Source: Myxococcales bacterium
GTDB taxonomy: Bacteria > Myxococcota_A > Polyangia > Polyangiales > Polyangiaceae
Direction of reading: 5' to 3'
Assembly (NCBI GenBank): GCA_012514535.1
Contig: JAAZAA010000060.1
Location: 45,285 to 109,284, forward strand
Length of the DNA stretch: 64,000 nt
Notes under the pieces: generated by a model
Told to the model about the DNA's origin: nothing
Database searches by the model: none
Seen by the model: only the letters and a program-made list of their open reading frames with translations
Shown here: positions 1 through 64,000 of the stretch, piece by piece
Numbering within the stretch: the first letter of the stretch is position 1
Layout of the letters: every line of letters starts with the position of its first letter
Translations under genes and position numbers: made by a program

Positions 1-1161
1 CTCCCGGAAGATTTCGTCGAGGCTGGCCCGTGTGACGTCCGTGCGCACGTTAGTGGACACACCGAAGTAGCCCGCCTGGCGGTAGCGCCGGATGTCGCTG
101 CGAGCGCCGTAGGTGTACCCCTTCTCCTCGCGCAGGTTGAGGTTGATGCGGCTCGTGAAGGACTCACCGATCGGGCGGTTGGCGACCAACCCCGGGAAGT
201 AGTCGGGGGCGTTGGCGCCCGCCGCGCGCTTGGCCACGGTCAGGGCGGACTGGGCGGCGCCTGGGTAGTGCACGACGTAGATCGGCAGCCGTTCGGGAGC
301 CGGCGCGACCGCGCGCGCCTCGACGCGCGCTTTGCCCTGCCAGTCTCCGAGAGCCTCCTCGAGCACTTGGCGCACGCGGTCTTCGCTCACACCGCCGACG
401 GTGACGATCTCGATCCCCTCGGGGGCGATCATGCGTTGGTGGTGGTTCTTGAGGTCGCGATAGGTGATGGCCTCGACGCTCTGGCGGGTGCCACGGGGCA
501 GGAACCCCGCGTAGCCGCTCCCGAAGAGCACCCGGTGGACGGCCACGCTCTGGGTGGCGCGCGGCTGCGCCTCGCTGGCGATGATCTGTGCCAGCAGATC
601 GTGCTTGCGTCGCTCGAACTCGTCCTTGGGCAAGCGTGGACGCCGCAGGATGTCGCTGAGCAGGGCGACGGAGGCCTCGAGGTTCTCCGCGAGGAGGTTC
701 ATGCCGAGCAGCATGTAGTCCACGCCCGCGGTGGCCTCGTAGTCCGTCGCCAGGAGGCCGAGCTCGTCGCTGAGCTCCAACGCCGAGCGCTTGCCGGCGC
801 CCTCGTCGAGCATGTCCGCCAAGAGGTAGGTGAGCCCCGCGAGGTCCTCCGGATCCGCGGCGGCGCCACGAGGGATGACGACCTGGAGGGACACGAGGGG
901 CGTCGAGCCGTGCTCGAGGTGCCACACGCGAATCCCGTTCTTCAGGGTGAAATGGGTGCCGTGGGGAGGCGTCCAGTCCACCGCGGGCGTGGGCTCCGGC
1001 AGCGCTGCGTACCGAGGATCGACCTGTTCGGCGGCGGGAGGCGGCGCGGGCGCAGGGGGAGGGGCTGCGGGCGCTGGCGCGGGAGTTTTTCCGCCACAGG
1101 CGGCGGTGAAGGCGAGCGCGAGGGCCGCGAGGGCGGTGGTCGTTCGAGGTGAGACGTTCAT
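1..1161 (-). CDS. M16 family peptidase-like lipoprotein, probable non-catalytic partner (3' end truncated at window edge)
   Basis: Reverse-strand translation from ATG at 1161: MNVSPRTTTALAALALAFTAACGGKTPAP... (lipobox FTAAC), then THFTLKNGIRVW..., ending with NLREEKGYTYGARSDIRRY; the HxxEH position reads LTYLLADMLDEGAG, so the zinc site is absent. Confidence 0.85.
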   Translation of the reverse strand, partial: MNVSPRTTTALAALALAFTAACGGKTPAPAPAAPPPAPAPPPAAEQVDPRYAALPEPTPAVDWTPPHGTHFTLKNGIRVWHLEHGSTPLVSLQVVIPRGAAADPEDLAGLTYLLADMLDEGAGKRSALELSDELGLLATDYEATAGVDYMLLGMNLLAENLEASVALLSDILRRPRLPKDEFERRKHDLLAQIIASEAQPRATQSVAVHRVLFGSGYAGFLPRGTRQSVEAITYRDLKNHHQRMIAPEGIEIVTVGGVSEDRVRQVLEEALGDWQGKARVEARAVAPAPERLPIYVVHYPGAAQSALTVAKRAAGANAPDYFPGLVANRPIGESFTSRINLNLREEKGYTYGARSDIRRYRQAGYFGVSTNVRTDVTRASLDEIFRE

Positions 1162-2687
1162 CGGGAGTCCCCCTGAGCGGCGGAGCTGGGGTCCGCGGCG
1201 GGTTGCAGCATTTGGAGAGGAGCGCTGCGCTCCCCGGGTACGAAATCGATGCGCACGTGGCGGCCGGGCTGGAGGTAACGCCGCGCGGCCTCGTGCACGG
1301 AAGAGGCGGTCGCGGAGGTGTACCTCCCGAGATCCTCCGCGATGTAGTCGGCCTGCCCGGTGTGCAGGTAGTAGGTCGCGAGGAGCGACGCCCGGGAGCC
1401 CGCGGACTCGATGCGGGCGAAGAAGTCCTTCTTGAAGGCGTTCTTCGCGCGGGTCAGCTCCCGCTCCGACGGCGGAGTCGCGAGGGCGGCGTCGATCGCC
1501 CCGCGGAGCGCCGTGTGGAGGCGATCCACGTCGACGCCCGGCGCTGCGGTGGCGGCGATCACGTAGAAGCTGCTCAGCTTCTGCGAGACCTGGAAGGCGA
1601 AGACGTCCTTGGCGACCTTCTGTTCGTAGACCAGCGGGTGAAAGAGGCGGCTCGACTTGCCCTCGGAGAGGACGTTCGACCAGAGATCGAGCTCGGCGTC
1701 ACCGGGCGCGAAGAGCGCGGGCGTGTGCCAGGCGAGGTAGATGCGGGGGAGCTCGACGTCGTCCTGCTTGGTCCAATGGACCTCGGAGCGCAGCTCGGGC
1801 ACCGTCGCGGTGGGCGTCGGCGCGCGTTCCCCGGCGGGGATGTCCTCGAAGTAGCGCGAAATCAGCGACTTCACGCGGTCCTCGTCGAAGTCTCCGACGA
1901 CGGAGAAGACCGCGTTCGAGGGGACGTAGTACTGTTTGAAGAACTCCCGCACGTCGTCGAGGGTGGCGGCGGAGAGGTCCTCGTGAGATCCGATGGGCGA
2001 GTGGCGGTAGGGGTGACCCTCCGGGTAGAGGGCCTCGCCGAGGTACCACCACGCCATGCCGTAAGGCTCGACCTCGTAGCGCTGGCGCCGCTCGTTCTTC
2101 ACGACGTCCCGCTGGTTGTCGAGCTTGGCCTGGCTGAGGGCGGGCAGCAGGGAGCGCAGGCGATCGGACTCCATCCAGATCGGCAGCTCGAGGTAATTGC
2201 TCGGCACCCGCTGGTAGTAGTTCGTGCGATCCTGGTTGGTGGTGCCGTTCACGGAGCCGCCGATCGGCTCGAAGGGCTCGAAGTACTCGCGATCGTGGTG
2301 CTTCGACCCCTGGAACATCAGATGCTCGAACAGATGGGCGAAGCCCGTGCGTCCCTGACGCTCGTGCCCCGAGCCGACGAGGTACAGCATCTCCGTCGCC
2401 ACGACCGGGAGGCTGCGATCCTGGCTCAAGAGCACGGTGAGCCCATTCGACAAGGTGTACTGCTCGACGTTCACCTGGGGGACGGTGACGGTCCCCGCAT
2501 CGCCGGACGCCGCGTCGCCAGACGCCGTGTTGGTCGGCTGGGTGCTCGTCGGCCGAGCTGGTTGCGTCGCCGGAGGGCTCTCGGCGGGCTGGGCCTGGGC
2601 CGACGGGAGGGTCATGGCGCTGGCCAGTCCGACGAGCAGCGCCCCGGAGGCATGACTCCAACGAGGGAGGCTTCGCAGTCGCTTCAT
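1158..2687 (-). CDS. M16 family zinc metallopeptidase (catalytic), exported
   Basis: HLFEH zinc motif (FAHLFEHLMFQGS), NERRQRYEVEPYG, N-terminal signal peptide; stop overlaps the start of the downstream M16 gene (ATGA). Confidence 0.9.
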   Translation of the reverse strand: MKRLRSLPRWSHASGALLVGLASAMTLPSAQAQPAESPPATQPARPTSTQPTNTASGDAASGDAGTVTVPQVNVEQYTLSNGLTVLLSQDRSLPVVATEMLYLVGSGHERQGRTGFAHLFEHLMFQGSKHHDREYFEPFEPIGGSVNGTTNQDRTNYYQRVPSNYLELPIWMESDRLRSLLPALSQAKLDNQRDVVKNERRQRYEVEPYGMAWWYLGEALYPEGHPYRHSPIGSHEDLSAATLDDVREFFKQYYVPSNAVFSVVGDFDEDRVKSLISRYFEDIPAGERAPTPTATVPELRSEVHWTKQDDVELPRIYLAWHTPALFAPGDAELDLWSNVLSEGKSSRLFHPLVYEQKVAKDVFAFQVSQKLSSFYVIAATAAPGVDVDRLHTALRGAIDAALATPPSERELTRAKNAFKKDFFARIESAGSRASLLATYYLHTGQADYIAEDLGRYTSATASSVHEAARRYLQPGRHVRIDFVPGERSAPLQMLQPAADPSSAAQGDSR

Positions 2688-3360
2688 TGGGAGGAAACCT
2701 CAAACACCCGGGGCGCCTTGTCAAAGGCGATGTGAGTTTTCCCAATGTTCGGCGTGGCGCGACGTGCGGCCCGTGAGCGGTCTCGTGTGTCTCATCGGGC
2801 GCAACGGGGCGCGCGCGGTCGTCACGCGGGGACGCAGCGAGATGGGGTGCTCGCGCCTTTTGGCCTGCTGACGCGACGGGCGATTCGCCGAGTGCGGCCG
2901 TTCGTCCCGCCCGAAAGAGCGAGACCGTTCGCCGATGCGGAAGGTTCGCACGGCCCCGGCGGGCTCGCCGGCGGGTCATCGCTCGTCGCGCGTTCGTGAG
3001 CTGGGGGAGTGGGGTGGCCGCGCTGGGGGTGGCCGCGCTGGGGCGCGCGGGGGCGCCCCGCGGGAGCGGACGGACTGTGACGCGCGGGGTGGAGAGCAGA
3101 CCGAAACGTGATGTCGTCTTGCCGTGACCGCGCGCGTTCGAGTGGGGCCTGGGCGGGCTCACGGCGACGGAGGCGCGACTCGGCGCGTCTCCTCCGTCCG
3201 TCCAGGGGAGCGCCGGAGCGGGCCTCGGCCCTCGCGCTCGCGGCGACGACGAAGCCGCGACCCGGTGAGGCGTGCTTCAAGGGTCGCTGGCGCGGGCACG
3301 GTGTCGAGGATCGGGCGAGCGGGTCGATGGAGACCCACAGAACCCGTGACGCCGACGAGG

Positions 3361-3582
3361 TCAGCCTGCGACGGCCAGGACGGCGCTGGCGGCGACGGGC
3401 CCCGACACCATGGGGAGCGGGCGCCTGGCGGACAGGAGCACGTCACGGATGGCTCCGACGCACCCCCCACATCCAGTTCCTGCGCCGCAACGTCGTCCCA
3501 CCTGGGCGACGGTGCGCGCTCCGTCCATCGCGCAAGCCTTGATGGTTCGATCGGTGACCCCGTGGCAGTGGCAGATGAGCAT
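3361..3582 (-). CDS. bfd: BFD-like (2Fe-2S)-binding bacterioferritin-associated ferredoxin
   Basis: MLICHCHGVTDRTIKAC...CGAGTGCGGC; four-Cys CxC...CxxC pattern; divergent from bfr. Confidence 0.8.
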   Translation of the reverse strand: MLICHCHGVTDRTIKACAMDGARTVAQVGRRCGAGTGCGGCVGAIRDVLLSARRPLPMVSGPVAASAVLAVAG

Positions 3583-3667
3583 GGCTTCAGACCGGCTTGG
3601 ATCGGGCGCCGAGGGGGCGTCCGTGCGGGGACGCCGGCCTTCCGTGCGCGTGCAGGTGTCTAGCATG

Positions 3668-3684
3668 TTGAAAACGACTTTCAA
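3668..3684. promoter_or_regulatory. Candidate Fur-like operator, perfect palindrome TTGAAA-ACGAC-TTTCAA
   Basis: Inverted repeat read directly in the bfd/bfr divergent intergenic region; resembles TGAAAATnATTTTCA-type Fur boxes. Confidence 0.5.
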
Positions 3685-3899
3685 TATCCCATCTGCTCCG
3701 CGGCCGCCGATCCTTGGCAACCTCTGAAAATTCCACGAGTATTCGGGTGCCTCGGGGACGCTGGCGCGAGACCACCACCATCGGAGCCAAGATCGGCTTT
3801 CAATAGTTCAGTGTGGCCGTCACGACGCTCCCGGACGGTCTAGGCTAGAAGAGTCGTCGCGCCGTTCGGCGCCTTTTTCCCCAGGGAGGTATCGAGTCC

Positions 3900-4370
3900 A
3901 TGAAGGGTGACCCCAAGCTCATCGATCTGCTCAACGAGGTGTTGACCTCGGAGCTCACCGCCATCAACCAGTACTTCATTCACGCGAAGATGCTGGAGAA
4001 CTGGGGCTATCCGCGGCTGGCGAAGAAGAAGCGGGAGGAGTCCATCGAGGAGATGCGCCACGCCGACTCCGTGATCGAGCGCATCCTCTACCTCGAGGGC
4101 GTCCCCAACATGCAACGGCTGAACCCGGTGCGGGTCGGTGAGGACCCGGTGGAACAGCACGAGGTCGACCTGGCCCTCGAGGTCGACGCCATCGCGCGGC
4201 TCAACCGCGGCATCGCCCTGGCTACCTCGCTCCACGACAACGGCACGCGGGCGCTCCTGGAGCACATCCTCCGCGAGGAGGAGGAGGCGGTCGACTGGCT
4301 CGAGACGCAGCTCGGCCTGATCCAGCAGCTCGGGCGGGAGAACTACCTGGCCGAGCAGATGCACGACTGA
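3900..4370 (+). CDS. bfr: Bacterioferritin
   Basis: [37 protein letters not shown]...; ferritin-like four-helix sequence with EExxH-type ligands (EEMRHAD). Confidence 0.93.
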
Positions 4371-4622
4371 AGGAGCGGGGGGCGGAGACGCGGGCTCGTT
4401 TGGCCCTGCGCGCCCCCCGACCCGTTCGAGCCACCCGCCCTCGTCGTCGACCGCCCTCGTCGTTGGTGGAGCCGGCGCGGCGTGCCGGCGGGGGTGCGTG
4501 GGAGCCCTGAACTCGACGAGGTGTGGGGACCCGTCGGCCTGCTGGCCCCGTCCGCCGGTCGGGGCCTCGTCAGGTGATCCGCGCCGCGACGGCTCTCGAC
4601 CGCAGCGGCCCGGGAGCGTTTC

Positions 4623-5039
4623 TCAGCGCTGGCGCCCCATCTTCTTGCCGGCGATGGCCAGGGACAGCTCGACCTGAGACAGGAGCTTCTTGGCGCGGGC
4701 GGGGCCGAGGGTGATCACGAGCTCCCGGAACTGGCTCTCCAGCTTCTTCTTGGGGCCCTTGATGGTCTTCTTGCCCTCCTTCGAGAGGAGCGACCGCGCC
4801 TGCTTGTTCGCGGCGGAGCGGATGTTGTGGACGTACGCCTTGGAGATCACCATCCCCTTGTCGGCGGCCCGTTCCACGACCTCGCTCGCTGGCATGCTGC
4901 GGGGCAAGGAGCGAACGAAGGCCGCCTTGTCGCCCTGGCGAATCGTGGGCTGGGAGGTGCTGGTGCGCGCGGGCGCCTTCTTGGCTGCACGCGGAGTCGA
5001 CTTGCTCGATTTCTTGGTGGTGCGCTTTTTCGTTGCCAT
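4623..5039 (-). CDS. Lys/Arg-rich histone-like hypothetical protein
   Basis: MATKKRTTKKSSKSTPRAAKKAPARTS basic tail, then globular segment DKAAFVRSLPRSMPASEVVERAADKGMVISKAYVHNIRSAANKQ. Confidence 0.7.
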   Translation of the reverse strand: MATKKRTTKKSSKSTPRAAKKAPARTSTSQPTIRQGDKAAFVRSLPRSMPASEVVERAADKGMVISKAYVHNIRSAANKQARSLLSKEGKKTIKGPKKKLESQFRELVITLGPARAKKLLSQVELSLAIAGKKMGRQR

Positions 5040-5455
5040 TCCTTGCCTCGTCTTCCTCATACGGCTGGCGCGTACAAAGGAATCACCATCACGAATGATT
5101 ATTATGTGGGCCAATTCGCTCGAGGTCCAGCGCTTCCGGCGGGATTCTCCCTTCGCTCCGCCCGAGATCGGCTGCTCGCTGCCGATGCCCAGGGCAGGTG
5201 TTTCGCTGGTTCGGGGCGCGTTCACGCCAGATCGTGAGCTCGTGCTGGACGTTCGGGCATGTGCGTAGACGCTTCCGCGCTCGAGGTGTCCAGAACGGCG
5301 GGCGTTCCTCACATCGACGGCCCCCATCGACGGTTCGTGCGGTCACGTGTTTGTACCTGCTACGACGCGCGCCTACCTGTCTGGTGTCGACGGGCGCGGT
5401 GCGCGAATTGTGCAGAGGTGTGCACGAAGTGTGCTGAGCGCCGCTGCGGGGCGCG

Positions 5456-5691
5456 GTTCCGCCCGCTGCTCCGCTGCGCGGCTTCGCCGCGCGGCTTCGC
5501 CGCGTCGTTCCACCGCACTGTTCTTGCGCACCGTTCCTGCACACCGTTCCTGCACACCGTTCGTCCACGCCGTTCCTCTACGCCGTGCCGTCGCACTGTT
5601 CGGATGGCCGTGGTGCCCTGCGGCTCCGGCGTGTCCTCCGCCTTGCCGTGTCGTTCCACCCTGCCGTTTCGCTACGCCGTTTCTCCGTGCG
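5456..5691. repeat. Degenerate tandem array with about 13-bp period (consensus near GTTCCTGCACRCC)
   Basis: Successive 13-mers read directly: GCTCCGCTGCGCG, GCTTCGCCGCGCG, GCTTCGCCGCGTC, GTTCCACCGCACT, GTTCTTGCGCACC, GTTCCTGCACACC x2, GTTCGTCCACGCC, GTTCCTCTACGCC, GTGCCGTCGCACT; phase weakens at about 5598-5652, then GTTCCACCCTGCC, GTTTCGCTACGCC, GTTTCTCCGTGCG. Confidence 0.75.
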
Positions 5692-6006
5692 GACCCCGGG
5701 GAGCGTGGGGCTGCCTGGGGACGAAACTCGACCGAGTAGTCGGCCCGCCGGGGGACCGCTGGGGGAGCGCTGCGGCGCGGAGGAGGGCGCGGCGCGGAGG
5801 AGGGCGCGGTGCGCGGCCGCGCGGCTCCCTGTCCGGCGCCCCGGATCCGTGCGATATCTCGCGGGTTCCCCGCCCCGAAGACCGTGACAGCCTCCAAGTT
5901 GGATCCCGACGGCGCGGCTTCGACCGTGCACTCCGCTCCGCGAGCATCGGGCGACGCCGGGGCGTCGCGCGGCTCCCCGTCCTCGCCGCCGGGCTCGGGA
6001 GACCGG

Positions 6007-7860
6007 ATGCCCGGCGCGGAGCGAGGGCCGTGGCGTCTCGAGCGCGTGGGCGGAGACGTCCCGCGGGGGTCCTTTCGGAGGGGCAAGGGCAAGCCTCGCG
6101 GTGTGCGCTGGTTCGGCGCGCGGTCCTTTTGGGGACACCTGAGACATTTCGCCGCGAGCGCCGTCGCCACGGAGGACATCGACTCCCGTGACTGGATGAC
6201 GCCGGACGAGCCTCACGAGCTCAGCCTCCGCATCGCTCGACTGATCGAGCGAGGTCGAGCGAAGGAGGAGGGCGGCAAGGCCATGTCTCTCACGGAGCAA
6301 ATCGGCCGCGACCTCTGGATCGATTACCTCGCCGACACGGGGGACGACGCGGACGTGAGCGCGGCGGTCGCGGACATGCTCGTGCGCGACTACGTGGTCC
6401 CGGAGGTCACGCCGGGCACCGCGAGCGGCGTGACCGGGTCTGGGGGCGGGGGACCAGCGCAACGGCGAGAGGTGATCGCGCCGCGGGGCGACATCCTCTT
6501 CTTCGGGGGGGACACCGCCTACCCCGTCGCGACCGCCGAGGAGATCCACGATCGCGTGGTGGTGCCCTTCAACCGCGTCCTCGACGAGCGCTACGACGGA
6601 CGCGCGCGGGCCCTCATCGGGATCCCCGGGAATCACGACTGGTATGACGGACTCGACGGGTTCGCGCGGCTGTTCCGGCGGCGCCCCTACGAGCAGATGC
6701 CGGCAGCCGCGGGGACGATGCACGACACCCTCCAGCGGAGCGAGATCGCCCGGTACACGGAGTTCGCGAAGCGGTTCGTGCGAGGCGAGCACGTGGAGAA
6801 ACCCGGAACGCTCGATCTCGTCGGCTACCGCCCGGTGCAGTCGGCGAGCTATTTCGCGTTGCCCCTGGCGCCCGGGGTGCACCTGTACGCGGCGGATCGG
6901 CAGCTGCGCAACATCGACTACCGCCAGCGCCAATACTTCGAGAGCTGGCGTCTGCGCCATCCGAGGGCGGAGCGCCTGATCGTGCTCCCGGATCCGCCCC
7001 ATCATTTCGGTGAGGAGAACCCGTCGGGGCGACGGATGGTGCGAGCGCTCGGCCTGGACGAGACGCGGGAGCGCGCGCTCGTGCTCTCGGGGGACATTCA
7101 CCACTACGAGCGCTGGGCGGAGGGGATGACGAGCTATGTCATCGCAGGGGGCGGGGGCGCGTTCTTGCACCCGGCGCCCGTCACCCGGAAGCGGGCCACG
7201 CGCACGATGGAGTGGCCGGGACCGCGCCAGAGTCGGCGTCTGCTCTGGCAGGTGCCCTGGAAGGTCGGCGCGGGGCGCTCCGGTGTCCTGCCCCACTTCG
7301 CCTTCGGTGCGCTGCTGCTGCCGTCGGTCTTGGCGCTCCAAGAGGGGGCGCCGTTGCGCGCGGCCGTGGCGACCCTCCTCGCGTGGGCGTTCGTCTGGGT
7401 CTGCTTCGCCCTGATCGGCGGGCTGAGGAGGCGGCGTTCGCTGGCGCTGCTCCTGCTCGCTGCGGGGGGCGCCCTCGCGGTGGTGGCCGGACCGTGGCTC
7501 GCGCAAGGGGTCCTGGGCTGGGTGCTCGGAGGCTCCCTGTCCGTCGGCTCTCCGACGGCCCTCGCGGAGGGGCTGCCGCCGGGCGGGCAGGGGATCGCGC
7601 TGTCCGCGGTGATCCTGTTGCTGTCCAGCGTGGGGGCGAGCGTCGCCTTCGGTGTGTACCTGATGATGCTCACGTGGTGCGGCATCGAGAACACCCAGGC
7701 GTTCACCGCGCTGGATCACCCCGGGTTCAAGCATTTCCTGCGCATGCGCGTGCGACACGACGGTAGCGGGATCGACGTCTGGTGCATCGGCCTGCTCGAT
7801 CCCCTCGAGAAGGACGCGCGCCCCGTCCTCGTGGACGCGTTCTTCTGGCGGACGCGCTGA
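6007..7860 (+). CDS. Calcineurin-like metallophosphoesterase with C-terminal transmembrane segments
   Basis: GDILFFGGDTAYP, GIPGNHDWYD, LSGDIHHYERW motifs; several hydrophobic helices near the C-terminus; start codon uncertain. Confidence 0.8.
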   Translation: MPGAERGPWRLERVGGDVPRGSFRRGKGKPRGVRWFGARSFWGHLRHFAASAVATEDIDSRDWMTPDEPHELSLRIARLIERGRAKEEGGKAMSLTEQIGRDLWIDYLADTGDDADVSAAVADMLVRDYVVPEVTPGTASGVTGSGGGGPAQRREVIAPRGDILFFGGDTAYPVATAEEIHDRVVVPFNRVLDERYDGRARALIGIPGNHDWYDGLDGFARLFRRRPYEQMPAAAGTMHDTLQRSEIARYTEFAKRFVRGEHVEKPGTLDLVGYRPVQSASYFALPLAPGVHLYAADRQLRNIDYRQRQYFESWRLRHPRAERLIVLPDPPHHFGEENPSGRRMVRALGLDETRERALVLSGDIHHYERWAEGMTSYVIAGGGGAFLHPAPVTRKRATRTMEWPGPRQSRRLLWQVPWKVGAGRSGVLPHFAFGALLLPSVLALQEGAPLRAAVATLLAWAFVWVCFALIGGLRRRRSLALLLLAAGGALAVVAGPWLAQGVLGWVLGGSLSVGSPTALAEGLPPGGQGIALSAVILLLSSVGASVAFGVYLMMLTWCGIENTQAFTALDHPGFKHFLRMRVRHDGSGIDVWCIGLLDPLEKDARPVLVDAFFWRTR

Positions 7861-7956
7861 GCGAGCCGGCGCCGCCACGGGTGTCGAGGTGGTCGAAGCG
7901 CACACACCGCGGCGCCGTTGACCCTCTCCGGGGATCCAGGGGAGACTTGCTCTGCG

Positions 7957-10900
7957 ATGCCAGGGACCAGGGACCCCGCTGCGGGATGGCTACGTGCGCT
8001 CCGCCGCGGTGGCGCTGGTCTCGCCCTGGCGTTGGTGCTCACGCCGGCACCGACCTTCGCCGAGGCGGGGGCGAGCGCGCTCCGGGCGGCGTCGGCGAAG
8101 AAGGGCGCGAAGCGACCCGAGCGTCAGGTCCAGGGGGCGCGCCCCACGGTGCAGAAGCAGCAGGCAGAGGCGGCGCGCGCCGCACGTTCGCGGCGCCTGC
8201 AGATGCAGATCCCCGAACGCCTGCGGGTGGCGTTGCAACATCAGATCGACCAGCGCATCGCGGAGAACGTCGCCGCCTCCGCGGCCCTGCGCGACGAGGC
8301 CATCGAGCTCTTGCGGGCGCTGGTCGATGGGGCGCCGCGTGGGTCGGCGGATCTGCCCGAAGCGTTGATGCGCCTGGGTGAGCTCGAGTGGGAACGCGCC
8401 CGCGAGGTCTTCCTCGCAGAGTTTCGGGAGTGGGAGCGGTCGCCCGCGGAGGATCGCGAGGCGCCGCCGACGCCGGACTACTCGACGGCTCGGGGGCGCT
8501 TCCAGCGCGTCCTGAAGGAGCACAAGAGCTACCGAGACTACGATCTGGCCTTGTACGTCGATGGCGTGCTGGCGCAGGAGGAGGGGCAGGCGGAGCAAGC
8601 GCTGCGACGCTTCAATCTGATCCTGTCGTGGTTTCCGAAGAGCCGCTTCGTCCCCGACGCCCACATGGTGCGGGCGGAGTACGAGTTCACGAAGCCGGCG
8701 CCGGACTACGCGCGTGCCCTCGCCGAGTACGAGAAGGTGCTGAGCTTCCAGGGGACGGAGCTCCGCGACCTCGCGCTGTTCAAGAGCGCCTGGACGTTGT
8801 GGCGCCTCGGCAGACAAGACGAGGCGGCGAAGCGCTTCCTGACGGTCTTCAAGGACACGGCGGAGGCGGACCGCCGATCGAGCGCGCGGCGGGCCGAGAT
8901 CGACGAGCTGCAACGGGAGGCGCTGCGGAACCTCGTCACCGTGTTCGCCGAGGACGAGCGCAACACGGCGGAGGACATGCACCGCTTCCTCGTCGACGCC
9001 GGTGGGGAGCGCTTCGCGGGGAGAATCGTGCTGGCCCTCGCGGAGACGTTCTACGATCAAGCCCACTACGAGCGGGGCATCGAAGCCTATCGGCTGCTCC
9101 TGAAGCTCGAGCCGACGCACCCCAGGGCGTACCGGCACGCGCTGCGCATCGCCCAGGGGCACTCCACGATCGAGTCCTGGGAGGCCCTCGAGCAGGACTA
9201 TCGGCAGGCGATCGCGACGTACGCGCCGCCGTCCCCGGTGAACCCGGCGGGCGCCGCGACGAAGGAGAAGCAGCCATCGCCGCAGGGCGCCGCTCCCCAG
9301 GCTTCGGCGTGGCACGCCGCCCAGTCCGCGGCGACACGCCAGCGCGCGGTCGCGGCCATCGAGAAGCAGCTGCGGCAGGACGCGATCGGCCTGCACGCGA
9401 AGGCGCAGGCAGATGAGAGCCGGTCGGAGTTCGAGGGCGCGAAGCGACTCTACGCGGTGTACCTGGACCGCTTCGGCGAGGACGCGGCCGCCTACGAGAT
9501 GCACTTCAACGCGGGGGAGATCGACTTTTACCACCTGGAGGACGCCCGCGGCGCGGCGAAGAACTACCTCGCGGCGGTGCGGCTGAAGCCGCAGGGTGCG
9601 CTCTCGCGCGACGCGCTGTTCAACGCCCTCACGGCCCTCGAGGTGGCGCGCGCGGACGAGTTCGACGCGGCCCAGGCCGCCGGGCGACCGCCGGAGGAGA
9701 CCCCGACGGACAAACAGCTCACGGAGGCGATGGAACTCTACGTGGCGACGTACCCGGAGGACGCGGCCGTGCCGGACCTGCTCTTCCGCCAGGGGAAGCT
9801 GTATTACGACTACGGCGTCTTCGATCCCGCGGTGCGCCAGTGGGGGTTGTTGCTCGAGAAGTACCCGCGCAGCGCCGAGGCCAAGGGCGCAGGGGAGCTC
9901 ATCCTCGACTCGTTCAACCGGAGTAAGGACTACGAGAACATCGAGGTGTGGGCGCGGCGCTTGAAGACGGCGCCCGCCTTCAGCGCGTCCGCCGAACAGA
10001 AGAAGCTCGACGAGCTCATCGTCGGCGCGGTGTTCAAGCAGGGCGAGCAGCTGGCGGCCGCTGGGGCCCACGGGCGCTCCGCTCAGGCCTACCTGCGCGC
10101 GGCGCGGGAGTTCCCCGGTGAGTCCCGCGCCGCCCAGGCCGCGGTGAACGCCGAGGTCGAGGCCAAGCGCGCGGGTGACCTCGCCACCCTGGCCGCGGCC
10201 GCGACGCTGCTGGCGGAGAAGTTCGGCGATCGGAAGGAGGTGCCGGAGGGGCTCTGGATCGCCGCCACGACCTACCAGGAGATCGGTTCCTTCGCGGAGG
10301 CCGCGGGCTACCACGAGCAGATCGCCGCGCGCTTTCGGCGGAGCAAGTACCATAAGGACGCCGCCTTCAACGCGGTGCTGCTGCGCGCGGCGGTGGGCGA
10401 CGAGCCGGGGGCGATCCGCGCGGGCGAGGCGTTCCAACGGGCGTACCCGCGGGACGCGCTCACGCCGGAGGTGACGTTCTTGATGGGCAAGGCCTACGAA
10501 CGCGCGGAGAAATGGCGGGAGGCCGACCAGCTCTACGCGCGTTATGCCCGCAACGCGCCCAACCCGAACCGGCGCATCGAGGCGTGGGTGCGGCTCGCGC
10601 TCGTGCGGCGAGACGACCCGGCAGGACGCACGCGCGCCTTGGACCAGGCGATCAAGCTCCACAAGAGCTACCAACAGAAGCTGGACGACGACGGGCGCTA
10701 CTTCTCCGCGCAGGCGCGTTACCTGAGCGGCACGCGTTGGCTCGAGGAGTTCGAGGCGGTGACCATCGAGGGTGACGTGCGGCAGCTCCAACAGCGCCTC
10801 CGCAAGAAGAGCCAGCTGCTCAAGAAGGCCGCGGACGAGTTCCTCGCGGCGTCGAAGATGGGAGTCGCGGAGTGGACCACCGCCTCGCTCTACCAGATCG

Positions 10901-11430
10901 GCCACACCTACGAGTCCTTCGCCAAGGCTCTCCTCGAGGCGGCGCCACCGCCGGAGCTGAGCGAGAGTGACGCGGAGGCGTATCGTCAATCCATCGACGA
11001 GTTCGTCATCCCCATCGAGGAGCGCAGCATCGAGGCCTATGAGAGCGGTTGGCTCAAGGCGGTCGAGCTCGGGATCTTCAATGAGTGGACGGCGAAGATG
11101 CGCGGCGCTCTCGGGCGTCTCTCGAGCGAGCTGTATCCGCCGCTGGAGGAGGTGGGCTTCCAGGTGCGCTCCGCGAGCACGTCGCCCTTGCCGCCCCTCA
11201 TCGTGGGGCTGCGGCGGGAGGCGGATGGACGGAGCTCTCCCTATCTGATGCCGAGCTCGGGCCGCGGTGACGAGGCGGAACGCGATACCCCACAAGACGG
11301 CGTCCAGCGGGAGGAAAACCAGCGCACCGACACCGGTGGCGGTGACCCCCAGCGCGAACGATCCCGCGGGGAAGGGGCTCAGCAGGAAGGGACCCGGCGT
11401 GTTGCAGCGGGCGGTGAGGTGCGTCGATGA
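7957..11430 (+). CDS. Large TPR-repeat protein, exported
   Basis: Signal-like N-terminus and repeated TPR-type helices (LFRQGKLYYDYGVFDPAVRQWGLLLEKYPRSAEA...); ATGA overlap with next gene. Confidence 0.8.
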   Translation: MPGTRDPAAGWLRALRRGGAGLALALVLTPAPTFAEAGASALRAASAKKGAKRPERQVQGARPTVQKQQAEAARAARSRRLQMQIPERLRVALQHQIDQRIAENVAASAALRDEAIELLRALVDGAPRGSADLPEALMRLGELEWERAREVFLAEFREWERSPAEDREAPPTPDYSTARGRFQRVLKEHKSYRDYDLALYVDGVLAQEEGQAEQALRRFNLILSWFPKSRFVPDAHMVRAEYEFTKPAPDYARALAEYEKVLSFQGTELRDLALFKSAWTLWRLGRQDEAAKRFLTVFKDTAEADRRSSARRAEIDELQREALRNLVTVFAEDERNTAEDMHRFLVDAGGERFAGRIVLALAETFYDQAHYERGIEAYRLLLKLEPTHPRAYRHALRIAQGHSTIESWEALEQDYRQAIATYAPPSPVNPAGAATKEKQPSPQGAAPQASAWHAAQSAATRQRAVAAIEKQLRQDAIGLHAKAQADESRSEFEGAKRLYAVYLDRFGEDAAAYEMHFNAGEIDFYHLEDARGAAKNYLAAVRLKPQGALSRDALFNALTALEVARADEFDAAQAAGRPPEETPTDKQLTEAMELYVATYPEDAAVPDLLFRQGKLYYDYGVFDPAVRQWGLLLEKYPRSAEAKGAGELILDSFNRSKDYENIEVWARRLKTAPAFSASAEQKKLDELIVGAVFKQGEQLAAAGAHGRSAQAYLRAAREFPGESRAAQAAVNAEVEAKRAGDLATLAAAATLLAEKFGDRKEVPEGLWIAATTYQEIGSFAEAAGYHEQIAARFRRSKYHKDAAFNAVLLRAAVGDEPGAIRAGEAFQRAYPRDALTPEVTFLMGKAYERAEKWREADQLYARYARNAPNPNRRIEAWVRLALVRRDDPAGRTRALDQAIKLHKSYQQKLDDDGRYFSAQARYLSGTRWLEEFEAVTIEGDVRQLQQRLRKKSQLLKKAADEFLAASKMGVAEWTTASLYQIGHTYESFAKALLEAAPPPELSESDAEAYRQSIDEFVIPIEERSIEAYESGWLKAVELGIFNEWTAKMRGALGRLSSELYPPLEEVGFQVRSASTSPLPPLIVGLRREADGRSSPYLMPSSGRGDEAERDTPQDGVQREENQRTDTGGGDPQRERSRGEGAQQEGTRRVAAGGEVRR

Positions 11431-12515
11431 GGACGGGCAGCGCTTCGTGGCTCCTGGTCGCGCTGGGCCTCCTCGGGGGCGCTTGCGGCGGCGCACGGGC
11501 AGGAGCCGACGCGGCGCGTCCTCCCGCGGCTCCGGAGGCGCTCGCGGCCCTCGCCCAGGGCGTCGAGGCGGAGGACGAGGAAGGCGCCCTACGCCATTTC
11601 GAGCGCGCCGTGGCTCAGGATCCGGAGCTCTGGGAGGCTCGGTACGATCTGGGCGTGGTCCTGGCGAATCGGGGGGACCTCGAGCGCGCCGAGCAGGAGC
11701 TGGCCCGCGCCCATGCGTCCGCGCCGGAGGCCGAGGACGTCGTCGTGGCGTTGGCAGAGGTGCGGCGGCGTCGAGGCGAGCCCGCAGGGGCGGTGGAGGT
11801 CCTGGAGGCCTTCGTCGCGGCGCAGCCGCGGGCGCTCACCGCGCGGACGGCGCTCGTGGCGGCGCTGCGGGAGGTGGGCGCCACGGACCGGGCGATCACC
11901 CAGGCGCGCGAGGTGTTGGTGCAGCGCCCGGGTGACGCGCGTGCCCTCAGCGAGCTGGCCATGGCCCACCTCGACCGCGGTGAGGTCGACGCCGCCGACC
12001 TGCTCGTCCGTCAGGCGCTGGCCGCGGAGCGAAGGACCGCGGCCGCGGAGCGCACCGCGGGGCTCGTCGCCTGGCGTCGGGGGGAGGACGCCGTGGCGTT
12101 CCGTCACTTCCAGGCCGCCGCGGAGCTGGATCCGAGGGACGCGACCGCCCAGTTGAACATGGGGTCCGTGCTCCTCATGGCCGGAGTGTACGACCGCGCC
12201 GCGACGGCGTTCCGGAGCGTGCTGGAGAACGAGCCCGCCAACGTCGACGCGGCGCTCGGGCTCGCCGCCGCCCTGCGCGGGTTGGGCAGTCGCGAGGACG
12301 CCACCCCCTACGCCGAAGCGGAGCGCTTGCTCCGCGGCGTGCTCGAGGCTCAGCCACGGCACCCCGAAGCGGCCTTCAACCTGGGCGTCTTGTATCTGCG
12401 GAACCTCGACCGTCGAGCGGACGCGAAGGCGTACCTGGAGCGCGCCAAGAAGAATGCGCCGAGCAAGTCGGAGACGTACCGGCGGGCGACCGAGCTGCTC
12501 GAGGAGCTGCGCTGA
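11427..12515 (+). CDS. TPR-repeat lipoprotein
   Basis: Lipobox LLGGAC; consecutive TPR motifs (ATAQLNMGSVLLMAGVYDRAATAFRSVLENEPANVDA). Confidence 0.85.
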   Translation: MRTGSASWLLVALGLLGGACGGARAGADAARPPAAPEALAALAQGVEAEDEEGALRHFERAVAQDPELWEARYDLGVVLANRGDLERAEQELARAHASAPEAEDVVVALAEVRRRRGEPAGAVEVLEAFVAAQPRALTARTALVAALREVGATDRAITQAREVLVQRPGDARALSELAMAHLDRGEVDAADLLVRQALAAERRTAAAERTAGLVAWRRGEDAVAFRHFQAAAELDPRDATAQLNMGSVLLMAGVYDRAATAFRSVLENEPANVDAALGLAAALRGLGSREDATPYAEAERLLRGVLEAQPRHPEAAFNLGVLYLRNLDRRADAKAYLERAKKNAPSKSETYRRATELLEELR

Positions 12516-12517
12516 AC

Positions 12518-14023
12518 ATGGCGCGCCCGGGCGGCGACGACGTCCGCTTCGACCTGGTGTTCCGCGGGGGGCGCGTCTACGACGGGAGCGGGCGACCTCC
12601 CGTCGTCGCGGACGTCGCGGTCACCGACGACCGGGTGGTGCGGGTCGGCGACGTGCCGGACCGAGGGAGCGTCGAGGTGGACGCTCAGGGGCTGTGTCTG
12701 GCTCCTGGCTTCATCGACGTGCACTCGCACGACGACTTCGCTGCGCTGCTCGAGCCCGCGCTCCCCTTCAAGGTCATGCAGGGGGTCACGACGGAGATCG
12801 TCGGCAACTGCGGCATGGGCGTCGCGCCCTTCGAGCCTGCGCTCGCGTTGGCTCGGAGCTTTCATCCGGGCTGCGAGCTGGCCCCGTGGGCGGGCCACCG
12901 CGGCTACCTGGAGCGCCTCGACGCCGAGCCACCGAGCGCGAACGTCGCCGTGTTGGCGGGGCACGGCACCCTCCGCTCGGCGGTGCTGGGCGAGGACTGC
13001 AGGCGCGCGGCGACGGACGCGGAGCTGACGCAGATGATGCGGCTGCTGGACGAGGCCCTGCAGGCGGGCGTGCTGGGGCTGAGCACGGGGCTCATCTACG
13101 AGCCGGGCCGCGACGCATCTGAAGCGGAGCTCGTGGAGCTGGCGCGGCAGCTGGGTGAGGGCGGGCTCTACACGACCCACGTGCGCAGCGAAGCCGACGC
13201 GCTCCTCGACGCGGTCGCGGAGGCGCTCGCGCTCGGGGAGAGGACTGGCGTGAGCGTGCAGCTCTCCCACCACAAGGCGAGCGGACGCAACAACTGGGGG
13301 AAGGTCGTCGACTCCCTGGCGATGGTGGACGCGGCGCGCCAGCGCGGCGCGGACGTGTGGCTCGATCAGTATCCCTACACCGCGAGCAGCACGAGCCTCG
13401 CGGCGGTGCTCGCGAGCGGGTCCCTGCAGGGCCACGGGCGGATGGGCGAGCTGCGGCCCCAGGACGTGGTGCTCGCCACGGTGGAGGGGCAGCCGGAGTG
13501 GGAAGGAGCGCCCCTCGGTGAGCTCGCTCGGAGCTGGCAGATCGGGGTGGAGGACGCTGCTCGTCGGGTGCTCGCCGCCGACGCCCACGCCTGGGTGGTG
13601 GTGCACGGGATGTGCGAAGAGGACGTCCGGCGCGTCCTCCAGCACCCGGCGACGATGATCGGCTCCGATGGCCTCCCGACGTCGCTCGGTCGTCCTCACC
13701 CGCGCCTGTATGGGACCTTTCCCCGGATCTTGGGGCATTACGCCCGTGACGTGGCGCTGCTGCCTCTGGAGCGCGCGATCCACAAAATGACCGCGCTGCC
13801 AGCGGCGCGCTTTGGGCTCCGTGGACGCGGAAAGATCGAGCCCGGCGCCTTCGCCGACCTCGTGCTGTTCGACGCCGCCACCATCCTCGATCAGGCGACC
13901 TTCGACGCGCCGCGCCGACCACCGGCCGGCGTGCGCGACGTGTACGTCAACGGTCGTGCCGTGGTTCGAGGAGGAAGGCACCTGGGCACGCGACCCGGCC
14001 GAGCCCTGCGCCGGGCCGCGTGA
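12518..14023 (+). CDS. N-acyl-D-amino-acid deacylase / amidohydrolase family protein
   Basis: LAPGFIDVHSHDDF, GVTTEIVGNCGMGVAPF, QLSHHKASG, GSDGLP motifs. Confidence 0.9.
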   Translation: MARPGGDDVRFDLVFRGGRVYDGSGRPPVVADVAVTDDRVVRVGDVPDRGSVEVDAQGLCLAPGFIDVHSHDDFAALLEPALPFKVMQGVTTEIVGNCGMGVAPFEPALALARSFHPGCELAPWAGHRGYLERLDAEPPSANVAVLAGHGTLRSAVLGEDCRRAATDAELTQMMRLLDEALQAGVLGLSTGLIYEPGRDASEAELVELARQLGEGGLYTTHVRSEADALLDAVAEALALGERTGVSVQLSHHKASGRNNWGKVVDSLAMVDAARQRGADVWLDQYPYTASSTSLAAVLASGSLQGHGRMGELRPQDVVLATVEGQPEWEGAPLGELARSWQIGVEDAARRVLAADAHAWVVVHGMCEEDVRRVLQHPATMIGSDGLPTSLGRPHPRLYGTFPRILGHYARDVALLPLERAIHKMTALPAARFGLRGRGKIEPGAFADLVLFDAATILDQATFDAPRRPPAGVRDVYVNGRAVVRGGRHLGTRPGRALRRAA

Positions 14024-14048
14024 CGACGAGGTCCCCCCTGGTCTCTCC

Positions 14049-14819
14049 TCAGCCGCCCGCCTCTCGATGGGTCGGGTTGCGTGCCATCAAGCTCAACAGC
14101 TCGAACTGCGAGCGCACGTTCAGCTTCCGGTAGATGGCCTTGAGGTGGTTGCGCACCGTGTGTGTGCTGATCACCAGGTCTTGGGCGATGTCCTTGACCC
14201 GCCGACCGGAGGCGAGCGCCTCCACGATCTGGCGCTCCCGCATGCTGAGACGGTCCGCGTGCTCCTTGGGGAGCTCGCCGATCTTGTCGGCTTCGCCCGT
14301 CACGTCTGCGGGATAGAAGCCGGCATATCGCGCGGCGGTGATGGTCTCTTCGCTCGCGGACTCCTCGTCGACGTCCGGAGAGGCAAGCTTCTGCATCGCC
14401 TGGCGCTGCATCTTCGCCGCCGCCCACACTTCCATTTGGGCCTCGGCGACACGGCTGACCTGCAGCGCCTCCCGGAGCACCTTCGCGAGCTGCGCTGGCT
14501 GCACCGGCTTCGCGACGAATCGATAGATACCGGCGGTGTTCACCGCCTCGATCAGCGCCTCGCGGTCGGCGCTCCCCGACAGCATGACGCGGAGCACCTT
14601 GGGGTGCCGCTTCTGCGCCTCTGCCAAGAACTCGACGCCCTTCATGTCGGGCACCTCGTCGGCGCAGACCACCACGTCCACGGGCTGCTCGTCGAGGATG
14701 TTGAAACCCTCTTGGGCGCTCGAGGCACTAATGAACTCGTAGGGCTCCTTGTGTAGAGCCGATTGGATGCTCGCGAATACTTCGGGCTCGTCATCCACAA
14801 TCAGGACCTTGCGCGTCAT
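14049..14819 (-). CDS. Response regulator: receiver domain plus LuxR-type HTH
   Basis: KVLIVDDEPEVF...CADEVPDMKG...MLSGSADREAL...KPVQP; C-terminal LSMRERQIVEALASGRRVKDIAQDLVISTHTVRNHLKAIYRKL. Confidence 0.9.
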   Translation of the reverse strand: MTRKVLIVDDEPEVFASIQSALHKEPYEFISASSAQEGFNILDEQPVDVVVCADEVPDMKGVEFLAEAQKRHPKVLRVMLSGSADREALIEAVNTAGIYRFVAKPVQPAQLAKVLREALQVSRVAEAQMEVWAAAKMQRQAMQKLASPDVDEESASEETITAARYAGFYPADVTGEADKIGELPKEHADRLSMRERQIVEALASGRRVKDIAQDLVISTHTVRNHLKAIYRKLNVRSQFELLSLMARNPTHREAGG

Positions 14820-15109
14820 CGATCGCTCCCCGTCCAGGCCGAGCCCTCTTTGGCTCGGGTTGCTCTGCAATGGGCTGACCCAGCCTAACTGGCGTCGAAG
14901 GTTTGGGACGGGCGCCGGGCCTGGGGCTTGAGCGTCGTGGATGATTCTGCAACGGCTCCTCCGGCTGAAGTGGAGCTTGGATGGCACTTTCATTGCACTG
15001 GTCCGCTTCACTGCACCGGTCCGCGGAGCCGTGCCGTTGCTCGCCTCGGCCCTGTGTCGGTGTGAGCGGCGTCACCAACGGGGATGCCCGAGAGCAGGGA
15101 GGGATCGAA

Positions 15110-15325
15110 ATGAGCGACAAGAAGACGAAGGGCGAGCGCTCGGCTTCGAGCAAGAAGCGCAAGATCCTCGCGGATCTCCACTCGGGGATGGTGTTGCTGG
15201 CCCGCTTCGCCGATCAGGCCGACGCGCCCGCGGGGGAGTCGGACGCGAGCGGTTCGCGGCGTTCGCAGGACGTGCGGCGCGTACTCAACGCACCGACGCC
15301 CCCCTCCAAGCACCGCTGGAACTGA
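15110..15325 (+). CDS. Small basic hypothetical protein
   Basis: 71-aa ORF MSDKKTKGERSASSKKRKILADLHSGMVLLARFAD..., divergent from the neighbouring regulator; no family recognised. Confidence 0.4.
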   Translation: MSDKKTKGERSASSKKRKILADLHSGMVLLARFADQADAPAGESDASGSRRSQDVRRVLNAPTPPSKHRWN

Positions 15326-15380
15326 GCTGGGAGGCGGGCGCAGGCGCCTCATCCGGGGACGACGAGGTGCGTCCGACGTC

Positions 15381-16535
15381 TCAACGCGGTTTGCCTCGGG
15401 GCCCCCGTGGGCGCCCGGCGCTCCGGTTCGCCTTGACCGATCCGGGACGCGGCGCTCCGCCGCGAGGCCGCAGCGCCTGTTGGCGAGACAGCTCCTCGGT
15501 GAGCGCGTGATAGCTGTCGAGCCGATCGCGAGCGAGCTGGCCGTTTCGCACCGCGGCGAGCACCGCGCAGTCCGGCTCGGTGCGGTGGCGGCAATCGCGG
15601 AAGCGGCAGGCGGCGGCCAGCTCTTGGACGTCGTCGAACCCGCCGACGTCGTCTTCGTCCGCGGACAGCGCGAACTCACGCATGCCGGGCGTGTCGACGA
15701 GGAGCACGCCGCTCTCCGTGAGGAAGAGCTCCCGATGGGTCGTCGTGTGGCGTCCCCGCGCGTCCTGCTCGCGCTCGGCGCCCGTCTTCTGTGCGGTTCG
15801 CCCGAGGAGCGCGTTGACGATGCTCGATTTACCGACTCCCGACAGCCCGACCAGGCCCACGGTCGATCCGGGCCGGAGTCGCTCGCGGAGCTGGTCGAGC
15901 CCGCCCTCCGTGGTGGCGCTGGTGGGGATCACCGGGACCTGGGCAAAGCGCTCCCGCAGCGCCGTGACCAGCGCGTCCGCGTCCGGGCAGAGGTCGGCCT
16001 TGTTGAGGGCGATGAGCGCCTGGGCGCCCCCTTGCGCCACCGCTGACAGGTAGCGCTCGATGCGCCGCGGGTTGACGCTGCGGCGCGCGACCGCGTCGTG
16101 GACCCCGGGTCGGGGGAGCTGGCAGACGACGACGACGTCGTCGACGTTCGCGACGATGGTCTGCGGCTCCCGTCGACGCCCGGCGGCGCCGCGCTCGAGG
16201 TGGCTGTGCCGAGTCAAGGTATGCTCGATGACGTGCAGCTCACCTCCGCTCCCCGGCGCGAGGAGGACCCAGTCACCGACCGTGGGCAGCAACGGCGTCG
16301 CGACCCCCGGCGTAGCCCGCTCGCGCTCCTCGTAGAGTCTCCCGGCGAGCACGGCCCGGTGCATGCCCTCCGCCGTGAGCACGTCCCATTCACCCCGGTG
16401 CTGGGCGACCACCCGCCCTGGCAACAGCTCACGGAGCTTCGGGTCCGCGTCGACCTGCGCGCGAAAGAACTCGGAGTATCCGAGCGCGTCGAGGGAGTTG
16501 ATGGGCGCGGGCGAGTCGGCCAAAGTCCGCCCCAA
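15381..16535 (-). CDS. rsgA: Ribosome small subunit-dependent GTPase A
   Basis: GLSGVGKSSIVNALLG, NKADL, DTPGMREF, zinc knuckle CRFRDCRHRTEPDC; start approximate (TTG candidate). Confidence 0.9.
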   Translation of the reverse strand: MGRTLADSPAPINSLDALGYSEFFRAQVDADPKLRELLPGRVVAQHRGEWDVLTAEGMHRAVLAGRLYEERERATPGVATPLLPTVGDWVLLAPGSGGELHVIEHTLTRHSHLERGAAGRRREPQTIVANVDDVVVVCQLPRPGVHDAVARRSVNPRRIERYLSAVAQGGAQALIALNKADLCPDADALVTALRERFAQVPVIPTSATTEGGLDQLRERLRPGSTVGLVGLSGVGKSSIVNALLGRTAQKTGAEREQDARGRHTTTHRELFLTESGVLLVDTPGMREFALSADEDDVGGFDDVQELAAACRFRDCRHRTEPDCAVLAAVRNGQLARDRLDSYHALTEELSRQQALRPRGGAPRPGSVKANRSAGRPRGPRGKPR

Positions 16536-16580
16536 GATGAGCTGTTTCCGAGGCGCGTCAAGGGCGCTCGAGGCGTCGAC

Positions 16581-17123
16581 ATGCTGAACCGCGCCGAGCT
16601 CCGCCGGAGCCTCGAGGCGCTGCAAGTCGCCGACGCCCTCGAGGGCGGGCACCGCTCCGCCGTCCTCGAGCTCTTGTCCCTCCCCGGGGACGTCGGATCG
16701 CGGACGCATTACGTGCCTGGACACCTCACCGCCAGCGCCTTCGTCCTGTCCCCCGACGAGAGCTCGTTGCTGCTGATCCATCACTCGAAGCTGGGCCGTT
16801 GGCTGCAGCCAGGGGGCCACCTCGATCCGGAGGACCAGTCGTTGCTCGCGGCGGCGCGGCGGGAGGTGAGCGAGGAGACCGGGCTGGACGACCTGGAGCT
16901 CCTCATCGGCCCCTTCGACGTCGACGTGCACGCGATCCCGTCAAGGGGCGATGCTCCCGCGCACTTGCATTTCGACGTGCGTTATTTGTTCTGCGCTCGA
17001 TCGGAGGTCGTGCGGGGAGGGAGCGACGCTCTGGACGCCCGCTGGTTCCCGCTGCAGGCCTCGGGCGAGTGGGCGACCGACGAGTCCGTCCTGCGCGCGG
17101 TCCGGAAGCTCGCGTCCCGTTGA
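16581..17123 (+). CDS. NUDIX hydrolase
   Basis: Nudix signature PGGHLDPEDQSLLAAARREVSEETGL. Confidence 0.9.
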   Translation: MLNRAELRRSLEALQVADALEGGHRSAVLELLSLPGDVGSRTHYVPGHLTASAFVLSPDESSLLLIHHSKLGRWLQPGGHLDPEDQSLLAAARREVSEETGLDDLELLIGPFDVDVHAIPSRGDAPAHLHFDVRYLFCARSEVVRGGSDALDARWFPLQASGEWATDESVLRAVRKLASR

Positions 17124-17189
17124 GCGAACGCCCCGGGAGCGCGCGCCGTCCGACGGTGAGGCTCCTGCGCGCCGCCGGAGCGGTGAGCC

Positions 17190-18236
17190 TCACTCGCTGG
17201 GGCGCGTGTAATGGTAGACGGTGGGGTGGCGCCCTTCGGAGACGGTGTAGTAGCTCCGCCCGTCCGCGGAGAAGCCGATGGCCTCGCCCTGCACCTCCGC
17301 TGCCACGGGCACCGGGCACGCGCGAGACCGGAAGACATCGCGGAGGCGTTGCCCCTCCGCCCGCTGCCACAGGTACGCGGATCTGTAGGAGCGAACCAGC
17401 ACCCAACGCCCGTCCGCGGACACGTCTCCCCCCGTCGGGAGCAAGGCGCGGATGCCGGCGGCCTCCAGGTCCAGGGGCTCGCCTCCCTCGAAGGTCGCCA
17501 GCGGCTTGTCCAGCACGTCGACGTAGAAGATCCGCGGGGTGCGAAACAACGCCTTCGTCAGCACGACCACCTCGCCGGTCGTCGGATCGACGAGCAACGT
17601 CTCCGCGTCGTGGGGACCATCCGGGTAGCGGAGGCGGAAGCGCTCCAGGGGGCCCAGGTGCCCGCGCGCTGGCTCCTCCGGCGTGGCGGTGAGGGGCGGC
17701 TCGGGGACGCGATACAGGAAGACGCCCTCCTTGCGGCGGCGGCCGTTGTCCCCGATGTCGGCGATGTACAGGTACGATTGGTCCGCGCGGGGACCCGGAC
17801 CGACGGCGATGTCCTCCCAGTCGATGGCCTCGACCGTCGGGAGGGTGAAGATCCCGAGCAACGTCCCGGCAGGGTCCACGGCAAAGACGCGCGCGCCGTC
17901 CCCCGAGTCATTGTGCAACCAGAGCACGTCCGCGTGGCGTCGGCTGGCGACCAGCCCGGAGGTCTCGTCGATGTCCCGGCTCGCGACCCGTCCGCTGGCC
18001 ACGCCGGCATTGAACTTCGGGCAGGCCGTCTGCGGTGGGCGCGCGGGCGGCGGCGCTTTCGGAGGTGTCTCGTCGGGGCTCGGAGCGTCCGGGGTGTCCC
18101 CCTGCCGGGCTTGCAGGGCGCTCGAGGCCTCCTGCGCTGCCGCCCCGCGGGGCTCACGCTGGACGCTCGCGGAGGCCGGCCGATCGCAACCGAGGGGAGC
18201 GAGGAAGAGCAGGACGAGGGCGCGGGCGTCGAACAT
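17190..18236 (-). CDS. Lipoprotein with probable beta-propeller domain
   Basis: Lipobox LAPLGC; ETSGLVASRRHADVLWLHNDSGDGARVFAVD...DWEDIAVGPG...YLYIADIGDN. Confidence 0.7.
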   Translation of the reverse strand: MFDARALVLLFLAPLGCDRPASASVQREPRGAAAQEASSALQARQGDTPDAPSPDETPPKAPPPARPPQTACPKFNAGVASGRVASRDIDETSGLVASRRHADVLWLHNDSGDGARVFAVDPAGTLLGIFTLPTVEAIDWEDIAVGPGPRADQSYLYIADIGDNGRRRKEGVFLYRVPEPPLTATPEEPARGHLGPLERFRLRYPDGPHDAETLLVDPTTGEVVVLTKALFRTPRIFYVDVLDKPLATFEGGEPLDLEAAGIRALLPTGGDVSADGRWVLVRSYRSAYLWQRAEGQRLRDVFRSRACPVPVAAEVQGEAIGFSADGRSYYTVSEGRHPTVYHYTRPSE

Positions 18237-18409
18237 TCCGACCAGAGGGCGACCTGGCGAGCAAGCGGTCGATGGGCAGCGTACCAGGGGTTGGAGCCGA
18301 GCGCGCGGCGCCGAAGCTCGTGGTCCGACGGACGATCGGTGAACCGCGCGGTGCTCTAGCACGGAGGCAGCCCTCGGGCAGGGACGAGGGCGCGGGTATA
18401 AGGCCCGCC

Positions 18410-19582
18410 ATGACGACCTCCCGAGGCTCTCGCGAGCTGGTGCTCCCTGGCTCGCTGGCCGCTCACCTCGCAGCGGGGCACCCGTGGATCTACCGGGATC
18501 ACGTCCCGCGAAACTTCGACGCCCCGAGCGGGAGTTGGGTCAAGGTGAGATCCGGCGCGTGGGCCGGAGTAGCCCTGTGGGATCGGACCTCACCCATCGC
18601 TCTGCGGGTGTTCGCGCGCTCCGCAGTTCCCGACGAGGCGTTCGTGGAGCGGCGCCTCGTCGATGCCTGGGAGCTGCGCGCTCCATTGCGGGAGCAGGGG
18701 GTGACGGCGTTTCGCGTCGTGTACGGCGAGGGAGACGGCCTGCCCGGTGTCGTCGTCGACTACTACGCGGGTCACTGCGTCCTCGTCACCTACGCGGACT
18801 CCCTCGACGTGCTCGTCGCTCCGCTCACGAAGGCTCTCATGCGTACCGTGGGGGCGCGGAGCGTGCTGCGCCGTCGCGGGCCAGGCGACGTTCAGGTCCT
18901 GGCGGGGGAGGCTCCCTCGCGAGAGCTCGTCATCGAGGAGCACGGCGGGATGCGCCTCTTGGTCGACGTCTTCGCCGGGCAAAAGACGGGCCTGTTCCTG
19001 GATCACCGAGAGAACCGACGGTTCATCGGCGAGCAGGCGCACGGCAAGGACGTGCTCAATCTTTTCGCCTACACGGGCGGCTTCAGCGTCGCTGCGGCGC
19101 TCGGCGGTGCGCGCTCGGTGGTGAGCGTCGACGGAGCGGCCCCGGCCAGCGAGGCCTCGGTGGCGAACTTTCGCCTGAACGGGCTCCGCGCATTCCCCCA
19201 CGAGGCGGTGACCCGCGACGCCTTCGAGTACCTCGAGGAGGCGGCGCGGAGCGGGCGCGACTTCGATCTCGTGATCAGCGATCCGCCGAGCTTCGCCAAG
19301 AGCCGCGCTCAGCTCAAAGCCGCGGAGAAAGCGTATCGACGCTTGACCGCGCTGGGGTTGGCCGTCACCCGCCCCGGGGGCCTCTACGCGGCGGCGAGCT
19401 GTACGTCACAGGTGAGCCCCGAGGCTTTTCGTCAGGTGTTGGCGGACGCGTGCCGGAAGCAGCGAGTGCGCCTTCAGATCGTCCACGACATCGGGCAACC
19501 CCTCGACCACCCGGTGCTCGCGGCGCACCCGGAGGGGCGTTACCTCAAGTTCGTGGTAGGGCGGGTGCTGCCCCAAGACTGA
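18410..19582 (+). CDS. Class I SAM-dependent rRNA methyltransferase (RlmI-like)
   Basis: N-terminal PUA-like GHPWIYRDHV; KTGLFLDHRENR, LNLFAYTGGFSVAAALGGA, DLVISDPPSFAKS. Confidence 0.9.
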   Translation: MTTSRGSRELVLPGSLAAHLAAGHPWIYRDHVPRNFDAPSGSWVKVRSGAWAGVALWDRTSPIALRVFARSAVPDEAFVERRLVDAWELRAPLREQGVTAFRVVYGEGDGLPGVVVDYYAGHCVLVTYADSLDVLVAPLTKALMRTVGARSVLRRRGPGDVQVLAGEAPSRELVIEEHGGMRLLVDVFAGQKTGLFLDHRENRRFIGEQAHGKDVLNLFAYTGGFSVAAALGGARSVVSVDGAAPASEASVANFRLNGLRAFPHEAVTRDAFEYLEEAARSGRDFDLVISDPPSFAKSRAQLKAAEKAYRRLTALGLAVTRPGGLYAAASCTSQVSPEAFRQVLADACRKQRVRLQIVHDIGQPLDHPVLAAHPEGRYLKFVVGRVLPQD

Positions 19583-19598
19583 GCGCTCGGGGCCGGGC

Positions 19599-20381
19599 TC
19601 AGAACGCGTAGCGCAGGGCCAGCGCGGTCATCAGCGCCGTCGGCGCCGAGGCGTCGTTGATGCGGTCCAGGCCCGGATAGTTGCGGAAGGTGCCCTGGAG
19701 CCCGAGGGCCAGGTGCGGGTTGATCTGGAGCCACTCGACGCCCAGTCGGGCGCCAAAATGAAAGTGGAGCTCGTCCGCCTGCGTGTACCCGTATTGCACG
19801 AGCACCTCTTCGGTGACCTCCGAAGCCCCGAGCTCGAGCTGAGCGTGGACACCGAGCCACTCCGCGAGGCTGAACTGGAAGCGAGCCCCCGCCCCGAACG
19901 CGTAGTGGGCATAGGTGCGGGGCGCGGGGGGACGCGCGGCGTAGCTCGTGTTGGCGAGGGTGAAGTCGCCGTTGATCAGCACCATGAACCACTTCGCGGG
20001 TTCGTAGCCGAGGTGCAGCTGAAACCAGGGAGACGGCGGAGAGACGTGACGCAGGGCGCCCAGGGGGAACGCCACGCCCGTGCCCGCCTCGAGCACCATC
20101 CCCCGGTGCCGCGGCGGCGGCGGGGGGACCTCCAGCGACGCTCCCGCCTGGCTGCTCTGGGGTAGGGAGCGCGAGTCGAGGAACGCCTCGATCTCGGCGC
20201 GGGTGGGCTGCCGCTTCCCGTCCGGGGGACGGCCGGAGCCGTCTGCTTCCGAGGACGGGACGCGCTCGTCGGCGCGCGACGTCGCGGCGGGAGCTGCAGG
20301 AGCGGCCGAGAACGCCATCAGGGCCGCGAGGAGCGCCAGCGGGCGCGCGGACCAGGGCGAGCGAGGAAGAATCGGTCCCAT
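19599..20381 (-). CDS. Exported outer-membrane beta-barrel-like hypothetical protein
   Basis: Signal peptide; alternating hydrophobic strands and C-terminal aromatic ALALRYAF. Confidence 0.6.
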   Translation of the reverse strand: MGPILPRSPWSARPLALLAALMAFSAAPAAPAATSRADERVPSSEADGSGRPPDGKRQPTRAEIEAFLDSRSLPQSSQAGASLEVPPPPPRHRGMVLEAGTGVAFPLGALRHVSPPSPWFQLHLGYEPAKWFMVLINGDFTLANTSYAARPPAPRTYAHYAFGAGARFQFSLAEWLGVHAQLELGASEVTEEVLVQYGYTQADELHFHFGARLGVEWLQINPHLALGLQGTFRNYPGLDRINDASAPTALMTALALRYAF

Positions 20382-20416
20382 GAAGGGCCCTGGCAGGGTA
20401 CCGCGATCCGGGCCGA

Positions 20417-20977
20417 TCAGTCGCCCATGAAATCGCGCCGGGTGGCCAGAGCGACCAGGGGCAGCCCCGCCTCGCGAATGGCCTCGGCGCCGCCCTCCAG
20501 TCGATCGACGAGGGCGATGATGCCTACAACGTGCGCACCCGCCTCCCGCAGGACCTCCACCGCCTTGAGGCTCGAGCCTCCCGTCGTGACGACGTCCTCG
20601 AGCAAAGCGACGCGCAGACCCGGGCGCAACGCCCGATCCCCCTCGATCATTTTGGCGGAGCCATGGTCCTTGCGGGCCTTGCGCACGTAAAGCGCCGGGA
20701 GGGGGTGGCCCTTCTGGAAGCTCACGAGGGACACCGCGCTGGCCAGAGGACAGCCGCCGAGCTCGACCCCCGCGACGGCGTCGGTGGCACCGAGCTCCCG
20801 CAGCGCATCGAACATCAGCTCGCCGACGAGCGCGTGGCCCTCCGCGGTGAGGACCGTTTGTTTGCAGTCGATGAAGAAATCACTCTCCCGCCCGGAGGCG
20901 AGGAGGACGCGCTTGCGCTGAAAGCTCAGCGTGGCGAGGAGCTCGATCAGACGGTCTCGTTGGGTCTGGTTCACCAT
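20417..20977 (-). CDS. pyrE: Orotate phosphoribosyltransferase
   Basis: PRPP-binding motif LLEDVVTTGGSSLKAVEVLREAG; FFIDCKQTVLTAEG; YVRKARKDHG. Confidence 0.93.
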   Translation of the reverse strand: MVNQTQRDRLIELLATLSFQRKRVLLASGRESDFFIDCKQTVLTAEGHALVGELMFDALRELGATDAVAGVELGGCPLASAVSLVSFQKGHPLPALYVRKARKDHGSAKMIEGDRALRPGLRVALLEDVVTTGGSSLKAVEVLREAGAHVVGIIALVDRLEGGAEAIREAGLPLVALATRRDFMGD

Positions 20978-21053
20978 CGTCTCTTTCGGCGCCGTCGTTC
21001 GGCGTCTTCTTCCAGGGCCTGCTCGAACGGGGTCCGGTCGAGGCGGGGCCCGC

Positions 21054-21752
21054 TCAATCCTGTCCGCTGCTGGGCCGGCGTCGTCCGCGTACACCCTTCG
21101 TCAGCGCGGGGACGACGGGAGCCGGGGGACCGACGCGCCCCGAGGGGTTCGTTTGGGGGGAGCGCGCTCCGATCGAGTCGGTGGACGCCGAAGACGACGC
21201 CGCACTCGAGGGGGCCACGTTCGTGGCCGGGACGCTCGGGGCCGTGGGCAGCGCTGGCGGCGGGGGCACGGCGTGAGGCGAGGCGCCGCCACCGCCACCT
21301 CCACCGTGAGCGCGCCTCCTCCGACGATCGCGTCGTCGGCGCTCATGTCCCCCGGGCGCCTCGCTCGGCGTCGCGTCGACGTCGTCGCTCTGGTCGGCGA
21401 TCACTTCGTCCTCGTCGTCGTCCTCCTCGAGGTCGCCGCCTTCCGTGCGCACGGTGCCACGCACCCGCGCTCCCTCCTCGATGCCCAGCCGCGCGGCGAC
21501 CAGGTCTCCGCTCACGTTGGCGCCTGCCTGGAGGCTCAAGCTCTCCTTGGCGACGACGCTGCCGTCGACCCGCCCCGCCACGCGCACGCCCTGAGCGCGG
21601 ATGGAGCCGAGCACGACACCGTCCGGCGCCACCGTCACGGTGCCTTCGAGGACGACGTCTCCCTGGACACGCCCGATGATTTCCAAGTCGCCCCTCCCCG
21701 TGACATCGCCGATGACGATGCTGGTGGGCCCGATGATCGACACTCTCGCCAC
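21054..21752 (-). CDS. Bactofilin family protein with long charged/Pro-rich C-terminal tail
   Basis: GDLEIIGRVQGDVVLEGTVTVAPDGVVLGSIRAQGVRVAGRVDGSV beta-helix repeats, then acidic and Arg/Gly-rich tail. Confidence 0.85.
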   Translation of the reverse strand: MARVSIIGPTSIVIGDVTGRGDLEIIGRVQGDVVLEGTVTVAPDGVVLGSIRAQGVRVAGRVDGSVVAKESLSLQAGANVSGDLVAARLGIEEGARVRGTVRTEGGDLEEDDDEDEVIADQSDDVDATPSEAPGGHERRRRDRRRRRAHGGGGGGGASPHAVPPPPALPTAPSVPATNVAPSSAASSSASTDSIGARSPQTNPSGRVGPPAPVVPALTKGVRGRRRPSSGQD

Positions 21753-21766
21753 TCGACTCCCTCCGT

Positions 21767-22081
21767 TCAGTCGCCCATGTCGACTTTGCCGCGGAACGTC
21801 GCTCCATCGGCGATGGTCAGCCGCGGAGCCTTCACGTCGCCTACCAGCCGTCCTCCGGCGAGCAGGTCCACCCGCTCCGTGGCCGTCACGTTGGCGGTCA
21901 CGCTCCCCGCCACGCTGACGGTGCGGCCGCTCACGTCCGCCTCGACGGCACCCCGCGAGCCGAGCTCGACGCTCCCCTTCGTGGTGACTCGTCCGCGCAC
22001 GCGACCCTCGATGTGCACGTCGTCCTCGCTCGTGAGGTCTCCCTCGATCGTGAGCTCGGAGGCGATGATGGTGGAAGACAT
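21767..22081 (-). CDS. Bactofilin family protein
   Basis: IIASELTIEGDLTSEDDVHIEGRVRGRVTTKGSVELGSRGAVEADVSGRTVSVAGSV. Confidence 0.88.
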   Translation of the reverse strand: MSSTIIASELTIEGDLTSEDDVHIEGRVRGRVTTKGSVELGSRGAVEADVSGRTVSVAGSVTANVTATERVDLLAGGRLVGDVKAPRLTIADGATFRGKVDMGD

Positions 22082-22409
22082 GGTGTCCTCGTGGGTGACG
22101 AAGTAGGTGGTGGCGCGCCGGTCCCCGCCCGTGCCTCCTCCCGGGGCGTGGGCTCCTCCGGGTGGCCCGAGAGGAGAGGAGGACCCGGGAGGAGAGTAGG
22201 AAGAGCGCAGGAGGGGCGCATGCACGGGTGCCGCAGAAGGACCGGGCGCGGCGCCACGCTAGTACAGTGCTCGATCCCTGTCACGGGCAGCCGCGGACGA
22301 GGGCGACCCCGTGGCGCGACGCGGCGCGGGGGGCTCCGAAAGCCGCCAAACCCCGGGGATCCGTTGGCAGGCTTGCGGCGATCCCCCGCGGCATTATGTT
22401 GGTCATCCC

Positions 22410-22733
22410 ATGGCATCTGACAAAGTCCACGTGTTCAACGACCTGAATTTCGAGCAGGAGGTCCTTCAGGCAGATCAGCCCGTCCTGGTCGATTTCACGG
22501 CCAGCTGGTGCGGCCCCTGCCGGGCGCTCGCCCCCATCATCGATCAAGTCGCCGAGACGCTCGATGGCAAGGCCAAGGTGGGCAAGGTCGACATCGACGA
22601 GGCGCCGCTCACCGCGGGCAAGTTCGGAGTGCGTGGGGTGCCCACGGTCATGGTGTTCAAGGGTGGAGAGCAGGTGGCACAGCACATCGGGCTCACCACG
22701 AAGCAGAAGCTGCTGGACCTCGTCGGGACCTGA
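22410..22733 (+). CDS. trxA: Thioredoxin
   Basis: LVDFTASWCGPCRALAPI, VRGVPTVMVFKGG. Confidence 0.93.
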   Translation: MASDKVHVFNDLNFEQEVLQADQPVLVDFTASWCGPCRALAPIIDQVAETLDGKAKVGKVDIDEAPLTAGKFGVRGVPTVMVFKGGEQVAQHIGLTTKQKLLDLVGT

Positions 22734-22915
22734 GCGATCAGGGATGAGCACCAGTGATGAGCACCAGCCCGGCTGAGAGGAGCACGGCGAGCAGCGCCGT
22801 GGCTCCACGGACAGGTGGAGGGGGGATCCGGGGCGGGTGGTGCGCCGCTCTCCCCTCGCGTCGGGCAACCTCCGGTTCCTCGTCCCCTGCACGGTCACCG
22901 CTCGGGTAAGGGGTC

Positions 22916-25900
22916 GTGTCCAGAGGAGCTCGACTCGTCGGGGCGTTCTGCTTCGGGGCGCTGGCGGTGTCGGCCTGCGGCGAGCCGGGACAGGGCGGCG
23001 CGCGCCGGCCACCGCTCATGACGGGCTCCGACTGGAGCGCCCCACGTGTCGTCGAGCCCGTGCGCTGGATTTTCCATCCGTCGACGCGGACGGAGGCCAA
23101 CGCTCGACTCAAGCTCGACGGGCAGCGGGAGCTCGCCGTCGGGGAAGGCGGAGAGCGTTGGCTCGAAGGCGAGGGCGCGCACGCCGACGTCGCACCGTTC
23201 GTCGCACCCGAGCCCCTCATCGATCTGGGGCGAACCGGCGATCGTTATGCATTCGTGGGCGCGTCGGGCCTCGTGTACCTCGCCGACGAGCCGCTGGGGC
23301 CCTTCGTGGACGTGCGACGCCCTCCCCGCCCGTTCGTCTCGGCGACGTCCCAGGACGGTGTGCTCGCGGGCGTGGAGCCCTCCGGCGGGCTCTGGATCGG
23401 CGCAGACTGGGGGGCGCGCTGGGAGGCCGCGGAGGTGCCGAACGCCCGCTTCGTCGAGGTGGCTCTCGGGGCACGGGGAACGGGTCTGGCCCTCGCCATC
23501 CCCGAGGCTTGGTGGGCGAGCGCGGATGGGGGCAGGAGCTGGCGTCCTACGGAGCTGCCGCCGCTGGGCGCTCGCCGGATCGGACGGGACGCCGCGGGCG
23601 ATCTCGTCGTCGAGGGCCTGTTCCGCCGCGCACGCTACGAACAGGGGCGCTGGATGGATCCGGCGCCAGCGCGATCTCGACCGACTCGGCCGTCCCCGAC
23701 GACGCAGGTGGAGCCCGCCCCCGACGCGGCGCCCTCCCCCGACGCGGCGCCCTCCCCCGACGCGGCGCGAGTGCAAGAGGGTCGGGCGGTCCTCGATGAC
23801 GCGGGCTACTTTGCCCTGGAGCTCGTGACGGAGGAGGGGGAGCGAGCGTGGCGCGTCCTGTCGGGTCCCCTGGGCGCGCGCCTGCAGGAGCGCACTGCGG
23901 CGACCTTGCCCGTCACGGAATGCCGCGACGTGCGCGTCGCGCGGCGCGGGGAGCACGTCGCCGTCCTCTGCGGCTCGAAGGGCGCCGAGCACACCAGCGC
24001 CCTGGTTCGCCTCTACGTCAGCGAGGACGCGGGGGCGACCTTCCAGCGCCAGAAGCTCTCGCTGCGGGGGGGATGGAGTGAGCTGAGGCTCGCCATCGGA
24101 CCGCGCGGCGCGGTCGTGCTCTCCGGGATCTGTCCGCCCCATCGAACGGAGCTCGGCTGCGCGCCCCGCGGGGTGTATCGCTTGTCGAAGGGGAGCAAGG
24201 AGCTCGAGCCGTTGGCGCTCCCGGGGCTGGGGCGGGTGGACGCGGTCGCGGTGGGGCCTCGCGATCGCCTCTACGTCGTCGGAGCTCGGGACAAGGATCA
24301 GCGCCTCAGCCTCTACGCGTCCCTGGATGACGGGCGATCGTTTCAGATCCGGGATCTGGAGATGGGGGACGGCGGCGCAGGGGATCGGCGTCACGGGAGC
24401 GAGCGGTTCGTGCCGCGGCTGACGATCGACGAGGATGGCGCGATCGCCGTGGTGGTGCGGACCTCGAACGGCTGGGGCCATGTCGCGCTGGATCCGGAGG
24501 GACACGTGCTCTCCCGCGGAGCACCGCCGCCTCCCGCGCGCTCCGTCGCCGCCGTGGGCCTCAAGGCGCTGGCGCTCGATCCGGCGCGCCCGAGCCTCTG
24601 GGAGTCCCTGGACGGGGGGAGCAGCTGGGAGGTCGTGCCGCTGCCGCGGCCCCCTTGCTCGAGCGAGGGGCAGCGCGGATCGTCGAGCGACGAGCCCTGT
24701 GAGGTAGAGATGAGCTGCTCTCCCGCGGGGTGCCTCTTCGGGGCGACCTTGTCTCGCCTCGGCTGGGACGCAGAGGCGGAGTCGGGTCGCATCGGCGATC
24801 CGCGCGCCATCCCGAGCGGGCCGGCGACTCCGCCCGCTCCGAGGACGCCGATCGCCTGTGTACTGGGCGGTGAGCCTTGGCAGACCTTGGAGGGCGTGAG
24901 CGGCGTGCCCGGTGCCGCGGACGCGGTCGTGGGGCGCACGACGTGGTTCGCGGTGGGCGCGGATTTCGAGACCGGCGCGGTCTGGGCGCTGCACGCTTAC
25001 GAGGGCGGGCGGAGCGTGCGACGCCAGCAGATGTTCGGGCCGCTCGCCGAGCCGACGCGCCATGCGCTCGCGGTGGTCGATCAGGTCGAGGGGAGCGCTG
25101 CGCTGCGCTACCGGGTTCCTCACAGTTCCCGCGGCGAGAAGGAGATCACCGCGGTGGAGGTGGCGTGGGACAACCGCTTCCAGGATCTGGTGGGGCACGC
25201 CAAGATCGCGGGAACGTTCGAGCCCAGCCCCGGGGACTACCGCAACCACGCGCCGCGCACCCTGCTCGCGCAGCCGGCGCTGCTGAGCATCGCGGGGCGC
25301 GGCGTGCACGTGCGGCTCCACGCGTCGCCCCAGGATCGCCAACCGACCTACTACACCGAGGGGAAGACGGTGGAGACCCTCCCGGCGGTGCCGTGGCCCG
25401 CGTCCCGGGAGTCGCGGCGCACCGAGATGGTCCGCGTCGGCGCGCGGTCCCTCCCCATTGGCTTCCATGGGGGCGGTCAGTGGCTCTCCTGGGCCCGTCC
25501 CAGCGCGGACGCAGCGGGCGCGTCGGGCGACGCTCGTTGGAGCTGGGGAGCGTCTCTCCTCGGCCTGCCCCGACCTCCAGCCGGCTTTGGCCAGGCGGTG
25601 TCCATCACCTACTCCGGGCTCACCCCTTCCCTCGCCGTGGTGCAGGTGGGGCCGGGAGGGGGCTGGTGGCACGCCTACACGTTGCCGTTTCAGTGGGGGG
25701 CGGTGCCGTTCGGGGAGCCCGCACCCGCGCCGCTGCTCGCCGACCTCCCGGATCCTCCGCCGCCCTGTGGCGCCTCCGAGCGACGAGATTCGCCGCGGGT
25801 GGTCGCGCCTTCCGTCCCCGGAGAGGCCTACACCGTGTTGGTGACGGACACCGTGGATCCACCCCAGGTGCTGACGACGGCGCGCGCCGTGCTGCATGGA

Positions 25901-26179
25901 ACCCCCGATCGACCTTGTCTGGCCGCCTTCGAGGCGAGCGGTGCGAGCGCTCGTGACCCGCGGGCCTCGCGCTCCACGTCCACCACGAGCGGCTGGGACA
26001 CGACGAGCGATCGCTTCTTCGCCGTCCTCCCCGCGGCGGACCTCGGCCACGCCTGGCTCTTCCGGGAGGTCACCGCCTCGCACTGGGAGCGCACGATCCA
26101 CGCGCGTCCCATGAGCTGTCGCTTCGACGCGAGCGCGGTGATCCCGCCAGAGCTCTCCGGGAGGGGCGTCGCGCCCTGA
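22916..26179 (+). CDS. Large lipoprotein with BNR/Asp-box (sialidase-type propeller) repeats
   Basis: Lipobox LAVSAC; repeated Asp-box-like SADGGRSW, SEDAGATF, SLDDGRSF, SLDGGSSW. Confidence 0.75.
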   Translation: MSRGARLVGAFCFGALAVSACGEPGQGGARRPPLMTGSDWSAPRVVEPVRWIFHPSTRTEANARLKLDGQRELAVGEGGERWLEGEGAHADVAPFVAPEPLIDLGRTGDRYAFVGASGLVYLADEPLGPFVDVRRPPRPFVSATSQDGVLAGVEPSGGLWIGADWGARWEAAEVPNARFVEVALGARGTGLALAIPEAWWASADGGRSWRPTELPPLGARRIGRDAAGDLVVEGLFRRARYEQGRWMDPAPARSRPTRPSPTTQVEPAPDAAPSPDAAPSPDAARVQEGRAVLDDAGYFALELVTEEGERAWRVLSGPLGARLQERTAATLPVTECRDVRVARRGEHVAVLCGSKGAEHTSALVRLYVSEDAGATFQRQKLSLRGGWSELRLAIGPRGAVVLSGICPPHRTELGCAPRGVYRLSKGSKELEPLALPGLGRVDAVAVGPRDRLYVVGARDKDQRLSLYASLDDGRSFQIRDLEMGDGGAGDRRHGSERFVPRLTIDEDGAIAVVVRTSNGWGHVALDPEGHVLSRGAPPPPARSVAAVGLKALALDPARPSLWESLDGGSSWEVVPLPRPPCSSEGQRGSSSDEPCEVEMSCSPAGCLFGATLSRLGWDAEAESGRIGDPRAIPSGPATPPAPRTPIACVLGGEPWQTLEGVSGVPGAADAVVGRTTWFAVGADFETGAVWALHAYEGGRSVRRQQMFGPLAEPTRHALAVVDQVEGSAALRYRVPHSSRGEKEITAVEVAWDNRFQDLVGHAKIAGTFEPSPGDYRNHAPRTLLAQPALLSIAGRGVHVRLHASPQDRQPTYYTEGKTVETLPAVPWPASRESRRTEMVRVGARSLPIGFHGGGQWLSWARPSADAAGASGDARWSWGASLLGLPRPPAGFGQAVSITYSGLTPSLAVVQVGPGGGWWHAYTLPFQWGAVPFGEPAPAPLLADLPDPPPPCGASERRDSPRVVAPSVPGEAYTVLVTDTVDPPQVLTTARAVLHGTPDRPCLAAFEASGASARDPRASRSTSTTSGWDTTSDRFFAVLPAADLGHAWLFREVTASHWERTIHARPMSCRFDASAVIPPELSGRGVAP

Positions 26180-26252
26180 GCGAAGCCTGGGGCGCAGGGT
26201 GCGGCGCTCCGTGAGCTCTCGGGCCTTTGTCGATACCGCCCGCGTCCCGGGG

Positions 26253-26403
26253 GCCGCACTGCGCGGTGCCCGGGCTGCGCATCGAGCGCTGCGCGGTGCT
26301 CCGGGTTGCGCGCTGCGCGGTGCTCCGGGTTGCGCGCTACGCCGTGTTCCGGGTTGCGCGCTGCGCGGTGCTCCGGGGTGCGCGCTACGCTGGGGTCCCG
26401 GGG
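26253..26403. repeat. 24-bp tandem repeat array (consensus GCGCGCTGCGCGGTGCTCCGGGTT)
   Basis: Consecutive 24-mers GCGCGCTGCGCGGTGCTCCGGGTT / GCGCGCTACGCCGTGTTCCGGGTT / GCGCGCTGCGCGGTGCTCCGGGGT / GCGCGCTACGCTGGGGTCCCGGGG between convergent genes. Confidence 0.9.
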
Positions 26404-26437
26404 TGAGCCCTGCGCACTGCTCTGCGCACGACTCTGC

Positions 26438-27166
26438 CTACAGGACGGCGGAGCCGCGCGGTGTCACCCCCGCCCAGCGGCGGAGGATCACCCCTGCCAC
26501 GACGAGAGCGTGCCAGGGGCGGACACCGCTCTGCTCGTTGGCATACACGGGCCGCACGGGCACCTCGCGGACGCGACATCCGGCCCGCGCGAGCAGCAGC
26601 AGGAGGTCGTTGGGGTAACCATAGCGGGGCCACAGCTCGGCGAGGGGGATGCGCCGCGCCGCGCTCGCGGTCAGCGCGGTGTAGCCGCACTGGCTGTCGT
26701 CCACGTCGAGCCCGGAGGCCAGACTGGTCAGGCGGGCGAGCCACCTGCCCGCGAGGCGTCGTGGCCATGGCATGGCCCTCACTTCCGGGTGCAGGAAGCG
26801 GTTGCCCTTGACGTAGTCGGCCTCTCCCGCGTGAATCGGCTCGAGGAGGAGCGCCAGATCGTCGGGGTCCATCTGGTTGTCACCGGCCATGACGACCAGG
26901 ATGTCCGCGCCTCGGTCGAGCGCGCGCTGGTAGCCGGTCACGATGGCAGCGCCCACGCCCCGGTTCTCGGGGTGTCGCAGCAACGTCACGCGTGGATCGG
27001 AGACGGCGCGGACGGCGTCACTGGTGCCATCCGGGCTCGCGTCGTCGACGACCACGATGTCGTCCACGCACGGGGGAAGACGGCGCAGCGTCTCCGCGAT
27101 GAGGTGCTCCTCGCGGTAGGCGGGGACGATGATCGCCACGCGGTGGTCGTTCCACACGGGACGCAT
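26438..27166 (-). CDS. Glycosyltransferase family 2 protein (DPM/DPG synthase-like)
   Basis: VAIIVPAYREEHLIAETLRRLP, DIVVVDDASPDGTSD, HPENRGVGAAIVTGYQRAL, VVMAGDNQMDP. Confidence 0.88.
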   Translation of the reverse strand: MRPVWNDHRVAIIVPAYREEHLIAETLRRLPPCVDDIVVVDDASPDGTSDAVRAVSDPRVTLLRHPENRGVGAAIVTGYQRALDRGADILVVMAGDNQMDPDDLALLLEPIHAGEADYVKGNRFLHPEVRAMPWPRRLAGRWLARLTSLASGLDVDDSQCGYTALTASAARRIPLAELWPRYGYPNDLLLLLARAGCRVREVPVRPVYANEQSGVRPWHALVVAGVILRRWAGVTPRGSAVL

Positions 27167-27336
27167 GGCTATCGCAGCGACGACGTCCCGACAAGCGCAG
27201 CAGGCGGAGACGTTTTCCGCGCGGCTCGGCGCGGTGTGCGCGGTCGTTCGGCGTGGCGGTAGCCGTGCACCGCGGGGGTGGGCTCGGAGCTCGCTCGGTG
27301 TTGCCCTCGAGTCGGGCCCTCCGCTAAGGCTCGGGC

Positions 27337-28002
27337 ATGGGCTCCCCCGAAGAATCAGCCGTGGCGCCGGAGCCGTCCGGTGCGCCGCCGCGGGAGAGCC
27401 GTGAGGCCCCCCGCCGGAGCGGTCGGCGGAGCTGGATCCTCGGGGCCGTGGCGCTCGTCGTGGCGGGGCCCTACGCGTGGAGCTGGGCGACCTATCCGAG
27501 CGACAAGACGCCACGGGGAGCGTACCTCCGCGTCGTCACCGCGGTGAACCGTGGGCGCCCCGAGCAGTTCTTCGCGTACATCGAAGAGGCGGCGCAGCAC
27601 GCCTGCTACACAATCCGGGATTATCGGCGCCAGGCGCTCGATCACATCCGCGCGAGCTACCCGGAGCCCCAGCGCTCCGAATGGACGGCCCGCTATCGCG
27701 CGCTGGCCGAGGCCCCCGACGGCGCCGACGTGTTCGCCATCTACGCGCACGAACGGGGCTGGCTCGATCGCCTGCGGCGCGACATGTCGGGGGTGGAGGG
27801 CATCGAGATCGCCGGCGAGCGGGCGACCGTGCGGACGGTGCAGGGCACCCGCTATCCCTTCCGACGACGGCCGAACGGCATCTGGGGGAGCACGCTCTTC
27901 ACCGCGGATCTCGTCACGGAGGCAGAGAACGCGGCCCGTGATCTCAAGCTGGTGGAGCAGGCGGCGGCGGACTTTCGCCGCGCCGCCACCCGTCGACCGT
28001 AG
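27337..28002 (+). CDS. Membrane-anchored hypothetical protein
   Basis: Single N-terminal TM helix (WILGAVALVVAGPYAWSW) plus soluble domain; no family recognised. Confidence 0.6.
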   Translation: MGSPEESAVAPEPSGAPPRESREAPRRSGRRSWILGAVALVVAGPYAWSWATYPSDKTPRGAYLRVVTAVNRGRPEQFFAYIEEAAQHACYTIRDYRRQALDHIRASYPEPQRSEWTARYRALAEAPDGADVFAIYAHERGWLDRLRRDMSGVEGIEIAGERATVRTVQGTRYPFRRRPNGIWGSTLFTADLVTEAENAARDLKLVEQAAADFRRAATRRP

Positions 28003-28012
28003 GCGTCCGCCT

Positions 28013-28447
28013 TCAGCCCCCGACGCGGGCCTTGACGTCCGCGTAGCTGCGGCCCGACGGCGCGCCCGTCTCCACCTCGCGCGTGCCGTCCTTCCAACCT
28101 GGAACCGGACGCCCGAAGGGGTCGCGCTTGCCCTCGAAGCCCGCGCTCATGTCGCAGAGCTCGACGAAGCCCGCCTGCTTCAGGGTGGCGGTGGCCTTCG
28201 CGGAGCGCCCTCCCATCTTGCAGCCGACGACCAGCTTGGCGTCCTTCGGGAAGAGGCCCTCCATCACCCGCAGGAAGTCCGGGTTGGGCACCATGCCAGC
28301 AGGACCCTGGTGGCTGATGGGCACGTTGAGCGCCCCCGGTACGTGTCCCGCTTCGAACTCGGGCTCGCTCCGCACGTCCACGTAGGTGTAGCCCGCCTGG
28401 AGGAGATCCGCCGTCTCCTCGGGGGAGACGATCTTGACGTCGGTCAT
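28013..28447 (-). CDS. Rhodanese-like domain protein
   Basis: YVDVRSEPEFEAGHVPGALNVP; active-site loop VVGCKMGGRSAKA. Confidence 0.9.
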   Translation of the reverse strand: MTDVKIVSPEETADLLQAGYTYVDVRSEPEFEAGHVPGALNVPISHQGPAGMVPNPDFLRVMEGLFPKDAKLVVGCKMGGRSAKATATLKQAGFVELCDMSAGFEGKRDPFGRPVPGWKDGTREVETGAPSGRSYADVKARVGG

Positions 28448-28530
28448 GGTCCTGTTCCTTTCGCGACCAAAGTTAGTCGGCGCTCGGGATCTGCGCCAGA
28501 CGGGGGCGTCACACAAGGGCCGCGGTGGAC

Positions 28531-28563
28531 CGGGTCATCGACGGGTCATCGACGGGTCATCGA
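28531..28563. repeat. 11-bp tandem repeat x3 (CGGGTCATCGA)
   Basis: Three exact adjacent copies read directly. Confidence 0.9.
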
Positions 28564-28600
28564 GGGTCGCCGAGGGGGCCCTGGAGCACCGCGGGTGCCG

Positions 28601-30232
28601 TCAGAGGGCGTGTTTGCGGAGCGCGCGGATGATGGTGGTGCGCTCGTCCGTCGCGGGCGGCGCGAAGGAGCGCCACCAGCTGGCCGCGTCCTCCGGCGTC
28701 CACTGGTTGGCGCAAGCGAGGCGCTCCAGGGCCGCCTGGAGCTCCCTCACGCTCTGGAAACGCTTGGCGGGATCCTTCTCGAGGAGCCGCATCACCACCG
28801 CCTCCAGATCCGCGGGTACTGGCCCGGTGGCCACTCGTGAGGGGCGCGGGGGCGCCTCGCTCGCGTGAGCGACGGCCAGCGCCAGGGGGCTCTTCTTCTC
28901 GAAGACCGCGCGCCCGGTGATGAGGAAGAACATCACGCAGCCGAGCTGGTAGAGGTCTGCGCGGTAGTCGACGGTTTCCCCTGCGGCCTGCTCCGCGGGC
29001 ATGTACGCCGGCGTGCCGTAGAGGAACCCGTCTTGGGAGAGCGTCGTGAGTCCGCCGCCCGCTTCCGACGTCTCGTGGGCGGACACCATGCCGAAGTCCA
29101 GCACCTTGAGGAAATCGCGGGTCAATCCCCGCCGCACGACGAACAAGTTGCTCGGCTTGATGTCCCGGTGGGCGATACCGAGCTCGTGCGCCTCGCCGAT
29201 GGAGTCACAGGCCTGGCGCATCAGGTGCACGACTCGGGCCGGGTGCAGCGGGCCGCGCTCCTCGACGAGCCTCTGCAGGTCGAATCCCGTGAGCAGCTCC
29301 ATGACGTAGTAGGGAGTTCCCTGCTGTCCGATGCCGAAGTCATAGAGGCTCACCGTGTGCTCCGAGGACAGCAGCGCCGTGGCCTGGGCCTCGCGCTCGA
29401 AGCGCACCAAGAAGCTGCGGCTCGTGCTGGACGGAGCGAGGAGCTTCACCGCGGCGGGTCTTGCGAGCAGCCGATGTCGCCCCTCCCACACCTCGCCCGC
29501 TCCCCCGGCGCCGAGCTTGCGCACGAGACGGTAACCGCCGATGTCGCGCGCGAGATCGGTCCGTGACCAGGAGCTCACCCGGGCAGAGACGAGGCCCACG
29601 GCCAGCGCCGAGGCGGTCCCGAGGGCGGAGAGCGCGAGGTCGCGGGAGCTCGTATCCAGCAGACCCAGTAGCTGGAGGAGCGCCGCGGTCGCAGGCTGCG
29701 CGGCGGCTGCCAAGGAGACCACCGCGATCGCCCACCGAAAGGAGAGGGGGATCACGATGGGCAAGAGCACGACGAGGAGCGCCGCCGGTGTGATTTGTGT
29801 CACTCCGCCGCCGGGGTGCGCGTGCCAGTGCAAGGCCAGCGCCCACGCCAGCGCGACGCTGACGCTCGCGAAGCGCCGCAGCCCCGCTTCCGCGGATCCC
29901 GCGTCGAGCTTCGACATCGCGACGAGCGCCAGCTGGAGCACCAACACCGCGAGCGCCGGCCAGGGCCCGAGGGGGCTCTCGCCGTGCATCACGCGCAGCA
30001 TGCCCAGATGCGCGAGGGTCAGCGGCAACAGGGCCAGGGCGATGAGGCCAGCCCTGCGTTGCGCCAGGCGCAGGGAGGATGACACGAAGCCGCGGCGCCG
30101 CGGTAACACACGTCGCTCGGCGACGACCCGCACCCGCCGGGGATCCGTATCCACGGGACGGGGGGAGCGCGACGTGAGCCACGGGCGGCGAGCGAGCGCC
30201 CGATCGAGGGAGTCTCTCCAAGCAATTCCCAC
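28601..30232 (-). CDS. Membrane Ser/Thr protein kinase (TM module followed by C-terminal kinase domain)
   Basis: Multiple hydrophobic helices, then GGYRLVRKLGAGGAGEVWEG, AVKLL, IAHRDIKPSNLF, KVLDFGM, GTPAYMPAEQ; start (GTG) uncertain. Confidence 0.88.
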   Translation of the reverse strand: MGIAWRDSLDRALARRPWLTSRSPRPVDTDPRRVRVVAERRVLPRRRGFVSSSLRLAQRRAGLIALALLPLTLAHLGMLRVMHGESPLGPWPALAVLVLQLALVAMSKLDAGSAEAGLRRFASVSVALAWALALHWHAHPGGGVTQITPAALLVVLLPIVIPLSFRWAIAVVSLAAAAQPATAALLQLLGLLDTSSRDLALSALGTASALAVGLVSARVSSWSRTDLARDIGGYRLVRKLGAGGAGEVWEGRHRLLARPAAVKLLAPSSTSRSFLVRFEREAQATALLSSEHTVSLYDFGIGQQGTPYYVMELLTGFDLQRLVEERGPLHPARVVHLMRQACDSIGEAHELGIAHRDIKPSNLFVVRRGLTRDFLKVLDFGMVSAHETSEAGGGLTTLSQDGFLYGTPAYMPAEQAAGETVDYRADLYQLGCVMFFLITGRAVFEKKSPLALAVAHASEAPPRPSRVATGPVPADLEAVVMRLLEKDPAKRFQSVRELQAALERLACANQWTPEDAASWWRSFAPPATDERTTIIRALRKHAL

Positions 30233-30407
30233 CCGATACCCTAGCGCTCTAACGCCTATGGTGCAGCGCTCGCGGGAGCGGAGGTGCGGCGCGATCGAGC
30301 TAGCGCGCGTCAGCCGGATCCGAACGAAGCAGGGCGGGCAAGATTGATTGGATCGGTCATCGATGGGGTGCGACGCCGCGCTTCCGCGGTGACCCGAGCG
30401 GTCCGCC

Positions 30408-33400
30408 ATGTCGACATCTCGTCCGTTCGTCGCGCCACACCTGGGGGCCGAGGGAGTCGCCGGGCAGCGGCGGCGCAAGCGACAGCCTACGAGTCGCCTC
30501 CCGCGGCGGGCGCTGTCACTCGTCAGGCAGCGCCTGTTCTTGGGCGCCACGCTGATGGCGGGGCTCACGCTCGGCAACGGTGCCCTCTGGCTGCTGACCC
30601 AGCCCTCCCTGCGAGTCCCGCCGCGCTTGGGGGACGTGCTGGGGCTCATGCTGTTCGCTCTGGTGCTCGACGGGGCGATGTTGCGGGTCAGCCGAGGCCG
30701 ACGCCTCGGTGACGAGGCGATGGTCTCCTTCGGCCTCGCCTATCACCTGCTGCGCACCTTCGCGGTGGCCCTCTACTCCGTGCGGCTCGAGGTGCTGCTC
30801 GGCTGGGAGCCCTCCGCCGTCACGTTCGCGAGCGCGACCATCGCGACCTTCCCGCTCCTCGTCCCGACGCCGCCGCTCAAGACCTTGGTGGTCTCGCTCG
30901 CGGCGGGTGCGATGCCTCCGCTGGTGCTCTGGCTCCACGGAGCATCGCTGCCGCTCCTGGGGGAGGGGATCGCCTTCGCCGCGGTGTCGGTCGCCCTCGC
31001 GGTATTTTGCGGTCAAGTCGCCTACGGGCTCTCCGCCGCCGTGGCGCGCAGCGACGAGCTGGGCGCTTACCGGTTGATTGAGCGTCTCTCGCAAGGGAGC
31101 GCCGGAGCCCTGTGGCGAGCGGAGCATCGTCTCCTCGCCCGCCCCACCGCCGTGAAGATCATTCGCCCACCGTGGCTCGTGGGGCGGCGCTTCGTCCAGC
31201 ACCTCGAGCGCTTTCGACGCGAGGCCCAGATCGCGACGCGGCTGACGTCCCCCCACTCCGTCACGGTCTACGACCACGGGATCGCGGACGACGGCTCGTT
31301 CTTCTATGCGCGAGAGTTCCTGGACGGCGAGACCCTCGAGCAGCGGGTGCACCGCGAAGGTCCCCTGCCACCCCTCGACGTCGTACGTATCGCCCTGCAG
31401 GTGTGCGACTCGCTGGGGGAGGCTCACCAGCTCGGCCTGGCCCATCGTCGCTTGAGCGCGCGGCAGATTTTTCTGTGCCGCGTCGGAGCCCGTGACGACT
31501 TCGTCAAGGTCCTCGACTTCGGCTTGATCGACCTCGAACAACGCCTCGAGCGGGACGCGGTGCCGCGGACGGAGGGGCGCCGCGTGTGTGGCGTCGAGGA
31601 CTGCCTCGCGCCGGAGACCGTCGCCCGCGGGGTGGCGGACGCTCGCTCGGATCAATACCAGTTGGGGTGCGTGCTCCAGTACCTGCTGACGGGGCGGAGC
31701 GGGCCTCCGTCCGCGCATCGCGGAGCACTGGAGGGAGTCGCGCCGTCGGCTTGGCTGCACCTCCTCGAGCGCAGCGTGGCGGAGGAACCCGCACGGCGCT
31801 TCCCGTCGATCGACGCCTTCGCCGCGGCGCTCCGGGACCTCTTGCGCACGCAACTGCGCGGGTCGACGACGCCTGCGCAGCTCGTGCCTCTCGTCTCCAG
31901 CTTCGAGCCCTCCTTCGAGACGCTCTTCGAGCCGCCCGAGGGCGTCGCCTCGGGCCCGGACGAGCGGGGCACGTCGCGCTCCAGCGCCCGGAGCGTCGAC
32001 CGTGGGACCTCGCCGCGCACCGCGGAGCTCAGCGCTCGTTCGCGGGCCGTGGCGCGAGCGATGGACGTCTCCCGGCATCGCCTCGAGCGGTTCGCGGGGC
32101 TCCTGGCGGCGGCGACGGTGCTGAGCCTGCCGATCCTGGCGTTCGTCGACCCGTACGAGCTCTCCGCCGTCGTCGCGCTCACCGGCCTCTTGGGGATCTC
32201 CTTCGCCTTGGATGTCGTCCTGGTGTTGGCGGCGCGCGATCGCCACCTCGGCGGCGAGGCGGTCATCCGGCTGGGGGCCGTGTACTTCGTCTTGCGGTCT
32301 TCTTTGCTGACGTCCACCGCGATGGTGTTGGGCGACCTGCTCGGGACGGGCCCGGCGCGCATGTCGTTCGGCCTGGTGCTCCTCGTGATCGCGCCCTTCC
32401 TCCTCGCCGCGCGGCCCGCGCAGATCCTGATCGTCGCGCTGCTCGGTGCCCTCGCTCACCCCGTGGCCCTGCTGACGTCGGCGAGCCCCGTGGGCACCAG
32501 CGAGCTGATCGCGGGCATGATCGACGCGGTCACGGTGGTGGTCGGCGCCTATGCGTGTGCGCGTCTGGTGGAGGCGCTGCGCCGCTCCGTGACCCGGGAC
32601 ACCTACGGCGTCTATCGACTCACGCGGCTCCTGGCCAAGGGCGCGATGGGGGAGGTGTGGCGGGCGGAACACGACCTCCTGGCCCGACCAGCGGCCATCA
32701 AGCTGATCGCACCCGGCACGGTGCGCCGCCCCGGAGGTGCCGCGCTCTCCGCTCGCTTCGAGCGGGAGGCGCGAGTGACGGCGCGGTTGACGTCGCCGCA
32801 TACCGTCACCCTGTACGACTACGGTGTCTCCGAAGACGGCACCTACTACTACGTGATGGAGCTGCTCGAAGGTCAGGATCTGCAGGACTTCGTGGAGAGT
32901 CATGGGCCGCTGCCGTGGCAGCAGGCGTTGCTCGTCGCTCTGGAGATCTGCGACTCGCTCGTCGAGGCCCACGCCCTGGGCCTCGTGCACCGCGATCTGA
33001 AGCCGGCCAACGTCTTTTTGGCGCGAATCGGGCGCGATCCACAGTTCGTCAAAGTGCTCGATTTCGGTCTGGCCGAGCTCGAGAGCCACATGCGGGGGGA
33101 CGACGACCGACACCCCCGCGTGGTGGGCACGCCGGGGTACATCCCGCCCGAGACGCTGCTGGAGCAGGGCGGGGACGCGCGCTCCGATCTGTATCAGCTC
33201 GGTTGTGTCCTCTTCTATCTCCTCACGGGCCGCCTCGTGTTCGAGCGCCCTTCGGTCACCGCGCTCGCGGTGGCGCACGTTCGCGAGGACCCGCCGCCCG
33301 TGTCCGAGGCGGCAGGGGTGGTCGTCCCCGTGGAGCTGGAGGAGGTCATCGCGCGCTGCCTGGAGAAATCGCCGGAGGATCGGTTCGCCTCGGCGGAGGA

Positions 33401-33533
33401 GCTGCAGCGAGCGTTGTGCGCGGTGCTGGTCGCGTGGGGACCCGCCTGGCTTCGTGGAGGGGTCTCTCCGGACATTCTCCCGCTCGCCTTCGAACCAGGT
33501 GCGCAGGCGTGGAGCGCGCCTCGGACTCTGTGA
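30408..33533 (+). CDS. Tandem two-module membrane protein: TM-pseudokinase-TM-Ser/Thr kinase
   Basis: First kinase LAHRRLSARQIFL (HRD Asp lost), second LVHRDLKPANVFL (intact); both preceded by homologous multi-TM segments (RRLGDEAMVSFGLAYHLLR / RHLGGEAVIRLGAVYFVLR). Confidence 0.92.
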   Translation: MSTSRPFVAPHLGAEGVAGQRRRKRQPTSRLPRRALSLVRQRLFLGATLMAGLTLGNGALWLLTQPSLRVPPRLGDVLGLMLFALVLDGAMLRVSRGRRLGDEAMVSFGLAYHLLRTFAVALYSVRLEVLLGWEPSAVTFASATIATFPLLVPTPPLKTLVVSLAAGAMPPLVLWLHGASLPLLGEGIAFAAVSVALAVFCGQVAYGLSAAVARSDELGAYRLIERLSQGSAGALWRAEHRLLARPTAVKIIRPPWLVGRRFVQHLERFRREAQIATRLTSPHSVTVYDHGIADDGSFFYAREFLDGETLEQRVHREGPLPPLDVVRIALQVCDSLGEAHQLGLAHRRLSARQIFLCRVGARDDFVKVLDFGLIDLEQRLERDAVPRTEGRRVCGVEDCLAPETVARGVADARSDQYQLGCVLQYLLTGRSGPPSAHRGALEGVAPSAWLHLLERSVAEEPARRFPSIDAFAAALRDLLRTQLRGSTTPAQLVPLVSSFEPSFETLFEPPEGVASGPDERGTSRSSARSVDRGTSPRTAELSARSRAVARAMDVSRHRLERFAGLLAAATVLSLPILAFVDPYELSAVVALTGLLGISFALDVVLVLAARDRHLGGEAVIRLGAVYFVLRSSLLTSTAMVLGDLLGTGPARMSFGLVLLVIAPFLLAARPAQILIVALLGALAHPVALLTSASPVGTSELIAGMIDAVTVVVGAYACARLVEALRRSVTRDTYGVYRLTRLLAKGAMGEVWRAEHDLLARPAAIKLIAPGTVRRPGGAALSARFEREARVTARLTSPHTVTLYDYGVSEDGTYYYVMELLEGQDLQDFVESHGPLPWQQALLVALEICDSLVEAHALGLVHRDLKPANVFLARIGRDPQFVKVLDFGLAELESHMRGDDDRHPRVVGTPGYIPPETLLEQGGDARSDLYQLGCVLFYLLTGRLVFERPSVTALAVAHVREDPPPVSEAAGVVVPVELEEVIARCLEKSPEDRFASAEELQRALCAVLVAWGPAWLRGGVSPDILPLAFEPGAQAWSAPRTL

Positions 33534-33534
33534 T

Positions 33535-35214
33535 ATGGATCGTCCGGAAGACGTGTCGGATTACCTCGATTCGGATACCGTGCAGTTGGTGCCGCTCGGA
33601 GGGCTGGGTGAAATAGGCATGAACTGCCTGGCCATCGAGCACCGCGACGGCGTGTTGGTCGTGGACTCCGGCATCGGGTTTCCCCAGGACGATCTCGGCG
33701 TGCAGTTGGAGCACCCCGACTTCTCTTGGCTGATCGAGCGACGCGAACGTGTGAGCGGTGTGTTCGTCACCCACGGGCACGAGGATCACATCGGCGCGGT
33801 ACCGCACCTGTTGCGACACCTGGGGAGGGACGTCCCTGTGTTCGCGCCTCCCCACGCGGTGCAGCTGCTCCAGTCCCGCTTCGACGAGCACGAGCTCGAG
33901 TGGGACCTGCTGGTGGAGGCGCTGCCCAAGAACCGCTATCCCGTGGGCCCGTTCGAAATCGAGCCCGTGCGCGTGTCCCACTCGATCATCGACGCCACCG
34001 GGTTGGCGATCCGCACTCCCGCGGGGCTCGTGGTGCACACGGGGGACTTCGACATGGATCCCAGTCAGCCCGCGGGGGAGCCGATCGACGCGGAGCGGTT
34101 CCAGGAGCTCGGAGACGAGGGGGTGCGCCTGCTCCTCAGCGACAGCACGAACGTGGACACCGAGCAACGGCCCGGCTCCGAGGACTCGGTGGCGCGGGCC
34201 CTCGAGGAGCTCGTGCAGGGCGCCACGGGGCGGGTGGTGATCGCGCTGTTCGCGAGCAACATCCACCGCATGAAGATGCTGGGCGAGATCGCGCAGCGGA
34301 CGGGCCGGCGTTTGTGTCTCCTCGGGAGGAGCCTGGTGAAGCAGCAGGCCGCCGCCGCCGCGCTGGGCAGGATTTCCTGGCGCAGCGATCTCCTGGTCGC
34401 ACCGGAGCAGGTCGCGAGCGTCCCGGCTTCGAACCTCCTGGTGTTGGCGGGAGGGACCCAGGCAGAGCAAGGCTCGGCGATGCGACGCCTCGCCTCGGCG
34501 TCCCATCAACACCTTCAGCTGGAGCCGGGGGACGCGGTGGTCTTCTCGTCGCGCATCATCCCCGGCAACGATCGTCCCGTGCTCGAGATGGTGAACGACC
34601 TGCTGCGGCTGGGGGCGACCGTCCACACGCGGTTCTCGGATCCCGCAGTGCACACGAGCGGTCACGCGGGGCGCAGCGAGCAACGTCGGATGCTCCAATG
34701 GACCCGCCCGCAGAGCTTCCTGCCCGTCCACGGCACCCTGCACCACCTCCGCCGGCACGCGGCGCTCGCGCGGCAAGAGGGGGTACAGGACACCCTGGTC
34801 GTGGAGAACGGGACCCCCGTCATTCTGAGCGCCACGGGACCGCTCCGCGCAGGAACACCCGTGCGCCACGGGCGGGTGCGCGTGCTGTGGGGAGGGCACG
34901 CCCTCGAGGAGGAGACGCGGCGGCGACGGGTCGAGCTCGCGCGGAATGGCCTGGCGATGGTCACCGTCCAGGTCACTCGGAAACGTCGCCTCGTGGGTGC
35001 TCTAGCGGTGACCACCCGAGGCGTCCCCGTGGTGGACGAGGAACGGATGGCCCTGCAGCGGCTGCGGAGGGCGGCGGCCGAGGCCGTCGAGAGGAACCGC
35101 GACTACCGCATGGAGGGGCTCGAGGAGCCCATCCGCCGGGCGGTGCGCCGGGAGCTGTTCGAGCTGACGGGGACGCGCCCCGTGGTCGAAGTGCACGTGA
35201 TCGAACAAGACTGA
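33535..35214 (+). CDS. Ribonuclease J family metallo-beta-lactamase RNase
   Basis: PLGGLGEIGMNCLAIE, VTHGHEDHIGAVPHLL, HTGDFDMDP, LLSDSTNVD, FSSRIIPGND, SGHAGRSEQRRML, PVHGTLHHLRRHAALA. Confidence 0.92.
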   Translation: MDRPEDVSDYLDSDTVQLVPLGGLGEIGMNCLAIEHRDGVLVVDSGIGFPQDDLGVQLEHPDFSWLIERRERVSGVFVTHGHEDHIGAVPHLLRHLGRDVPVFAPPHAVQLLQSRFDEHELEWDLLVEALPKNRYPVGPFEIEPVRVSHSIIDATGLAIRTPAGLVVHTGDFDMDPSQPAGEPIDAERFQELGDEGVRLLLSDSTNVDTEQRPGSEDSVARALEELVQGATGRVVIALFASNIHRMKMLGEIAQRTGRRLCLLGRSLVKQQAAAAALGRISWRSDLLVAPEQVASVPASNLLVLAGGTQAEQGSAMRRLASASHQHLQLEPGDAVVFSSRIIPGNDRPVLEMVNDLLRLGATVHTRFSDPAVHTSGHAGRSEQRRMLQWTRPQSFLPVHGTLHHLRRHAALARQEGVQDTLVVENGTPVILSATGPLRAGTPVRHGRVRVLWGGHALEEETRRRRVELARNGLAMVTVQVTRKRRLVGALAVTTRGVPVVDEERMALQRLRRAAAEAVERNRDYRMEGLEEPIRRAVRRELFELTGTRPVVEVHVIEQD

Positions 35215-35236
35215 GCGGACGAGGACTGATCGGACG

Positions 35237-36289
35237 ATGGCGTTGAAGTCGAAGAGCACGTCCGGGGTCCGCTCGACCCCGTGGCGGCGGTTGGCCCAGA
35301 TCGGGCTCGTGGCGCTCCTGGCCCTGGCTCCTGCCTGTGACAAGAAGGAGACCTCTGGTCCGGCGCGCAATCAGGTGCCCGCGCGGGAGGAGGCCCCGAC
35401 CGCGGCGCCCCAGAGCGCCAGTGAAGGTCGTCGTGAGGTCGCTGCTGCCGAGCGGCCTTTTCGCTTCCCTGCTGCCGAGCGCCTCGTCGCCATCGGAGAC
35501 CTCCACGGAGATCTGGCAGCGACACGCCGAGTGTTGCGGCTCGCCGGGGCCATCGACGAGGAGGACCGATGGGTCGGGGGTGAGCTCGTCGTCGTGCAGA
35601 CGGGGGACCAGCTCGATCGCGGCGACGACGAGCGGGAGATCCTCGAGCTGCTCGAGAGGCTCCAGGACGAGGCGCGCGCGGCGGGCGGCGCGCTCCACGT
35701 GCTGAACGGGAACCACGAGACGATGAACGTGCTCGGTGACTTCCGCTACGTGACCCCGGGGGCTCGCAACGCCTTCGACGACGCGAAGCCCCGCTCCCCG
35801 TGGGCGGCGCGTCATCCGCGGGAGTGGCAGGGGCGAGCGGGCGCGTTCCTGCCCGGAGGGCAGTTCGCCCGGCTCCTGGCGGAGCGGGACGTCGTCATCG
35901 TGGTGGGGGACACGGTGTTCGCCCACGCGGGCATCCGAGCTCCCCACGTCGATCACGGGCTCGGGAAGCTGAACGCGGAGACGCGAGCCTGGATGCGCGG
36001 CGAGACCCAACATCCCCCGCGCCTGATCGTGGACTCCGAGGGGCCCGTGTGGACGCGTGCGTACGCCCCGGAGGTGCTCGACGAGGCCACCTGTCAGAGC
36101 CTCGCGCGGGCCTTGGACAAGGCGGGGGCGCGTCGCCTGGTGGTCGGGCACAACGTCCAGAGCGGCGGCGTGACCCCTGGCTGCGACGAGCGCGTGTGGC
36201 GCATCGACGTGGGCCTGGCGCAGCACTACGGAGGCAGGACCGAGGCCCTCGAGATCCGGGGGGATCAGGTCCGCGTCCTGCGCCCGTGA
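35237..36289 (+). CDS. PPP-type metallophosphatase (Shewanella-like protein phosphatase type), putative lipoprotein
   Basis: IGDLHGDLAAT, QTGDQLDRGDDE, LNGNHETMNV motifs; hydrophobic N-terminus followed by APAC. Confidence 0.85.
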   Translation: MALKSKSTSGVRSTPWRRLAQIGLVALLALAPACDKKETSGPARNQVPAREEAPTAAPQSASEGRREVAAAERPFRFPAAERLVAIGDLHGDLAATRRVLRLAGAIDEEDRWVGGELVVVQTGDQLDRGDDEREILELLERLQDEARAAGGALHVLNGNHETMNVLGDFRYVTPGARNAFDDAKPRSPWAARHPREWQGRAGAFLPGGQFARLLAERDVVIVVGDTVFAHAGIRAPHVDHGLGKLNAETRAWMRGETQHPPRLIVDSEGPVWTRAYAPEVLDEATCQSLARALDKAGARRLVVGHNVQSGGVTPGCDERVWRIDVGLAQHYGGRTEALEIRGDQVRVLRP

Positions 36290-36377
36290 TCCCGATGCGG
36301 TGGAGCGCCGTCGCCGGGCAGCGACGACGCTCGGGGCAAGGAAGCCGGGAGCCGACGTCGCGGCCCCCGCGCGCGGT

Positions 36378-36974
36378 TCAAGCGGTGGGCGTGGTCTCGC
36401 TGCGGAACAGCTCCACCGACTCGAGCACCTGCGGCTCGTTGGGGCGATCGCGCGAATCACGGGGCACGTTCGCGAGCCGGGCGATCACGTCCTGCCCGAC
36501 CACGACGCGGCCGAACACCGAGTGACGATTGTCGAGGTGCGGCGTCGGCCCCTCGGTGATGAAGAACTGGGAGCCGTTCGTGCCCGGGCCCGCGTTGGCC
36601 ATGGACAGGACGCCGGGGCCGTCGTGGCGCAGCTCGGGATGGAACTCGTCCTGGAAGCGGTAGCCGGGGCCGCCCGTGCCCCAGCGAGCCTGGGAGCGGG
36701 GATCGTCGTTGCGGCTCAGGGGATCGCCGACCTGCACCATGAAGCCGGGGATGACCCGGTGGAACTTCACCCCCTGGTACAGGGGCTCGCCCTTCTTGGA
36801 GCTCCCGTCGATCGGATCCTTCCAATCGATCGTCCCCGTCGCGAGACCGACGAAGTTCTTGACCGTGTTGGGGGCTCGTTCTTCCTCGAGGCGGACGACG
36901 AGGGACCCCTGCGTCGTCGCGAGGCGGGCGTAGAGTTGGCCGGTGCCGGGGACGTCGATGGCGGGAAACTGCAT
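36378..36974 (-). CDS. Cyclophilin-type peptidyl-prolyl cis-trans isomerase
   Basis: [55 protein letters not shown]. Confidence 0.93.
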
Positions 36975-37130
36975 GATGACTCCAATCGTTTCGCGAATAC
37001 GCGGGACAAAACAGAGGTCCGACGGGAAGCCGGGCTCTGGAGGATGCGGAAAGGAATGGCTTGCGGACTGCGGACGCTACGGAGCGGCTGCACCGGGAGA
37101 GAAGCTGCGCGCTTCGGAGCCGCCGGCGGC

Positions 37131-37850
37131 TCAGGGCTGTAAAGTCCGGCCGCTCAGCGGGTCTTCGCAGGTGACGCACGCCGAGGGGACGTGATCCTTG
37201 TGGTAGACCTGCCCGCACCGGGGACAGAGACGGGCGTCGCTCTCGAAGGCGATGACCTTGCGGCTGGAGGCGCAGCGACGACCCGCCACCTGAGCGTCTT
37301 CGATCTCTCGCTCGGTGCTCGGGCTGGAGTCGGGAGCGGGGAGCCCCCCGAGGACTTCCTTCTGCACGTCGAGCGCGTCCGGCATCCGTTCGGCGGCCTC
37401 CTTGAGCACCCAGGCAGCTGCCGCGGGGTGGGCCTTGAGGGGGAAGGAGAGGGTCGGCGGTCCGCCCAGGCCGGGGATGGCCCGAATGATCAGGCGTCCG
37501 CTGACCACGCGGATCGACTCGATGTCGCACCAGGGCAAGCGCTCGATCTCCGTGCCGATCTCCAGGGCCACGCCTCCATCTCCCACGTAGATGGCGGCCA
37601 AGGACGACTGAGCGAACCACAGGGCGATGCCGAGCCCCAGCCCGCCGAGGGCCACCAGATAGGACGCGTACTCGATCGGAGGATCCTTGATCCAGAGGCC
37701 GAACACGCCTCCGCCCAAGAGCAACGCACCCAGGAGGCCGATGGCAGCGACCCAGGGGGCCATGTAGTTGCCGTGAGTGGCGAACCGGCGCTCCTTGCGC
37801 TTGCGGACGGTCCGCTTCTTCGACGCGCGCGCTTTGGTCTTCTGCGACAT
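37131..37850 (-). CDS. Membrane protein with PH-like segment and C-terminal zinc-finger (RING/treble-clef-like) motif
   Basis: Two TM helices; LEIGTEIERLPWCDIESIRVVSGRLIIRA; C-terminus LCPRCGQVYHKDHVPSACVTCEDP. Confidence 0.65.
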   Translation of the reverse strand: MSQKTKARASKKRTVRKRKERRFATHGNYMAPWVAAIGLLGALLLGGGVFGLWIKDPPIEYASYLVALGGLGLGIALWFAQSSLAAIYVGDGGVALEIGTEIERLPWCDIESIRVVSGRLIIRAIPGLGGPPTLSFPLKAHPAAAAWVLKEAAERMPDALDVQKEVLGGLPAPDSSPSTEREIEDAQVAGRRCASSRKVIAFESDARLCPRCGQVYHKDHVPSACVTCEDPLSGRTLQP

Positions 37851-37937
37851 GGGTCGCGGGAGACTACTGTCGGTGTCCGGGTCTCACAAGCGCGGGGCCC
37901 TGGGCGGTGGGGCGCGGTGGGGCGCTACACTGGCCCC

Positions 37938-39329
37938 GTGCCACACACTGGCCCCGTGCCATCCCCAGCGCAGCCCCGAGGCACGACGCGCCGACCGCTG
38001 GGCGGCAGGCTCGCCTGGCTCACGTTGCTCGTCCTGCCCGCCGCGACGGTGCTGCTCGTCGGCTTCGCGTGGCTCGTGGCCGCCGCTCCGAGCTCCTTCG
38101 TGTACGCGCGCCTGATCGGCGGTCCCACGGACGCGGAGGGCCCCTGGACGGGCCGGGTGCAGGTGGTCGAGCGCGACGGTGGCGTGGAGCGGCCTGCGGC
38201 CCGGACTCCGGTGCGGGTCGCCTGGTTGGGGGGGCCCTTCGAGTGGCGGGGCTCGACGGACGACGAGGGGTGGGCCGACGTGGAGCTCGATCGACCGTCG
38301 GGCGCGCGAGAGCTCGCCGTCGACGTGTTCGCGGGGGAAGGGCCCGAGGCGATCGCGCGCGGTCGGGTGCAGCTCTCGGCGGAGGAGTGGCTCGCCTCTG
38401 CGCGGCGTCGCTCGGGACGCCTCGCAGGACGGACCGAGGGGGCGCTCCGGGTGGGCGTCACCGTGTCGGGAGGGGGCCTGGCGGTGCCCTTCGCCGGCCA
38501 GTTGGAGATCGATGTGCAGGGGGCCGAGGGCCCCGCCCGGGATGTCGAGCTGCGCTGGTCGGGGAGCCACCTGGAGGTCGCCGCGGTCGAGCCGCTCCAC
38601 ACGGACGAGGCGGGGCGCGCGCACCTCGTCGTGGTGCCTCGCGGCCACACGGCCTCCCTCGAGCTCCGCGCCGAAGGACCCTCGGGCCGCAGCGGTCGCT
38701 GGTTTTCGACCCTCCCCGTGGTGCCCGGGGCGATGCGAGCGGAGCGCGCGGGGGACCAGCTCCACATCCGCTCGCCCCTCGAGCGTGAGCGGGCGTGGTA
38801 TACTTGGGTGATCGGGGGGCGACGGCTGGGCGGGGGCAGCGTGTCCCTACGACCGGATGGTTCGGGCGGGGCGGTGGGCCAGATCGCGGTCCCCGAGGAG
38901 CTGCGACAGCGCGCCGCGGCGCAGGAGGCGTGGATCGTCCTCTCGAGTGAGCCGGACGCCCGTTCTCCGGCGGCCGTCGGGTGGCCGCTGGGCGAGCAAG
39001 CCGAGACCCTCGACGTGCCCGAGCACGTTCTGTTGGATGGGGCCGCTGACGGAGAGGCGCGGGCCGCCCGTGAGCGGGCCCGTCTCCGCTGGGTCATCGG
39101 GAGCTCCGGTGCCCTCGCGACGTTCGTCGTCCTGGTCCTGTTCGCGGGGCGAGTGCGCGCGGACCGCCTCGCGGCGGTGCATCGGCTCTCGGAGCTCTCG
39201 GAGGAGGAGCGCGTCGCGGACGCCGCGAGCGTCGGGGACACGGCGGGTTGGCGCCTCTGGGTCGCGCTGCTCTGCCTCGCCCTCGGGCTCGCCCTCGTCA
39301 CGCTCGTCGGATTGCTCGGAGAGCGCTAG
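37938..39329 (+). CDS. Hypothetical membrane protein with N- and C-terminal TM helices
   Basis: LAWLTLLVLPAATVLLVGFAWL at N-terminus, two TM helices at C-terminus; start uncertain because of duplicated GTG region. Confidence 0.65.
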   Translation: MPHTGPVPSPAQPRGTTRRPLGGRLAWLTLLVLPAATVLLVGFAWLVAAAPSSFVYARLIGGPTDAEGPWTGRVQVVERDGGVERPAARTPVRVAWLGGPFEWRGSTDDEGWADVELDRPSGARELAVDVFAGEGPEAIARGRVQLSAEEWLASARRRSGRLAGRTEGALRVGVTVSGGGLAVPFAGQLEIDVQGAEGPARDVELRWSGSHLEVAAVEPLHTDEAGRAHLVVVPRGHTASLELRAEGPSGRSGRWFSTLPVVPGAMRAERAGDQLHIRSPLERERAWYTWVIGGRRLGGGSVSLRPDGSGGAVGQIAVPEELRQRAAAQEAWIVLSSEPDARSPAAVGWPLGEQAETLDVPEHVLLDGAADGEARAARERARLRWVIGSSGALATFVVLVLFAGRVRADRLAAVHRLSELSEEERVADAASVGDTAGWRLWVALLCLALGLALVTLVGLLGER

Positions 39330-39428
39330 GGCCCGTCTTCAGCGGAGCGGGCGACGGTCGTATGCGGGGTCGTTCGATCGGAGTGACAATCGAAGGTGGG
39401 GTGCTAGAAGCCCCACCGGAGGCAACCC

Positions 39429-40445
39429 TTGCCTGACAGCGGTCGTCGTATCGAAGGGTTCGAAGAGGTTCACTGGACGCGGTGGGGCGAGGCGCTCGGG
39501 GTCGGTCCCTCCGCGCCCGGCGCGGATGGTCTCGTGTTGATCACGGACGGGGACGAGCGCCTGCTGCGGCTCCTCCACTCCCGCAAGGGCCCCCTGCCAC
39601 CGCAGGGGGTCCGCTTTCCGGGCTCCCTCGCTCAGATCGCCTCCGATCATGGCTGCTCGTGGCTGCTGCAGCTGAGCATGGAGGACGCGAAGGCGCTCGC
39701 CGCGGAGAGCTGGGCGCGGCGCTCCGATCAGGACTACCTCGCACGCTTGTTGTCGCTCTGGGGCGCATTGCAGGACCTGCAGAGTGAAGGGCGCCTCGAG
39801 AGCTTCCCGCATCGCCTCGACCGCTGGCCCGCTCTGGTCGATCTGGCGCCCCGAGGGCTCGCGTCCCTCTGCCCCGACGACCACGTGGCGGTGGCCGCCA
39901 TCTGGCGAGGGACCCGGCTGTCCACGGCCCTGGCGTTCCGACGCCGCAGGGGGCGCATCGATCGCATCGTCGGTCCCGCGGTGCTCCAGGAGGCGATGGG
40001 GCTCGTGTCGGGCGACTGGACGCGGGATTACCGTTACCTGTCTCAGGCCGTGGAGCGCCACCTGGGTCCCTTGGGTCTGGGCTTCTTCGCCCAAGAGGCG
40101 GCGGCGCGGGAGCTCAGCAGGCGCGGCGACGCGGCGGCGTGGGCGCGCGCGGTGGCGACGCGGGACGTGATCGTGTCACCCATGAGCGCTGGCATGGCGC
40201 TGTCCCTGGGGGTGGATCTCGGACGCACCGTACTCCGCCGCGCGCGCGATTTCGTCAGCGGGCGAGGGTTCGGCGGCTGGATCCCCCCGGAGCTCGGGCC
40301 CCTGTTCGAGTCGGAGGCCCACCGCCCCGATCTGCGTGACCTGCTCGGGGTGGACGCCTTTTCCCTGCTCGAGCAGGCGACCGCTGCCCAGGGGGATCCT
40401 CTGGGAGGCGACTCCTTCGCTCCTCTTGCTGGCGCTGGTGGGTAA
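39429..40445 (+). CDS. Hypothetical protein
   Basis: 338-aa ORF with no frame interruption, filling the gap between co-directional genes; no recognised domain; TTG start as listed. Confidence 0.6.
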   Translation: MPDSGRRIEGFEEVHWTRWGEALGVGPSAPGADGLVLITDGDERLLRLLHSRKGPLPPQGVRFPGSLAQIASDHGCSWLLQLSMEDAKALAAESWARRSDQDYLARLLSLWGALQDLQSEGRLESFPHRLDRWPALVDLAPRGLASLCPDDHVAVAAIWRGTRLSTALAFRRRRGRIDRIVGPAVLQEAMGLVSGDWTRDYRYLSQAVERHLGPLGLGFFAQEAAARELSRRGDAAAWARAVATRDVIVSPMSAGMALSLGVDLGRTVLRRARDFVSGRGFGGWIPPELGPLFESEAHRPDLRDLLGVDAFSLLEQATAAQGDPLGGDSFAPLAGAGG

Positions 40446-40454
40446 GATGCCCGC

Positions 40455-42407
40455 GTGAGGCCCTGGGGTCGAATCCGTCGCCGGCTCGCGCTGGCCATCG
40501 TGCTCACCGCGCTCTTGCCGATGCTCGTCGCCATCGGCCTCGTGGAGACGACGGTGCGCCAGACCTCGGCCCGCTTCTTCGTGCCCGAGGTGGGGCAGCG
40601 TCTGGATCAGTCCCTCGAGCTGTATCAGGAGCTGGCGGACGCGATCAAAGCGAGCATGCGCACGCGGGCCACGGCGATGGCCCTCGATCCTGCGCTGCGC
40701 GAGGCGGTGGAGGCAGGCGACGTCGGGGCCGCTCGGGGGCACCTGGAGCGATACCTCCAAGTGTACGACGACGCCGTCTCCCTCGTCGTCGTCGACGCCG
40801 AGGGCGAGGTCTTCGTCAGCGTGGATCGGGGCGCGCCCGTCGACGCGAACACCGAGAAACAGCTCACGGTACGCCGCACCCTCGGAGGTCACCCTGGCCC
40901 GGAGGAGGCAGAGGGCCTCGACGGTTTGGACGGTGAGGGCCCGGGTGCACAGGGCCCAGGCGCGACGGGGCCAGAGGCAACGGGCCCAGAAGCAACGGGC
41001 CCAGAAGCAGAGGGCGGCCCGGACGCGCAGACTCCGGACGCAAAGCGTTCGGACGCAGAGCGAGATCCGGTCGAAGGTGCCCTCGAGGGCAAGGAGGGGG
41101 AGCACCCCGCGGGCCTGCAGGGTGAGCCTCCTCCAGGGTTCTTCGACGACCTCACGAGCCCACCGCGACACGAGCTCCACGCGGTGTTCGCGACCGCCCG
41201 GGCTCCCTTCGACGAGCACCACGAAATGAGCGGCTTCGTGGACACCTATCGTCGCATCGAGCAGCGTCGGGAGGCGGACGAGCAGAGCTACGTCTTCGCC
41301 TTCGCGGCGCTGCTCGGCATCACGATCCTCGCCGCCATCGGCATGGGCGTCTTCCTGGCGCAGGGGGTGTCGAGGCGGATCGGCGAGCTGGCGCGGGCCA
41401 CGCGCCAGGTCGGCGCCGGCGATCTGCGCGTCCGCGTCAACGAGGGCGGGAGCGACGAGCTCGCCGATCTGGCTCGAGCATTCAACCGCATGGTCGCCGA
41501 GGTCGAGTCGAGCCGCGCGCGCATCGAGTACCTCCAGCACATCGGCGCGTGGCAAGAGATGGCGCGGCGCCTTGCCCACGAAATCAAGAACCCCCTGACG
41601 CCCATCCAGTTGGCGGTCCAGGAGGTGGAGCGGCGCTATGGCGGGGAGGACGCCGGCTTTCGGCGTCTGCTCCAGACCACGCGGGAGATCGTCGAGGACG
41701 AGGTGGGCACCCTGCGCCGGCTGGTGAGCGAGTTCTCCGGGTTCGCGCGCCTACCGCGCGCGGAGCTGGAGCCGGGGGATCTGGCGGAGCTGCTGCGACA
41801 ACAGGCCGCTCGCTTGCGTCTGGGCTCCGACGATCCGGAGGCCTCCCCCGCGGAGTCCACCGGCCGCCTGCCCGCGCACGTGCATTTGGAGCTCGACGTG
41901 CCGCAGGCAGAGGCGCCCGCGTACCTCGATCGGCAGATGCTGGGGCGTGTGCTCGCCAACCTGACCCGGAACGCCGTCGAGGTGCTCTCCGAGGGCGTCC
42001 CGCCGGGATCCGGCGGCGAGGAGGGCGCTCGACCCGGAGGCGCCGCCGGACGACGACTGGGCCTCCGCTTGAGTCGGGAGGGCGATTATTGGATGGTGGA
42101 CGTCGACGACGATGGGCCGGGCATCGAGCCCGAACGGCGCGGCGCCGTCTTCGATCCGTACGTGACCACGAAGCTCGACGGCACGGGGCTCGGCCTCGCC
42201 ATCGTCAAGAAAATCGTCGTCGAGCACGGTGGCCTCGTCTCTGCCGAGACCTCACCCTGGGGTGGGGCCCGCATCCGGGTGCGTCTTCCGGTGCTGGGCA
42301 CCCCGAGCTCGGAAGCGGCCCTCGAGGCCAGCCGCTTCGAACCCACCCCCCCTCGAGCCTCCGCGTCGCTTCGACGAGCCGCGCCCCTCACCTCCAACAT
42401 CCCATGA
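40455..42407 (+). CDS. Sensor histidine kinase (NtrY-like: TM, extracytoplasmic region, HAMP, HisKA, HATPase)
   Basis: HAMP segment, H-box ARRLAHEIKNPLTPIQLA, N-box LTRNAVEVL, GTGLGLAIVKKIVVEHGG. Confidence 0.92.
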   Translation: MRPWGRIRRRLALAIVLTALLPMLVAIGLVETTVRQTSARFFVPEVGQRLDQSLELYQELADAIKASMRTRATAMALDPALREAVEAGDVGAARGHLERYLQVYDDAVSLVVVDAEGEVFVSVDRGAPVDANTEKQLTVRRTLGGHPGPEEAEGLDGLDGEGPGAQGPGATGPEATGPEATGPEAEGGPDAQTPDAKRSDAERDPVEGALEGKEGEHPAGLQGEPPPGFFDDLTSPPRHELHAVFATARAPFDEHHEMSGFVDTYRRIEQRREADEQSYVFAFAALLGITILAAIGMGVFLAQGVSRRIGELARATRQVGAGDLRVRVNEGGSDELADLARAFNRMVAEVESSRARIEYLQHIGAWQEMARRLAHEIKNPLTPIQLAVQEVERRYGGEDAGFRRLLQTTREIVEDEVGTLRRLVSEFSGFARLPRAELEPGDLAELLRQQAARLRLGSDDPEASPAESTGRLPAHVHLELDVPQAEAPAYLDRQMLGRVLANLTRNAVEVLSEGVPPGSGGEEGARPGGAAGRRLGLRLSREGDYWMVDVDDDGPGIEPERRGAVFDPYVTTKLDGTGLGLAIVKKIVVEHGGLVSAETSPWGGARIRVRLPVLGTPSSEAALEASRFEPTPPRASASLRRAAPLTSNIP

Positions 42408-42979
42408 GCCAACGACCCGCCCCCATGAGCCAGAGCAAGACCCTCCACCCCAAGCAAGCGTGGTTCCTCGGCGTGGTCGCGGCCGCCGTGACGCTCATGT
42501 TCGCCTTCGTGATCCTCCCCCAGCTCGATCCCAAGAAGCCCTCCCTCGTTGGTCGACCCGCGCCAGAGTTCGGGCTGGAGCTGCTCACCGGCGGAGAGCC
42601 GGGGGATCGGGTGCGCCTCTCGGATCTGAGCGGCCGCGTGGTCGTGCTCGATTTCTGGGCGAGCTGGTGCAAGCCCTGTGAGGAGCAGGCGGCCATCATG
42701 GAGCAGGTCGCGAAGGAGTTCGCGGGGCAAGACGTGTACGTCCTGGGGGTGGCGACGAGTGACTCCCGCGACGACGCGCGCGGTTTCCTCGCCGCTCACG
42801 ACGTGAGCTATCCCTCGGGGTTCGACGACAGGAACGCCGTGGCCAACGCGTACGGCGTGACGGCCCTACCGACCGTCGTGGTCGTCGATCGAGCGGGGCG
42901 CGTGGTCGAGGCGGAGGCGCGCGTGGTGAGCCAGCGAGAGCTGGCGGAGCTGATCCGAGCCACCCTCGCGGGCTCCTGA
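42404..42979 (+). CDS. TlpA-like membrane-anchored thioredoxin
   Basis: VVLDFWASWCKPCEEQAAIM, YGVTALPTVVVVDRAG; N-terminal TM; ATGA overlap with preceding histidine kinase. Confidence 0.9.
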   Translation: MSQRPAPMSQSKTLHPKQAWFLGVVAAAVTLMFAFVILPQLDPKKPSLVGRPAPEFGLELLTGGEPGDRVRLSDLSGRVVVLDFWASWCKPCEEQAAIMEQVAKEFAGQDVYVLGVATSDSRDDARGFLAAHDVSYPSGFDDRNAVANAYGVTALPTVVVVDRAGRVVEAEARVVSQRELAELIRATLAGS

Positions 42980-43043
42980 GACCGCCGAGCGCTCACGGTC
43001 GGGCCCTGGGCTTGCTCCGGCATCCTTTGTAGAAGGAGCGAGC

Positions 43044-43859
43044 ATGTCGGGATCGATCGGAGACGCCCTCGTGCTCGGTTTGCTGCAGGGAGTCACCTGG
43101 ATCCTCCCGGTGTCCGCGTCGGCCCACTCCGCTCTGGCCCGGCTCTTGTTCGGTGTCGGCCCGGCGCCGGCCACCCTCGTCTTCACGGTGCAGGTCGGCA
43201 TCCTGGCCGCCACGGCGCTCGCGCTGCGAGGCCGCCTCCGGGAAATGGGCGCTGAGTGTCTACGAGCCCTCGAGACTCCCCGTCGCCTCGTGTCCAGCCC
43301 GGGGGGAAGGGACGTGCTCGCGGTGGTGCTCGCGACCTTCCCCACGGCGCTGTTCGCCGTGGCCCTCTCGGAGGTGGTCGCTCCCTGGCGATCGTCTCCG
43401 CTTGCGCTGGGCATCGGTCTCGCCCTCACCGTCTTGGTGTTGCTGTCGACCCAGTGGGTAGGGCGCGGTCAGATCGAGCTCCCTGGGTGGAGCACGGTGC
43501 TGCTGATCGGAATGGGGCAAGGCTTGGCCTTTTCGCCGGGGGTCTCGCGGAGCGCGGTCACGATCGCCATCGCCCTCTGGCTCGGGCTGCGGCGCGATCG
43601 CGCCTTCGAGCTCAGCATGCTGCTGAGTCTGCCCCTGCTGGCGGGCGTCGCCCTGCTCCATCTGCGTGAGGTGCTCGGGAGCTCCCCGGGGTGGTCTGCC
43701 GCCCTCCTCGGGGGAACTGCGGCGTTCCTTGGGACGTCCCTCTCGCTGGGGCTGCTGCGCCGCGCCGTCATGAGCCCCTGGTTTCCGTGGTTCGCCCTCT
43801 GGGTGGGACCTCTGGCCATCGCGACCCTCGCCATGGCCCGGGTCTGGCCCGGACGCTGA
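43044..43859 (+). CDS. Undecaprenyl-diphosphatase (UppP/BacA)-like membrane protein, divergent motif 1
   Basis: LGLLQGVTWILPVSASAHSALA and AFSPGVSRSAVTIAIALWLGLRR with multiple TM helices. Confidence 0.8.
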   Translation: MSGSIGDALVLGLLQGVTWILPVSASAHSALARLLFGVGPAPATLVFTVQVGILAATALALRGRLREMGAECLRALETPRRLVSSPGGRDVLAVVLATFPTALFAVALSEVVAPWRSSPLALGIGLALTVLVLLSTQWVGRGQIELPGWSTVLLIGMGQGLAFSPGVSRSAVTIAIALWLGLRRDRAFELSMLLSLPLLAGVALLHLREVLGSSPGWSAALLGGTAAFLGTSLSLGLLRRAVMSPWFPWFALWVGPLAIATLAMARVWPGR

Positions 43860-43961
43860 GCGGCGCCGACGCCGCCTCGCGACGCTGCCCCGCACTGCGC
43901 CCTCGCGCAGGCCGCATTGCTTTACCCTTGCATCGCTCGGGTGGCTTGCTTGACTCGCGCC

Positions 43962-45065
43962 ATGTCGGTCAACGGTTCGCCCAACCTCTACGCGGTGGTC
44001 CTCGCGGGAGGCAGCGGGACGCGATTCTGGCCCGCCTCACGCCGGCTCCGGCCGAAGCAGCTGCTCGCCCTCGGCAAGAGCCCCTCGAGCCTCATCGCGG
44101 CCACGGTGCGACGCATCGAATCCCTCGTCGCGCCCGAGCGGACCCTGATCGCCACGGGGGCTCACCTGGTCGAGGCGACGCGCGCGGAGCTGTCGTGGCT
44201 CCCCGAAACCTCGTTCCTCGCCGAGCCCCGCCCCCGGAACACGGCGCCGTGCATCGCCTGGGCGAGCGCGCTGATCGCCCGCCGCGATCCCGACGCGCTC
44301 GTGATGGTGCTCCCCAGCGATCAGTACGCCGCCGACGAGGCGCAGTTCCGCGCCGTGATCGAGCGAGCCGTCGCCGCCGCGGCGGAGGGCCCGATCACCA
44401 CCGTGGGCATCGTGCCCACGCGCCCCGAGACGGGCTACGGCTACATCGAGGTCGGCGAAGCGCGCGCCAATGGGGCGCACCGCGTGGCCCGCTTCGTGGA
44501 GAAGCCCGACGCCGCCACCGCGCTGAGCTACCTCGAGAGCGGGCGCTACCTCTGGAACAGCGGGATGTTCTTCTTCCAGGCGCGACGCATGGTCGACGCC
44601 GTCCGCCGGCATCTGCCGGAGCTGGCGGCGGGCGTGGACCGCGTCGTGGAGGCGCCCACCGGGCAAGAGTCCGCCGCCGTCGCGGCCCTCTTCGAGTCGG
44701 CCGCCGCGGTGAGCATCGACTACGGCGTGATGGAGCGGGAGGAGGACCTGAGCGTGGTGCCCGGGGCCTTCGGGTGGAACGATCTCGGCAGCTGGGAGAG
44801 CGCCTGGGAGGTCGCCGACAAGGATCCTGCGGGCAACGTGGGCTCGGCGGAGACCGTCTTCGTCGACTCGAGCGGCAACCTCGTCGCCGATCTGGGAACG
44901 GCAAGCGCGCAGGAACGCCGGAAGGTCATCGCCCTGGTGGGCGTGCACGATCTGTGCGTCGTCGACACGGGCGACGCGCTCCTCGTGATGAAACGCGAGC
45001 GCTCGCAGGACGTGCGCGAGGTGGTGGCCGAGCTCCAGCGTCGCGACCTGCAGGATCGGACCTGA
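43962..45065 (+). CDS. manC: Mannose-1-phosphate guanylyltransferase
   Basis: VVLAGGSGTRFWPASRRLRPKQLL, AEPRPRNTAPCIAWA, VLPSDQYAAD, FVEKP, LWNSGMFFF, GWNDLGSW. Confidence 0.92.
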   Translation: MSVNGSPNLYAVVLAGGSGTRFWPASRRLRPKQLLALGKSPSSLIAATVRRIESLVAPERTLIATGAHLVEATRAELSWLPETSFLAEPRPRNTAPCIAWASALIARRDPDALVMVLPSDQYAADEAQFRAVIERAVAAAAEGPITTVGIVPTRPETGYGYIEVGEARANGAHRVARFVEKPDAATALSYLESGRYLWNSGMFFFQARRMVDAVRRHLPELAAGVDRVVEAPTGQESAAVAALFESAAAVSIDYGVMEREEDLSVVPGAFGWNDLGSWESAWEVADKDPAGNVGSAETVFVDSSGNLVADLGTASAQERRKVIALVGVHDLCVVDTGDALLVMKRERSQDVREVVAELQRRDLQDRT

Positions 45066-45169
45066 GCCGCACCGGGACGTCTCCCTCGGGGGCGACGAGC
45101 GCGTCGACTCGGCCCATCGAGCGGCTCATCGAGGGGCGGCGATCGGCGAACCAGCAGGCGAACCGCAGC

Positions 45170-47266
<2,097 letters not shown>

Positions 47267-47315
47267 GGGTGGTGTCGGTGGCGGGCGCCACGAGCCGCGA
47301 TGAGCAGTGGGACGT

Positions 47316-48380
47316 TCAGGGGAACTGCGCGATGCGGGGGAGGCCGGTGTCCTCAGGCCACCCCCGCGCCACGTTGAGGGCTTGGATCGCTTGGGCAGAG
47401 GCGCCCCGCGCGAGGTTGTCGATCGCCCCCATCGCCACGACGAATCCCGTCCGCTCGTCCACCGCGTAGCCCACGTGCGCCCGAGCGGAGCCTCTCACCC
47501 ACAGGGTGTCCGGGAGGCGCCCTTCGGGCAAGACGCTCACCAGCCCGGCTCCGTACATCTCCTGGGCCGCCTCGCGGCACTGCTGGGCAGAGACGCCCCG
47601 CGCCGCGCGCGCGTAGCAGGTGGTCAGGATGCCGCGGATGATGGGGACCAACTGCGGCGTGAACGTGACCTTCACGTCGCCACCAGCGACCCGCGAGAGC
47701 TCCTGCTCCATCTCGGGCGTGTGTCGGTGCGTGCCCGCGATCTTGTAGGGGCGGACCCCTTCGGCCGCCTCGGGCAGGTGCGTCGTGGCGCTCGCCTTGC
47801 GACCTGCGCCGCTGACGCCGCTCTTGCCGTCGACGATGATGGGCTGGCTCGAGTCGATCAGCCCGGCGCGCAGCAGCGGGGCGAGGGGGAGCACGGCGCT
47901 CGTCGGGTAGCACCCCGGACCAGCGATGAGCCGCGCGCCAGGCAACTCCTCCCGATGGAGCTCGGGGCAGCCGTACACGGCCTGCTCCAGGCAATCAGGG
48001 CGCGGGTGCTCGCCGTACCAGGCTTCGTAGGTGCTCACGTCGCGCAGCCTGAAGTCCGCGGACAGGTCCACGACCTGAGCGCCCGCGTCGAGCAGCGCGC
48101 CGCCGATGCGGGCGCTGGCGGCGTGGGGGAGGGCCGTGAAGACGATGTCCAGGCGCTTGGCGACCTCTGGCGCGTCGGAGACCTCGAGGGCCTCGAGCTG
48201 CATGTCCGCCAGCCCGCTGACGCCCTCCGTGGAGGGGATGACCTCCCGCAGGGGCTTCCCGGCGTTTTCGCGAGCGGCGACATAGACCAGCTCGAGGTGC
48301 GGGTGTGCGTCGATCAACCGGATCAGCTCGGCACCGGTGTAGCCACCAGCGCCAACGATGCCTGCGCGAAGTCGGGTCAT
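47316..48380 (-). CDS. argC: N-acetyl-gamma-glutamyl-phosphate reductase
   Basis: [56 protein letters not shown]. Confidence 0.96.
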
Positions 48381-48531
48381 GACTGTGAGTGGGGCAGCTG
48401 CCGGACGGTCGCTCGGACGATGCCCAGCGGTGGAGAGTGACAGGAAGCGGGGAGCGGTGGAAGGGGGCGAAATGAGCGACGCGGCCCGCCTGGTGGGGGC
48501 CGCGTCGTGAGAAGCTCGGGTAACCGTGCGA

Positions 48532-48924
48532 TCAACGCTTGGAGAACTGGAACTTCTTGCGGGCCCCGGGCTGGCCAGGCTTCTTTCGTTCCTTCTCGCG
48601 GGAGTCCCGCGTCAGGTAGCCGGCTCGCTTCAGGGTACGACGTCGCTCGGCGTCCTCGCGCACCAGCGCGCGGGCCACACCGTGGCGCACCGCCTCGGCC
48701 TGAGCGCCGTGGCCGCCACCAGCGACGGTGGCCTTCACGTCGTACTTGTCCGAGAGCTCGAGGAGCTCCAGTGACTGCCGCGCGATCATGCGCGAGGTCT
48801 CGCGCTCGAAGTACTCGTCCGCGCTGCGGGAGTTCACGGTCATCACGCCCGAACCCGGGGTGATCCAAACGCGCGCGACCGCGGTCTTGCGCTTGCCAGT
48901 GGCGTAAACTGCGTTTTCACTCAT
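48532..48924 (-). CDS. rpsI: 30S ribosomal protein S9
   Basis: [19 protein letters not shown]...[21 protein letters not shown]...[27 protein letters not shown]. Confidence 0.98.
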
Positions 48925-48939
48925 GGTGGCTCACCAAGA

Positions 48940-49374
48940 TCACAGGGTCAAAGACTGGGGCTGTTGCGCAGCGTGAGGATGATCGGTGCCAGCGTACACC
49001 TTGAGCTTCTTGAGCAGCTGACGTCCGAGCACGCTCTTGGGGAGCATGCCCTTCACGGCGTGACGAATGGGCAGCTCGGGCTTGCGCGCGATGGCGTCGT
49101 CGAAGGTCTGGGCCTTCAGGTGCCCGGGCGCGCCGCTGTGCGAGTAGTACTTCTTCTGGGCACCCTTGTTGCCCGTGACCTTCACCTTGTCGGCGTTGAT
49201 CACGATGACGAAGTCACCGGTGTCCACGTGCGGCGTGAAGGTCGGCTTGTGTTTGCCGCGCAGCACGGTGGCGACACGGGAAGCGACGCGCCCGAGGGGC
49301 TGGCCGGCGGCATCCACGATCCACCACTTGCGTGCGGGCAAGGCTTCGGCAGGCTTGGCCTGGTAGGTTCGCAT
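48940..49374 (-). CDS. rplM: 50S ribosomal protein L13
   Basis: [54 protein letters not shown]...[24 protein letters not shown]. Confidence 0.98.
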
Positions 49375-49921
49375 GACGGGTCCGTTTCTGAGGTTCAGCA
49401 GGGCCCGCCAAGCGGCTGACCAGGGCTCCGAGGAGCTGCTGGTGGGAGACGCTCGGGTGGGCCCCATCCCGGGAGCGCAGCGGGCGAAATGCTCGCTTGC
49501 CCGCCGGGCGGGTCTCCCTCGACTCCGGAAACCGGGGCACCACGCCGACCGGTCCCCAGGACTCGGGGGGCGGCTGTCGTAGCTTCGAAGGTCCGTGGCG
49601 TCAAGAAACGCCGCCACGGAACCCACCCTGTGCGTTCACCGGGCGCCCGCACCCCGTCCGTGCGCTCTACTCGTACGCCTTCCAAGGTCGTGCGCCCTCG
49701 GAGGGCTCGTGCGACGAGGGGAACGAATCGAGCCGCTGGCGCGAACCTTGGCCTAGGTACACGCCCCTGCGGGGGCGGTCTAGCGGGCTCGTTCGCGGGC
49801 TTCCCGGAGCGACACGCGGGCGCCTCCAGCACCTCGCTGGGCGAATTCCTGGTGGAGGGGTCGCGCTAGCCAACGAAAGCCTGCACAATTCCAAGGGCTT
49901 GCGTAGCGAGCTTTCCTCGTC

Positions 49922-51859
49922 ATGCCTCCTAGTCCGCAAACTCGACTCCTCGACAAGATGGTGGCCGACGGCCTCATCACCCCCGAGCAGCGCGAAGCGA
50001 CGCTGAACCACCTCCAAGCCTTCGGCGACCGGCTCGAGGAGGCGTTACTCGACACGAACGCGGTCACGGAGGCCAACCTGCTCAAGTACCTGGCGGGGGT
50101 CTACCGCACGCGCTTCGTGTCGACGGAGAAGCTGGCAAAGGCGGACATCGACCGGCTCACCCTGGACAAGGTCCCCAAGAAGCTGGCCGTGCAGCACGGC
50201 GTCTTCCCGGTCCTGTTCGACGGGAAGGGGAGCGTGCTCAGCGTGGTCACGGCCGATCCCCACAACGCGGTCGCCCTCGACGAGATCAAGCTGGTGTCGG
50301 CGGTGCGGGAGGTGCGCGCCTTCGTGGCTCGTCCGCGGGCGGTCAAGGCGGCCATCGCCAAGGCATACAGCGGGGACATCCACGCCTTCGCGACCCTCGA
50401 CAGAGACGCTCACCAGCAGTTCACGTCGATGCTCGACGTCTACGAGCGCAACCTCGTGACGGACGAGAGCATGGCGGTGGCGCTCGCCCGCGAGGATCGC
50501 CCCCGAGAGCGGGTGCTGAGCGCCGAGGAGCTGGAAGGCGGCGCGAGCGGGACGGCCCGCGGCGTCCACGACAAGGGCTACCTGGAGACCTTGAACGTCT
50601 TGGTGAGCCTCCTCGAGAACTCACGGCAGGATCTCCGCGGTCACTCCGCGCAGGTGGCGCGCCTCATCCGCCAGCTCGGCGAGCGCATCGGCCTGACGGA
50701 GAGCCAGCTCAGCTGCCTGCAGATCGCAGGATACATCCACGACCTCGGCAAGGCCGGTGCGTATCATCTGACGTCCCTCAACGTCGCGGAGTACGAGGGG
50801 CACGCCGCCTCGGCGCGCAAGGTCGTCCACTCACCGGTCCAGCTCATGGAAGCAGTCGGCCTCCCTCACGAAGTCCGGCACGCGGTCGAGGGCATGTACG
50901 AGCGCTTCGACGGTGGGGGGCTGCCGAAGGGGGTGAAGGGCAAGGACATTCCTCTCGGGGCGCGGGTGTTGGCCATCGCGGACACCTACGCGGATCTCAC
51001 TCAGAACCCGAGAAATCCTTTCCGGAAGCGACTCACTCCGGTCGAGGCCTGCGACGTGCTCGAGCGCTACAAGGGCACGGTTTTGGATCCGAACCTGGTG
51101 GACCTGTTCCGGCACACGGTCTCCGGTGAGGACCTCAAGGCGCGCCTCCTCGCCAACCGCCACCGCGCGCTCATCATCGACTCCGATCCCGAGGAGATGA
51201 CGGTGCTCGAGCTGCGCATGGTGGAGCAGGGCTTCGAGGTGCAGCAGGCGCGCACGTCGGATCAGGCCCTCCAGCACCTCCGCTCCGGCGAGTTCGAGCT
51301 GGTGGTCAGCGAGCTCGACCTGAAGCCACACGATGGCTTCGCCCTGCTCGGGGAGGCGCGGAGGCACGCCTGGGGCCAGAAGCTCCCCTGGATCATCTTG
51401 ACCAGTCGGGCCGCCAGCGAAGACGCCCGTCGGGCCTTCGAGCTCGGCGCGTCGGATTTCATGGTCAAGCCCTTCTCGGCGGATCTCCTCGTCGCGAAGC
51501 TCAAGCAGGTGATGGAGCGCGAGGCCGTCGCGCGGGGCACGAGCCGCGGCGTGTCGGGTTCGCTCCTGGAGATGGGGCTGCCGGACATGGTCCAGGTCCT
51601 CTGGCACGGTCGTAAGACCGGCTCTCTGAAGATCCGCGCCGCCAAGGAGACCGGCGAGATCCATTTCGTGGAGGGCCAGATCTGGAACGCGATGTGGAGC
51701 ACTCTGCGCGGCGAAGAGGCCTTCTACGCCATGCTGGGCTTGACCGACGGGACGTTCTACCTCGATCCGAACTTCAAGGCGGACGCCCAGGTGATCCAGG
51801 CGAGCCCGGAGGCGCTGCTCCTCGAGGGCATGCGGCGCCTGGATGAGGGAGGGCGCTGA
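49922..51859 (+). CDS. MshEN-like / HD-GYP-like / receiver-like / DUF4388 (PATAN)-like multidomain signalling protein
   Basis: N-terminal GSPII_E_N-type fold; LRGHSAQVARLI, YIHDLGKAG, MYERFDGGGLPKG; receiver ALIIDSDPEEM...LVVSELDLKPHDGF...ILTSRA...MVKPFS; C-terminal GSLLEMGLPDMVQVLWHGRKTGSLKIRAAKETGEIHFVEGQIWNA. Confidence 0.88.
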   Translation: MPPSPQTRLLDKMVADGLITPEQREATLNHLQAFGDRLEEALLDTNAVTEANLLKYLAGVYRTRFVSTEKLAKADIDRLTLDKVPKKLAVQHGVFPVLFDGKGSVLSVVTADPHNAVALDEIKLVSAVREVRAFVARPRAVKAAIAKAYSGDIHAFATLDRDAHQQFTSMLDVYERNLVTDESMAVALAREDRPRERVLSAEELEGGASGTARGVHDKGYLETLNVLVSLLENSRQDLRGHSAQVARLIRQLGERIGLTESQLSCLQIAGYIHDLGKAGAYHLTSLNVAEYEGHAASARKVVHSPVQLMEAVGLPHEVRHAVEGMYERFDGGGLPKGVKGKDIPLGARVLAIADTYADLTQNPRNPFRKRLTPVEACDVLERYKGTVLDPNLVDLFRHTVSGEDLKARLLANRHRALIIDSDPEEMTVLELRMVEQGFEVQQARTSDQALQHLRSGEFELVVSELDLKPHDGFALLGEARRHAWGQKLPWIILTSRAASEDARRAFELGASDFMVKPFSADLLVAKLKQVMEREAVARGTSRGVSGSLLEMGLPDMVQVLWHGRKTGSLKIRAAKETGEIHFVEGQIWNAMWSTLRGEEAFYAMLGLTDGTFYLDPNFKADAQVIQASPEALLLEGMRRLDEGGR

Positions 51860-52404
51860 TCGGAGCGCCTGCGTCGGCGTGACGGCATCGAGCGAGGCCT
51901 CCTGGGCCTCCTGGTCGTTGGACGAAGGCCCGGCGAGTCGCTGCGCCGCGAGGAGCGAGGCCGTGGGCGGGCGCGTCGTCATCGCGTCGAGGCGGGGCGA
52001 TGTCGTGGAGGGGGCCTCGACGAGGCCTCGACGACGTCGTGCGCGAGCGGCTCGAGGCGTCGTCGGGACAGGGTGTAATGGGGGGTGTAATGGGGTGTGC
52101 GCGCAGGTGTGCTTTGGTCCGGCCGTCAGATCGAAGATTGGCTTTTCCGAGAATCGCCGATTGCCTGTGAGTTGAAGTGGTATTGTGTAGGTGGGGAGTG
52201 GGTGGGGCGCGGTCCGAGCTGTCGCGTAGTTGCTCCGACGACCGTTGCTGCCCCGTCGCTGCGCCGTCGAGCGCGCGTCAGTTCGCCTCCTCCGAGGCGC
52301 TCGTCGCCGCAACGTGCCGACGTGAAAGGCGATGGCGTCGTCGTCGGAGCGCCGCACCAGCCCGCGAAGCCGTGACGGCACGTGTGGCGGCAGGGGCTAT
52401 GTCA

Positions 52405-52436
52405 TTGGAATGGGCTGTTCGTGCTGGAAGGTGCGC
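52405..52436. repeat. Direct repeat copy 1 (TTGGAATGGGCTGTTCGTGCTGGAAGGTGCGC)
   Basis: 31/32 identity to 52549-52580. Confidence 0.9.
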
Positions 52437-52548
52437 AACGCGTGGCCGGAGCGGTGTGGCCGGGAGAAGCGCGGCAGGGACGCGCACCGCTGTAGGGAGG
52501 CAGCGACAGGGCGTGGAACGACGGCGCGGAGCGATGGGGCCTGCGTCG

Positions 52549-52580
52549 TTGGAATGGGCTGTTCGTGCTGAAAGGTGCGC
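52549..52580. repeat. Direct repeat copy 2 (TTGGAATGGGCTGTTCGTGCTGAAAGGTGCGC)
   Basis: 31/32 identity to 52405-52436. Confidence 0.9.
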
Positions 52581-52630
52581 CCGGCGCGAGGCCGGGAGGC
52601 GGCGCCAGGAGGTAAGCGATCGACAACCGA

Positions 52631-52649
52631 GATAAGAGGAATGATTATC
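52631..52649. promoter_or_regulatory. Candidate Fur-like box GATAAGAGGAATGATTATC
   Basis: GATAA/TTATC inverted termini; 14/19 match by hand to GATAATGATAATCATTATC; 57 bp upstream of the following start codon. Confidence 0.35.
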
Positions 52650-52705
52650 GCTCGAGGGATGCTCGTGCTAACCTTGATGGAGCAGCACCCCCGGGTTCGT
52701 TCAGA

Positions 52706-53293
52706 ATGCCGCCACCACCCCTCCTCGGATACAATAACAACGTCCGCCACAGGGGCCGGGTCTTCCATATTCAGACGGAGGACTCGGGCGTTGCGAACCC
52801 GCGCATCATGACCCACCTGTTCGCGGATGGGGGGCGCATCGTCAAATCGACGCGGACCGACTACTCGGAGCACCTGGGGCGGCCCGATCTCGTGGACACC
52901 GTGCGCGCGCTCATGAAGGAGCAGCACAAGGCGATGTTCGTGGCGCTGCGTGGGGGCGAGCTCGACGACTTGATCGGTTTCGAACCCGAGGCCCCTCCGC
53001 CGAGCCTCGTGGGTGCCGCCGTGCGCGCGGTCGCCGGCTCGTTGACGCCGAGCTCGCGACCCGCCCCGGCGACGAGCAAGAGTCAGCGCCCGAAGAACAA
53101 TCCCGAGAGCGGCGTGCAGCGGGCGGCGGACACGGAGAGCCGGAGCTATGCCGCACCCCGGCCCGCGACCATTTTCGCGGACGCCCCCGTGCGGGACAGC
53201 CTCTTCGGAGAGACGGTGATGGAGAAGTCCCTCGACGAGACCATCCTCAGCTACCTCTCCGAGGACGCTGAAGCGGCGGACGGCAGCCGCTGA
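52706..53293 (+). CDS. Conserved-looking hypothetical protein
   Basis: GYNNNVRHRGRVFHIQTEDSGVANPRIMTHLFADGGRIVKSTRTDYSEHLG N-terminal domain plus low-complexity C-terminal tail. Confidence 0.8.
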   Translation: MPPPPLLGYNNNVRHRGRVFHIQTEDSGVANPRIMTHLFADGGRIVKSTRTDYSEHLGRPDLVDTVRALMKEQHKAMFVALRGGELDDLIGFEPEAPPPSLVGAAVRAVAGSLTPSSRPAPATSKSQRPKNNPESGVQRAADTESRSYAAPRPATIFADAPVRDSLFGETVMEKSLDETILSYLSEDAEAADGSR

Positions 53294-53580
53294 GGAGGCA
53301 AGAGGAGCCGAGGGGGTACCATCGGCACCGGGCCGGACCGGGGATGCCCGTGTCAGGCCTGCTGCTGGGATGCAGCGGTCTCCACTCCGGCGCTGCTCGG
53401 CGGTGGTCGCCGGCGGGGCGCGGGGCGCGGGGCGCAGAGCAGAGCAGAGCAGAGCGGAGTTCATCCGCTTGATTCTGGCGTCGGCGCATGGCAACGTCCC
53501 GGCCCGCTCCGCAGGCCTCACGGCTCCCGCAGGGCGGGCCCGGGGCTGCCCACGCGGGACGGTCTCGGTCGAGTTCTCAG

Positions 53581-53652
53581 GGCGAGGTAGCCAAGTGGTT
53601 AGGCAACGGTTTGCAAAACCGTCACACGCCGGTTCGAATCCGGTCCTCGCCT
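53581..53652 (+). tRNA. tRNA-Cys (anticodon GCA)
   Basis: Cloverleaf GGCGAGG...CCTCGCC acceptor stem; anticodon loop TTTGCAAAA; T-arm GCCGGTTCGAATCCGGT. Confidence 0.95.
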
Positions 53653-53668
53653 CCCAGAAAGCAGCTGA

Positions 53669-53695
53669 AAAAGCCGGGCCAAGTGCCCGGCTTTT
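53669..53695 (+). terminator. Intrinsic terminator downstream of tRNA-Cys
   Basis: AAAAGCCGGGC-CAAGT-GCCCGGCTTTT perfect 11-bp stem ending in a T run. Confidence 0.85.
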
Positions 53696-53743
53696 CGCGT
53701 CCTGGGGAACGCCCGGGCGGGAAGGTAGCCGCTGGATGGGCGC

Positions 53744-54901
53744 TCACCAGCTCGGTGCGACGAAGCGGCGGTCGGGGCGGCCGAAGCGGTAGCCTTGGAG
53801 GAGGTCACAGCCGACGTCGAGGAGGAGGTCGCGCTCCTGTGTGGTCTCGACGCCCTCGGCGAGGACGCAGTAGCCGAGGTCCTGGCACACCTCCGTCAGG
53901 GAGCGGATGAGGCGACGTTTGACGCCGCTCTTGTCGGCGTCGTGCACGAGCGACATGTCGATCTTCACCACGTCGGGTTCGAGCTGGATGAAGCTCGACA
54001 ATCCCGCATAACCAGCGCCTAGGTCGTCGATGGCGATGCGACATCCGGTCTCTCGCAGCGAGGCGATCTTGGTGCGGGCGGCGGGGACCGAGTCCAGCGA
54101 GGCGCGCTCGGTCACCTCGAGGACGAGGCGCCCCAGACGATCGGGGCACTCCAGGAGATCGTCGAGCAGCGCGTCATCCGAGAGGTCGTGGGGGTGGAGG
54201 TTCAGGAACAACGTCCAGTCCTGATCCTCCGCGAGCGCCGCGAGGGCGAGGCGCCGCGCCCGGTGGCTCAAGTCGCCGAGGCGGCCCAGACGCTCCGCCG
54301 CGTCCAGCAGCGCCTCGGGTTGACGGAGCGACGGCTCGCCGCTGCGCATGAGGGCTTCGTAGCCGAACAGCCGCCCACTCCCCGCGGAGATGATGGGCTG
54401 GAAGGCAATCCACAGCTTCTCGAGAGCGCGCTCGAAGGCAGCCTCCAGAGCGGCGCGTGTGCCCTCTCCTGCGTTGGTGCCCAGTTCGTTCAGCGCGGCC
54501 CGCTTCGTCGCCGCCAAGCGACGGAGCTGCACCGCGCGACGGATCACGTCCAGGAACTCCTTGGTGGGGACCGGTTTGAGCAGGTACTGGAGGGCCCCGT
54601 AGTTGACTGCCTCGGTGGCGCTCTCGAGCGTCGGAGCCCCGGTGAACAGGATCACTGGCACGTCGAGATCGTGCTCCCGGATACGGCGGAGCAGCTGAAC
54701 CCCATCCATGTCCGGCATGCTGATGTCGGTCACGATGACGTCGAAGTCGACCTCCGAAGCACGGCGCAGCGCGTCCTTCGCGTTGCTGAACGCCTCGGCG
54801 ACGAACCCATGGGTGGCCAGCAGCTTCTGCAGCGCGGTCGTGATCGCGATCTCGTCATCCACGAGCAGGATGCGGCCCGACGATGGTGGAATCACGGACA
54901 C
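53744..54901 (-). CDS. Response regulator with EAL domain (putative c-di-GMP phosphodiesterase)
   Basis: Receiver ILLVDDE...VIVTDISMPDMDG...LKPVP; EAL motifs GYEALMR, FLNLHP, LEVTERA, IDDLGAGYAGL, VKIDMSL, AEGVET, QGYRFGRP. Confidence 0.92.
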   Translation of the reverse strand: MSVIPPSSGRILLVDDEIAITTALQKLLATHGFVAEAFSNAKDALRRASEVDFDVIVTDISMPDMDGVQLLRRIREHDLDVPVILFTGAPTLESATEAVNYGALQYLLKPVPTKEFLDVIRRAVQLRRLAATKRAALNELGTNAGEGTRAALEAAFERALEKLWIAFQPIISAGSGRLFGYEALMRSGEPSLRQPEALLDAAERLGRLGDLSHRARRLALAALAEDQDWTLFLNLHPHDLSDDALLDDLLECPDRLGRLVLEVTERASLDSVPAARTKIASLRETGCRIAIDDLGAGYAGLSSFIQLEPDVVKIDMSLVHDADKSGVKRRLIRSLTEVCQDLGYCVLAEGVETTQERDLLLDVGCDLLQGYRFGRPDRRFVAPSW

Positions 54902-54976
54902 CCTCCCTCCCCTGAACGATCGCTCAAGGTGTCGAGTCGGTCAAACCTCTCCGCGTCGCGAGCACCAGGTGGCTCG

Positions 54977-56092
54977 TCAAGAAACGGCGCTCTCGGGCTT
55001 CGCGCGACCGCGCTCCGCGACCAACTCCTCGAAGAGCTCGCCGAGGTGATCGGCGTGGGCCTGCCAGGAGTAGCGCCCCTGCACGAGCTGCCTCCCTTCG
55101 GCCCCGAGGCGCGCGCGGAGAGCGGGATCAGCCATGAGCCGCTCGATCGCCCGCGCGAGCGCCGGCACGTCGCCCGTGGTCACCAGGCACGCGTGACGCT
55201 CCTGCTCGAAGATGGCGCGCATGTTCTCCGTGTCGAGGATCAACGTTGGTTTGCCGCACGCCAGGTATTCGAAGATCTTCAGCGGATCGAAGAACATGCC
55301 GTGGCTGGCCAGCGCCTCGTGGCGCGATGGGTCGTAGACCGCGGTGCAGGCGTCCGCGATCGAGATGTAGTTCGGCACTTCCTCGTAGGGCACCACGCCC
55401 GCGAAGCGGATGCGGTGACGTTGGCCGAGCTCGCCCGTGAGGCGCTCGATTTCCGGCCGCGTCTTCCCATCGCCGACCAGCAGGACCTTGAGGGGGCCGG
55501 CTGCGCCCGCGCGGTCGAGCTCGGCGACGGCGCGGACCAGGATGTCCAGCCCGTGCCAGTGGTAGAAAGCTCCGGTGTAGACGAGCAGAAAGTCCGACGG
55601 GGTGAAGCCCAGCCGCTCGCGCAGATCGGGCGCGGAGATGTCCGGACGGAAGCGCTCGATGTTGGCCCCCCAAGAGACACGCACGACCTTGTGCTGGTAC
55701 TGGTCGGGGACGAGGTGGGGCGCGGTGGTGATGAGGCGCGCCGCGCCACGCCAGGTCAGGGGCGAGACGTCCGTGTCGAGGACCATCGAGATCACGGGGA
55801 CGCCGAGGGCGCGACCGAGCAACACCCCAGCCCCGCGGGCGCTGAAGCGCTCGTAGACGGCCTGGGGCCGGAAGCGCCGCGCGGCGGGGTAGATCGCCGC
55901 GGCGTGGAGCGGAGCCAGCACGGCGGCGGAGCCGAGGCCGATCCCCAATGTGTCCGGGCCTCGCGAGCCCCGGCGCGCCGCCAGGAGCACGTCGTGGTGT
56001 CTGCGCAAACCGGCGACGACCTCCGTGACATGGGTCGAGCCGCCGTTCGTACCAGGTACCGAGATGTTGGGTGCGACGAAGAGGAGGCGCAT
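54977..56092 (-). CDS. Glycosyltransferase family 4 protein
   Basis: GGSTHVTEVVAGL; LVYTGAFYHWHGLDILVRAV; HGMFFDPLKIFEYLACGKPTLI. Confidence 0.9.
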   Translation of the reverse strand: MRLLFVAPNISVPGTNGGSTHVTEVVAGLRRHHDVLLAARRGSRGPDTLGIGLGSAAVLAPLHAAAIYPAARRFRPQAVYERFSARGAGVLLGRALGVPVISMVLDTDVSPLTWRGAARLITTAPHLVPDQYQHKVVRVSWGANIERFRPDISAPDLRERLGFTPSDFLLVYTGAFYHWHGLDILVRAVAELDRAGAAGPLKVLLVGDGKTRPEIERLTGELGQRHRIRFAGVVPYEEVPNYISIADACTAVYDPSRHEALASHGMFFDPLKIFEYLACGKPTLILDTENMRAIFEQERHACLVTTGDVPALARAIERLMADPALRARLGAEGRQLVQGRYSWQAHADHLGELFEELVAERGRAKPESAVS

Positions 56093-56281
56093 CGAAATCC
56101 GGGGCAGGGGGGCGCGGCGGAGCGGGATGAGGGCGGCGGGAGGGGAGTGTCCCCGCGGCGGCCACCTTATCGCGCTCTGCCCGGCTCCGCGACAACCCCG
56201 GTTACTCTCCCCACGCGCCCTTCGCTTGCTCCTGGCTTCAGTCTCAGGCCGCAGCGCCGCCTGCGCTCGCCCCGGCGACGC

Positions 56282-57229
56282 TCAGACGTCGTCGCCCCGG
56301 AGGCTCTCGGGCTCCCCCGGATCGAAGGTCTCGACTCCCCGCGGCACGTCCTCGGGAGCGTTCGCGGCCAGGGTTCCGCTCTCGCCGATGCCGCTTTCGC
56401 CGCCACCTTCGCTGGTGTGTTCGGCTTCGGTCTGGCTGCTCGCCTCTGCCTTGGCGCTGCGGAGAGCCTCCGAGCCGATGGCCTTGGCCTTGTCCGTGGC
56501 CTCATGGGCAGCGTGGCGAGCTTGCTCCTTGAGCTCACGGCCCTTCGTCCCGAGCAGCTGGTGCTCCTTGCGGGACATCGGCGCCATGGCCGCGACCGCG
56601 GCGCCCAGAGCCAGACCCAGGCCCGCCAGGATGAGCGGCTGCTCGTGGACGAGGTCACGCCCCCGCTCTCCGGCCTGGCGCGCTCGCGCGCCCATGTGCC
56701 GCCACTCTTCCTGCGTGTAGCTGCCCATCTCTCGGGCTTTGGTCCGCGTCGCCTGCAGCTTGCCGCGGACGTTCTCGCCGAGGTCGTGGGCTCCGGACCG
56801 GAGCTTCCGGGCGCTCCCTTGCGCACCCTCCTTGAGGCTGCGCATTCGCTCGGCTCCCTCGTGCGCCATGCTCCGGGCGCGAGCGCCCTTCTCCGAGCCT
56901 TCGGTCGACTCGACCTCGATGCGATGGCTCTCCGGGTGGCGCTGTCGCGAGTCCGCGTAAATCAGGTACCCGAAGCTCGCGCCGATGAGGACGACGGGGA
57001 GGGGATTTTCCTCGACCGTACGACCCAAGTTCTTGAAGAAGCGCCCGGCGCCGCCCCCGCCCCGCAGCGACTCCCAGACTTGGTGCAATAGCTGACCTGG
57101 TTGCAGTTGGCTGCCGAGCGCCTGCAGCGTGCCCTGGATCTCACCGCGGATTTCCCGGAGATCCGACTGGATCTCCTGCGAGCTGCGTCGAGCCACCGCG
57201 TTGCCGTTCGTGTACTGCTCGTACGTCAT
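56282..57229 (-). CDS. DUF3618-like membrane protein
   Basis: SSQEIQSDLREIRGEIQGTLQALGSQLQPGQLLHQVWESLRG; TM helices; Ala/Lys/Glu-rich amphipathic stretches. Confidence 0.7.
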   Translation of the reverse strand: MTYEQYTNGNAVARRSSQEIQSDLREIRGEIQGTLQALGSQLQPGQLLHQVWESLRGGGGAGRFFKNLGRTVEENPLPVVLIGASFGYLIYADSRQRHPESHRIEVESTEGSEKGARARSMAHEGAERMRSLKEGAQGSARKLRSGAHDLGENVRGKLQATRTKAREMGSYTQEEWRHMGARARQAGERGRDLVHEQPLILAGLGLALGAAVAAMAPMSRKEHQLLGTKGRELKEQARHAAHEATDKAKAIGSEALRSAKAEASSQTEAEHTSEGGGESGIGESGTLAANAPEDVPRGVETFDPGEPESLRGDDV

Positions 57230-57714
57230 GAGTCCTCCCCCCATGATGCCAGCCGTTGCTTGATGAGGCGGCCGTCGGCCTTCGCTTCATCGATCGCGCG
57301 GTTCGGCTTCAAGTTCTGTGGTTCGACGCGCTTCTTGCCCGCGGAGACCATCACCCCACCAATGATCGCCGCGATGGCGCCGACGACGAGGAACGCAAGC
57401 CAAGTGTCCATCACGAGGCTCAGCGCCAGCGCCGCCGCGGAGAAGAGGAGGATGATTCCCGTCAGCAGCACCACCGTGCCGCCCACCATGGACGCGATGC
57501 CGCGCTCCGCCTGGGCGATCTTCTCGGACATCTCCGCGCGCAGCAGCTGCCCTTCCGCTCTCACGAGGGCTTGCGACTCGCGCCCGAGGTCGCGAAGCAG
57601 CGTCATCACTGGCCAATCGCCCCGCCTCTCGGAGCTGATGCGTTCCTCGGCGCCCGCCGCTTCCCGGCGCCAATCCCTTGCCTCAGTTTGTGGTTCCACC
57701 TTCTCCCCCCTCAC
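57226..57714 (-). CDS. Phage_holin_3_6-family-like membrane protein
   Basis: LLRDLGRESQALVRAEGQLLRAEMSEKIAQAERGIASMVGG plus two TM helices; overlaps flanking genes. Confidence 0.75.
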   Translation of the reverse strand: MRGEKVEPQTEARDWRREAAGAEERISSERRGDWPVMTLLRDLGRESQALVRAEGQLLRAEMSEKIAQAERGIASMVGGTVVLLTGIILLFSAAALALSLVMDTWLAFLVVGAIAAIIGGVMVSAGKKRVEPQNLKPNRAIDEAKADGRLIKQRLASWGEDS

Positions 57715-58325
57715 GTGGTGCCGTATGGGCGCTCGCTCTCACTCTCCGGTCCAGTCAAGTTCAGCGTCTCCGTCGTGGGGATCGCTGGACGAGGCGCCAG
57801 CGCCGTCGCTTCCCCCTCCTGGCGTTCGAACTCGTGCTCCTGGCGTTCGAACGCAGGGCGCTCGGACTCCCCGCCTGCGACGTCCAGCTCCTGCTCCGCT
57901 TGCGCCTGACCGCTGTCGCTCCGCAAAAGGCGTGTCGCAAAGAAGCTCGCCGCGATGGCCGCGCCAAAGAACAGGAGCGGCTGCTCGCGCCCGAAGGTCT
58001 CCACCTGGGCGAGGAGCTCCCGCGGCCCCTTGCGCTCCATGGTCTTCGCCGAGCGATCGCAAAAACGAGCCACTTGCCTCACGGTGTCGGTGAGGGCGCT
58101 GTCATTCTTCTCGAGCTCATGGGCGGAGACCTCGAGCGCGTTACCCAAATGGCCCAGCTCCTTGGCGACCATGCCCTTTCGCGCCGAGACCTCGGAGTCG
58201 AGGCGCTCCTTCGCCTCGGCGGCGAGCTGATGCCCCTCGCGCTTCGCCGTGTCCTTGGCGGCTTCTCCGCCACTCCGAACGTCGGAAAGCGTGCTTTTCA
58301 GCTTCTCCGTGTGTTCCTCTTCCAT
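57711..58325 (-). CDS. Amphipathic-helix/TM hypothetical protein, first gene of three-gene operon
   Basis: EEEHTEKLKSTLSDVRSGGEAAKDTAKREGHQLAAEAKERL; TM helix PLLFFGAAIAASFFATRLL. Confidence 0.7.
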   Translation of the reverse strand: MEEEHTEKLKSTLSDVRSGGEAAKDTAKREGHQLAAEAKERLDSEVSARKGMVAKELGHLGNALEVSAHELEKNDSALTDTVRQVARFCDRSAKTMERKGPRELLAQVETFGREQPLLFFGAAIAASFFATRLLRSDSGQAQAEQELDVAGGESERPAFERQEHEFERQEGEATALAPRPAIPTTETLNLTGPESESERPYGTT

Positions 58326-58559
58326 CCCCTCATCCCCCTCAGGATCGTCACCCGTCGGTGCGACGGGTGGTGGTCTCCCTAAACCGTAGCACCAGGCTCG
58401 GCTCGAGCCCGTCGATCCGCCGGCAGTTTGACGGGGGGAAGAAGCGAGGGGGACGTCACGCGTAATCGCGCGGGAGACCTCCTCGCCCGGAGTGGCGCGC
58501 TCGAGGTATCGGGCTTGGATACCGCCTTCGAGTCACACGAGCTTTCGAGTGGAGCGACT

Positions 58560-58585
58560 CATCGACTCGACAGCGCGAGTCGATG
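58560..58585. repeat. Perfect inverted repeat CATCGACTCG-ACAGCG-CGAGTCGATG
   Basis: 10-bp perfect stem (11 with flanking T-A), not followed by a T tract. Confidence 0.85.
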
Positions 58586-58887
58586 AATAGAAGCGCGGAT
58601 CTGAGCCTCCCCCCATTTCACGGACACCCCAAATGGCGCGTGAATGCGCAGGGAGTGTTCCACGGCATCATCGAAGGTTAGGACACGAATGGATGCGGTC
58701 TAGCGGCGAATATGTTGCTTGATCGTGGGCGAGGACGAATGACGTTCGTCAGTCGTTCGTCAGTCTTGGGGTCCCGGCTGCTGGGCCGATTTGAGCTCGG
58801 TGATCGCTCATGACCCCGCGGGCTGTGGGCCAAAGGGCGAGCACGCCGGACGGCGAATCGATTTGGTGCTCTGATAGCTGTGCCCGA

Positions 58888-58938
58888 GACGAGCCCGCGA
58901 CGAGCCCGTGATGAGCCCGTGATGAGCCCGTGACGAGC
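58888..58938. repeat. 11-bp tandem repeat array (GAYGAGCCCGY), about 4-5 units
   Basis: gacgagcccgc gacgagcccgt gatgagcccgt gatgagcccgt gacgagc. Confidence 0.9.
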
Positions 58939-59179
58939 GGAGTGGGGGCGCATGCCGCAGGGCACGTGGTCGCGGCGCATGCCCCATCGCGGGACGAAGT
59001 GCACGGATCCTTGCGATCGTCGCCCGGGGAGAGGAGCGCCGAAGGCGTTGCGAACGTTCGAGGGCGTCCGCGCGCTGGGGCACGGCGAAACGTAGGCGAA
59101 CCCGAACCGGGAGACGGGAGGTCGGCGGTCGCGGCGGGGTAGGCGCGGGAGGCTTCGACCCTGAGAGCAACCGCGCCGT

Positions 59180-59965
59180 TTATGCCGATCGCGGCAGGAG
59201 TCCCAAGAGCCGGCTGTCCTCCAGGAACTGCGCGGCGGCTCGTTGCTCGAGCTCGGTGAGCCGGAACGCAGGGTGCCTCTTCAGGTCACGGAAGACGTGC
59301 TTGCAGATTCGGTACCAAACCTTCTGCGAGAAGCTGTGCTGGAGCGCCCCTTCGAAGTGCCGCAGATCCCAGGTGTTCGCCCCGTGGAAGCAGCGAATGA
59401 AGAGGTGGCTGTGCGGCTCCTCCAGGACGCCGAAGCGGACCGTGGCAGCAAGCTCCTTGAGATACACGGTGTCTTCGGCCCGACCGAGATTGGGATAGCG
59501 CACGTTGGAGCGACGGTGCAGGACGGTGCCTGGGGTCGTGCCCCGCGGTATGTTCGTGTGGAAGAGGTGTTCCGCGTAGCCCGGAGTGTCGAGGTGACAC
59601 AACGTGTTCTGCAGGACGACGACGTCGAGACCAGAGGCGGCCGCTGCCATCTGCGTCGCGATGCGCTCGGGGTGGTACCACTCGTCGTCATCCCACTGGA
59701 TGAGGAAGTCTCCGCGAGCGCGCTCGAGGGAGAGGTTGCGGAGCTGCCCGAGCCGGACAGCGGGATCGGGGGTGAGCTTGTGGTACTGGATGGGGAACAG
59801 GTGCCGATACTCGGCGAGGACCGGCTCATAGTCCTCGTCGCCATCATCGATGATGACGAGCTCCTTGTTGCCCCACGTCTGTGACGCGAGACAGTGCAAG
59901 GCCCGGCGCGCGAAGCGCGCGCGGTTCTTGGTTACCATGAGGCAGCTGACGAGAGGCTCGGTCAT
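59180..59965 (-). CDS. Glycosyltransferase family 2 protein
   Basis: VSCLMVTKNRARFARRALHCLASQTWGNKELVIIDDGDED; DFLIQWDDDEWYHPERI. Confidence 0.9.
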   Translation of the reverse strand: MTEPLVSCLMVTKNRARFARRALHCLASQTWGNKELVIIDDGDEDYEPVLAEYRHLFPIQYHKLTPDPAVRLGQLRNLSLERARGDFLIQWDDDEWYHPERIATQMAAAASGLDVVVLQNTLCHLDTPGYAEHLFHTNIPRGTTPGTVLHRRSNVRYPNLGRAEDTVYLKELAATVRFGVLEEPHSHLFIRCFHGANTWDLRHFEGALQHSFSQKVWYRICKHVFRDLKRHPAFRLTELEQRAAAQFLEDSRLLGLLPRSA

Positions 59966-60179
59966 GACGATGATTTGGTGAGGACCATGCACTGCGCGAG
60001 CGCTGGGCCGATCATGTAAAGGGCGCTCCGTGACCGCTGCGTCCACGCCTTGAAGGTTTGGGGCAGCTGGCGGGCGACCATTGGCCTCGGCGTCTAGCAC
60101 GACCGGCCGCAGAAGCGCCAGGCGACGGAGGAGCGCCGGGCCAAGCCGAATGCTGGCTCCTGGGCGGCGGAATGTGAGT

Positions 60180-61670
60180 TCAGCGTGCGGCGTTCAACGG
60201 AGCGCCGAGATCGGAGGAGAACGACGGGGCGTCGTCCGGAACCTCAGGCAGGGCGCGGGCAACGCCGAGGGCGCGCGCGAGGAGCCAGTAGCCGACGGCG
60301 TAGACGATGAGCTTCACACCAAGTTGTGACGCGAGATCGGGGGCCAGGGATGCGACGAACCAGGCGGTACCGGCGCTCGCGGTGGCCGCGCAAAGAATGA
60401 GTCCATAACGGCGCCATGGGTAGACGTCGGCAAGGCGGGACTGCATGACTTGCGCGACGCAGTAGAGGAAGAAGACGACATTGATGATGTACGCGAGGAG
60501 CGTGCCCAAGGCGGTTCCCGGCAAGCCGAGGAGGTACGTGAGCGGAATGCTGAACACGACGTTCATCACCAGCAAGAACACGCTGGCGAACCAAAGCGTT
60601 CGTGGCTTCCCGGCGGCGCGCAGGATCATGCCGTAGGCCATGATGCGATGGAGCAGGATGGCGCTGTAGATCTGGAACGGCAGGATCGCTACGACGTACA
60701 CCGGGTCGAGGAACAAGCGGATGGCCTCCGGTGCGCACAAGATGATGCCCACGGTGACCGGCCCCACCAGCAACGCGCCGCGGCTCGTGGCGGCGAGCCA
60801 ATAGGCTCGGGCTCGGGTGAGGTCACCGGAGTGGAAAGCATGTGTGATGCGGGTCGCCAGGATGGTCCCCATGGCGTTCCCGAGGACCGGGACGAGCGGG
60901 ACCTCCTGTCCCGCGAAGACGTACGCGCCGAAGGCACTCGGGATGAGGGCGGCGACGATCCACTTGTCCGCGTGCCGGTTGAGCACGGTCGAGCCGATGG
61001 AGAGGGCGAGAGGCGCCGTGTAGACGAGTTGCTCCCACGCGAGGCGGAGATCGATGCGCAGCGGCCCCGGAGGCATCGTTTTCGCGAGCAGGTAGACCGA
61101 CACGCACAGGCGCAGCGCGGCATAGGCGGCGAGCCCTTGCGCTGCTTCCATCAGGCCGTGGCCGAGGAGGAGGGGTGTGCTCAGGCACACCACCTTGAGG
61201 CCGCTCATCGCGGTCCCGTAGACACTGGCCCAACCTGGTCGTTCGGCGGCGACGAGCGCCTGGGGCGTGCAGGTCGACGGCAGTTCAAGGAGGACGGTCA
61301 AGGCGATCCAGGGCAGGAGCGGGGCTGCCTGGTCGGTGACCCCGCCGAGCCAGGGGCGCGCCGCGAGCACCAGGCCGCCGACGATCAAGCCGGACGTGGC
61401 CAACATCGCCGCCGTCTGGAGCACGACGCCGCGACGTCGCGGGCCATCGACCTTGCCATAAAAGAAGTAGATGCCCTCCTGGATGTTCAGGCCTCCGATC
61501 CCGACGGCGGTCAGGTAGACGGTGAGTGTCAGGGCGACGACGGTCCAGATCTCCGGTGCGAGGAAGCGCACGAGCAGAATGACGGCGAGGAACTCGACCA
61601 GCGTCATGGCGCTCTGCCCGGCAGCGAGGACCAGCGTGCGTCGCAGTAAGGGGAAGCGTTCCGCGGACAT
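60180..61670 (-). CDS. Polysaccharide flippase (Wzx/MATE-type, MOP superfamily)
   Basis: 12-14 hydrophobic helices, TLVLAAGQSAMTLVEFLAVILLVRFLAPEIWTVVALTLTVY; flanked by glycosyltransferases. Confidence 0.85.
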   Translation of the reverse strand: MSAERFPLLRRTLVLAAGQSAMTLVEFLAVILLVRFLAPEIWTVVALTLTVYLTAVGIGGLNIQEGIYFFYGKVDGPRRRGVVLQTAAMLATSGLIVGGLVLAARPWLGGVTDQAAPLLPWIALTVLLELPSTCTPQALVAAERPGWASVYGTAMSGLKVVCLSTPLLLGHGLMEAAQGLAAYAALRLCVSVYLLAKTMPPGPLRIDLRLAWEQLVYTAPLALSIGSTVLNRHADKWIVAALIPSAFGAYVFAGQEVPLVPVLGNAMGTILATRITHAFHSGDLTRARAYWLAATSRGALLVGPVTVGIILCAPEAIRLFLDPVYVVAILPFQIYSAILLHRIMAYGMILRAAGKPRTLWFASVFLLVMNVVFSIPLTYLLGLPGTALGTLLAYIINVVFFLYCVAQVMQSRLADVYPWRRYGLILCAATASAGTAWFVASLAPDLASQLGVKLIVYAVGYWLLARALGVARALPEVPDDAPSFSSDLGAPLNAAR

Positions 61671-61671
61671 G

Positions 61672-62598
61672 TCAGTACCGGTCGCGTAGCTGCTCGAACG
61701 CGTGCATCGCGGCTTGCCACCCTGCGCGGCTGGCGTCGGGCGAGGCGTGTTGTGTGCTCCAGGCGCGAGGGTTGTATCGACGCGTGTCGAGTGAAGCCGT
61801 AAAGGCCGCGAACGCCTCGACGAGCCCGCTGGTCCGGCGGCGCGCGACCTTGGGATCGACGAGGTAGACGTCCGTGGGGCCCGAGGCATCCTGCATGAGC
61901 CCCACGCGCGTGAAGAAGCACGGCAGATCCATCGCCATCGCTTCGTTGCAGACGATGCTGTTGCCTTCGTAGCGGCTCAGGTGAGCGAAGGCGCGCGCGC
62001 TCCGCAGGCGATCCGGGACCTGCTCTGGGGAGCAGGCGAGCGGTTCGAACTCCCACGCGGGGAACGTCCGCGCGAGGTGTTCGATCGCGCGCTTCCCTTT
62101 GTGATCGGTCCGCGCGTCGTGAAGGATGAGCCGCGGACGCTCTCCGGTCAGCCGCCCGTCGAAGCGCTCGAGATCCACGGGATGATAGATGACGACGTGA
62201 GCGCGGTTGCCGTGGAGACGAGCGAAGGTGGACGAGATCCACTCGGCACACGCCACCCAGATGGTGTTGGGACGACGAGCTGCCCGCGCCTGGGCGCGGA
62301 GGAGGCGGAGATCGCCCCAGTTGCGCGTCTCACCCCACTTGACGCGCGCGACGCCGTGCTGAAACCCGATGACGGGGACGTCCTCCGGGAAGTCGAGCAC
62401 CCAGTGGTTGTCGCAGATGACCGGGAGGCGTTCGCGACGGACCCGTTCGACGTCGAGGGTGGCTGGAGTCATGAACTCGACCTGCTCGAAGACGAGGCCG
62501 AGGTTCCGGGCGAAGGTCTCCACGCCTCCCACGTGGGTGAGGGGGTCGTGCCGGCCGTAGTGGACGACCCGGTAAGGGAGACGCGGGGGGGGCGGCAT
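61672..62598 (-). CDS. Glycosyltransferase (GT4-like)
   Basis: GGVETFARNLGLVFEQV; VIYHPVDLERF; AFAHLSRYEGNSIVCNEAMAMDLPCFFTRVG; directly adjacent to flippase gene. Confidence 0.8.
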   Translation of the reverse strand: MPPPPRLPYRVVHYGRHDPLTHVGGVETFARNLGLVFEQVEFMTPATLDVERVRRERLPVICDNHWVLDFPEDVPVIGFQHGVARVKWGETRNWGDLRLLRAQARAARRPNTIWVACAEWISSTFARLHGNRAHVVIYHPVDLERFDGRLTGERPRLILHDARTDHKGKRAIEHLARTFPAWEFEPLACSPEQVPDRLRSARAFAHLSRYEGNSIVCNEAMAMDLPCFFTRVGLMQDASGPTDVYLVDPKVARRRTSGLVEAFAAFTASLDTRRYNPRAWSTQHASPDASRAGWQAAMHAFEQLRDRY

Positions 62599-62732
62599 TT
62601 CGGCCCCATCCTTCCCATGGTCGGCGGGTTTCCCGCAAGAACGGCCGAGAAACGACGGTGCTGGCGGGGCCCGACGAAGGTGGCCGATGACGGGTGACGA
62701 CCCGGGTCCCTGGTGCTACGGTCCGCGCCGCG

Positions 62733-63968
62733 ATGCCCGACCAGGCCACGACGTCCTATCCGAAGAACAAGATCAAGGTGGTGCTCTTCGAGAGCATCCA
62801 CGAGAGCGCCAACCAGCTCATCGCCGGTGACGGTTTGCAGCTGGAGACGGTCCCCGGAGCGCTCGAAGGCGACGCGCTCATCGAGAAGGTGCGCGACGCG
62901 CACCTGATCGGTATCCGCAGCAAGACCCAAATCACGGGCGAGGTGCTGGAGCACTGCAAGAAGCTCCTCGGGATTGGCTGCTTTTGTATCGGCACCAACC
63001 AGGTCGACCTGGTGAAGGCGAACCAGCTCGGCATTCCGGTGTTCAACGCGCCGTTCTCCAACACGCGCAGCGTGGCGGAGCTCGTCATCTCCGAGATCGT
63101 GGCGCTCTCGCGGCACCTGCCCGACCACATCCGCGAGGTCCATGAGGGCGTGTGGCGCAAGAGCTCACGCGGTTCGTTCGAGGTGCGGGGCAAGACCCTC
63201 GGCATCGTCGGTTACGGGCGCATCGGGCGGCAGGTCGGCGTGTTGGCGGAGGCCATGGGGCTGCGCGTCCTGTTCTACGACGTCGAGCAGCAGCTGCCGA
63301 TGGGGAACAACCGCAGCGTGAGCACTCTCGAGGAGCTGCTGGCCCAGTCCGACTTCGTGACGCTGCACGTGCCCGCGGCGCCGGATACGCACGGCATGAT
63401 CAAGGCGCAGGAGATCGCGATGATGAAGCGCGGCTCCTATCTCCTGAACCTGAGCCGCGGCACCGTGGTCGACATCGACGCGCTCGCGGCCGCCCTGAAG
63501 GAAGGGCACCTCGCCGGGGCCGCCATCGACGTGTTCCCCACGGAGCCACGCACCAACGGCCCGGGCTTCGAGTCGCCCCTGCGAGGTCTCTCCAATGTGA
63601 TCCTCACGCCCCACGTCGGAGGCTCCACGGAGGAGGCTCAGGAGGCGATCGGGCGCGAGGTGGGAGCCCGGCTCCTGGAGTTCCTGAACGCCGGCATCAC
63701 GACGGGCGCGGTGAACTTCCCGCAGGTGAACGCGCCGCCCCTGGCCGGCTCCCACCGCATCCTCAACGTCCACCGCAACGTGCCCGGCGTCCTCAGCGCG
63801 ATCAACAGCATCGTGTCCGGCGTCAAGGCCAACGTGGCGGGTCAGGTCCTCGCGACGGATCCGAACATCGGGTACCTGGTGATGGATCTCGATCAGACCG
63901 TATCGGACGAGGTGAGCGCAAGGGTGCGGGAGCTCGAGACGAGCATTCGCACGCGCATCCTCTACTGA
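62733..63968 (+). CDS. serA: D-3-phosphoglycerate dehydrogenase
   Basis: GIVGYGRIGRQVGVLAEAMG, NLSRGTVVDIDAL, ILTPHVGGSTEEAQEAIG, C-terminal ACT-like NVPGVLSAINSI. Confidence 0.95.
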   Translation: MPDQATTSYPKNKIKVVLFESIHESANQLIAGDGLQLETVPGALEGDALIEKVRDAHLIGIRSKTQITGEVLEHCKKLLGIGCFCIGTNQVDLVKANQLGIPVFNAPFSNTRSVAELVISEIVALSRHLPDHIREVHEGVWRKSSRGSFEVRGKTLGIVGYGRIGRQVGVLAEAMGLRVLFYDVEQQLPMGNNRSVSTLEELLAQSDFVTLHVPAAPDTHGMIKAQEIAMMKRGSYLLNLSRGTVVDIDALAAALKEGHLAGAAIDVFPTEPRTNGPGFESPLRGLSNVILTPHVGGSTEEAQEAIGREVGARLLEFLNAGITTGAVNFPQVNAPPLAGSHRILNVHRNVPGVLSAINSIVSGVKANVAGQVLATDPNIGYLVMDLDQTVSDEVSARVRELETSIRTRILY

Positions 63969-64000
63969 AGCTCCCGAGCTCTACGAAGCGGGCCCTACGA

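Follow-up and report, generated by a model that had tools for sequence, protein, structure and literature searches.

Organization of the locus

We analysed a stretch of 64,000 nucleotides from a Myxococcales bacterium (the window) and found in it a gene encoding two successive units, each consisting of a membrane domain followed by a Hanks-type kinase domain (Table 1). This layout had been proposed in a first-pass annotation made from the sequence alone, and the 1041-aa ORF, the Pfam matches and the alignment of the two halves agree with it. We refer to the two copies as C1 and C2 and to the neighbouring kinase as NB; for analyses of the halves, the protein was cut at residue 520.

Table 1. 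Positions of genes and protein features at the tandem kinase locus
Feature	Position	Strand	Remarks and basis
Rhodanese-domain gene	28013..28516	-	Downstream of NB; direct RNase J neighbour in 17 related genomes
NB, single-unit membrane kinase of the same family	28601..30649	-	HRDIKPSN intact; head-to-head with the tandem gene
Tandem membrane pseudokinase-kinase gene	30408..33533	+	1041 aa plus stop; ORF, Pfam, half-versus-half alignment, codon-position GC
C1 membrane (input) domain, about six helices	30504..31061	+	aa 33-218; AlphaFold model, family profile
C1 pseudokinase domain	31062..31853	+	aa 219-482; alignment, profile, AlphaFold
Degenerate C1 catalytic loop, HRRLSARQ	31443..31466	+	aa 346-353; sequence
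Ser/Arg-rich linker joining the units	31920..32063	+	About aa 505-552; low pLDDT at 485-542, unbroken GC phase
C2 membrane domain, about six helices	32013..32606	+	aa 536-733; full-chain model, profile; departs from family consensus
C2 kinase domain	32607..33437	+	aa 734-1010; every catalytic motif intact; Pfam, alignment, profile
RNase J gene	33535..35214	+	Start 1 base after the tandem stop (TGA-T-ATG, 33531-33537)

The Pfam check that the annotation had suggested matched Pkinase (PF00069) twice in the protein (E = 8.8e-55) and also in the C1 half alone (63 bits, E = 3.9e-17); no other Pfam domain was matched in the tandem protein. C1 and C2 are 36% identical over 506 aligned columns (E = 2e-85), in the membrane and kinase parts alike. 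Because an alignment of this length, identity and significance extends over the membrane part, the duplication is not a chance resemblance. The codon-position GC pattern runs unbroken in one frame through C1, the linker and C2, which gives no indication of a frameshift or of two genes wrongly joined, and the coding signature of C1 is the same as that of C2.

NB is encoded head-to-head with the tandem gene at a distance of about 150–250 bp. Its longest ORF has 682 aa, and the GC profile places the true start probably near 30200–30280. On the other side, the RNase J gene is likely co-transcribed with the tandem gene, and the spacing between the stop and the start suggests that translation of the signalling kinase is coupled to that of the RNA-decay enzyme. 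This one-base spacing was not seen in the relatives examined.

We observed that the rhodanese and RNase J genes stand head to head in 17 related genomes, including both congeners, where their matches are at most ~230 bp apart and free of kinases; between these two genes, the window has NB and the tandem kinase. As the two flanking genes are adjacent and kinase-free in these relatives, the kinase module is probably a lineage-specific insertion. The tandem gene ends before RNase J and NB lies upstream of the rhodanese gene, each co-directional with its neighbour, and thus each flanking gene gained a kinase upstream. The flanking gene order is otherwise largely common to the window and one congener (G068). 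A kinase near RNase J in Sorangium-like genomes was considered as a positional orthologue and rejected, the closest one being ~19 kb off and the gene order unshared apart from a cyclophilin gene.

Elsewhere in the window, a protein of ~1087 aa without any Pfam match is encoded at 22910–26176 (+); in the congener, the corresponding place is taken by a counterpart of low conservation (28% identity). A short GC-rich tandem repeat, translated as ALRGAPGC repeats, separates this gene from a glycosyltransferase gene (26199–26400).

Sequence criteria class C1 as a pseudokinase

We compared the kinase domains with 27 non-redundant single units from other genomes. Relative to these, the catalytic loop of C1 carries the changes D348R, K350S, P351A and N353Q, so that the catalytic Asp, Lys and Asn are replaced, as the annotation had read from HRRLSARQ. 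The P+1 loop carries T396V and P397E (T-P to V-E), and the alpha-G segment, including its conserved F and H, is deleted. The residues retained in C1 are Y221, G230, K250, E272, H346-R347, D370-F371-G372, G395, P402-E403, D415 and R464, among them the ATP lysine (K250), the αC Glu (E272), the DFG (370–372), the APE and the αF Asp (D415). The motifs noted previously in C1 (PTAVKII, LDFGL and an APE within CLAPE) and in C2 (GAMGEVW, HRDLKPAN and DFG) were all present. However, the Gly-loop of C1 (LSQGSAG), which had also been taken as a mark of inactivity, is a weak one and was rejected, as C2 (LAKGAMG) and other, active kinases likewise have a loop without the first Gly.

Bacterial pseudokinases have been defined by the loss of at least one of the beta-3 Lys, the HRD Asp and the DFG Asp (PMC12599244). 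C1 has Arg (R348) in place of the HRD Asp, with the beta-3 Lys and the DFG intact, and is thus a pseudokinase by the usual sequence definition. The earlier reading of a pseudokinase with intact nucleotide-binding residues held in this respect, and from its residues, K250 and DFG included, C1 is predicted still to bind ATP.

When near-invariant positions were defined as kinase columns at least 93% conserved in the 27 reference units, C1 retained 41 of 61, C2 56 of 61 and NB 57 of 61. The losses of C1 group in the catalytic and substrate-facing segments. The catalytic loop, the P+1 loop and alpha-G together contain 11 such columns, of which C1 has lost 8, and the remaining 50 columns account for 12 losses (Fisher p = 0.0036); since the segments were picked once the list of losses was known, this value describes the pattern and is no clean test of it.

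Pseudokinases form a small minority in the source genome, as the Asp is missing from only 3 of the 76 kinase domains with a readable catalytic loop. Two further likely pseudokinases of this genome are encoded at L212:914–2113 (G000:C133) and L203:390–2351 (G000:C12); one of the two has K changed to R and HRGLAPHH with the DFG retained, the other has HRELNPER and GFS replacing DFG. The same genome also has a 939-aa ORF (L089:1343–4159, G000:C182) with two kinase domains and no preceding membrane domain, in which the HRD is intact in both domains (HRDLSPQN and HRDITPAN).

The membrane kinase family and the search for a second tandem

C1, C2 and NB belong to an unnamed family, here called the six-helix membrane kinases, which we defined by a membrane-domain profile together with a kinase domain. 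All three have the family layout, an N-terminal membrane domain and then the kinase, and match the profile with E values of 4.0e-47, 5.7e-35 and 3.2e-35, respectively, the profile having been built with these sequences included. Single units of about 520–640 aa were found across Polyangiaceae and other Myxococcota, and in Acidobacteriota, Gemmatimonadota and Eisenbacteria. Among 179 genomes of the order, 40 contain 57 copies of the membrane domain, and only in the tandem gene do two copies occur in one ORF. In a Pfam scan of 30 members, the membrane domain was not covered by any family and gave scattered single weak matches only; the idea of a known sensor domain in the membrane part was rejected on this ground.

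In an alignment of 38 units, the catalytic Asp and Asn are retained in all 37 units other than C1 (C2, NB and 35 from elsewhere), and the catalytic-loop Lys is Thr in one single unit (L014). Among these otherwise active membrane kinases, C1 represents a pseudokinase branch, joined to an active copy and known from one genome.

The first-pass annotation had suggested looking for homologues with the same order of membrane domain, pseudokinase, membrane domain and kinase. Queries with the full-length protein or its C1 half found no other tandem in 108 genomes of the family, 184 of the order, 144 of the class and 141 of the phylum. The membrane-domain profile revealed no second one in the 179 order genomes, and 80 loci of the GTDB contig set contained none either. 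One long ORF with a membrane-domain match (1593 aa, in G124) was rejected as a candidate because it consists of one ordinary unit preceded by an unrelated stretch of open frame. The tandem is real, and found so far in one metagenome-assembled genome only. A literature search, which reached few subscription papers, did not bring up a bacterial tandem kinase-pseudokinase.

Common origin and complementary divergence of the two copies

In the tree of the 38 units, C1 and C2 are sisters (support 98/92) and NB joins them at 91/71; the branch of C1 is longer than that of C2 (1.35 vs 0.93). Alternative groupings of C2 with NB and of C1 with NB were not rejected in the AU test (p = 0.30 and 0.08, respectively). 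From these data, C1, C2 and NB probably share a local origin. Of the intragenic duplication proposed earlier, the homology of C1 and C2 stood (36% identity, sisters at 98/92), and both an origin inside the gene and a fusion of local paralogues are compatible with the AU test. Another genome, G029 (L157:4921–8356, C212), has two single-unit family members in head-to-head orientation, each with its catalytic loop intact; this pair is not near the window pair in the tree.

Next, we scored the two parts of each unit with profiles built without sequences from the window. The membrane domains scored 91.0 (C1), 46.0 (C2) and 30.7 bits (NB), while 27 others ranged from 32 to 168 with a mean of 103. 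The kinase domains of C1 and C2 scored 233.9 and 340.4 bits, compared with 363–437 for the others. The C1 membrane domain also retains the family motif FPxxVPxPPxxTL and agrees with the consensus at 76% of 17 positions, the others doing so at 79% on average. By these measures, C1 combines a family-like membrane domain with a degenerate kinase, and C2 shows the reverse. The low membrane score of C2 is by itself no proof of a transfer of sensing, because the active-looking single-unit NB scores lower still, and it may reflect a trait of the lineage rather than a division of labour.

Structure models and the dimer surface

AlphaFold gave a well-formed kinase domain in the model of the C1 half, whose fold is confident (mean pLDDT 82.7, pTM 0.73). 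The model has membrane helices at 33–64, 74–96 and 102–130, short broken helices at 140–176 around the proline-rich family motif, and a single long helix (181–218) leading out of the membrane and into the kinase domain, whose activation loop is disordered. From the models and hydropathy, both units are predicted to cross the membrane about six times, with the kinase domains in the cytoplasm. The full-chain model, which had been proposed with the annotation, had low confidence (pLDDT 68, pTM 0.49), and no usable C1–C2 interface was found in it.

Both by structure (Foldseek) and by sequence, the closest solved match of the C1 kinase part is PknB. PknB can form back-to-back dimers, and this mode has been proposed to contribute allosterically to autophosphorylation (PMC6333020). 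In the alignment with PknB, the equivalents of its L33 and D76 are L243 and D289 in C1, and L758 and D804 in C2; the equivalent of R10 is not conserved in either copy. The two sites are Leu and Asp in all 38 membrane units, compared with 41 and 76, respectively, of 88 other kinases. In face-to-face kinase dimers, the alpha-G helix has a substrate-docking role; C1 lacks this helix, and therefore should not be the substrate-docking partner in such a dimer.

Comparison with known systems

The closest relatives of the tandem are the single-unit six-helix kinases, which have the same membrane and kinase domains as C1, C2 and NB. They differ in having one unit each with the catalytic Asp and Asn retained, whereas the tandem has two units, of which C1 is degenerate. 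Mycobacterium tuberculosis PknB, the nearest solved fold to C1, has one transmembrane helix and PASTA domains. It is one active kinase that dimerizes between separate chains, in contrast to the two units in one chain found here, and C1 has kept the equivalents of two of its dimer-surface residues.

The pseudokinase JH2 of the JAK family regulates JH1 in cis, and JAKs are eukaryotic tyrosine kinases without membrane domains. The tandem has the same order, with the pseudokinase N-terminal to the active kinase in one chain, but the likeness is one of layout only: Pfam finds no FERM-SH2 region, and the kinase is of the PknB type and not a tyrosine kinase. In plants, the WTK1/Yr15 tandem kinase-pseudokinase proteins also hold a kinase and a pseudokinase in one chain (PMC6170490); these are immune proteins that have no membrane domain in common with the tandem, and the origin is independent.

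Among bacterial pseudokinases, a 2025 review distinguishes seven families (ActPs1-3, GLW, CP1, DYD and DLHK); the word tandem does not occur in it (PMC12599244). By motif or layout, C1 falls outside all seven. As these families are described there, it is none of ActPs1, ActPs2, ActPs3 and GLW, in which the beta-3 Lys and the DFG are altered as well, since C1 retains K250 and DFG and its membrane domain is N-terminal. CP1 and DLHK are without transmembrane regions, and CP1 is linked to COG3899; C1 differs from both in its six-helix membrane domain and has no other Pfam domain. The DYD family, going by its heading in the review, has divergent ATP- and metal-binding motifs, and C1, with its ATP lysine and DFG intact, is not DYD. 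The MviN pseudokinase domain (ActPs3 family) is membrane-linked like C1, and forms a back-to-back dimer through L750 and D793, described as analogous to residues that other bacterial kinases need (PMC12599244). Unlike C1, it has lost the Lys and DFG, does not bind ATP and has no active kinase of its own kind in the same chain.

Bacterial pseudokinases have hardly been studied, and the known families mostly lack an ATP site or stand apart from an active relative. Here, what appears to be an active kinase and its recognisable inactive twin occur in one chain, beside a third active-looking unit, NB. This could be an independently evolved example of the layout seen in JAKs and plant tandem kinases. 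It would allow control by a pseudokinase in cis to be tested within a single bacterial protein, the non-duplicated family members serving as ready controls.

A model for the tandem kinase and its alternatives

We propose that the protein may be a receptor kinase with two covalently paired units. From its intact motifs, C2 would be an active Ser/Thr kinase; C1 would be unable to transfer phosphate in the normal way, and its residues still predict ATP binding. With the better-preserved membrane input domain held by C1, sensing may have shifted to C1 and catalysis to C2, a division that fits because C1 has the higher membrane score (91 vs 46) and C2 the higher kinase score (340 vs 234). C1 would then regulate C2 in cis. 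The likeliest mode is a permanent back-to-back contact, N-lobe to N-lobe and similar to that of PknB, through which C1 would stabilise the active state of C2 or release it, depending on signal and nucleotide. In this model the ATP binding and inactivity of C1, the activity of C2, the contact between them and the direction of regulation are all predicted. A kinase with its own inactive back-to-back partner is the best-supported picture, because the L/D surface is retained and C1 lacks alpha-G. We give roughly an even chance to this reading, in which C1 senses the signal, binds nucleotide and regulates C2 within the chain, possibly through a lasting back-to-back contact of the PknB kind. The wider proposal, that a JAK-like layout evolved independently when a duplication split sensing from catalysis and left C1 as an ATP-binding pseudokinase, both permanent dimer partner and switch, is possible and is put forward tentatively.

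It is less likely, though a serious alternative, that C1 is a decaying duplicate carried along by the in-frame C2, a by-product of the frequent duplication of kinases in myxobacteria that would have hardly any role of its own, except perhaps as a membrane anchor. Decay would explain the longer branch of C1 and the 20 of 61 near-invariant columns lost, but these losses are not random, the residues of the ATP site and the fold having been kept. The membrane domain of C1 is about average in its likeness to the family (76% vs 79%), and its coding signature equals that of C2. The open frame of C1 is no evidence of function, because C2 downstream keeps it open, and selection on C1 is not measurable because there is no orthologous tandem. 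That the congeners are without an orthologue of the tandem is in line with decay; on the other hand, the duplication is old (36% identity), with time enough to have deleted a useless segment of 500 aa.

We consider it improbable that C1 acts mainly in trans, as a scaffold or dominant partner for NB or other kinases of the family, the tandem and NB then making up a hetero-oligomeric receptor. NB lies head-to-head ~150–250 bp away, groups with C1 and C2 (91/71) and retains the same L and D residues of the dimer surface, all of which would suit such a receptor; however, the covalent fusion to C2 makes the cis contact the most concentrated one. G029 has a head-to-head pair of family kinases as well (L157), but this arrangement is not otherwise conserved.

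Very little probability attaches to C1 catalysing a different reaction or being a kinase with an unusual configuration. Its ATP-site residues, including the DFG Asp, are intact and alternative chemistry has been described in kinase-like folds (PMC12599244), but the known examples are in other families, the catalytic loop has lost its D, K, P and N all at once, and the model shows a disordered activation loop.

Finally, an assembly or base error joining two genes, which the annotation had named as a possible source of the ORF, is scarcely credible even though there is just one assembly, of metagenome type and split into 442 contigs, as the coding phase is constant across the join, the linker is coding in composition, and the gene order on both sides of the module is common to a congener.
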